Assembly (NCBI GenBank): GCA_016186905.1
Contig: JACPKS010000090.1
Coordinates: 1 to 32,455 of the forward strand
Direction: 5' to 3'
Length of the DNA: 32,455 nucleotides
Origin: Deltaproteobacteria bacterium
GTDB taxonomy: Bacteria > Bdellovibrionota > UBA1018 > UBA923
Notes under the pieces: generated by a model
Database searches by the model: none
What the model was told of the DNA's origin: nothing
The model's input: the letters and a program-made list of their open reading frames with translations, nothing else
Made by a program: the position numbers and the translations under genes
Part shown: piece after piece, positions 1-32,455 of the stretch
Position numbering within the stretch: position 1 is the first letter of the stretch
Layout: the number at the start of each line of letters is the position of its first letter

Positions 1-191
1 GCCAGTCCCGCTTCGTCCGCGGTCGGGCATTCGCCGGCCACCTTCGAAAGCTCCGCGACGTTTTTCTCCTCCTCGGCAAGGCCCGCCGGCGGCGCGCAAC
101 ATTCCGTCACATTGCTTTGTCTGGAAAACGCGTCCGCCCCCACCACCGCCGACAATAGCGACAATGTAACAAGCGTGCGCCAGAGTCTCAC
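1..191 (-). CDS. Secreted small protein, N-terminal part (cut by window edge)
   Basis: This reading frame starts with GTG at 191 and stays open for 63 codons to the window edge, so only the N-terminus is seen. It begins MRLWRTLVTLSLLSAVVGADA, which looks like a signal peptide with a short charged start, a hydrophobic core and an Ala-x-Ala-like cleavage region. The mature part is rich in Glu, Ala and Cys (a Cys-Cys pair near residue 31 and another Cys near 54). The GTG overlaps the TGA stop of the preceding minus-strand gene in a 4-base GTGA, so the two are probably translationally coupled and exported together. I do not recognise the family. The remaining doubt is the non-ATG start and the missing C-terminus. 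Confidence 0.55.
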   Translation of the reverse strand, partial: MRLWRTLVTLSLLSAVVGADAFSRQSNVTECCAPPAGLAEEEKNVAELSKVAGECPTADEAGL

Positions 192-556
192 TTGTGCGCT
201 CCTTTTTTGGCAGGCACCTTGACGATTTTCGGATCCCAGCCCGCGGGCTTCTGTGCCCTCAACGCCTCAAAGGTCTTTCCCTTGGACTTGGTTTTCCACG
301 GTTTGCGTTCGAAAAAGCCCACGACTCTTCCATCCGGCCGCGCTTGCACTTCCCAAACCCGCCCGGTTTTGGGATCGCCGAAAAGCCGGGTCAGCGGCGA
401 GTGATCGCCTTTTTCAGACAAATGAAGCTCCACCAGCAAAAGATTCTCAGGAACCGGCGGTGCCGCGACCTCAGCCGCGCTGACAAATCCCGCCGCCCAC
501 CAAACCGCGAGCGCGCACCCGATCCAGAATCGCTTTAGCGTCCGAAGGATAACCAT
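188..556 (-). CDS. Small secreted protein of unknown function
   Basis: 122 residues with ATG start at 556. The N-terminus (a few basic residues, then a hydrophobic stretch ending in VSAAEVAA) is a plausible Sec signal peptide with cleavage after about residue 28. The mature chain is about 95 residues, Lys/Pro-rich and ends in a basic KVPAKKGAHK tail. A central segment, FGDPKTGRVWEVQARPDGRVVGFFE, reads like a short beta-rich module in which the polypeptide repeats a Gly-Arg-Val pattern. It overlaps the next minus-strand gene by four bases (GTGA), which argues for a two-gene operon. No known family is recognised and no catalytic motif is visible. Confidence 0.65.
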   Translation of the reverse strand: MVILRTLKRFWIGCALAVWWAAGFVSAAEVAAPPVPENLLLVELHLSEKGDHSPLTRLFGDPKTGRVWEVQARPDGRVVGFFERKPWKTKSKGKTFEALRAQKPAGWDPKIVKVPAKKGAHK

Positions 557-645
557 TCAGAATCCCATCGGAATTTATTTCCGAAAACTTGAATTTTGCG
601 AAACATATTACTCAAGTTTCCGATGCGGATACCGAAGAAGAAGAC

Positions 646-1416
646 ATGCGGAGCCACCGTCTATCTTACCTGCTTCTTCTTGGAACACTCTTGAATCAGG
701 CGAACGCCGATCCGGGTCTCAAAAAGCCTTTGCCGCCTTGTCCCGATTTCGGGGCGATCCTGGGCGAAATCCAGACGCAACCCGTGATCTGGAAGCACAT
801 CGCCGACATCTACATCCGCGACACGCCGATTTCGGCGAAATTCGAGAACCAGACGCTGAAAAACTTCTACGAAAACCGCACCTATTCCAAAGAAGAATAC
901 GCAAAGGAGTTTCCTCGTGTCGAACAGGCCGGATGCGAGACGGCAACGTTCACCTACGCAAACGGCGCCAAGGCGAAGATGACGGTTTCAGATCAAACCC
1001 CGTACCGTCTCGTTTTCAACGTCGTTGAGGCGGATGCAAACGCCCCCATCGCCAAAGATGACGCCGTGGTCTTTAAAACCAGGCGCATCGCGGGACACAA
1101 GGTTTTGGAGCAGACGATCCGCAAAAAATACAGCATCACCGAAGAGTGCGGCGGAAAGCCGCAGGCTGAAACCCATCGGGTCGAGGTTCAGAGCATCGTC
1201 GCCTGGAAAAAAGCGGTTTCTCCGCGCCGCTTCGTTACGGATAACCTGTTGCGCATGCTGCACCAGAATCTTCGTGACACCGTCACGGGTATCAGCCGCC
1301 GAATCGCGAGCTGCGAAGCCGCTTCCACCGAGCCTGCCGAGGCGGCGGAATCTTCCTCGGACGAAGAGCCAGCCTCAGCCCGTCCCGTGAGACTATCGCC
1401 AGCCCAGCGCCGGTAA
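646..1416 (+). CDS. Secreted protein of unknown function
   Basis: The frame is open from a TTG at 589, but the better start is ATG at 646: it is preceded by a purine-rich AAGAAGAAGA ribosome site and gives a clean signal peptide (MRSHRLSYLLLLGTLLNQANA). The resulting protein has 256 residues. The mature part has an early Cys (PPCPDF), two later spaced Cys, and a low-complexity C-terminal tail rich in Ala, Glu, Ser and Pro that ends in basic residues. I see no known domain; a periplasmic location is inferred. After its TAA stop the same frame continues into a 28-bp sequence that is also the 3' end of the unrelated secreted-protein gene near 31.6 kb (see the repeat entries). Confidence 0.65.
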   Translation: MRSHRLSYLLLLGTLLNQANADPGLKKPLPPCPDFGAILGEIQTQPVIWKHIADIYIRDTPISAKFENQTLKNFYENRTYSKEEYAKEFPRVEQAGCETATFTYANGAKAKMTVSDQTPYRLVFNVVEADANAPIAKDDAVVFKTRRIAGHKVLEQTIRKKYSITEECGGKPQAETHRVEVQSIVAWKKAVSPRRFVTDNLLRMLHQNLRDTVTGISRRIASCEAASTEPAEAAESSSDEEPASARPVRLSPAQRR

Positions 1417-1421
1417 AAAAA

Positions 1422-1449
1422 AAGGTGGCTGCTAACTAACGGCAAAGCG
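1422..1449. repeat. 28-bp inverted repeat, left copy
   Basis: The 28 bases from 1422 to 1449 (beginning AAGGTGGCTGCTAACTAA) match the reverse complement of 31596-31623 exactly. The flanking bases diverge on both sides. Here the copy lies between the stop codon of the upstream secreted-protein gene and acs. Read in frame with the upstream gene, past its stop, it encodes Lys-Val-Ala-Ala-Asn-stop, the same C-terminus that the other copy encodes as real coding sequence. Confidence 0.85.
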
Positions 1450-1500
1450 GTGCAGCAAAGGATACTTGACTACGCCAAGAGCCCGTTTCATCCTCCGGAC

Positions 1501-3486
1501 ATGTCAGAATCCATCGATTCCGTTTTAAAAGAGAAGAGAAAGTTCAAACCGTCCGCCGCCTTCGCGAAAAACGCGATCATCGGCTCGGCGACCAAGCTCG
1601 CGGCATTGCAGAAAAAAGCCGCCAAAAACCCGGTGAAGTTCTGGGAAGAGCAGGCCCGCACACTTGACTGGTTCAAACCGTGGAAAAAGGCGCTCGTCTG
1701 GAAGCATCCTTTCGCGAAGTGGTTTGCCGGCGGAAGACTCAACATCGCCTACAACTGCCTCGATCGGCACCTCAAAACCCCGCGCAAACACAAAGCCGCG
1801 CTGATTTGGGAAGGCGAGCCGGGCGAAGTGCGCACCCTCACCTATCACCAGCTTTATCTCGAAGTCTGCCGCGTCTCGAACGTGCTCAAAAACCTCGGCG
1901 TGAAAAAAGGCGACGTCGTCGCGATCTACATGGGGATGATTCCCGAAGCCGTCATGGCGATGCTCGCGTGCGCGCGGATCGGGGCCACTCACAATCTCGT
2001 CTTCGGGGGATTTTCCGCGGAAGCGCTTCGCGACCGAATCCACGACTCGAAAGCCGTCTGTTTGATCACGCAAGATGGGGCCTACCGCAGAGGAGCCGTC
2101 GTCAATCTGATCGAAGCCGCCGACCGCGCGGTAGCACAATGCCCGACGGTGAAGAACGTTCTCGTGTACCAGCGCATGAGCACGCGACCCACGATGAAAG
2201 ACGGCCGCGATCACCTGTGGCAAGATCTCGTGCCGAAAGCCCCGACCGAAAGCCCTGCCGAGAAGCTCGATTCCGAGCATCCTCTTTTCATTTTGTACAC
2301 CAGTGGATCAACCGGAAAGCCCAAGGGTATTCTTCATACGGCCGGTGGATACCTGACGCAGGTGGCGTACACCTCCAAGATCGTCTTCGATCTGAAAGAC
2401 GAGGATCTCTACTTTTGCACGGCGGATATCGGCTGGGTCACGGGGCATAGTTACGTCGTCTACGGTCCGCTCGCCAACGGCACTACCGTATTTCTCTACG
2501 AGGGGGCTCCGAACTATCCGCGGCCCGATCGCTTCTGGGACATGATCGAGCGCCACAAAGTCACGATTTTCTACACCGCGCCGACCGCGATCCGCGCCTT
2601 CATGCGCGCGGGCGACGAGTTTCCGAAAAAGCACGATATGTCGTCGCTGCGACTCCTGGGAACAGTCGGCGAACCGATCAATCCCGAAGCGTGGATCTGG
2701 TACCACGAGATGATCGGCGCAAAGCGCTGCCCGATCGTGGATACGTGGTGGCAGACCGAAACGGGTTCAATCCTGATTTCGCCGGTACCAGGCGCTACCG
2801 TCACAAAGCCTGGAACCGCGACACAAGCGCTACCCGGAATTATCGCCGACGTCGTGCGCGACGACGGCACATCCTGCAAAGCCAATGAAGGTGGATCGCT
2901 CGTTATTAAACATCCCTGGCCTTCGATGCTTCGTACGGTTTTTGGCGACGACCAGCGATACGTTGAGACGTATTGGAGAAAGTTCGCGAAACAGGGCTAC
3001 TACCTCGCCGGCGATAGCGCGAGACGAGACGAGGATGGGTATTTTTGGATCATGGGCCGCGCAGACGATGTCGTGAAAATCTCAGGCCACCGCCTCGGCA
3101 CCGCTGAAATTGAAAGCGCTTTAGTTGCCAACCATAAAGTGGCGGAAGCCGCGGTCGTCGCGAAGCCCGACGATATCAAAGGAAGCGCGCTTGTCGCGTT
3201 CGTTACGCTGAAGGCCGATGCCGCGAAAGCAGCGCTTGGTAACGGCAGAGTGCATCACCTGAAAGAAGAGCTGCGCGCCTGGGTCGCCAAGGAAATCGGC
3301 CCCATCGCGAAGCCGGACGAAGTTCGGTTCACCGATGCGCTCCCGAAAACCCGCAGCGGAAAAATCATGCGCAGGCTCCTTCGCGAAGTCGTCACGGGCT
3401 CAGTGAAGACCGGCGTCAAAGGCGATACGACGACGCTTGAAGATTTCTCGGTGCTTGAGAAATTGCGTCAGGGAGACGAAGAATAA
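1501..3486 (+). CDS. acs: Acetyl-CoA synthetase (AMP-forming)
   Basis: Activates acetate to acetyl-CoA through an acetyl-adenylate, using ATP and CoA in the cytoplasm. With ATG at 1501 the product has 661 residues, close to the usual length of about 650; the frame also allows GTG at 1450, but the N-terminus from 1501 aligns with how Acs proteins normally begin. Visible ANL-superfamily motifs are the phosphate-binding loop [10 protein letters not shown] (residues 267-276), [12 protein letters not shown], the core [10 protein letters not shown] near residue 413, and the C-terminal hinge region leading to [11 protein letters not shown]. In the last motif Lys621 is the catalytic lysine that protein acetylation inactivates in other bacteria. 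A small exported protein follows 2 bp after the stop. Identification is firm. Confidence 0.97.
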
Positions 3487-3488
3487 GC

Positions 3489-3977
3489 GTGGCCAAGAAT
3501 ACCCGCTCCAGGCGAATCCACCGTTCAATTTCAATGAGGATCCTCACTTTTGCAGCGCTTTTCGGAATAGCAACGCCGGCGGCGGCGGTGGCATCAGGCG
3601 CCGCTGCCTCAGTGACCGTGCCGCTCGATCTTCGCGCGCAGCTCTGGTCGGGGCCCGCCGTTCACGCCCGGCTGATCGGCGCCCCGAAGACAGTTAAGGC
3701 TACGCTCGAGATTCCCGGCGCTCCTGGGTCGGCTGATCGCAGGACCTTGAAGTTCGCCGAGGGCGATCTGGAATTTCAAACCACGTTCTTGCTTGTTCGG
3801 CCTCGAACCGGCGCATCGCCGTATGCCGTCTTTCAAACGCGGCTGCTCCACGCGACGAAGGGTCTCGTCGCGGAATGTTCCAACTACGATTCACTCGCCA
3901 GTCCAGAGGATATCGGTGTGGGCGCGTGTTCCGGCGCGCTTGAAGGACGGCAAATCGGCGTTTCCTACTTCCGCTGA
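3489..3977 (+). CDS. Small exported protein of unknown function
   Basis: The frame runs from GTG at 3489, only 2 bp after the acs stop, giving 162 residues. An alternative ATG at 3534 gives 147 residues with a compact signal peptide (MRILTFAALFGIATPAAAVA); neither start has a convincing ribosome site. The mature chain is about 125 residues, beta-strand-like (SVTVPLDLRAQLW, FQTTFLLVRPR) and has two Cys near the C-terminus that could form a disulphide. It may be read through from acs, but no functional link is evident. No family recognised. Confidence 0.6.
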   Translation: MAKNTRSRRIHRSISMRILTFAALFGIATPAAAVASGAAASVTVPLDLRAQLWSGPAVHARLIGAPKTVKATLEIPGAPGSADRRTLKFAEGDLEFQTTFLLVRPRTGASPYAVFQTRLLHATKGLVAECSNYDSLASPEDIGVGACSGALEGRQIGVSYFR

Positions 3978-4052
3978 CCATGCATCTACTCGCGATAAGT
4001 GGGCCTTGTACGCAATACGCACTAGATTTCTTGGAGTTCCGCTGACGTTTTC

Positions 4053-4118
4053 CGCCTGATTTCACCTTATAGATCTTGCAACTCGCGTTTGACTGGCGAC
4101 GATCCAACGCGCTAGCTT
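4053..4118 (+). promoter_or_regulatory. Box 1: degenerate CCTTAC-type box with promoter
   Basis: TTTCACCTTAT at 4060-4070 matches the left arm of the boxes upstream of the next genes, but the right arm (TTGCAA, 4076-4081) is poor. A related half-site, CGCCTG, lies exactly 10 bp upstream of CACCTT. The -35 hexamer TTGACT (4089-4094) sits 26 bp from the start of CACC, the same offset as in the other four boxes. A -10 candidate, TAGCTT (4113-4118), follows after 18 bp, and the ATG at 4126 comes 7 bp later, which would make the transcript leaderless. Confidence 0.5.
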
Positions 4119-4125
4119 GCGCGCG

Positions 4126-4887
4126 ATGACATTCAAATCAACCACGAAACTGACACTCCGGTCCGCTTTGTTTCTTCTTTTGTTTTCCTATCATCCCGCC
4201 TCCGCGAATTTTTATTGTTACCGAAACCCTCCCGGCCACAAGCATCCTAACGGCGGCGGATACGTCGCGGATACCGCCTATGTCGATAAATACGCATACA
4301 TCGCCCCTGGTGTGAGCGTTTGCGACCGCGCTCAAATCCATGGGGCTGTCTTCGTCTCAGGATTCAGCGAGATCACACATGACGCCATGATCGTGCAGGA
4401 AGGCGATGGCGAAATCGCCATCACCGGAAACGTCATCATCCGCGGCCGCGCGCAAGTGCGAGGCATGGTGCGGATCAGCGGCGACGCCGAAATCCGCGGC
4501 GACGCGAAAGTGCTCGACTGGGCTCATATCACGGGCGCCGCCGACATCGGCGGAAACGTGACGATCAAAGACTGGGCGCTCATCAGCGGCAATGGATACT
4601 TTTACGACAAGGCGATTATTTCCGGATGGGCTAAGGTTACTGGCGATGCCGACATCGGCGGCCAAGCTCAAATCAGCGAACACGCGCAAGTTCTCGGCCC
4701 TTCCTCGATTCGCGACACCGTTCAAATCAACGGAAGCGCGCGGATTTTCGGCGGCCCGGTGATTTGCGGCGAGCTCGTCATTACCCGCGACATCACGGGT
4801 AACGAAGACCCGAAGACTTTGTGCAAAAGTTCGGGCAGGGAAATGTCGGCGCACCATAACCGAGCATTTCAGACGAAATACCTGTAG
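4126..4887 (+). CDS. Secreted left-handed beta-helix (hexapeptide-repeat-like) protein
   Basis: 253 residues from ATG 4126; a TTG at 4117 is also in frame but lies inside the predicted promoter. A signal peptide covers roughly residues 1-28 (hydrophobic core SALFLLLFSY, ending HPASA). From about residue 45 to 225 the chain is a run of short repeats of the form A-x-I-x-G-x-A-x-V-x-G with Ile/Val at every sixth position, for example VRISGDAEIRGDAKV and AHITGAADIGGNVTI. This is the signature of a left-handed beta helix, as in YdcK-like or polymer-forming proteins. These folds are usually cytoplasmic acyltransferases; an exported one without an obvious catalytic His suggests a structural or surface role. 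Two Cys in the tail may form a disulphide. The stop codon lies inside an 18-bp perfect palindrome. Confidence 0.75.
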   Translation: MTFKSTTKLTLRSALFLLLFSYHPASANFYCYRNPPGHKHPNGGGYVADTAYVDKYAYIAPGVSVCDRAQIHGAVFVSGFSEITHDAMIVQEGDGEIAITGNVIIRGRAQVRGMVRISGDAEIRGDAKVLDWAHITGAADIGGNVTIKDWALISGNGYFYDKAIISGWAKVTGDADIGGQAQISEHAQVLGPSSIRDTVQINGSARIFGGPVICGELVITRDITGNEDPKTLCKSSGREMSAHHNRAFQTKYL

Positions 4888-4897
4888 CGCTACAGGT
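4880..4897. promoter_or_regulatory. 18-bp perfect palindrome, possible operator
   Basis: ACCTGTAGCGCTACAGGT is perfectly self-complementary with no loop, so it suits a DNA-binding dimer rather than an RNA hairpin. It spans the stop codon of the beta-helix gene. Its core GTAGCGCTAC (4884-4893) recurs at 8774-8783. Both copies lie 80-90 bp upstream of a CCTTAC-type box. Confidence 0.4.
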
Positions 4898-4953
4898 TCG
4901 AAAATCAACCCCATATGTCTTTAGTTTTGCGATATTGGCCTTTAACTCTACTT

Positions 4954-4995
4954 CTCCTTATTTCACCTTACGATTCGTAAGGCCATTGATTGACG
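4954..4995 (+). promoter_or_regulatory. Box 2: CCTTAC-N5-GTAAGG with -35 element
   Basis: Perfect inverted repeat CCTTAC (4966-4971), GATTC, GTAAGG (4977-4982). A further half-site, CTCCTT (4954-4959), repeats CACCTT (4964-4969) at a 10-bp period. Seven bp after the box comes TTGACG (4990-4995), itself one arm of a second perfect dyad, TTGACG-N5-CGTCAA (4990-5006). At 17-bp spacing the -10 position reads TGCGTT, which is poor, so this promoter may be decayed like the gene it precedes. Confidence 0.65.
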
Positions 4996-5065
4996 CAATA
5001 CGTCAAATATTGTGCGTTGCGCTGATCTGAGCAAACATGCGGTTACTTGAAGTTTTGGAGGCCCA

Positions 5066-5608
5066 ATGAATTTCGGAAAATTCGCAATCCTTGTCGCGGC
5101 GCTATCTTTTAGTCTCACTTACGCCAACGCTCAGCCGCAGGGCACGCCTGACTGGGGCAAAATCGCGCGGAAGGCCGCTGCCGCGACGGATTCCGAGCTC
5201 AGCGAACGGGATAGTTTTGAAGTAAAGAGAGTCCCGCAGTACGCGGTCAAAGAGACCGCATCGTATAAGACGGGCTCAAGCGTCATGTCCTCGCCCGCCG
5301 TCGCGAAGGACGGCACGCTGGTGGTGGGGTCATACGACGGCTCGGTGTATTTTCTGAAATCGGACGGAAAGAAGAAGACGGTTTTTGAATCTGAGTTGAA
5401 GGACTGGCAGCCACGTATCGGTGATTCCCTGCGCGAACAAGTGCCGAATCGCCTGAAGCAGCGGTTTGGGCGAATTCCTCGATCGACCCGTACGCGCGGT
5501 CCCATAGCAGCGAGGTTTCGAATTTCTTTTTCTCAAGAATTTCAGCGGGGAGATCAGGTCATCCGCACGGATGCCGAGCGCGACGGAAATCCGTCTCAGC
5601 GATTTTGA
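5066..5608 (+). pseudogene. Truncated PQQ-like beta-propeller secreted protein
   Basis: Starts at ATG 5066 after a good GGAGG site (TTTTGGAGGCCCA). The first about 22 residues are a signal peptide ending YANAQ. Residues 70-110 contain one recognisable PQQ-type propeller blade (SVMSSPAVAKDGTLVVGSYDG), which in intact proteins is repeated six to eight times. From about residue 112 the frame loses propeller character and becomes Arg-rich and unlike any blade. At the DNA level that part overlaps, on the other strand, sequence resembling an XRE regulator. The simplest reading is a deletion or rearrangement near 5395-5410 that fused a propeller start to foreign DNA. A short functional protein cannot be excluded. 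Confidence 0.55.
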
Positions 5609-5644
5609 ACTTCGCCGGCATCTCTTTCCGCACCTTTTCTCACC
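5404..5644 (-). pseudogene. Possible remnant of an XRE-family regulator
   Basis: On the minus strand, 5552-5629 reads SSKSLRRISVALGIRADDLI near its end, which resembles the last helices of a HTH_3 (XRE) domain (the usual pattern is P-S-x-x-x-L-x-R-I-A-x-A-L-G-V-x-x-D-D-L). Directly downstream but in another frame (5555 down to 5404) a stretch containing KKKFETSLLWDRAYGSIEEF looks protein-like. The two pieces are separated by a frameshift, a TAA closes the upstream end at 5645-5647, and no start codon is available. It is therefore a decayed fragment at best. This was read by eye; the similarity is short. Confidence 0.3.
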
Positions 5645-5695
5645 TTACACTACGTAAGGCTATTCCTTGACGCATTGGGTCATGCGCTGTATATT
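5631..5695 (+). promoter_or_regulatory. Box 3: CCTTAC-N5-GTAAGG with near-consensus promoter
   Basis: Perfect inverted repeat CCTTAC (5643-5648), ACTAC, GTAAGG (5654-5659). The half-site CACCTT occurs at 5631-5636 and again at 5641-5646, exactly 10 bp apart. After a 7-bp gap come -35 TTGACG (5667-5672), a 17-bp spacer and -10 TATATT (5690-5695), a strong sigma-70 arrangement. The start site would be near 5702, giving a short leader that carries the GGAGG site of the following gene. Confidence 0.75.
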
Positions 5696-5719
5696 TCGCG
5701 CCTTCATCACGGAGGTTTT

Positions 5720-6178
5720 ATGAAAAAAACGCTGATTTTATCGCTAATTTGTCTGGGTCTTGCTTCCTCAGCCTCATATGCCGACTCCAGGGCTTGCCAG
5801 CTCAGCATTTACCCGAAGGGAAAACCGGCTCGGAAGATCGAGAAGGCAGTGGAACTCGGTGAAACGATGCAAGTCGTGGCGGTAGGCCCAAATTATTGCG
5901 CGGAACTACAAATGGGAAAGACCGATAGCAGCTTCGGAAAGTTCTCGGGTATGGACAACTTTTATTTGTCGATCACCGACGGCCAGCCGAAGGAAGAGAC
6001 GATCGACGGACAAAAAGAAACCCGATGCGTGTTTTCGAACCGAGGCATGGCGCAGGCTCACTCCTTTGTCGACTCTGCAGGTCCTATTTTTATCGAAATT
6101 CAGGGCATCGAAAGCAAAGGGTTGTTTTCGAAACCTGGCGCTGATCTCTATGTTTTGGATTGCACCCCAAACCACTGA
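5720..6178 (+). CDS. Secreted protein of unknown function
   Basis: 152 residues. The ATG at 5720 is chosen over the longer in-frame start at 5675 because ACGGAGGTTTT lies directly before it and because the longer start would fall inside the promoter. The signal peptide is MKKTLILSLICLGLASSASYA. The mature chain has four Cys spread over its length (near residues 26, 60, 104 and 148), consistent with two disulphides in the periplasm or outside the cell. No domain is recognised. It is the first gene after box 3, and its stop is followed within 4 bp by a hairpin repeat shared with the next gene, so 5720-7249 may be one transcript. Confidence 0.7.
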   Translation: MKKTLILSLICLGLASSASYADSRACQLSIYPKGKPARKIEKAVELGETMQVVAVGPNYCAELQMGKTDSSFGKFSGMDNFYLSITDGQPKEETIDGQKETRCVFSNRGMAQAHSFVDSAGPIFIEIQGIESKGLFSKPGADLYVLDCTPNH

Positions 6179-6182
6179 ATTT

Positions 6183-6221
6183 CCGCGCAACGAATGCGCG
6201 TTTAAGCGAAGAAATTCGGCG
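6183..6221 (+). repeat. Intergenic hairpin repeat, copy 1
   Basis: A 39-bp unit starting 4 bp after a stop codon. It begins with the hairpin CGCGCA-ACGAA-TGCGCG, then TTTAAGCGAAG. Copy 2 at 6708-6746 matches 38 of 39 bases, the single difference being in the loop. It could be a weak terminator, a processing or stability hairpin, or simply flank carried along with a tandem gene duplication. Confidence 0.75.
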
Positions 6222-6259
6222 AAGGCCATGGAGCAAAAATATTGGATAGGAGAACATCG

Positions 6260-6703
6260 ATGTCGAAAAAAATATTTGGAACTTTTGTTTTAATGGCCCT
6301 CATTACTACCAGCGTTGTCCACGCCGCCCCATCTCTCCTTTGTAGGGCGCGGTGGGACGGAGCGTCCGATGGAAATAATGGTGCTTTTTTGATCGGAGAA
6401 AACATGGAGGCCGATTGTAGCACGAAAATCAACAGAGAGGAGCGATCCGCTTCAGTATATTTCTTCGGAGTTGGCCCAGGGCTTCGTATAAGTGATGAAC
6501 GATTCATTCTTAGTTGTCCGCTTGTACGGAAATCAAAAATGAACGGCGCTTTTTATGGAATCAAAGTCGCTGCGGTTGCTGGTATTGGCGCGCATGTCGG
6601 AGTTTTTACGAATCAACGCCTAGGCGTATGCGTCCTTACCGGCGTGGACATAGGAGTCGGTGCGGAAGTCACAATTGGAAAAATGGAAGTCAATATTCCC
6701 TGA
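6260..6703 (+). CDS. Secreted protein, tandem paralog A
   Basis: 147 residues from ATG 6260, preceded by GGATAGGAGAACATCG; a TTG at 6242 in the same frame is less likely. The signal peptide ends VVHA. The mature protein shares a pattern with the next gene: LLC near the start, an Asp-Cys, [IV]GPG[LF]R, a Cys-Pro pair ([SI]CP), then GVC-[VF]-[LI]-TG and a Gly-rich C-terminal end. The conserved Cys positions suggest the same disulphide-bonded beta fold. The two are clear tandem paralogs although sequence identity is modest. I do not know the family; DUF992-like small periplasmic proteins have a loosely similar look but I cannot assign it. Confidence 0.7.
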   Translation: MSKKIFGTFVLMALITTSVVHAAPSLLCRARWDGASDGNNGAFLIGENMEADCSTKINREERSASVYFFGVGPGLRISDERFILSCPLVRKSKMNGAFYGIKVAAVAGIGAHVGVFTNQRLGVCVLTGVDIGVGAEVTIGKMEVNIP

Positions 6704-6707
6704 TCAT

Positions 6708-6746
6708 CCGCGCAACGACTGCGCGTTTAAGCGAAGAAATTCGGCG
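6708..6746 (+). repeat. Intergenic hairpin repeat, copy 2
   Basis: Second copy of the 39-bp unit at 6183-6221, again just after a stop codon (5 bp), with hairpin CGCGCA-ACGAC-TGCGCG. A third, degenerate copy seems to follow the next gene at about 7254-7287, sharing CCGC, AACG, TGC and GCGAAGAA in order. Confidence 0.75.
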
Positions 6747-6784
6747 CGAGCCCTGGATAGCAGACATCGGATTTTGGAGGTCAC

Positions 6785-7249
6785 ATGAATAAATTGCTCG
6801 TTCTTCTAAGTTTAGTCGCTCTGGTTCTCGTCAAAAGCGAACCCGCGCATGCTTTCACCCTGCTCTGCAAAGCGGATGAAAGCATTCACCTGCTTGCGGC
6901 CGGATTCACGACCATGGATTGCGTAGAGCCCAAGACGGGTCTGACGTTCACGACCGAGGAAATCGAAATCGGGCCGGGCTTTCGCTTTACGCCCTTCATG
7001 GAAGACGCGTCGGCGGTGGCAAAATACGTGGCGATTACGTGTCCGTTCATGGGCAAAAAACGTTTGGCGCGCATGAACTCCGGAGACACCCTCGTGATCG
7101 CCGGCATGGTCGCGGACGCAAACGCTCTGGTTGGAATAAGACTTGGCGTAGAAGTCGGACGGCCTGGCGTTTGCTTCATCACCGGCGCATCGGCGTTTGA
7201 GCTGGGCGGTGAGCTCGCGTTGGACGGTCTCAGGATTATTAAAGACTGA
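6785..7249 (+). CDS. Secreted protein, tandem paralog B
   Basis: 154 residues, ATG 6785 after TTTTGGAGGTCAC. The signal peptide ends EPAHA. It shares with its upstream neighbour the order LLCKA, MDC, IGPGFRF, ITCP, GVCFITG and a Gly-rich end, so it arose by tandem duplication followed by strong divergence. It has one extra insertion (about ten residues) between GPGFR and ITCP. Its own ribosome site is strong and no promoter is visible between the paralogs, so co-transcription from box 3 is likely. Function unknown; export to the periplasm or beyond is inferred. Confidence 0.7.
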   Translation: MNKLLVLLSLVALVLVKSEPAHAFTLLCKADESIHLLAAGFTTMDCVEPKTGLTFTTEEIEIGPGFRFTPFMEDASAVAKYVAITCPFMGKKRLARMNSGDTLVIAGMVADANALVGIRLGVEVGRPGVCFITGASAFELGGELALDGLRIIKD

Positions 7250-7289
7250 TTTCCCGCTGAACGCCTGCTCACAAACGCGAAGAATTTTA

Positions 7290-7354
7290 CACCTTCATTC
7301 ACCTTACGTTAAGTAAGGCAAATTATTGACGCTATGCGTAGCTTGAATTATATA
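7290..7354 (+). promoter_or_regulatory. Box 4: CCTTAC-N5-GTAAGG with near-consensus promoter
   Basis: Perfect inverted repeat CCTTAC (7302-7307), GTTAA, GTAAGG (7313-7318), with CACCTT half-sites at 7290-7295 and 7300-7305, 10 bp apart. A 7-bp gap leads to -35 TTGACG (7326-7331), then a 17-bp spacer and -10 TATATA (7349-7354). The ATG at 7363 comes 8 bp after the -10 and there is no ribosome site, so the mRNA is probably leaderless. Confidence 0.8.
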
Positions 7355-7362
7355 TCACTCCC

Positions 7363-8268
7363 ATGAAACCACACGCGCTCAAAGTCAGCTTGTACGCGAC
7401 GTTATTCGGTGTATTCGCGCTCGCGCTCCCGGCGAGCGCTGGCGCTGACGCTTTCGGCTCGAACTGCCGTATCGCACTTCACGTCGATTCGGACTTCACG
7501 CGGGATCAAGCGAGCACGATGGAAGCCGCTCTTGTGAAAAAAGGATACGACGTGAGAATGACGAATTCCCATTCCGATGATCCGAAGGAATTCAGCGGCT
7601 ATATCGGAATGGATCACGGCTGGGATCTTTTTCACCGCTATGCCTCGATCGACATCTCCCGCCCCGGCGAGTCGCTTTACAAGGAATACCTCCCCGTTAC
7701 GACGGGGATTTTTTGGAATAGGGCGACACGGAAGATCGTTAAAGCGCTCGAGAAAAACGTTCCCGAGTGCTGCGAGCCGATCGCCGGAACGTACGTGCTT
7801 GAAGAAGGCGGGTGCTCCGACGGAGCGAATCAAAAAAATATGCTTTTCCTGGAGCACGACGGCGGAACGATCGCGATTCCTCAGGGCGAGAGAGTCAGCA
7901 TTTCCGGATCGACTTGCGGCAAAATCAGTTTTTCCATCGGCGGTCAAATCGACCTGCGCGCCGCCGCGCACGACAAGCACGTCACGGTTACGACGACGAA
8001 GATTCCGGGCGGAATCCATTATGAGCGCGTCACGGAAAGGCATCTCTCGATCTGGAACGACTACCGCTACTGCCCGCTCTGCGGAGCGACGCCGCTCCCC
8101 GATCACATCGCCCATGTGTCTGGCTACCACTCGTTGAAATTGAAATTTCAAAAAGACGGTCTTTTGGTTGAACAATTTGTCCGCAACTCCGTTGAGGCCG
8201 TGCGCGGAAAAGACTTTCACGGTATTTCCGAGATTCAATGTGTGATGAAAAAAGTCGACGATAAATAA
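7363..8268 (+). CDS. Secreted Cys-containing protein of unknown function
   Basis: 301 residues from ATG 7363; this start sits at the predicted transcription start. The signal peptide ends SAGA or GADA around residues 25-30. The N-terminal part (about 33-110) looks like an alpha/beta module (CRIALHVDSDFTRDQASTMEAALVKKGYDVRM). The middle carries a Cys-Cys pair (PECCEP) and further Cys, and around residue 245 there is a YCPLCG motif that resembles a Cys-x-x-Cys metal or redox site. I cannot name a family. The downstream small secreted gene begins 15 bp after the stop with its own ribosome site, so the two probably form an operon driven by box 4. Confidence 0.7.
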   Translation: MKPHALKVSLYATLFGVFALALPASAGADAFGSNCRIALHVDSDFTRDQASTMEAALVKKGYDVRMTNSHSDDPKEFSGYIGMDHGWDLFHRYASIDISRPGESLYKEYLPVTTGIFWNRATRKIVKALEKNVPECCEPIAGTYVLEEGGCSDGANQKNMLFLEHDGGTIAIPQGERVSISGSTCGKISFSIGGQIDLRAAAHDKHVTVTTTKIPGGIHYERVTERHLSIWNDYRYCPLCGATPLPDHIAHVSGYHSLKLKFQKDGLLVEQFVRNSVEAVRGKDFHGISEIQCVMKKVDDK

Positions 8269-8283
8269 AAAAGGAGTGTCTGT

Positions 8284-8640
8284 ATGAGAATTTTGATGAT
8301 TATACTGCTGGGTCTGACGGTATCGCAAATCGCGTCGGCCTATCCTTCCGACGGAGTTTATTTTCCGATCCAATCCTGCGACGGCGCGGTTGACGGCAAT
8401 CACATGAAAATCACGGTGTTCGCGACACCGCGCATGGCCGCGATGGCGATGTACAAACTCGACGGCGAAAAAACCGTTTTGATGAACGCGAGACTGACCC
8501 GAAAACCCGACGGCCGAACGATTTCGGTTTCCATTCCCGAACTGGGCACGTTTTCGGTCATCGATGGCCAAAACTCGTCTCCGGACCTCATGGGACGAGA
8601 CGGTACCGTTATCGGCCTCCGGTGCCAGGCGATCTTTTGA
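8284..8640 (+). CDS. Small secreted protein of unknown function
   Basis: 118 residues, ATG 8284 after AAAAGGAGTGTCTGT. The signal peptide is short (MRILMIILLGLTVSQIASA). The mature domain of about 99 residues has two Cys (near residues 31 and 114) that could close a disulphide between the start and end of the fold, and alternating hydrophobic residues typical of a small beta barrel or sandwich. Second gene of a probable two-gene unit after the box 4 promoter. No family recognised. Confidence 0.65.
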   Translation: MRILMIILLGLTVSQIASAYPSDGVYFPIQSCDGAVDGNHMKITVFATPRMAAMAMYKLDGEKTVLMNARLTRKPDGRTISVSIPELGTFSVIDGQNSSPDLMGRDGTVIGLRCQAIF

Positions 8641-8652
8641 TCGGCGTTTTTT
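8630..8652 (+). terminator. Weak intrinsic terminator candidate
   Basis: CGATC-TTTT-GATCG (8630-8643) followed by GCG and six T (8647-8652), overlapping the stop of the small secreted gene. The stem is only 5 bp, so termination may be inefficient. Confidence 0.4.
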
Positions 8653-8864
8653 AGGAAATGGAAGCTGCGATGAGTCACATCGCTAATTCATCCGACAATT
8701 TGCACGGCGCATGGGCAATCACCATACTGTTAAAGGCTGCGCAATAGTCGATTGTTTCAGGCAAAATGCATTGGTAGCGCTACAGGCATATCGAGGTCCA
8801 AAAATCGCTGTCGATTTCTGATATAAATAATCTTTTTATTTCAGGTATTTATAAAAAAATACTA
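8653..8864. other. Intergenic region with AT-rich dyads
   Basis: No convincing gene here. It holds a second GTAGCGCTAC palindrome (8774-8783, in the wider match GTAGCGCTACAGG shared with 4884-4896) and an AT-rich inverted repeat, TATAAATA (8822-8829) / TATTTATA (8846-8853), just upstream of box 5. These could be binding sites controlling the TIGR02147 gene. Confidence 0.45.
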
Positions 8865-8917
8865 CCTTGCGCGCCGTAAGGTTTATTGTTGATTATTTTG
8901 GTATAGCAATATATAAC
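8865..8917 (+). promoter_or_regulatory. Box 5: promoter of the TIGR02147 regulator
   Basis: CCTTGC (8865-8870), GCGCC, GTAAGG (8876-8881): one mismatch to the common box. A 7-bp gap, -35 TTGATT (8889-8894), 17-bp spacer and -10 TATAAC (8912-8917) follow, with the ATG at 8926 only 8 bp further, so the transcript is probably leaderless. There is no extra half-site 10 bp upstream; that place holds an A-run. The box ahead of a regulator gene suggests autoregulation. Confidence 0.7.
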
Positions 8918-8925
8918 TCTGCGTC

Positions 8926-9723
8926 ATGATTGGTCCAGATCACGATTATCGCCAAGTTTTAAGCCGCGAGCTTGAGGTGCGCTGCCAGCGCAACCCGCGC
9001 TACTCGCTTCGAAGCTTCGCACGGGACTTGGGGATGGCGCCAGCGCAGCTCTCTGACATTTTGCGCGGGCGCTACGGAATCTCTCGCGCTTCCGCGGCGA
9101 ACATCGCCGACCGCATGAGCATGGGGAGCACTGAAAAAGAAATTTTCTGCGATCTCGTCGAAAGCAAACACGCTAGGAGCCAACTCCAAAGAAAGCTCGC
9201 GCTGGCGCGCTTGGCGAAACAAGAAAAACAATACAGCACGATCGCGCTCGACAGCTTCCAGGCGATCTCGGATTGGTATCACTTCGCGATTCTCGAACTC
9301 GTAACGCTTGACGACTTTCAGAATGACCTGACGTGGATCGCGAATACGCTTGGAATCACAACGCACGAAGCGAAATCGGCGATCGAAAGGTTGAAACGCC
9401 TGGATATGCTCGTCGAAACCAAAGGAGAGCTCAAGCCTGCCGAGGATTTCACGGCAACGCCCAGCGGAATTCCCTCGGATGCGATCCGGAAGTTCCATCA
9501 ACAAATCTTGAAGAAGGCCGGCCAGGCGCTGCACATGCAGCCGGTGGAGCGTCGCGATTACTCGGCGATCACGTTCGCGATCGACCGCGCAAGGCTCCCT
9601 GAAGCCAAGCGCGCGATTCAAAGATTCCGCAAACGCTTCTGCCAGGAATTCTCAAGCGGTGAAACAAGAAACGACGTCTATGTGTACGCGACGCAATTTT
9701 TTAGCCTAAGGGAGACCCTATGA
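8926..9723 (+). CDS. TIGR02147-family transcriptional regulator
   Basis: 265 residues. The N-terminal third carries a lambda-repressor-like helix-turn-helix (RSFARDLGMAPAQLSDILRG, about residues 26-50, then ISRASAANIADRM). This is followed by the helical region with the YHFAILELVTLDDF signature (about 120-135) and a C-terminal domain near DYSAITFAIDRARL. These are hallmarks of TIGR02147 (DUF4423) proteins, common in Bdellovibrionota and Fibrobacteres, where they often sit beside secreted or surface proteins. The gene overlaps the next secreted-protein gene by ATGA, so the pair is translationally coupled. Its promoter carries the same box as the secreted-protein genes upstream, making it the best candidate for the factor that binds them. 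DNA targets of this family are, as far as I know, not well defined. Confidence 0.88.
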   Translation: MIGPDHDYRQVLSRELEVRCQRNPRYSLRSFARDLGMAPAQLSDILRGRYGISRASAANIADRMSMGSTEKEIFCDLVESKHARSQLQRKLALARLAKQEKQYSTIALDSFQAISDWYHFAILELVTLDDFQNDLTWIANTLGITTHEAKSAIERLKRLDMLVETKGELKPAEDFTATPSGIPSDAIRKFHQQILKKAGQALHMQPVERRDYSAITFAIDRARLPEAKRAIQRFRKRFCQEFSSGETRNDVYVYATQFFSLRETL

Positions 9724-10394
9724 AAACGAACCGTAATTCGATGAAGGATGTATTTTCAAAGCTCGCGATGTTTGCGGCTCTTGCCGCGGTGGCAGCGCCT
9801 GGCCCGAGCTTCGCCGGCAAAGGCGGGAGCGGGCGCGACGTCGGAAACGGCGGTCTTGCGGTCGTTTGCCGCGACAGCGAAGGCGCCATCGACATCGTCG
9901 AAGTGCTCGATCTTTTCGAAGGCAGGTCGCAGTACGGTTTGAACATCCCGGAAGGAAAATGGGACGTCGACACGCTTCTTGAGTCGGCGATCGTGCGCCT
10001 GAAATCGCGCCAGGATTTTCAGAGGGGCGTTCAGGCCGAACTTGCGCATGTGCGCTCGAATCTGAAGAAACTTCCCAAAAACGTGCGCCTTTTGAACATC
10101 GATGACGCGTTTCCGCTTGTCATCATGCCGCCGTGCAAATTCGAGCAGCTCGCGGCGTACGCGCGGGATGGAAAAATTTATCTCGACTCCGAGCTTCATA
10201 AGGCGCTGACGAAAACTCAGGAAGCAGCACTTTATCTGCACGAAGCGATTTATAAGGTGGCGCGTTATCACGGCGCGGCGAATTCGGTTCAGGCGAGAAA
10301 ACTCAACGCTCATCTTTTTACCGAAACCGCGGACGCCGCGGCGATCGATGCGCTCGTTGACGAGCTTGTTGGTTCGTCGCTGAACTACCGCTAA
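9720..10394 (+). CDS. Secreted protein coupled to the TIGR02147 regulator
   Basis: 224 residues; the ATG at 9720 overlaps the TGA of the regulator gene (ATGA). The signal peptide runs to about residue 32 (AAVAAPGPSFA). The mature start GKGGSGRDVGNGGLAVVCRD is glycine-rich, the central part is helical, and a conserved-looking element, LHEAIYKVARYHGAANSVQARKL (about residues 178-200), resembles a segment seen in other secreted proteins of Bdellovibrionota. The His-Glu there is not an HExxH protease motif. Coupling implies it is made together with the regulator, perhaps as its sensor, effector or cargo; that is inference. Confidence 0.7.
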   Translation: MKTNRNSMKDVFSKLAMFAALAAVAAPGPSFAGKGGSGRDVGNGGLAVVCRDSEGAIDIVEVLDLFEGRSQYGLNIPEGKWDVDTLLESAIVRLKSRQDFQRGVQAELAHVRSNLKKLPKNVRLLNIDDAFPLVIMPPCKFEQLAAYARDGKIYLDSELHKALTKTQEAALYLHEAIYKVARYHGAANSVQARKLNAHLFTETADAAAIDALVDELVGSSLNYR

Positions 10395-10398
10395 AACG

Positions 10399-11664
10399 TT
10401 AGGCTTTAAGCAGCCGCCGCCGAAGCATCTCAAGCGCGGCTTGGGCCGCGCGCTCGCGGTTTCGCGCGCGATCGCGCTCGAAAAGAAATTTCCGCGCGAT
10501 CGTGCCCGACGCGCCGGCAAGCGCGATCCAGACAAGCCCCACCGGTTTTTCGGGCGAACCCCCTTCGGGGCCAGCGATTCCAGTGACGGCAAGCCCGATA
10601 TCCGCTTTGAACATTTCCCTCGCGCCCTCGGCCATCGCGCGCGCGCATTCCTCGCTGACCGCTCCGAATTTCGTCAAAACCTCGGCAGACACTCCGAGTG
10701 TAGAAGTCTTGACGTCGTTCGAATATGCGATGATCCCACCGACGAAATACGAAGAGCTGCCGGGAATGTTCGTCAGGCGCGAACCGGCAAGCCCGCCGGT
10801 GCACGATTCGGCCACCGCGACCGTGAGCTTACCCGCGCGAAGCATCTCGCCAACCACGGCCTCAAGCAAGACTTCCCCGGTTCCAGGCGCTTCGCCGAAA
10901 ACGTAAGGGGCGGCGGCTTTCAGAAGATGCGCCTCGAAGCGCGAGAGCGCCGCTACGGCCTGCGCTTCGGTCGGCGCGGACGCAGTCAGCCGCAAGCGCA
11001 CGCCGAGCGGACTCGGAAGCCAGGCAAGCTTCAGATTCTCTGTGAGCTGCGAGGAAAGCGGCGGATCGAGCTGCTCGCACTTCGCCGCGAGTGCTGATTC
11101 GCCGACGCCGGTCGTGTAAATCGTTTTCTGAACGCGCGCCACGCCCTTCACGCGAGCGGCCAAGCGCGGAAGAATCACTCGCTTTAACATCGACTGCATT
11201 TCGTACGGAACGCCAGGGGTCAGCGCGATTATGAAGCCGGCGCTCTCGATCCACGCGCCAGGCGCGGTGCCGCAATCGTTGTCGATCCGCTCGGCGCCTT
11301 CGGGAAGCATGGCCTGCTTCTCGTTTCCGGGCGGCATCCCGCGCCCGAGGCTCTTGAAGTACTGCTCCATGCGCGAGAGCCAATCGCGGTCAAGGGTCAG
11401 CGATAGCCCCAAACGCGCGGCTACCGCCTCGACAGTCACGTCATCGTGCGTGGGCCCGAGCCCGCCCGTCACGATCACTACCTCTGATCGCGCCCTGCAA
11501 TGCTCGAGCGCCTCGCCGATCGCCCGCGCGTCGTCGCCGACCGTGAGCTGCTCGACGACTTCGATTCCGGCGGCCGAAAACTCCGCGCCGATCCAGGCGG
11601 CGTTGGTGTTGGTGATCTGGCCGATCAGAAGCTCGTCGCCGATCGAGAGAATAGACACTTTCAT
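10399..11664 (-). CDS. cinA: CinA-family protein (nicotinamide-nucleotide amidase/ADP-ribose pyrophosphatase type)
   Basis: 421 residues from ATG 11664, the usual size for full-length CinA; the frame stays open upstream to 11700 but the family starts at MKVSILSIGDELLIGQ. The N-terminal MoCF-like domain shows GDELLIGQITNTNA and TGGLGPTHDDVT. The C-terminal domain shows AVAESCTGGLAGSRL, YFVGGIIAYSNDVK and GIAGPEGGS, the features of nicotinamide-nucleotide amidase in pyridine-nucleotide recycling. On the minus strand TATTCT (complement of 11671-11676) is a -10 candidate 6 bp before the ATG, so the mRNA may be leaderless. It is divergent from the Cys-tail operon and converges with the secreted gene ending at 10394, 4 bp away. 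Confidence 0.95.
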   Translation of the reverse strand: MKVSILSIGDELLIGQITNTNAAWIGAEFSAAGIEVVEQLTVGDDARAIGEALEHCRARSEVVIVTGGLGPTHDDVTVEAVAARLGLSLTLDRDWLSRMEQYFKSLGRGMPPGNEKQAMLPEGAERIDNDCGTAPGAWIESAGFIIALTPGVPYEMQSMLKRVILPRLAARVKGVARVQKTIYTTGVGESALAAKCEQLDPPLSSQLTENLKLAWLPSPLGVRLRLTASAPTEAQAVAALSRFEAHLLKAAAPYVFGEAPGTGEVLLEAVVGEMLRAGKLTVAVAESCTGGLAGSRLTNIPGSSSYFVGGIIAYSNDVKTSTLGVSAEVLTKFGAVSEECARAMAEGAREMFKADIGLAVTGIAGPEGGSPEKPVGLVWIALAGASGTIARKFLFERDRARNRERAAQAALEMLRRRLLKA

Positions 11665-11686
11665 AAACTTAGAATAGTTTGAACGC

Positions 11687-11998
11687 ATGCAACTCACCAA
11701 GCAAAACCACGATCAAGGATTTTTAGTCGGCGAGGAATGGCTCGGCGGCGTGGCGGCAAGAGCCGACGAGGGCACGGGCCGCGAAGGCTACATCGCGTTC
11801 GTGGTCGCCCACCGAACCGGTGAATACATTCTCAATCAGGAATTCGACGATCTCGACTCCGCGCTCGGCGCGATCAACGCGTTGGGCGTCACCTGGCGCT
11901 TCGAGAACGCCTCGGGCGGCTGTGGAAGCGGAAGCGAAAGCGAAAACGACAAGTGCGGCGGCGGCCATTGCGGTGGAGGCTGTTCTACGAAAAAATAG
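11687..11998 (+). CDS. Small protein with Cys/Gly-rich tail
   Basis: 103 residues from ATG 11687, no signal peptide. Residues 1-80 form a compact domain (LVGEEWLGGVAARADEGTGR, then YIAFVVAHRTGEYILNQEFDDLDSALGAINAL). The tail from about residue 82 is low-complexity and contains CGSGSE, CGGGHCGGGC and a Lys-Lys end: four Cys and one His in 20 residues, plausible for zinc or another metal, or for modification. The next gene, a zinc metallopeptidase, starts 16 bp after the stop and an ATP-grasp ligase follows, so the three are probably an operon. I do not recognise the N-terminal domain. Confidence 0.65.
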   Translation: MQLTKQNHDQGFLVGEEWLGGVAARADEGTGREGYIAFVVAHRTGEYILNQEFDDLDSALGAINALGVTWRFENASGGCGSGSESENDKCGGGHCGGGCSTKK

Positions 11999-12014
11999 CG
12001 CATATACTCAAACC

Positions 12015-13049
12015 ATGTCCGAACCAGAGTGGGTGAAGCTCGCCGACCCGGAACTTCTTAAGGTTCGCCTCTGCGACCTCAAGATGACGGTTGAAGACTC
12101 GGAACTCTCCGAACGGGTGAGTGCGCTCCACGCCGAGCTTGAAGCGATGGGCCTCACCTTCCGCCCGAAGGCGTATCTCGGCGACGAGTGGTTCAGCCCC
12201 GAAGGCGTTCCTTCAATCGCAATCCCGTTCTACCTCGCCCATCCCAGGCTTAAAACGCTCGAAAAAAACATGATGCTTGAAGTGGAAGGCGGCACGCCGG
12301 AATGGTGCATGAAGCTTTTGCGCCACGAGGCCGGCCACTGCTTTGACCACATCTACAAATTTTCAAAGCGCAAAAAATGGCGCGAGATCTTCGGCTCACC
12401 CGATATGGAATACGACCCTGACCTCTACCATCCCCGCCCTTACAGCCGCGGCTTCGTAAAGCACATCGAGAACTGGTACGCGCAATCGCACCCCGACGAG
12501 GACTTCGCCGAGACGTTCGCGGTTTGGCTTACTCCTGGGCTTGACTGGAAGACGGAATACGCGAAGTGGCCATTGGCGCTGCAAAAACTCACCTATGTTG
12601 ACGGTCTCGCGCGCGAGGTCGCCGACAAGCCGCACCGGCCGGTAGCCTTTACGGGAAGCTCGCAACCCTACGCGGTTTCGCGGATGAAACGCACGCTCGA
12701 AGCCTACTACGCGCGCCGCAAGCGCGAGCGCGCGCAGGATTACCCTGATTTCTACGATGCCGACCTCCGTCATATTTTCAACGGAAGCACCGATCTGCCC
12801 AAACGCGACTCAAGTGCCGCGCGCTTCATGAATCGCAATCGGAAGGCGCTCATCGACATCCTGCGCGAGTGGACCGGCGAAAAAAAGTACACGATTGACG
12901 GGCTTTTGAAGAAACTTTCCCTGCGCTGCGAGGCGCTCGACCTGCGCATGGGAAAGCCCGAACCGCAGACGTGCCTCGAGGTAGCTGCCTTTCTCTCAGC
13001 ACTCGTTACCCATTATCTTTTCACCGGAAAATTTAAACGAACACTTTAA
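12015..13049 (+). CDS. Putative zinc-binding metallopeptidase
   Basis: 344 residues from ATG 12015; the frame is open further upstream only as an artefact overlapping the previous gene. The zinc-protease motif HEAGH (His104, Glu105, His108) is followed about 55 residues later by DEDFAETFAVWL (Asp161-Glu166), which supplies the third ligand region in gluzincin-like enzymes; this layout matches the putative zinc-binding metallopeptidase family often called Peptidase_Mx. The rest is helical and rich in charged residues. There is no signal peptide, so it acts in the cytoplasm. TATACT (12003-12008) lies 6 bp before the ATG and could give an internal leaderless transcript. An ATP-grasp gene follows 17 bp downstream, suggesting joint action on a peptide. 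Confidence 0.8.
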   Translation: MSEPEWVKLADPELLKVRLCDLKMTVEDSELSERVSALHAELEAMGLTFRPKAYLGDEWFSPEGVPSIAIPFYLAHPRLKTLEKNMMLEVEGGTPEWCMKLLRHEAGHCFDHIYKFSKRKKWREIFGSPDMEYDPDLYHPRPYSRGFVKHIENWYAQSHPDEDFAETFAVWLTPGLDWKTEYAKWPLALQKLTYVDGLAREVADKPHRPVAFTGSSQPYAVSRMKRTLEAYYARRKRERAQDYPDFYDADLRHIFNGSTDLPKRDSSAARFMNRNRKALIDILREWTGEKKYTIDGLLKKLSLRCEALDLRMGKPEPQTCLEVAAFLSALVTHYLFTGKFKRTL

Positions 13050-13066
13050 ACAATCACTTTTAAGAC

Positions 13067-14074
13067 ATGGCGAAGAAACCACTGAAACTCCTGCTGCTCT
13101 TCGATATCGGAGAAAAACCTCCCGAGAACCAGGATTTCACCGAAATTTTCAAACACGACGACTGGAAGCCCGAAGTACTGCTCGTGCGCGCGCTCAAAAA
13201 TCTCGGCCATGACGTGAAGCCGTTCGGCCTTTTCGACGATATCCGCCCTTTGATCGACGAGGTCACGCGCGACCGGCCGGATCTGGTTTTCAATCAGTGC
13301 GAGGCGTTTCGCGGGGGCCGCCAGCACGAACCGAACGCGGCATCGCTTCTCGAGCTGCTGGACTTGAAATACACGGGCGCCTCGGCACATGCGCTGCAGA
13401 TCTGCAAAGACAAGAGTCTCACGAAGAAAATTCTTTCTTTCCACCGCATCCGCGTGCCGCGCTTCGTGGTTTCGAAAAAAGCCCGGCCGCTGCGAAAACT
13501 TCCAGGCTTCGCCTTTCCCGCCTTTACCAAGCCCTTGAAACTCGAGGCCTCGGAAGGCATCGCGCAAATGTCGTTCGCCGATAACGAAAAAGACGCGCTC
13601 GACCGCGTGCGCTTCATCCACGAAAGCCTGGGCACCGACGCGATCGTCGAGGAATACATCGAAGGCCGCGAGCTGTACGTCGGGGTGCTGGGAAACGAGC
13701 GCCTGAAAATTCTTCCCACCCGCGAACTTTTTTTCGCGCAGGTGCCCGACGGCGAGCCGAAGTTCGCCACGTTCAAGGCGAAATGGGACGACAATTATCG
13801 AAAAAAATGGGGAATCAAAGGCGGCGCCGCGAAACCCATCGCTCCGAAAGCGGAAAAGCATCTGGCGGATGTCAGCCGGAAAATTTACCAGCTATTTCAG
13901 GTTCGCGGGTTCGCGCGAATCGACTTTCGACTGACACCCGCCGATGAGATCGTGTTCCTGGAAGCCAATCCCAATCCCTCGCTCGCGAAAGACGACGATT
14001 TCGCTCTCGCCGCGGAAAAAGCCGGCATCACTTACGAGCAACTGCTGGAGCAGATCATCGCGCTCGCCACCTAG
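13067..14074 (+). CDS. ATP-grasp ligase, D-Ala-D-Ala ligase-like
   Basis: 335 residues. The N-terminal domain (residues 1-110) has the pattern of D-Ala-D-Ala ligases (ALKNLGHDVKPFGL, PDLVFNQCEAFRGG, LLELLDLKYTGASAHAL). The central ATP-grasp part begins CKDKSLTKKILSFHRI, and VEEYIEGRELYVGVLG lines the nucleotide pocket. Metal ligands are Asp286, Glu299 and Asn301 in ARIDFRL and FLEANPNP. The true cell-wall Ddl is usually shorter, about 300-320 residues, and lies near mur genes. Here it follows a metallopeptidase by 17 bp, so it more likely joins an amino acid or peptide to an unknown substrate. It converges with the serine protease gene 11 bp on. Confidence 0.85.
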   Translation: MAKKPLKLLLLFDIGEKPPENQDFTEIFKHDDWKPEVLLVRALKNLGHDVKPFGLFDDIRPLIDEVTRDRPDLVFNQCEAFRGGRQHEPNAASLLELLDLKYTGASAHALQICKDKSLTKKILSFHRIRVPRFVVSKKARPLRKLPGFAFPAFTKPLKLEASEGIAQMSFADNEKDALDRVRFIHESLGTDAIVEEYIEGRELYVGVLGNERLKILPTRELFFAQVPDGEPKFATFKAKWDDNYRKKWGIKGGAAKPIAPKAEKHLADVSRKIYQLFQVRGFARIDFRLTPADEIVFLEANPNPSLAKDDDFALAAEKAGITYEQLLEQIIALAT

Positions 14075-14085
14075 TGTCGCAAAAA

Positions 14086-14880
14086 TCACGAGCGGCGCAA
14101 TTCCGCGGCCGCCTGCACGAGCCAATCCGTATACGGCGCTACCTTCGTGAAAATCGCGTCGTGCGCGCAATCATCCGGGCTGTTCGCGGGGTAGCCGCGG
14201 CTGATGATACCGACGAGGTGAAGCCGCGAACGCACCTTGATCAGCGCGGGTCCGCCGGAGTCTCCATGGCACGCGCCGCTGCCGAAACTTTGGTCGAGAA
14301 GAATTTCGGTGCGGCCGAAGCCGGGCCTCTTCACCGGCACTTCCGTCTTTCTAAGAACGCCGGCGCCGGTATCCGCCTCGGCGTTTGAAATTCCGAATCC
14401 CGCGATGATCACGCTCTCGCCGTCCCGCAGATCTCTTTCCTCGCGATCGATGAATACCTTGGAGTATCCTTCCGGCAATCCACCGCTGAATCGAACGAGA
14501 GCGATATCGCCCCAGTCCTTGGTATCGGCGGCGTTTTCTTCAAGCCAGGCAGACGCGACGACCGCGCCCAAAACTCTCGCGGCGTAGGCTCCCTCAGTCA
14601 AAACACGGGCGAAAACGACGCGCATTTTCGAAAGCTTGCCGTCATCGAGGCAGTGAGCCGCGGTGACCATCAGGTCGTCATCGACAATCGAGCCCGTGCA
14701 AAGCGCGTCGCCGTTCACGAACGCGACGGTCGTCGCGGCGATCGGGTCGGCTGAGCTGACTTTTTGGCCGCCTACGACGCGCGCGGCACGAACATCGAAT
14801 GATCCCTGAGTCGCGCCGTAAGAGTCGGGTAAGGCGGTTAGAATAATTCCGAATAAAACGAAGAACAAAAGCTGTCTCAT
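14086..14880 (-). CDS. Secreted trypsin-like serine protease (S1A)
   Basis: 264 residues from ATG 14880, after the ribosome site AAGGGAAAAAC. Signal peptide to about residue 22 (LPDSYGA), then a short propeptide ending at AARVVGG, where cleavage before Val would expose the new N-terminus as in trypsinogen. The catalytic triad is complete: His76 in TAAHC, Asp125 in WGDIALVRF, Ser208 in GDSGGP. Three Cys pairs fit the family (Cys61/77, 204 and 232 region). Such proteases are abundant in predatory Bdellovibrionota and act outside the cell or in the periplasm. The gene is monocistronic and divergent from the outer-membrane genes at 15 kb. Confidence 0.95.
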   Translation of the reverse strand: MRQLLFFVLFGIILTALPDSYGATQGSFDVRAARVVGGQKVSSADPIAATTVAFVNGDALCTGSIVDDDLMVTAAHCLDDGKLSKMRVVFARVLTEGAYAARVLGAVVASAWLEENAADTKDWGDIALVRFSGGLPEGYSKVFIDREERDLRDGESVIIAGFGISNAEADTGAGVLRKTEVPVKRPGFGRTEILLDQSFGSGACHGDSGGPALIKVRSRLHLVGIISRGYPANSPDDCAHDAIFTKVAPYTDWLVQAAAELRRS

Positions 14881-15081
14881 GTTTTTCCCTTCTGAAATGC
14901 GGGCAAATAATTTTACCCGGCGATTTCACGGAGCAAGGGGTATGCCGCGGAATTTGCGAAGAGCCTGACTTGGCGCTGCGCCGCGGCGTTATTTGCAAAC
15001 TAATTCAATTTCAATGCTTTTCTTTTTTCCACCCTGTGCCAAACTAGGCAAAGAAGTACCTTACTAAAAGAGAGGAACATT

Positions 15082-16164
15082 ATGAGACACGTAAACCGTA
15101 ACTTCTGGCAGTACACAGCTTTGGCAGTAGGTTTAGTAGTTTCGCAGTTCTCCTTCGCAGCGTCATCAAGTGAGCTTCAGAACCTGAATTATTTGACTCC
15201 AACGTCAAAATGGACTCTGCAGACCGGCTTCATGAAACCCCTGAACGAAGTCCGCAGGACGCACCTAGACACCCCTAAAGTGGATTTGGGCGGCATTGAA
15301 AGAACCGCGTTTGATTGGACGTTCGGAGCCGATTACGGAATTGCCGATAAAATGACTCTCGGCTTGGCGTTCGACTACCTGGTTTTCCAACATGACGCCA
15401 CGGTTGTTGACAAGTCGAATTATCAAGTAAGCACTCGCGCGACGACGAAGGGACTCTCTGACCCAACGATCGGTTTTGTCTATCGCTATATGGCTTCGGA
15501 TTGGATCGGGGACGGCTTCGCAAGACTCAAGCCGAGCCTTCAGAAGAAAGAATACGCGGGCGGAACCTTCGTCGGAGGCGGCCAATACGGCTCAAGCATT
15601 GGTAATAACGTCAGCGGATCAACCGATCTCAGTGTTGGTTCGAAGATGACGACCGAATCCGGCAGTCTCGAGTTTGGAGTCACACCGGCGTTAACGTACC
15701 ATACGACGGCCAAGTTCATGCAAAGAGACGTGTTCTCGGCGTTGAACGCGACGGTAGACAGTAACGGGGAAGATGACGCGTACATCACCGCGAACGCGCA
15801 GCTAAACGCCAGGCACCATTACAACAAGGAACTCTACGCGCAGGCAGGTGCGAATCTGGTTGCGCCGTTTACGATCAACTCGAAGGTTACCGAGACCGTC
15901 ACGACCGCGGGCAGCACCACCACGACGGCAACGGCCACGAATCCCGACGTGCTTAAGACGTCGATTCCGTTCCACATCACGCCGTCGGTAAACTTCGGAT
16001 ACAAGTGGACCTCGGCGCTATTGGTTGATCTTGGTTTCACCTATGACCGTTACGGTGCCGGCATTCAAAATACGAATGGCACGACTGGCGCGAATAAAGG
16101 GCAATCCATGACAAGGGAGCTTACCTCCCTCACGGGTGCCTTGAATTTCAGCTACCAGATGTAA
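15082..16164 (+). CDS. Outer-membrane beta-barrel protein
   Basis: 360 residues, ATG 15082 after AAAAGAGAGGAACATT. Signal peptide to about residue 27 (VVSQFSFAA). The mature chain is built of alternating strands with aromatic girdle residues and Ser/Thr/Asn-rich loops (TTAGSTTTTATATN), and ends in the aromatic pattern LNFSYQM. It shares GLxFDYLV and the GLSDPTIGFVYR element (about residues 96-135) with the minus-strand barrel at 17972-19264, so the two are related. Probable function is an outer-membrane porin or surface protein of unknown substrate. Followed by a strong hairpin, so transcription likely stops or is damped before the next barrel. Confidence 0.8.
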   Translation: MRHVNRNFWQYTALAVGLVVSQFSFAASSSELQNLNYLTPTSKWTLQTGFMKPLNEVRRTHLDTPKVDLGGIERTAFDWTFGADYGIADKMTLGLAFDYLVFQHDATVVDKSNYQVSTRATTKGLSDPTIGFVYRYMASDWIGDGFARLKPSLQKKEYAGGTFVGGGQYGSSIGNNVSGSTDLSVGSKMTTESGSLEFGVTPALTYHTTAKFMQRDVFSALNATVDSNGEDDAYITANAQLNARHHYNKELYAQAGANLVAPFTINSKVTETVTTAGSTTTTATATNPDVLKTSIPFHITPSVNFGYKWTSALLVDLGFTYDRYGAGIQNTNGTTGANKGQSMTRELTSLTGALNFSYQM

Positions 16165-16170
16165 TCCGTC

Positions 16171-16208
16171 TTCTCCGGGGCCCCGCTCAAAGCCGGGGTC
16201 CCGGAGAA
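16171..16208 (+). terminator. Strong hairpin, terminator or attenuator
   Basis: TTCTCCGGG (16171-16179) pairs with CCCGGAGAA (16200-16208), and CCCCG (16181-16185) with CGGGG (16194-16198) around a G-U pair and an 8-base loop: 15 pairs in all. Only a short TTCT follows, so it may act by attenuation rather than full termination. Confidence 0.6.
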
Positions 16209-16223
16209 TTCTCTCCGCTCCTT

Positions 16224-17303
16224 GTGCATCGCAAATCATTGGCCGTTCTCGCAGCAAGCCTGACCCTGTCGCAGCTCTCATGGGCAGCCGACGTGAAATT
16301 CGGAGGCTTAGCCGACGTTTATTACCAATACAACTTCAATAGACCCGCTGGGCCATCCGCCGGTAACGCCGTCGTCACCCCTGCCCGTGGAATCAATGGC
16401 CGGTTCTATGACAGCTTTCATAATCAGCCGAGCGTGAATCTTGTCGAATTAAGCGCTCGAAAGACGGGCGCTGAAGCCGGCTTTCAAGCCGACTTCGACT
16501 TCGGACAGATCGCCGAAGACAACTCCCCCGTTGCCGGCGACGACTTCAGCAAACACTTAGGCCAAGGATTCATCACCTATGCGCCATCGCCTGTTCCGGG
16601 CCTTAAGATCGCCGCCGGCAAGATGGCCGCTCACATGGGATTTGAAACCTACAAGGCTTCGAACAACTGGAATTACTCGCGCTCGAACGCGTTCGGCTTC
16701 GGCGTGCCGCGCTGGCATACCGGCGTAGCCGCGGGCTACGCCTTCATGCCGGAAATGTTCGAATCCACGTTGTATTATTACAACGGCTGGAACACGAATT
16801 ATAAGACGGAAGCCGCCGCGACCGTGGGCGCCAAGCTCGCCTTTTCAAACCTCGCGGATAAGTTAGACATCGCCGTCAATCTTCTCACCGGTCCCGCGGC
16901 TCCCGGCGTGAAGCGCGTTTCGCTCTACGAAACAAACGCCACATACAAGCTCCGATCGGACCTCTTGTACGGCGCCGACTTTCTCTACGGCGAGGGAAAA
17001 CGAACGGGCATCAACGGCGCGAAATGGTGGAGCGCCGCGCTTTACCACAAGTGCGGGATTTACAGGAACGCAACACTTTCCCCTCGCCTGGAAATGTACG
17101 AAGACAAAGACGCTTTCACGACCGGCACCGGCCAGTCGATCAAGTCAGCGACTCTCACCCACAGTTATCTGTTGGCTGACGGCCTCGATTTCAGGATGGA
17201 AGGCCGGTACGATTGGTCGAGCCAGCCCTTCTTTAATAGAAGCGGCTTCGCTGCGGCCAAGAACGTGACAACTTTCACGCTTGTGGCGCTCTATGGATTT
17301 TAA
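16224..17303 (+). CDS. BBP2-type porin (outer-membrane beta-barrel porin-2)
   Basis: 359 residues starting at GTG 16224; no ATG lies upstream in frame, and no clear ribosome site is seen. Signal peptide SLAVLAASLTLSQLSWAADV. The early signature GGLADVYYQYNFNRPAG and the strand pattern AGFQADFDFGQI (about 85-100) are typical of the BBP2/OmpL-like family (PF07642). The C-terminus ends in FTLVALYGF with a final Phe, required for barrel assembly by the BAM complex. Probably a general porin. It lies between two other barrel genes, 30 bp ahead of the next one, which could be co-transcribed. Two Cys-free halves and no unusual features. Confidence 0.85.
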   Translation: MHRKSLAVLAASLTLSQLSWAADVKFGGLADVYYQYNFNRPAGPSAGNAVVTPARGINGRFYDSFHNQPSVNLVELSARKTGAEAGFQADFDFGQIAEDNSPVAGDDFSKHLGQGFITYAPSPVPGLKIAAGKMAAHMGFETYKASNNWNYSRSNAFGFGVPRWHTGVAAGYAFMPEMFESTLYYYNGWNTNYKTEAAATVGAKLAFSNLADKLDIAVNLLTGPAAPGVKRVSLYETNATYKLRSDLLYGADFLYGEGKRTGINGAKWWSAALYHKCGIYRNATLSPRLEMYEDKDAFTTGTGQSIKSATLTHSYLLADGLDFRMEGRYDWSSQPFFNRSGFAAAKNVTTFTLVALYGF

Positions 17304-17333
17304 ACTGGGATTGAAAACGGAGGAACCGACGAC

Positions 17334-17975
17334 ATGAAAACCAATATCCTCGTTCTAAGTATCTTCTTCTTCGCTCTTTCCGCCTCGGCTGCCGATAAGG
17401 CGCGCAAGGGCGAAGTCAGTCTGATTCCGGGTTTCGAATTGGGGCTGAACTTCGCCAACGCAACCGTGACCTCGCCTACGACCAACGTTTCGTCGCGCAC
17501 GGGGCTGATTTTCGGCGGCAATCTCGAGGTCGGCCTCACCGAGAATTTTTTCGTGCAGCCTGGAATCCGCTATATCCAAAAGGGCGCCGAAAGCGTTTCG
17601 ACCGTGGCTGGATCGACCGTCACCACCGCGTTCAACTTTGATTACCTGGAATTCCCCGTGCTCGCGAAAGCGAAGCTCGCGGACGGCGACTTCAAGCCGT
17701 TCGCGTTCTTCGGGCCGAGCTTCGGCGTGCTTTTAAGCGCTAACGCCGACTCCACCGCGAACTCCCGCACGACCAGCACCAATATCTCAAGCAATACCGA
17801 AAATACCGACTTTTCGCTTCTTTTCGGAGTAGGCGGCGAATACCCGCTCAATAAAACCATGGACCTCACGGCCTCGATCGGCTTCTCCTTGGGCCTCACC
17901 GACGTGAACACCACGAGTGTGAGCTGGAAAAATACCGGAACGCAGCTTTTAGCCGGCGCGAAGTGGAATCTTTAA
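17334..17975 (+). CDS. Small outer-membrane beta-barrel protein (porin family)
   Basis: 213 residues, ATG 17334 after AACGGAGGAACCG. Signal peptide MKTNILVLSIFFFALSASAA. The chain is an eight-strand type: glycine-rich start (GFELGLNFA), FVQPGIRYIQKG, FDYLEFPVLAKAK, FKPFAFFGPSFGVLL, then FSLLFGVGGEY, as in OMP_b-brl_2 proteins (PF13568). Loops are rich in Ser, Thr and Asn. It ends in aromatic-containing AGAKWNL. Its stop overlaps the stop of the convergent minus-strand gene by a few bases, so the two transcripts converge tail to tail. Probably exposed at the surface, function unknown. Confidence 0.8.
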   Translation: MKTNILVLSIFFFALSASAADKARKGEVSLIPGFELGLNFANATVTSPTTNVSSRTGLIFGGNLEVGLTENFFVQPGIRYIQKGAESVSTVAGSTVTTAFNFDYLEFPVLAKAKLADGDFKPFAFFGPSFGVLLSANADSTANSRTTSTNISSNTENTDFSLLFGVGGEYPLNKTMDLTASIGFSLGLTDVNTTSVSWKNTGTQLLAGAKWNL

Positions 17976-19264
17976 AACTGAATCGCGACACCGGCCGCGA
18001 TCTTGTTCTGCGAATACTTGTTCTCGAACTCCGAAGCGACACCGTTGGACTGGACTAATCTTTCGTCATCGCCGTAACGCTGGAGCGAAAACTCCGCGAA
18101 TACCAGTGCGCGCTCTCCAATCTTATACCCGACGGTCGCCCCGTATGCCGTCACGGGATGGACCATGAGTCCCGCCGTGATTACAGGATCGGTTTTATAC
18201 GCAAGATTTTGACGATAGGGCAACAGAATCGTCCCCTCAGGTGAAACGAAGAATTTTTCCGTCAGCTGACTTCGAAATACGACGTGAGCCGCGAGAATTT
18301 TCCGCGCGTCGATGTGATACCCGCTCGAGTCAGGCGTCGCTCTTACGTCCGCCGCCGATGCGTACAACGCGCCCACACCTAATCCTACCTCGTGTTTTCC
18401 CGTTCCCCAGAAGAGGTCCGCTTCCGCGCCCGCGAGGGTTGAACCCGAGGCATTCGTCCCTCGAGCCGCGTCGGTCGCGACTTTCGCGGGAACGACCGAT
18501 GGCGCGGCGAAAATCGCAACATCTCCCGCAAAGCCCGCGGCTCCGCGCTTAAGAAGCCGGTGCTTCACCCCAACCGTGGGATTGGATACGCCGCTCGCCT
18601 TGGCCGTCGTCTGCTGTTGCGTGGACGCAACGGTCGTGTCGGATTTCGACTGCACCAGGTAATCGAATGAAAGACCGAGCGACACTCGCTCGTAGAGACC
18701 ATACAAAACCTCCGCGCCGGCGGTCCTTACTGTCGACTTGATACCCGCGAAATCGGTACCGTCGCTTCGCTTGGAGTTTTGGCGATCCGACAGAGTCGTA
18801 TCGCCATCAACTTTCAAAAAAATCTTCCGGCGTGGAACGAAGTAGCTAAGCCTTTCTATCCCGTTCGGATCGAGAATCGGCGCACGAGGCTCCTCCAGCG
18901 GTTCGGCGTCCTCCCGCCGCTCTTCCTGCGGTTGCTTGCCGGTTACGGTTTGGGGCGGAGGCGCCTGAGATTCGCCGGCTTCTCCGACGGGGCGATCCGT
19001 TAAAGTATCGCCGGCTCTAAGCGGCGCATCCGCATTGAACTCGACCACGGCAACCCGAGCTCCGACTTGCGTGACTTGTCCGCCCGAACCCTCCACCCTG
19101 CCGTAGAGCCGATCTCCGACCTTGAGGTTCTTGACGTCCCCTTGAACCATCGCGCGTTTCTGCATGACGGCCGTGACGGTGAACTGCTGGTCTGCCCAGC
19201 TTTGCGTCACGAGACAAAACAAGCCCAACAGTGGCATCGCAATCCGGCAGATTTTGAGTTTCAT
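17972..19264 (-). CDS. Outer-membrane barrel with periplasmic N-terminal domain
   Basis: 430 residues from ATG 19264. Signal peptide to about residue 24 (LVTQSWA). Residues 25-95 make a small soluble domain (VMQKRAMVQGDVKNLKVGDRL, ending RAGDTLTD), then a Pro/Glu/Gln-rich linker (about 96-130), then a barrel of about 300 residues ending VAIQF. The barrel part shares GLSFDYLV and SNPTVGVKHRLL with the barrel at 15082, so they are paralogs. The N-terminal domain may bind peptidoglycan or another envelope protein. It may be read through from the pyrophosphatase gene upstream, although a terminator lies 43 bp before its ATG. Confidence 0.75.
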   Translation of the reverse strand: MKLKICRIAMPLLGLFCLVTQSWADQQFTVTAVMQKRAMVQGDVKNLKVGDRLYGRVEGSGGQVTQVGARVAVVEFNADAPLRAGDTLTDRPVGEAGESQAPPPQTVTGKQPQEERREDAEPLEEPRAPILDPNGIERLSYFVPRRKIFLKVDGDTTLSDRQNSKRSDGTDFAGIKSTVRTAGAEVLYGLYERVSLGLSFDYLVQSKSDTTVASTQQQTTAKASGVSNPTVGVKHRLLKRGAAGFAGDVAIFAAPSVVPAKVATDAARGTNASGSTLAGAEADLFWGTGKHEVGLGVGALYASAADVRATPDSSGYHIDARKILAAHVVFRSQLTEKFFVSPEGTILLPYRQNLAYKTDPVITAGLMVHPVTAYGATVGYKIGERALVFAEFSLQRYGDDERLVQSNGVASEFENKYSQNKIAAGVAIQF

Positions 19265-19306
19265 AGCTTATATTTGAATCCAATCTTCGGTACCGCACAA
19301 ACAAAA

Positions 19307-19333
19307 AAGCCGCCGGGACTTTCCCGGCGGCTT
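19307..19333 (-). terminator. Intrinsic terminator (minus strand)
   Basis: AAGCCGCCGGGA (19307-19318) and TCCCGGCGGCTT (19322-19333) pair perfectly over 12 bp with a 3-base loop. On the minus strand it is followed by a T-run (TTTTTTGTTTG), the standard intrinsic terminator form. It would end transcription coming from the pyrophosphatase gene, about 140 bp after that gene's stop. Confidence 0.85.
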
Positions 19334-19366
19334 CCAATTTTACGTTTATTGCTGCTACGACGAAGT

Positions 19367-19468
19367 AACCGCTGCGCGGTTGTCCTCCGAGAGCTTGTGA
19401 GCAAGCTCGCATCGCTTTCTCGGACGTCCGCATCGCGTAAAAACGTGACGTCGGTCACGTTTTTACGC
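19367..19468. repeat. Cluster of palindromes downstream of the pyrophosphatase
   Basis: Four perfect stems in about 100 bp: AACCGC-TGC-GCGGTT (19367-19381), GAGCTTG-TGAG-CAAGCTC (19391-19408) nested within TCCGAGA (19386-19392)/TCTCGGA (19418-19424), CGGACGTCCG (19421-19430), and GCGTAAAAACGTGAC-GTCG-GTCACGTTTTTACGC, a 15-bp perfect stem (19435-19468) 7 bp after the pyrophosphatase stop. Such density suggests a structured 3' RNA end, a REP-like mosaic, or both. A small non-coding RNA is possible but not shown. Confidence 0.65.
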
Positions 19469-19475
19469 GCTTGCG

Positions 19476-21923
19476 CTACAACGACGCGGACATCTGCGCG
19501 CTCTTGCCGGTCGCGGCGGTCTTCTTCGCGCCCTGAACCGAGCCCGTGATGCGCATCCCGTAGAACGAGCGCACCACGAAGAAGAGGCCCACGATAAAAA
19601 ACGCGACTCCGAGGTACATCGAAATGTCCTTGGCCTGAACCGCGATCTCGACGGCAAGAAGCCCGAAGAGCGTCGTGAACTTGATGATCGGGTTGAGCGC
19701 GACCGACGACGTGTCCTTGAAAGGATCGCCGACCGTATCGCCCACGACCGTCGCCGCATGGAGGGGCGTGCCCTTTTCCTTCAGGTCGACTTCGACGACT
19801 TTCTTGGCGTTGTCCCAAGCGCCCCCGGAATTGGCCATGAACATGGCCTGGTACAAGCCGAAGACCGCGATCGAGATCAAATACGCCGCGAAGAACGTCG
19901 GATCGAAGAACGCGAACGCCAACGTGAACGAGAAGATCACGCCGAAGATGTTGATCATGCCGGCCTGCGCGTACTGCGTGCAGATCTTCACGACCTCCTT
20001 CGAGGACTCAACCGACGCGCTCGCGTTTGAGTCGAGCCGGATGTTCTTCTTGATGTACTCCACCGCGCGATACGCGCCCGTCGTCACGGCTTGCGTCGAA
20101 GCGCCGCAGAACCAGTAGATCACCGCTCCGCCGGTCATGAAACCGAGCAGCACGCGAGGATCGAGCAGGTCGAGCTTGAGATTGAGCAGGAGGATGATCG
20201 AGAAAATCATCGTCGTAGCGCCTATCACCGCCGTGCCGATGAGCACGGGTTTCGCCGTCGCCTTGAACGTGTTGCCGGCCGAGTCATTGTCTTCGAGAAA
20301 GTGCTTGCCCTTCTCGAAGTTCGGCGCGAATCCGAAGTTCTTCTGGATGTCGGCCTTGATGTTCGGAACGTGCTCGATCTGCGAGAGCTCGAACACCGAC
20401 TGCGCGTTGTCGGTCACCGGGCCGTAGCTGTCGACCGCGATGGTGACCGGCCCCATTCCAAGCATCCCGAACGCCACGAGACCGAACGCGAACACGGCCG
20501 GATAGACCATGAACTGCTCCATGCCCATCGAGCTCGTGAGGTACGCGATGTACATGAGTGCGACAAGCGCGATGCCCTTCCAGAACGCGCTGAAGTTACC
20601 GGCCACGAGTCCCGAGAGAATCGTAAGCGACGCGCCACCCTCGCGCGAGGCCGTAACCACTTCGGCGACGTGCCTGGACTTAGCGCTCGTGAAGACCTTC
20701 GTGAGCTCTGGGATGATCGCCGCTGCGAGCGTGCCGCAGGAGATGATCGTCGAAAGCTTCCACCAAAGCCCAGTACCCATGTTCTCGATGAGCAGGTAGC
20801 TCACGCCGTAGGTCACGAAGATCGAAAAGATCGAGGTGATCCAAACGAGACTCGTGAGCGGAGCCTCGAAGTCGAAGTGATCCGAATTGAAGTATTTCGC
20901 CTTCGCGAGCGCGCCGTTGACCAGGTACGAGCCGATCGACGTCACGACCATCAGCACGCGCATCACGAAGATCCAGACGATCAGGTGAGCCTGAATTTCG
21001 GGATTGGCAAGCGTCAGCGAGCCATCCGCGCCGCGGGTCATGCCCGCCGCGAGGACGATGAAGCTGATGAGCGCCACACCCGTGACACCGTAGGTTTCAA
21101 AGCCGTCGGCCGTGGGGCCAACGCTGTCGCCGGCGTTATCGCCCGTGCAGTCGGCGATGACACCCGGGTTGCGAGCATCGTCTTCCTTGATGTTGAAGAC
21201 GATCTTCATCAGGTCCGAGCCGATGTCGGCGATTTTGGTGAAAATGCCGCCGCAGATACGCAGAGCGCTAGCACCCAGCGATTCGCCGATGGCGAATCCC
21301 ACGAAGCAGGCGCCGGCACTTTCGCGCGGCATGAAAAGCAGAATGAAAAGCATCATCAGCAGCTCAACACAGATCAGGAGCACGCCGATGCTCATTCCGG
21401 ATCTGAGCGGAATATCCATCACGCCAAAGGGCTTCCCCTCAAGCGACGCGAACGCCGTGCGGCTGTTCGCGTAAGTGTTGATGCGGATGCCGAACCACGC
21501 CACGGCAAACGAGCCGAGGATGCCTAAGATCGACCAAAGCATGATCAGCGCGACCTTCCCGAACTCGAGATGCTGCAAACCCGCGAAGTAATATACGATG
21601 CAGGCGCCGATGAAGAGCTCGAGCACGATCAAGAGCTTGCCCTGCTGGAAGAGATACGTCTTGCACGTCTCGTAGATCAGCGCCGAAATATCGAGCATCG
21701 ACTTGTGCGCTGGAAGGCTCTTGATTTTGTTGAACTCCATGAAGCCGAACACCATTCCGGCCAGACAGACGAAAATGCCGGCATAAAGGATCTGGTTTCC
21801 CGTAAGTGTTGCGCCGAACAGATTGAACGTGTTCGTCAACTCAGGGATATGCAGGTCTGCTTCGCTGGCCATCGCCAGAACCGGGGAGAACAGACCGAAA
21901 AGGAACGTGAGAATCCGTTTCAT
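19476..21923 (-). CDS. hppA: Membrane-bound proton-translocating pyrophosphatase
   Basis: 815 residues from ATG 21923 (ribosome site GAGGAAAATTCG on the minus strand); an in-frame extension to 22157 is unlikely. Hydrolyses pyrophosphate and pumps ions across the inner membrane through about 16 helices. Signatures are IFTKIADIGSDLMK (226-240), DCTGDNAGDSVGPTADGFE (258-276), GPVTDNAQ and the C-terminal NSGGAWDNAKK. Lys554 in GNTFKATAK sits where potassium-independent enzymes have Lys and potassium-dependent ones Ala, so the enzyme is probably a potassium-independent proton pump. The neighbouring residue expected to be Thr in that subfamily looks like Ala, so subtype is not certain. The length is at the high end for bacteria. 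A palindrome cluster and a terminator follow. Confidence 0.95.
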   Translation of the reverse strand: MKRILTFLFGLFSPVLAMASEADLHIPELTNTFNLFGATLTGNQILYAGIFVCLAGMVFGFMEFNKIKSLPAHKSMLDISALIYETCKTYLFQQGKLLIVLELFIGACIVYYFAGLQHLEFGKVALIMLWSILGILGSFAVAWFGIRINTYANSRTAFASLEGKPFGVMDIPLRSGMSIGVLLICVELLMMLFILLFMPRESAGACFVGFAIGESLGASALRICGGIFTKIADIGSDLMKIVFNIKEDDARNPGVIADCTGDNAGDSVGPTADGFETYGVTGVALISFIVLAAGMTRGADGSLTLANPEIQAHLIVWIFVMRVLMVVTSIGSYLVNGALAKAKYFNSDHFDFEAPLTSLVWITSIFSIFVTYGVSYLLIENMGTGLWWKLSTIISCGTLAAAIIPELTKVFTSAKSRHVAEVVTASREGGASLTILSGLVAGNFSAFWKGIALVALMYIAYLTSSMGMEQFMVYPAVFAFGLVAFGMLGMGPVTIAVDSYGPVTDNAQSVFELSQIEHVPNIKADIQKNFGFAPNFEKGKHFLEDNDSAGNTFKATAKPVLIGTAVIGATTMIFSIILLLNLKLDLLDPRVLLGFMTGGAVIYWFCGASTQAVTTGAYRAVEYIKKNIRLDSNASASVESSKEVVKICTQYAQAGMINIFGVIFSFTLAFAFFDPTFFAAYLISIAVFGLYQAMFMANSGGAWDNAKKVVEVDLKEKGTPLHAATVVGDTVGDPFKDTSSVALNPIIKFTTLFGLLAVEIAVQAKDISMYLGVAFFIVGLFFVVRSFYGMRITGSVQGAKKTAATGKSAQMSASL

Positions 21924-22081
21924 CGAATTTTCCTCATGAAATAGGTGGTTAATTGTCCGACTGTTGTAATGAAGTATGGGTTCCTTGTCAAAATCAAAAA
22001 ACCTTCGCATCCGGAATAACGCATCAGGTCGGAACCATTTTACGGTTATACTTTTATGATTCGCTATCCAAAACTCTACCC

Positions 22082-24220
22082 ATGGAGACCCTTGTGCCGG
22101 CCACCAGAACTTTCTTGATCGTATTATCGCTTCTCTTCTCTTTGGTTTCGGCGTCATCCTACGGCGCTTCCCCTGGCACGCCCAAACTCGGTTATTTGGA
22201 CTGCCCGGTCATCCCCCCGATCATGCAGGGATTCCTTTCGCATCACGTGGGCTTCAGAAAGCTTGATCCCGAACTCGAAACACGCACGATTGAGCAGTTC
22301 TTGAACCGGCTAGACCCCTCGAAGACGTACCTTCTCGAATCGGACGTAAGTCTCATCCGCGGCAATCTCAAGGGGATCTTCAAGAAGGTCGGCCAGGACT
22401 GCAGCGCGCTTCAGGCCGCGCATCAGGTTCTGGTCAAGCGCGTGGAAGAGACCGTGGCGTACGTGAAGCAGGTCTTGGGCGGACACTTCAAGCTCGACAA
22501 GAACACGCAGCTCGAGGCGCAATCCCAGACCCGCTGGATACCCGATTCGCCGGCGGATTTTCAGGAGTTCGTGCAGGATACCGAGCTCCTGATCAACCCA
22601 AAAATGAGAACGTGGCCCTCGACGACGAAAGACCAGCGGGATCTGACGATGAAGCTCATCCAGTTCCAGATCTCGAACTACCTCGCCACCGACATGAAGC
22701 TTGCGCAGGCTAAAAAGCAGCTTGAACATCGCTATGAGCTCAACGTCAAGCGCCAGAAAGAGCTTTCGCGCGACGACCTTTACGGATTTTTTCTCGACGC
22801 CTTCGCGACGTCGCTTGACGCGCACTCAGGCTTTCTCAGCCGCGACACGCTTGAAGACTTCGAGATCTCGATGCGGCTTTCGCTTGAGGGAATCGGCGCG
22901 GCGCTGACCTGGGAAGACGGTTACACGACCGTCGACAATCTCATCCCGGGAGGAGCGGCCGAGAAATCCGGCGAGGTGCAGCCCAAAGACAAGATCATCG
23001 CCGTCGCGCAGGCGGACGGCACGTTCGAGAACGTGATCGACATGCCTCTTCGCGATGTCGTGCGGCTCATCCGCGGAAAGAAAGGAACGATGGTGCGGCT
23101 CACGATCCTGCGCCAGAGCGGCAAAGAGACCGAACGTCGCGTCGTTTCGCTCAAGCGCGACAAGATCAGCTTGCAGGACGAGGCCGCCAAGCTCACGTAT
23201 ACGACCGTAAAAGAAGGCGGCAAGAACCTGAAGATCGCGGTCATCGACCTGCCGTCGTTTTACGGCGACATGACACGGCAAACCCGCTCCTGCTACGATG
23301 ACATGAAAAAACTCGTTGGGCAGGCCGCGCGGGAGAAAGCCGACGGGATGATCCTCGACCTCTCGAGAAACGGCGGCGGGCTTCTTTCGGAAGCAGTGAG
23401 GATCGGCGGGCTTTTCGTCAAGAGAGGCAACATCGTCGCAACACAGGACTCACAGCAGAAATCCGACATGCTCGCCGACGACAACGAAGACATCGCGTGG
23501 AACGGCCCGCTTGCGATTCTGACGAGCCGCCTTTCGGCCAGCGCTTCCGAGATCGTGTCGGGCGCGCTCAAGGATTATCGCCGGGCCCTGATCGTCGGTG
23601 GCGACCACACGTTCGGCAAAGGCACGGTTCAGGCGATGATGAACCTTCCGCGAGAGCTGGGTGCCATCAAGGTCACGACGGGAATGTTCTTCGTCCCCAG
23701 CGGAAACTCCACTCAGTACGCCGGCGTGCCCGCGGACATCGAACTGCCCAGCGTGTTTTCGACCAAAGACATCGGCGAGAAGAGCCTGGATTACTCGCTT
23801 CCGCCCAAAACGATCCCGGCGTTCTTGAGCAGCGAAGTCAACGACGGCTCGCCGGCCCGCCATTGGAACCCGGTGACCTCGGCTCTCGTCGAGAAACTGA
23901 GAGCGCTCTCCTCCGCGCGGGCCGAGAAGGATCCTGAGTTCAAAAAGATCAGGACGGAGCTCGCGGAAATCGAGAAAAACAAAGGCATCATCCGGCTCGC
24001 CGATTCGATGAAAAAGATGAAGGAAGAAAAGGCGAAGGAGAAAAAGAAGGAGAAGAAGCTCGGCAAGCGCCGCGGCCGGCGCGAAAGCGACGAGGAGTAC
24101 CTCAAACTGCCGCAGGTGCATGAGGCGGTTCAGATCATGGCCGACATGGTCGGGCTCAGCCGTTCCGGAACGAGCCAGGCAGCCGCGACAGCGGCGGCAC
24201 CCGCCGCCACGGTACGGTGA
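22082..24220 (+). CDS. C-terminal processing protease (Prc-like, S41)
   Basis: 712 residues from ATG 22082; a longer frame from 21953 lacks a ribosome site and a signal sequence. Signal peptide ends ASSYGA. The N-terminal helical region (about 35-240) resembles the Prc/Tsp N-terminal domain, then come a PDZ domain (about 270-350, LEGIGAALTWEDGYTTVDNL) and the S41 core. The catalytic dyad is Ser487 in LSASASEI and Lys513 in HTFGKGTVQ. The C-terminus has a Lys/Glu-rich helical stretch (about 640-670) and an Ala-rich tail. It trims periplasmic or lipoprotein substrates. Its stop overlaps the GTG start of the kinase gene (GTGA), implying translational coupling. The ClpX/Nlp-like adaptor usually found with Prc is not seen nearby. 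Confidence 0.93.
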   Translation: METLVPATRTFLIVLSLLFSLVSASSYGASPGTPKLGYLDCPVIPPIMQGFLSHHVGFRKLDPELETRTIEQFLNRLDPSKTYLLESDVSLIRGNLKGIFKKVGQDCSALQAAHQVLVKRVEETVAYVKQVLGGHFKLDKNTQLEAQSQTRWIPDSPADFQEFVQDTELLINPKMRTWPSTTKDQRDLTMKLIQFQISNYLATDMKLAQAKKQLEHRYELNVKRQKELSRDDLYGFFLDAFATSLDAHSGFLSRDTLEDFEISMRLSLEGIGAALTWEDGYTTVDNLIPGGAAEKSGEVQPKDKIIAVAQADGTFENVIDMPLRDVVRLIRGKKGTMVRLTILRQSGKETERRVVSLKRDKISLQDEAAKLTYTTVKEGGKNLKIAVIDLPSFYGDMTRQTRSCYDDMKKLVGQAAREKADGMILDLSRNGGGLLSEAVRIGGLFVKRGNIVATQDSQQKSDMLADDNEDIAWNGPLAILTSRLSASASEIVSGALKDYRRALIVGGDHTFGKGTVQAMMNLPRELGAIKVTTGMFFVPSGNSTQYAGVPADIELPSVFSTKDIGEKSLDYSLPPKTIPAFLSSEVNDGSPARHWNPVTSALVEKLRALSSARAEKDPEFKKIRTELAEIEKNKGIIRLADSMKKMKEEKAKEKKKEKKLGKRRGRRESDEEYLKLPQVHEAVQIMADMVGLSRSGTSQAAATAAAPAATVR

Positions 24221-26430
24221 GCGTGAGCGAGGGCCTCGGCGTGGAATCCATCCTGAGCCGCATCGAAAAAGAGATGCGGACCGAATTCGAAAAGACGAAC
24301 CGGATCCTTTCTTTTTACGAATACCTGAAACTTGCCGAGGATAGCCCCCGGCTTCACTTGCGCGGATCGGCCCAATACCTCGTCGATGCCATGGACCATT
24401 TCGGCCGCGACGGAAACCACTTCAAGCTCTTCGACATGACGTTTGATGATCCTCGTTACCGCGTGATCGGGCTTGAAGACGTGCAGAACGAAATCTACCG
24501 CGCGCTTCAGGGGTTCGCGCGCGAGGGGGTCAACAACAAGCTGATCCTCCTGCACGGCCCGAACGGGTCGGCGAAATCGTGCCTGATCAACTGCCTGATC
24601 CGCGGAATCGAGAATTACAGCCAGACCCCCGACGGCGCGCTCTATCGTTTCAGCTGGATTTTTCCCGCCGAAAAAGTCGTCAAAGGCTCCTTCGGACTTG
24701 CGACTCACTCGGGCGCGAAGAACGCGATTGAAAGCTTCGCGCGGCTTCCTGACGACGAGATCTCGGCGAAAATGCCCTGCGAGCTCAAGGACCATCCGCT
24801 GCTATTGCTCCCCGCGCCTTTCCGCGCGGAGTTTTTCGAGAAGGCGCTCACGGGCTCCAAACGCACGTACCTCCCCGAGTACCTGGCCAAGGGCGCGCTG
24901 TCGCACAAGTCGAACCTGATCTTCGAAGCGCTGCTGACGGCGTATAAAGGCGACCTGCGCAAGGTGCTCATGCACGTTCAGGTCGAGCGCTTCTACATTT
25001 CCAAACGCTACCGGTCGGGCGCGGTCACGATCGAGCCGCAGATGCACGTCGACGCCCAAAGCCGGCAGATCACGATGGACAAGAGCTTGAGTTACCTGCC
25101 GCCGTCGCTGCAAAGCCTCTCGCTTCACGAACTTTCAGGCGACCTGATCGACGCCAACCGCGGACTCGTCGAATACGCCGACATCCTCAAGCGCCCGGTC
25201 GACACGTTCAAGTATCTGCTGACCGCGTGCGAGTCGGGTGCCATCAACGTCGGCGCAGCCATCGCGCCGCTCGACACCGTTTTCATCGGCTCGACCAACG
25301 AAGTGCAGCTCGACGCGTTCAAGGAATTTCCGGATTTCGTGTCGTTCAAGGCCCGTATCGAGCTGATTCGCGTGCCGTATCTTCTCGCGTATTCGCGGGA
25401 GCGCAAGATTTACGACCTCATCATCGGCAAAATCGCAGGCTCCCGCCACCTGACCCCTCACGTGACGTTCGTGGTCTCGCTCTGGGCCGTTCTCACGCGG
25501 CTCAAAAAACCCAACCCGTCCCACTACGTTTCACCGCTCTCGAACGCGGTCGCCGAGCTGACACCGCTTGAGAAGGCGAAATTCTACGATCACGGCGAGG
25601 TTCCCGAACACCTCAACGCCGACGAGAAAAACCACCTGCGTTCCTCCTTGAACAAAATGCTCGAGGAGTACTCTTCGGTTCCTTATTTCGAAGGAAGGAT
25701 GGGCGCTTCCGCGCGCGAGATCAAAGGGATCCTCTACGACGCGGCGGCGAATCCCGAGTTCAAGACCTTAAGCCCGCTCGCGGTCCTCATGGAACTCGAG
25801 GAGTTCGTGAAACGCGTGAGCGAATACGAGTTCCTGAAGCAAGACATCAAGGACGACTACCACGACGCGCGCAAGATGATCGAAACCGTGAGGCACGAAT
25901 ACCTCCGCGTCATCGACCAGGAGGTGCGCGTCTCGATGGGTCTCATCCAGGCCGGGCTTTACGAGGAGTTCCTGAAGAAATACATCCTGCATCTTTCCCA
26001 CCTGTTGAAGAAAGAGACGATCAAGAACCCCATCACCGGCAGGATGGAAGCGCCGGACGCGGCGCTCATCGATGAGTTCGAGAACACCGTGGCGGCGCCC
26101 ACGGGCGCGAGCGAGCGCGAGGCCTTCCGCAACAACATCATCTCGAACATCGGCGCTTACGCGCTGGATAATCCCAGCCAGCCCGTGGAATACTCGAAGG
26201 TCTTCCCGGAATTCATCCGCAAGCTCGAAAACCATTACTTCGAGCAGCAAAAATCGCAGATGAGGAAGATCGGCGACGCCATCCAGTTTTTCGGCACCGA
26301 GAACGAGGACCGCGCGTCGGAAGGCAACAAACTCGCCCGGAAAACCATCCGCAACATGGTCGAGAAGTACGGCTACAGCGAGGATTGCGCGCCGCAGACG
26401 ATTCAGTTTCTCATTAAGTCGAAATACTAG
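24217..26430 (+). CDS. prkA: PrkA-type serine protein kinase (YeaG-like)
   Basis: 737 residues from GTG 24217, which overlaps the preceding stop; a second GTG at 24223 is also possible. The N-terminal AAA domain of PrkA starts with SFYEYLKLAEDSPRLHLRGSA and has a Walker A GPNGSAKS (114-121), then the conserved AEKVVKGSFG and a long helical region with the C-terminal PrkA domain (NAVAELTPLEKAKFYDHGEV, VRVSMGLIQAGLYEEF). Escherichia coli YeaG has about 640 residues, so this is about 90 longer. In many bacteria prkA sits with yeaH (DUF444) and spoVR. Neither is here; the partner is the S41 protease. It may phosphorylate proteins under stress or starvation; that is family knowledge, not evidence in the sequence. 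Confidence 0.93.
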   Translation: MSVSEGLGVESILSRIEKEMRTEFEKTNRILSFYEYLKLAEDSPRLHLRGSAQYLVDAMDHFGRDGNHFKLFDMTFDDPRYRVIGLEDVQNEIYRALQGFAREGVNNKLILLHGPNGSAKSCLINCLIRGIENYSQTPDGALYRFSWIFPAEKVVKGSFGLATHSGAKNAIESFARLPDDEISAKMPCELKDHPLLLLPAPFRAEFFEKALTGSKRTYLPEYLAKGALSHKSNLIFEALLTAYKGDLRKVLMHVQVERFYISKRYRSGAVTIEPQMHVDAQSRQITMDKSLSYLPPSLQSLSLHELSGDLIDANRGLVEYADILKRPVDTFKYLLTACESGAINVGAAIAPLDTVFIGSTNEVQLDAFKEFPDFVSFKARIELIRVPYLLAYSRERKIYDLIIGKIAGSRHLTPHVTFVVSLWAVLTRLKKPNPSHYVSPLSNAVAELTPLEKAKFYDHGEVPEHLNADEKNHLRSSLNKMLEEYSSVPYFEGRMGASAREIKGILYDAAANPEFKTLSPLAVLMELEEFVKRVSEYEFLKQDIKDDYHDARKMIETVRHEYLRVIDQEVRVSMGLIQAGLYEEFLKKYILHLSHLLKKETIKNPITGRMEAPDAALIDEFENTVAAPTGASEREAFRNNIISNIGAYALDNPSQPVEYSKVFPEFIRKLENHYFEQQKSQMRKIGDAIQFFGTENEDRASEGNKLARKTIRNMVEKYGYSEDCAPQTIQFLIKSKY

Positions 26431-26575
26431 CTTCGCGAAGCCACCGTTCTCGGCAAAAGAGGCTCCTACTTGCTCGTAGAAATGTTTGCTACGCGCAGGA
26501 GCGCTATGCGCAAACATTTCGCTTCGCAGGCCATCCTGGCTCCACTCGCAAGCACTCGCACTTTTGCCTCGAACG
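26430..26575. repeat. Nested inverted-repeat element after prkA
   Basis: Starts at the last base of the prkA stop with the palindrome GCTTCGCGAAGC (26430-26441). Outer arms of 15 bp (26445-26459 and 26561-26575, 13 of 15 paired, containing GGCAAAAG and CTTTTGCC) enclose an inner hairpin: GAAATGTTTGC (26479-26489) with GCAAACATTTC (26510-26520), and inside that GCGC-AGGA-GCGC (26493-26504). GTAG lies at the foot of the inner hairpin (26476-26479), a tetranucleotide seen at the foot of some REP elements. No ORF is credible in this 190-bp gap. Confidence 0.65.
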
Positions 26576-26622
26576 CCGTCTGCGCGCTGGAAGCAGTTCA
26601 CGTTAAGTGCTAAATCATCAAT

Positions 26623-27756
26623 ATGCCAGGCGAGCTCCGCAAGCGCGAATTGATCGACGGCTTCTTCGTCGTGTCGTACGCCATCGACGACAGCCACGAC
26701 GGCGTGCGCGCGGACCGCTTCCTCAAGGAACAATACTTCCGCAAGTCCCGCGCCGAGCTTCAGCGCGCGATCGACGCCGGACGCGTCGTCATCGAGGGAA
26801 AGCGCTTGAAATCCTCGACCACGTTGCGCGCGGGCGACGTGCTCAAAGTCTTCACCCCGCGGAATATTTCAGAGCCCGAGGTCGATGCCGCCTACAAGGT
26901 GCTCTACGAAGACGACGACCTTCTCGTCGTGGATAAGCCGGGCAATCTTCCCGTGCATCCGGCGGGAAGATTCCTCTTCAACACTTTGGTCATGGCGCTT
27001 CGGCGCGACCGCGCGGATTGGGTGGCGCCCGAAGAGGAGCGCGATTTCTATCTGGTGCACCGCTTGGACCGTGAAACGAGCGGCGCGATCGTCGTGGGAA
27101 AACGCAAAGCGATCACGGCCGATCTCATCCGGCAATTCTTCGAGCGCGAAACCGAGAAGCGCTATTACGCGGTGGCGGCGGGCGAAATCCTGGACGACGC
27201 GTTCAGCGTGCACAACGACATCGGCCCCGCGCGCGGCTCGGCGGTGCGCTTGAAGATGCAAACCTACCCGGAGGGAACTTGGGAGCGCGAGCCCGAAAGC
27301 GGCATCCAGAGCGCGCTGACGCATTTCAAGGTTCTCAGTCGCGTTCGAAAAGCACCCACAACGGCGCCTGCGCCGCGCACCACCATTACGACATTACCCC
27401 GTTTTCCCGTTGCGCCTTTGCCACGGTCTGCCGACGGGACGTCCGTCCCGCCCCACGCTCGCCGCTCTCTGACTCTGCTCGACTGCCAACTTGAAAGTGG
27501 AAGGCAGCACCAGATCCGCGTGCATCTCGCGCACTACGGCCACCCGGTCGTCGGCGACAAGCTCTACGGCGGGCGCGAGGACTTGTTTTTGAAATACATC
27601 GAAGGCGGCGTGTTCACCGACGAGATGCGCGGCGCGTTCGGGTTCGAACGCCACGCGCTCCACTCGCGCTACCTGCGCTTCCGCCACCCGCGCTCGGGCC
27701 GGTGGATCGAGACCGAAAGCGCGTTGCCGGAGGACATGGCCGGGCTACTCACCTGA
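26623..27756 (+). CDS. RluA-family pseudouridine synthase with inserted segment
   Basis: 377 residues from ATG 26623. Residues 27-80 are an S4 RNA-binding domain (VRADRFLKEQYFRKSRAELQ, AIDAGRVVIEGK), followed by the catalytic domain with VVDKPGNLPVHP and the active-site HRLDRETSG (Asp149). The C-terminal motif LESGRQHQIRVHLA is present. Isomerises uridines in rRNA or tRNA. Between LTHFKVLSR and LDCQLESGRQ there is an unusual 40-residue segment rich in Pro, Thr, Ala and Arg (about 242-281), where relatives have a short loop. Its DNA contains a perfect GGGACG/CGTCCC palindrome. It looks like an in-frame insertion that left the protein intact. Which uridine is modified cannot be told. Confidence 0.9.
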   Translation: MPGELRKRELIDGFFVVSYAIDDSHDGVRADRFLKEQYFRKSRAELQRAIDAGRVVIEGKRLKSSTTLRAGDVLKVFTPRNISEPEVDAAYKVLYEDDDLLVVDKPGNLPVHPAGRFLFNTLVMALRRDRADWVAPEEERDFYLVHRLDRETSGAIVVGKRKAITADLIRQFFERETEKRYYAVAAGEILDDAFSVHNDIGPARGSAVRLKMQTYPEGTWEREPESGIQSALTHFKVLSRVRKAPTTAPAPRTTITTLPRFPVAPLPRSADGTSVPPHARRSLTLLDCQLESGRQHQIRVHLAHYGHPVVGDKLYGGREDLFLKYIEGGVFTDEMRGAFGFERHALHSRYLRFRHPRSGRWIETESALPEDMAGLLT

Positions 27757-27823
27757 ATTTTCGACGTTCTGATCTGAATTTTGACGCCCACCCTGAATCT
27801 CGGCCGCTGCGCCCTCGCTGAAT
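27753..27823. repeat. Four spaced CTGAAT repeats, possible insertion-sequence end
   Basis: CTGAAT occurs at 27753, 27774, 27793 and 27818, the first including the pseudouridine synthase stop. The first two extend to CTGAATTTT(C)GACG. Regular direct repeats of this kind, ending in GTCAAAATTCAG on the other strand, resemble the multiple terminal repeats of some IS21-family elements. There is no transposase of that family here, so it may be a solo end; this recall is not verified. Confidence 0.35.
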
Positions 27824-28064
27824 TGGCCTTTTCGCCCGTTTGCGACCTCTCGCATTTTCTTCGATTCTCCCTCGCATCCATCCTCAAGCCATTTTTAACG
27901 CAAAACAGGCCCCTGCCACGAAAAAGCCCTCGGATCTCGAACGCCTTTGGATGTCGATTCTCTAGGGACCTGCGTCGCAGTTGGCTGTTGAATGTGCCGT
28001 AATTTTAAATTATTCTATTGCCCGTCAAAAATATTGGTTTTTTACGAGAGAGGCTGCTTCCCGA
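27824..28064 (+). promoter_or_regulatory. Leader region with promoter of the RAYT gene
   Basis: No gene before 28065. It contains a good sigma-70 promoter: -35 TTGAAT (27988-27993), 17-bp spacer, -10 TATTCT (28011-28016), giving a leader of about 40 bases and a GAGAGAGG purine stretch (28045-28052) ahead of the ATG. The stretch 27824-27985 shows nothing else that I can support. Confidence 0.6.
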
Positions 28065-28724
28065 ATGTCGCGTCCCAAACAGCTCGAAATGTTCAGGCGG
28101 CCGGTCCTCGAGCACGGCGGCGGCTTGCGCGCCGGACGCCGCAAAACCTATCGTCCCTTCGATCCGAGAAAGCCCATTCACATTGTCCTGCGCTCTTCCC
28201 GCGCGCGAGGCGACTGGTCGCTTCTGGCGCCTGCCAATGCGAGGCGCGTTTCGACGATCGTTTCGAAATTCGCCAAAAAATTCCGCGTGCGCGTGATGCA
28301 GTTCGAAAACGTCGGAAATCACGTGCATCTGCTGGTTCAGGCCGGGCGGCGTGAGGATTTTCGCTCGTTCATGCGCACGATTCCCGCGCAGATCGCGACT
28401 GCCGTGACCGGGGCGAGAAAAGGCAGGGCTCTTAAGCCGCTGCGGGGCCATGATGCGCCAAAAATGCATTCGGACCGATCTTCGTATCGTGAACAGGAAG
28501 TTTCGCGACAAACAGAAAGCAGAGAAACGACAGACGCGAAAGAACCAAGGCGAAAATTCTGGGACTCGCTCGCCTACTCGCGCGTCGTGCACTGGGGGCG
28601 TGATCTTCTGGGGCTACGGCACTACCTCACCAAGAACGCGTTTGAAGGTACGGGGATCGAGCTGCTCACTACGGCGGGAGTCGTGAAGAGATTCTTTATT
28701 CGGAGTGGGCGATTGATCGTTTAG
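28065..28724 (+). CDS. REP-associated tyrosine transposase (RAYT)
   Basis: 219 residues from ATG 28065; the frame extends upstream to a TTG at 27981 without support. A Y1 (IS200/IS605-like) HUH domain: KPIHIVLRSS forms the first strand, NHVHLLV supplies the HUH pair (His86, His88), and the helix HYLTKNAFE carries the catalytic Tyr187. Such proteins cut and rejoin single-stranded DNA at palindromic REP sequences and are normally single-copy domesticated transposases, not flanked by inverted repeats. A segment with basic and Ser/Glu residues (about 140-165) is an insertion relative to the compact fold. Two small palindromes follow the gene directly (28758-28799), so it may have its own REP sites close by. 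Confidence 0.88.
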   Translation: MSRPKQLEMFRRPVLEHGGGLRAGRRKTYRPFDPRKPIHIVLRSSRARGDWSLLAPANARRVSTIVSKFAKKFRVRVMQFENVGNHVHLLVQAGRREDFRSFMRTIPAQIATAVTGARKGRALKPLRGHDAPKMHSDRSSYREQEVSRQTESRETTDAKEPRRKFWDSLAYSRVVHWGRDLLGLRHYLTKNAFEGTGIELLTTAGVVKRFFIRSGRLIV

Positions 28725-28757
28725 CGTAGAGCGCTCTTCGGGCGTTTGATTGTATAG

Positions 28758-28799
28758 CGCGGCCGAAACCGCGGAGTGGCGGTCGCTCTCGCGCCGCCA
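28758..28799. repeat. Two REP-like palindromes after the RAYT gene
   Basis: CGCGG-CCGAAA-CCGCG (28758-28773) and TGGCGG (28777-28782) with CCGCCA (28794-28799) follow 34 bp after the stop. Their GC-rich stems and proximity to the RAYT suggest REP elements, but no second copy of the same sequence was found in this window. Confidence 0.45.
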
Positions 28800-28828
28800 A
28801 TAATTGAATCAGTGAACAGCCAGGATGG

Positions 28829-28854
28829 AAAAACAGTGCTGATGCACTGTTTTT
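28829..28854. terminator. Bidirectional intrinsic terminator
   Basis: AAAAACAGTGC (28829-28839), TGAT, GCACTGTTTTT (28844-28854): an 11-bp perfect stem with T-runs on both strands. It separates the RAYT region from the convergent DUF1566-like gene. Confidence 0.85.
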
Positions 28855-28875
28855 ATTGCGGCGAAATACCCACGC

Positions 28876-30030
28876 TCAGCGGCCCACGCACCGGACCGAA
28901 TAAGGGAAGTTGAGGTAGGAGTCGTAGCCGATAACGCCACTATAACCATTGAAGATGTAGGCGCCGCCGGTATAGAACGGATAGAGCGACCAAAACCATC
29001 GGTCTTTCATGTTTGGAAGCACTTCCCGGATTCCATGCGCCTCGGCTGCCTCGTAGTCCTCTTTCGTCGGAAGGCTCCACTTTAGATTTAAGAGTTTTCC
29101 GCGCGCATCACGCGACACTGAGGAAACACAAGCTTTCTGGGCATCGTTCAGGGAGTATTTCTTGCCGAGCGTATCGCTAAATGTAAGTCCGCTCTGCCGA
29201 TCCTTCCAAACCTCGTGGCCAGATTCGGTGCGCGTGACAAGTTCCCAAACGCTTCCGTTAGCCGTTGTTTTTGTCTCCCCGCAGGCCACTTTGCCTTCAG
29301 AAATCTGCTTTGCTTTGCACTCGGCACAGTTGGGATTTAAACCTCCGCAGGGAAACTTCGTATTCGGGTCGAAGTTCTTTAGCACGGTGTAGGCAAGCTC
29401 ATCTTTTGCCTTACCGTAAGTGTATGGCGTAAGTGTCGTGGCCGAGATCTCCTTATCGACGAGCTTGTCGATCAAGCCATTGATCTTTTTGATCGCGGCG
29501 TCTTTTCCAGAGCCTTCCGCAAGCTCTTCGCGGGCTTTTTTAAGATCCTCTGTCGCCGTCGCTTGATCTATTAAGCACTGCGCATCACCTGCGCAGTCGC
29601 CATTTTTAATCCGCGTTTCAACGCGGGTAAGGAGTGCGGTGAGTTCCGCTTCGCGTTTTTTAAGTCTTTCGATATCGGGCTTCCCCTCTTTTGATGCCTG
29701 AATTTCGGCTTTGGTGAGCGGTTTTAGGTAATCCGCCTTTTCAATCGTGATTTGGGATTTTAAGGCAAGCTTAAAGGCTTCAATCGGAACGCGATTTTCT
29801 TTTCCCACGCAGTCGGAGCGTTTCTTCACATCGGGGTAATCACCTTCACAGTGCCGGACCACAATGCGATCCCCGTCCTTATAATAGATGAGAGAGCCCT
29901 TCCCGCCGGGGCCTTCGATGCCGACATCGGGACGGCGAGCGGCGTGGCTGTCTCGGCTCAGTGCCAAGCCCGTTCCAAGGCTTGCCAAACCACACGCTAC
30001 CCACAGGAATGCTTTTCTTCGAATCCTCAT
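28876..30030 (-). CDS. Secreted DUF1566-like protein
   Basis: 384 residues from ATG 30030 (GGGGG-containing ribosome region). Signal peptide or lipoprotein-like leader to about residue 31. Residues 105-200 are charged and helical, possibly a coiled coil. Around 235-255 a cluster, CGGLNPNCAECKAKQ, with further Cys looks metal- or disulphide-bearing. The C-terminal 90 residues (WSLPTKEDYEAAEAHGIREV, then RWFWSLYPF and the final SVRCVGR) match the DUF1566 (Lcl C-terminal) pattern seen in secreted proteins of many bacteria, including Bdellovibrionota. Function unknown. It is divergent from the AAA ATPase, with a 172-bp shared upstream region, and ends against the bidirectional terminator. Confidence 0.8.
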   Translation of the reverse strand: MRIRRKAFLWVACGLASLGTGLALSRDSHAARRPDVGIEGPGGKGSLIYYKDGDRIVVRHCEGDYPDVKKRSDCVGKENRVPIEAFKLALKSQITIEKADYLKPLTKAEIQASKEGKPDIERLKKREAELTALLTRVETRIKNGDCAGDAQCLIDQATATEDLKKAREELAEGSGKDAAIKKINGLIDKLVDKEISATTLTPYTYGKAKDELAYTVLKNFDPNTKFPCGGLNPNCAECKAKQISEGKVACGETKTTANGSVWELVTRTESGHEVWKDRQSGLTFSDTLGKKYSLNDAQKACVSSVSRDARGKLLNLKWSLPTKEDYEAAEAHGIREVLPNMKDRWFWSLYPFYTGGAYIFNGYSGVIGYDSYLNFPYSVRCVGR

Positions 30031-30131
30031 GGACGCCCCCTAACGGAAACAGTAGTTTGTTCGACTTCTTTAAAACCAATCGGTATTACTCCTCAATACT
30101 TGATAATTTTATCCCCACCCATACCTACGCA

Positions 30132-30196
30132 CTGCGCCTCAATGCGCAGCTCACTGTTAAAATGCCCGGCATTATAACTAGCGATCTAGCTATAAT
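30132..30196 (+). promoter_or_regulatory. Operator-like dyad over the -10 of the AAA ATPase gene
   Basis: TTATAACTAG (30172-30181) and CTAGCTATAA (30186-30195) form an inverted repeat with 9 of 10 pairs and a 4-bp centre. The -10 TATAAT (30191-30196) lies within the right arm and the ATG follows after 6 bp, so the mRNA is likely leaderless and easily repressed by a dimer on the dyad. No good -35 is seen at 17 bp (GGCATT). A separate small hairpin, CTGCGC-CTCAAT-GCGCAG, lies at 30132-30149. Confidence 0.55.
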
Positions 30197-30202
30197 CTAA
30201 TT

Positions 30203-31531
30203 ATGGACTTAACTAAGCTTAATCCTTGGTGGAATGAGAACGGGCTTTGGCAGGATCCAGACCTTGTCCGGGTCAAAGAGAGCCTGCTTGATTATCGCCC
30301 GCGCCCGTTTGAGCCGCATGAATGTAGCCAGAATGCTGTTCTCACGCTTCGCGGACCCAGACGAGTGGGTAAGACTGTCTCGTTGAAACTGCTGGTTGCT
30401 GAACTCATCGAGAGACAGGGATGGAATCCGAAGCAAGTCACGTGGACTGCGTTTGATACACTCAGAACCCTGGATCAGGCTGAGTCACACCTCGTGGCAA
30501 TCGAGGATCAATACAAACCCAAACTGCTGCTGATCGACGAGGTAACATCCGTCATTGGGTGGCAAAGGGTCATCAAAAAGCTGCGCGACGACGGCACGCT
30601 GGCCGGTGCATGCGTCATTCTTACCGGCAGCTCCGCGCATGATCTCAAGGCCGGGGCTGAGCGCATGGCAGGAAGACGTGGTGACATTCCGAACCCCGAT
30701 CGCGTACTGCTTCCCATGTCCTTTCCGGAGTTCAGAAGACAGACCGCACGCCATAATGTCGAATGCTCCGATTACCTGAAAGTCGGTGGATTTCCGTTCA
30801 GGGTAGAGGGTTTTCTAAGGAAGCGCGTCGGATACGGCGAGCCATGGAGCGAGTTCGACGGATTTCAGATCTTCGACGACGTGCTTTTTTATGAGTTCGC
30901 GCGTCGGAAGCTTGATCGTTCGATCGCGCTCGAAGTGATGGGAAGGCTCTCCGCGGTCGGTGCTGGCGCTTTAAGCTACGAGGCTTTCGCGAAGCCACTT
31001 TCAGTGGCCAAGGATACGGCTAGAAAGTATCTGGATGCCCTTGGCGACGCCTTTCTTCTGGCGACGATCTCTTCTTATGATACGGCCCGCGCCCGCGTGG
31101 CGCCTAAGAAGGGCAGAAAATTCGTCTGGATCGATTCGGCGCTCGGGTATTCAGGTCAATGGCTAAGAAGCGGTCCGGCGGTTTCGGAGGCGTCGATGGC
31201 TGAGTTCGCGGTTGGGACCGAACTCTTGCGTCGTTTTGAGGCGCGGATCTGGGAAGGGCTTTCGGCGCCGAGGAATGTTTTCACCTGGAAAAGCTCGGGC
31301 GGCAATGAAGTGGATTTTCTCGTGGTCGACAGAAGCCAGAAGTTGCTGTTCCCCGTTGAAGTCAAGTGGCGGAACCAGCTCTCTGACTGGGATTTTCAGG
31401 TGATCGAGCGCGCGTTCGGGCGCGGCTGGATTGTGACGCCGCGAACGGGCCGGAAACGCCCCAAGGCCGAGGCGATGGGACTTAGCGAGTTTTTCGAGAG
31501 ATCGCTTCCAGGCGAGCGACGCTCAACCTGA
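30203..31531 (+). CDS. AAA ATPase with DUF4143 nuclease-like domain
   Basis: 442 residues from ATG 30203. Walker A GPRRVGKT (51-58), Walker B LLLIDEVTS (Asp112, Glu113), then the DUF4143 part with a winged-helix-like region, and a C-terminal end with NEVDFLVVD and FPVEVKWR (about 367-390), the Asp...Glu-x-Lys pattern of PD-(D/E)XK-like nucleases. The DUF4143 ATPases occur sporadically and often in variable regions, suggesting horizontal acquisition. Their role is unknown; toxin or defence functions have been proposed for some. The gene stands alone, with an operator-like dyad over its promoter, consistent with autoregulation. Confidence 0.88.
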   Translation: MDLTKLNPWWNENGLWQDPDLVRVKESLLDYRPRPFEPHECSQNAVLTLRGPRRVGKTVSLKLLVAELIERQGWNPKQVTWTAFDTLRTLDQAESHLVAIEDQYKPKLLLIDEVTSVIGWQRVIKKLRDDGTLAGACVILTGSSAHDLKAGAERMAGRRGDIPNPDRVLLPMSFPEFRRQTARHNVECSDYLKVGGFPFRVEGFLRKRVGYGEPWSEFDGFQIFDDVLFYEFARRKLDRSIALEVMGRLSAVGAGALSYEAFAKPLSVAKDTARKYLDALGDAFLLATISSYDTARARVAPKKGRKFVWIDSALGYSGQWLRSGPAVSEASMAEFAVGTELLRRFEARIWEGLSAPRNVFTWKSSGGNEVDFLVVDRSQKLLFPVEVKWRNQLSDWDFQVIERAFGRGWIVTPRTGRKRPKAEAMGLSEFFERSLPGERRST

Positions 31532-31595
31532 TTCCGCAGCCCTTAGACGCTCACCCGTACCGCTTGTCGAAAGTGTCGCATCATCATTAACGCAG

Positions 31596-31623
31596 CGCTT
31601 TGCCGTTAGTTAGCAGCCACCTT
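31596..31623. repeat. 28-bp inverted repeat, right copy
   Basis: Exact reverse complement of 1422-1449. Here it includes the stop codon and the last codons (Lys-Val-Ala-Ala-Asn) of the secreted-protein gene on the minus strand, plus 10 bp of its 3' flank. Confidence 0.85.
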
Positions 31624-32397
31624 ATTGCAGTACTCGCGGATCGTGCGAAAAATCTTGCGAAGGTCGCGCGTGAATCCCCGATATGGCACGAAGTATTCCT
31701 TAAAAGACGGAGAATAAATCGTCGTATCGCCGTAGCGATAAAGAAACGTGCGCGTGACGAGCGGCGCATTGCTATCGACAACGTGCAGCTGATAGCCGTT
31801 CAGGATTCGAGTCATGCCGGCCACGAGCCATGAGTGCGAGGTGATGCCTTTGAGCTGCAGCATCTGAAAGACGATCCGGTGGCTGCCTTCCACTTCTTGG
31901 TATAAACGGTCCATGCGAGCGGCCATCTTCTTCGCGCGCATGTGCGTGCTTCCCGCAAGCCCCCTGATCCAAGCCTGATTGACGAATCCGTCCCAGGCCT
32001 GCCAAAACTCGAGACGCTCCTGAATCACCTGCTCAAAATCCGACGAGAACTCATAGAGGTTGGCATATCCGGGAATTTCCACGACGCGATTCATCTGGGT
32101 GAGCCGGAGCGCGAGACGAAACGCCTCGTCCTCGGTGGGTTTGGGCCGGTCGGGCCTGAAAACCGCCAGGTAATTGGCCGCGCGCTGGAACCTGGAGTGC
32201 CACCAGCACACGCCACCGTCTAAAAGACCACCGTCGTTTTGAAACGCGAGCCGGTTGTCAGGATCAAGAATCATCCGCTGAAATTCCGCGGGCGTGCGTG
32301 AACAGATGTCCGCGCCGAACGCCGGCACGACAGAAAAACACACCGCGAGCCCGAGCCATAGCCCGGAACGTCGGCCCATCCTTGAGCACATGCGCAT
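31606..32397 (-). CDS. Secreted protein of unknown function
   Basis: 263 residues from ATG 32397; inner ATGs at codons 3 and 7 are possible. Signal peptide with core LWLGLAVCFSVVPAFGA. The mature part begins with ICSRTPAEFQRMIL and a Cys near WWHSRF (GGVCWWHSRFQ), and is a single helical-rich domain ending in EYCNKVAAN. No family recognised, though WLVAGMTR and HVVDSNAP look well formed. On the minus strand TATACT (complement of 32404-32409) is 6 bp before the ATG, suggesting a leaderless transcript. The last residues lie in the 28-bp inverted repeat. Confidence 0.7.
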   Translation of the reverse strand: MRMCSRMGRRSGLWLGLAVCFSVVPAFGADICSRTPAEFQRMILDPDNRLAFQNDGGLLDGGVCWWHSRFQRAANYLAVFRPDRPKPTEDEAFRLALRLTQMNRVVEIPGYANLYEFSSDFEQVIQERLEFWQAWDGFVNQAWIRGLAGSTHMRAKKMAARMDRLYQEVEGSHRIVFQMLQLKGITSHSWLVAGMTRILNGYQLHVVDSNAPLVTRTFLYRYGDTTIYSPSFKEYFVPYRGFTRDLRKIFRTIREYCNKVAAN

Positions 32398-32455
32398 CTC
32401 TAAAGTATAGATTTATCTTAAGAAAAAGCTACCGAAGCTTGAGAATCGCAGCAGC
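32398..32455 (-). promoter_or_regulatory. Upstream region of the last secreted-protein gene
   Basis: AT-rich stretch with a -10 candidate TATACT (complement of 32404-32409) 6 bp before the ATG; the -35 is not clear. No other feature seen before the window ends. Confidence 0.45.

Follow-up and report, generated by a model that had tools for sequence, protein, structure and literature searches.

A dyad box at a fixed distance from the −35 element of secreted-protein promoters very probably serves as binding site for a neighboring TIGR02147 regulator

The analyzed window, a stretch of 32,455 nucleotides, carries on its forward strand a run of secreted-protein genes leading up to the gene of a TIGR02147/DUF4423 regulator. 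The first gene (4126-4887, +) encodes a secreted hexapeptide-repeat (beta-helix) protein with a signal peptide assigned by inspection, and the second (5066-5608, +) a secreted, probably truncated protein comprising a beta-propeller fragment, assigned from an ACSF4 beta-propeller match below the cut-off. A small secreted protein (5720-6178, +) and the secreted products of 7363-8268 and 8284-8640 (both +) could not be assigned to any family by ORF and Pfam analysis. Two further secreted-protein genes (6260-6703 and 6785-7249, both +) lack a box of the kind described below and, judged by order and strand, possibly belong to the transcription unit of the promoter at 5643. The regulator of 265 aa (8926-9723, +; profile match) is followed within its operon by the gene of a secreted protein of 224 aa carrying a GNGG motif (9720-10394, +), and the ATGA overlap of the two genes indicates that they are translationally coupled.

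The box CCTTAC-N5-GTAAGG is present in perfect form at three promoters on the forward strand, namely as CCTTAC-gattc-GTAAGG at 4966-4982, CCTTAC-actac-GTAAGG at 5643-5659, and CCTTAC-gttaa-GTAAGG at 7302-7318. These are followed by TTGACG hexamers at 4990-4995, 5667-5672, and 7326-7331, respectively, the latter two with a 17-bp spacer and a good −10 element (TATATT at 5690-5695 and TATATA at 7349-7354). The site at 4966, upstream of the gene that looks truncated, has no good −10 (TGCGTT). At the promoter of the regulator itself, the box CCTTGC-gcgcc-GTAAGG (8865-8881, +) deviates by a single mismatch in one arm, and the −35 behind it is weaker, TTGATT (8889-8894), again with 17 bp to the −10, TATAAC (8912-8917). 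Its center lies 53 bp 5′ of the ATG at 8926, the same position as in homologous regulators. The fifth site, CCTTAT-agatc-TTGCAA (4065-4081, +), is a weak or half operator upstream of the ATG at 4126 with TTGACT at 4089-4094; its right arm matches at one of six positions and is essentially absent, its left flank TTTCACCTTA being common to other sites. At all five sites the gap between box and −35 hexamer is exactly 7 bp. The first-pass annotation had reported this gap, the spacers and −10 elements of the last three boxes, and exported proteins or the regulator as the only downstream products, all of which was reproduced: the starts at 4126, 5066, 5720, and 7363 encode N-termini resembling signal peptides, and that at 8926 the regulator. 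Its count of three perfect boxes and one with a single mismatch also held, while the box at 4065, described as having the left arm only, proved to carry one mismatch in that arm as well. As further features of these promoters, the dyad could fold as a 6-bp hairpin, and a second partial dyad, TTGAC-N7-GTCA, spans the −35 region in only four of seven sites. No ribosome site was seen at the ATGs at 7363 and 8926, and both mRNAs look near-leaderless because the predicted transcription start adjoins the ATG.

Extension of the search to the whole assembly (2.86 Mb in 115 contigs, 92% complete) revealed that all three perfect copies of the box lie within the window. The 20-letter pattern CACCTTAC-N5-GTAAGG-N7-TTGACG, with up to three mismatches allowed, was found three times in the window and twice outside it, in comparison to 0 and 1 matches for controls with the reversed pattern. 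Both outside copies are full modules located directly 5′ of signal-peptide genes (C30:2257-2288 and C92:424-455, both on the minus strand), with 17-bp spacers and the −10 elements TATATT and TATACT; their downstream products start with MKKIFIALCFLSSISALAE and MKVQILALMAVSGLNAFAG, both being clear signal peptides. Searching the assembly with the half-pattern of left arm and TTGACG returned the same five places, and the box-to-TATANT pattern returned these and the site at 8865. The box is found at the regulator's own promoter and at target promoters and nowhere else. In accordance with the earlier expectation of a link to signal-peptide genes, the strong matches are not scattered in coding DNA but all precede such genes or the regulator, and the box is confirmed as real and beyond chance.

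The sites 5643, C30, and C92 have flanking sequence (e.g., CTTTTCTCACC) in common as well as a GTCA in the spacer, which suggests that promoter cassettes were copied. Such duplication, as well as the 6-bp hairpin, could be read as signs that the promoters resemble one another through recent cassette copying alone, with no role in regulation, or that the dyad is transcribed as a hairpin or terminator. We regard this as highly improbable. The proteins downstream of the box sites show no detectable mutual similarity, and the box is therefore not a by-product of duplicated genes; moreover, spacers and flanks vary, but not the two arms or the 7-bp gap, and the architecture is conserved across genera, as detailed below. 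A transcribed hairpin or terminator is further disfavored by the site lying upstream of the promoter and, hence, outside its transcript.

The regulator matches the TIGR02147 profile over its full length with 143.5 bits (cut-off 50) and Pfam DUF4423 with 151.6 bits; a match to Pfam HTH_31 reached 19 bits, under the cut-off of 27. In its AF2 model (mean pLDDT 91), helices are predicted at residues 8-22, 28-35, 39-46, 54-63, and 68-82. This corresponds to a predicted five-helix XRE-type helix-turn-helix (HTH) with helix 3 as recognition helix (residues 39-46, nt 9040-9063, +), which includes residue D44 (nt 9055-9057, +). Both by sequence and by fold, the N-terminal HTH matches the antitoxins HigA and GraA (PDB 2icp, 6chv, 7csw, 6f8h/6fix). 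The entries of the family (TIGR02147, NCBIfam "Fsuc_second", Pfam DUF4423) state no function, operator, or regulon. Likewise, none was found for TIGR02147 in the open-access literature, where DUF4423 is mentioned only in passing, consistent with the earlier designation of the box as undescribed.

Among 57 related genomes, the exact CCTTAC box was not found beyond chance, with scattered three-mismatch matches to the 20-letter pattern in three of them. The regulon of the window therefore has no orthologous replicate, and conservation was sought as architecture instead. A contig scan using the regulator alone matched no relative; a six-row alignment was successful, a 32-row one being too diverse. 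Named records of TIGR02147 homologs belong to the Bdellovibrionota, represented by Bdellovibrionales, Bacteriovoracaceae, Oligoflexia, and Silvanigrellales. Upstream of these TIGR02147 genes, we detected 6-5-6 dyads of the form NNNNAC-N5-GTNNNN, typically 7 bp before the −35 and with differing arms, e.g., GACTAC-N5-GTAGTC-N7-TTGACA in one relative and GAGAAC-N5-GTTCTC-N7-TTGACT in another. A perfect dyad with inner AC/GT was present within 150 bp upstream of 16 out of 80 regulators (mean 0.125 and maximum 2 in 200 sets of dinucleotide shuffles), and any perfect 6-5-6 dyad upstream of 30 out of 80 (3.4 in shuffles). The dyads lie around 52 bp 5′ of the start codon, their centers peaking at 50-55 bp. 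Operators could be called with confidence for 58 out of 205 regulators, the remainder having a variant, displaced, or no such site. Within these 58 operators, TTG(AC) follows at an offset of 7 bp in 22 cases and in at most three at any other offset; the operator choice gave a small bonus to 6-8 bp, and two bonus-free analyses show the same preference. A 17-bp spacer was found in 19 out of 32 cases, with −10 matches above those of shuffles. The N5 consensus ACTTT resembles the ACTTC/ACTAC of the boxes of window type at C30, C92, and 5643. Conservation upstream of orthologs, expected by the first-pass annotation, hence applies to the 6-5-6 architecture, its position, and the 7-bp distance, but not to the exact letters.

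Extra operator copies near the regulators of relatives amounted to 67 loose candidates, of which only three (L064, L135, and L138) were convincing, i.e., with at most one mismatch and 7 bp to the −35, the others being chance-like. In each of these three loci, the regulator's own box recurs at a divergent secreted-protein gene, 7 bp ahead of the −35 of that gene. The divergent gene of L064 encodes an acid phosphatase and is followed by an S1/P1 nuclease gene.

The differing arms allowed an analysis of covariation with the protein, for which half-sites were written as X6 X5 X4 X3 A C. Ranked by excess mutual information, the best protein column is residue 44 for X4 (z 9.2) and residue 40 for X3 (z 6.7), both inside the recognition helix 39-46. 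Regulators with E44 have G at X4 in 17 out of 19 cases, K44 and L44 go along with A, and H, S, or R with C, whereas Q is mixed. After redundancy reduction to 50% (46 sequences), residue 44 still ranks first of 242 columns for X4 (z 6.9) and residue 40 first of 241 for X3 (z 6.1); at stricter reduction (26 or 18 sequences) power is lost and residue 44 is not the top column. For proteins of 32-45% identity, pairs with the same residue 44 have the same X4 in 74% of cases, compared with 18% for pairs with different residues. The hold-out subset for E44 was small (G 4, T 2). The regulator of the window combines D44 with TTAC, i.e., TT at X4X3, and another D44 regulator (L134) has CATTAC; among the called operators D44 occurs only three times, with TT, CG, and GT at X4X3. 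A covariation of X5/X6 with residue 41 was lost on redundancy reduction, and the outer arms have no robust partner.

This statistical covariation is what direct contacts of the TIGR02147 protein with these bases would lead one to expect. Together with the dyads of the homologs, it strongly supports the earlier proposal that the regulator binds the box, including the one at its own promoter. Accounts in which another transcription factor binds the box, with the TIGR02147 gene merely one of its targets, appear improbable. Such a factor could be sought among the two other TIGR02147 genes and further regulators encoded in the genome, and among the four boxes the one preceding the regulator is the least perfect. 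However, dyads precede TIGR02147 genes in many genomes with arms covarying with helix-3 residues, which a third-party factor would not produce, and the paralog on C62 (E44) has a different box of its own, TGGAAC-N5-GTTCCA, unique in the genome. The sequence comparisons make it very probable that the neighboring TIGR02147 regulator binds the box, and a box of the same design, with letters changing along with the DNA-reading helix, recurs before TIGR02147 genes across the relatives examined. The box in the window is a local instance of the operator architecture of the whole uncharacterized TIGR02147 family, giving it a wider reach than originally noted.

Regarding its function, we consider it probable that the regulator encoded at 8926-9723 uses the box as its operator and, as a dimer, activates its own operon together with a small set of secreted-protein genes. 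The dimer would bind the 17-bp dyad via its XRE-type HTH, with the half-sites one helical turn apart. The dyad sits at one rotational position, its center approximately 51 bp upstream of the predicted transcription start and 7 bp upstream of the −35, from where the regulator would most likely activate by touching the adjacent RNA polymerase. We infer physical binding, the dimer, activation, and a triggering signal, the activation from the position of the dyad at a fixed distance upstream of an intact −35/−10 promoter. Under this control would stand the own operon, with regulator and coupled GNGG protein, and secreted-protein genes behind at least three window promoters and two located on other contigs. 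Positive autoregulation would create a self-reinforcing switch by which a batch of exported proteins is induced jointly.

The main rival keeps operator and regulator and assumes a repressor that, until released by a signal, obstructs RNA polymerase or the contacts it makes upstream, both at the regulator's own promoter and at those of the secreted-protein genes. It earns this rank since the nearest structural relatives autorepress and the core promoters have a fair strength of their own: HigA and GraA, the XRE proteins nearest in sequence, are autorepressors, and the window promoters are near consensus unaided (10 out of 12 positions at 5643). Still, we judge repression to be rather unlikely, as the site is located upstream of the −35 and not over it, and the family-wide distance of 7 bp fits a polymerase-contact geometry rather than blocking.

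The activator favored here resembles HigA and GraA in its N-terminal HTH and in a short dyad operator in its own promoter. In contrast to them, it has an extra C-terminal winged-helix-like DUF4423 domain and an operator that lies upstream of the −35 and does not cover the core promoter. It also lacks a toxin partner: no toxin gene adjoins the regulator as in HigBA-type loci, the coupled gene being that of the GNGG protein with its signal peptide. C (controller) proteins of restriction-modification systems have an XRE-type HTH, dyad operators near the −35, autoregulation, and a co-regulated neighbor, all of which would be matched by the window regulator. Unlike these systems with their established OL/OR pair, it has a single conserved dyad and a regulon of secreted proteins; the genes adjoining it encode secreted proteins and no restriction or methylase functions. 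C proteins are treated, for example, in two publications (PMC6237814, PMC3695507). Within the same phylum, the FliA (sigma28) attack-phase regulon of Bdellovibrio bacteriovorus is likewise a global program including exported proteins, but with a sigma-factor promoter (TTAAG-N16-CCGATA) and no dyad box; the same study found no strong motif in promoters outside the FliA regulon (PMC3627812).

TIGR02147 proteins are abundant and functionally blank in predatory and related bacteria, with up to 21 copies per sampled genome. Given an operator, its constant placement within the promoter, and a helix-to-base code, regulons could be predicted for hundreds of them purely from sequence. This would also link these regulators to exported proteins, a class important for attack and feeding of Bdellovibrionota, with the neighboring GNGG protein as a concrete second component.

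According to a crude predictor, the same-strand gene directly 3′ of the regulator has a signal-peptide-like N-terminus in 136 out of 163 cases (83%), compared with 48 out of 84 divergent neighbors (57%) and a background of 220 out of 751 (29%) among genes at least three positions away. The commonest arrangement of regulator and downstream gene is a 4-bp ATGA overlap (112 out of 190), also found at 9720 in the window. GNGG is present in the downstream product of 76 out of 190 regulators, mostly at residues 21-42 right after the signal peptide, while only 77 of all 2,940 ORFs in the fetched TIGR02147 loci have it within their first 90 residues. The coupled GNGG protein most readily suggests itself as partner of the regulator, although this is speculation. 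Even more broadly, TIGR02147 proteins of the Bdellovibrionota might form a large set of orthogonal, self-activating secretion switches, each recognizing a 17-bp dyad of its own by a simple residue-to-base code and having a translationally coupled GNGG partner that reports export status or an outside signal, an idea we put forward tentatively and hold to be doubtful in its full extent. The GNGG protein of the window has a signal peptide and no Pfam match, literature searches returned nothing on GNGG function, and a PDB fold search with its model (pLDDT 86) gave nothing significant, the best match being selecase (4qhi, E 0.46). It is homologous to the downstream products in approximately 30 other loci, and the residues invariant among these homologs include the GG of GNGG, C50, E67, C139, HE174-175, S189, and R193.

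Secreted proteins carrying a GNGG motif directly C-terminal to the signal peptide are encoded downstream of TIGR02147 regulator genes (loci L051-L270), where this type accounts for 76 of 190 genes, with almost none at other positions of these loci. The consensus around the motif reads A-G-x-E-V-GNGG-D-A-V-V-C, and these genes frequently show an ATGA overlap with the preceding TIGR02147 gene; the representative of the window lies at 9720-10394. A TIGR02147 paralogue with E44 on another contig of the assembly (C62; loci L271 and L051) has its own box, TGGAAC-ggttt-GTTCCA (16302-16318), occurring only once in the genome and agreeing with the prediction of the residue-44 code.

Four of the seven box promoters contain a second partial dyad, TTGAC-N7-GTCA, spanning part of the -35 element and the spacer and centered 24 bp downstream of the box (window 4990-5006 and 5667-5683, as well as the sites on contigs C30 and C92). 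This dyad could be an additional site for binding, or else a remnant left behind when promoters were copied. The beta-propeller-like secreted gene behind box 4966 (5066-5608) appears to have suffered a truncation or frameshift, and no good -10 is present in its promoter; the gene may be a regulon member in decay.

Boxes 4966 and 8865 are each preceded, at a distance of approximately 70-90 bp, by a palindrome, GTAGCGCTAC (4885-4897 and 8773-8784); its first copy lies where the 4126 gene ends, at the stop codon. The two secreted-protein genes without a box (6260-6703 and 6785-7249) are each preceded by a copy of a 73-bp intergenic repeat (6175-6247 and 6700-6772; 79% identical, core CGCGCAACGANTGCGCGTTTAAGCGAAGAAATTCGGCG).
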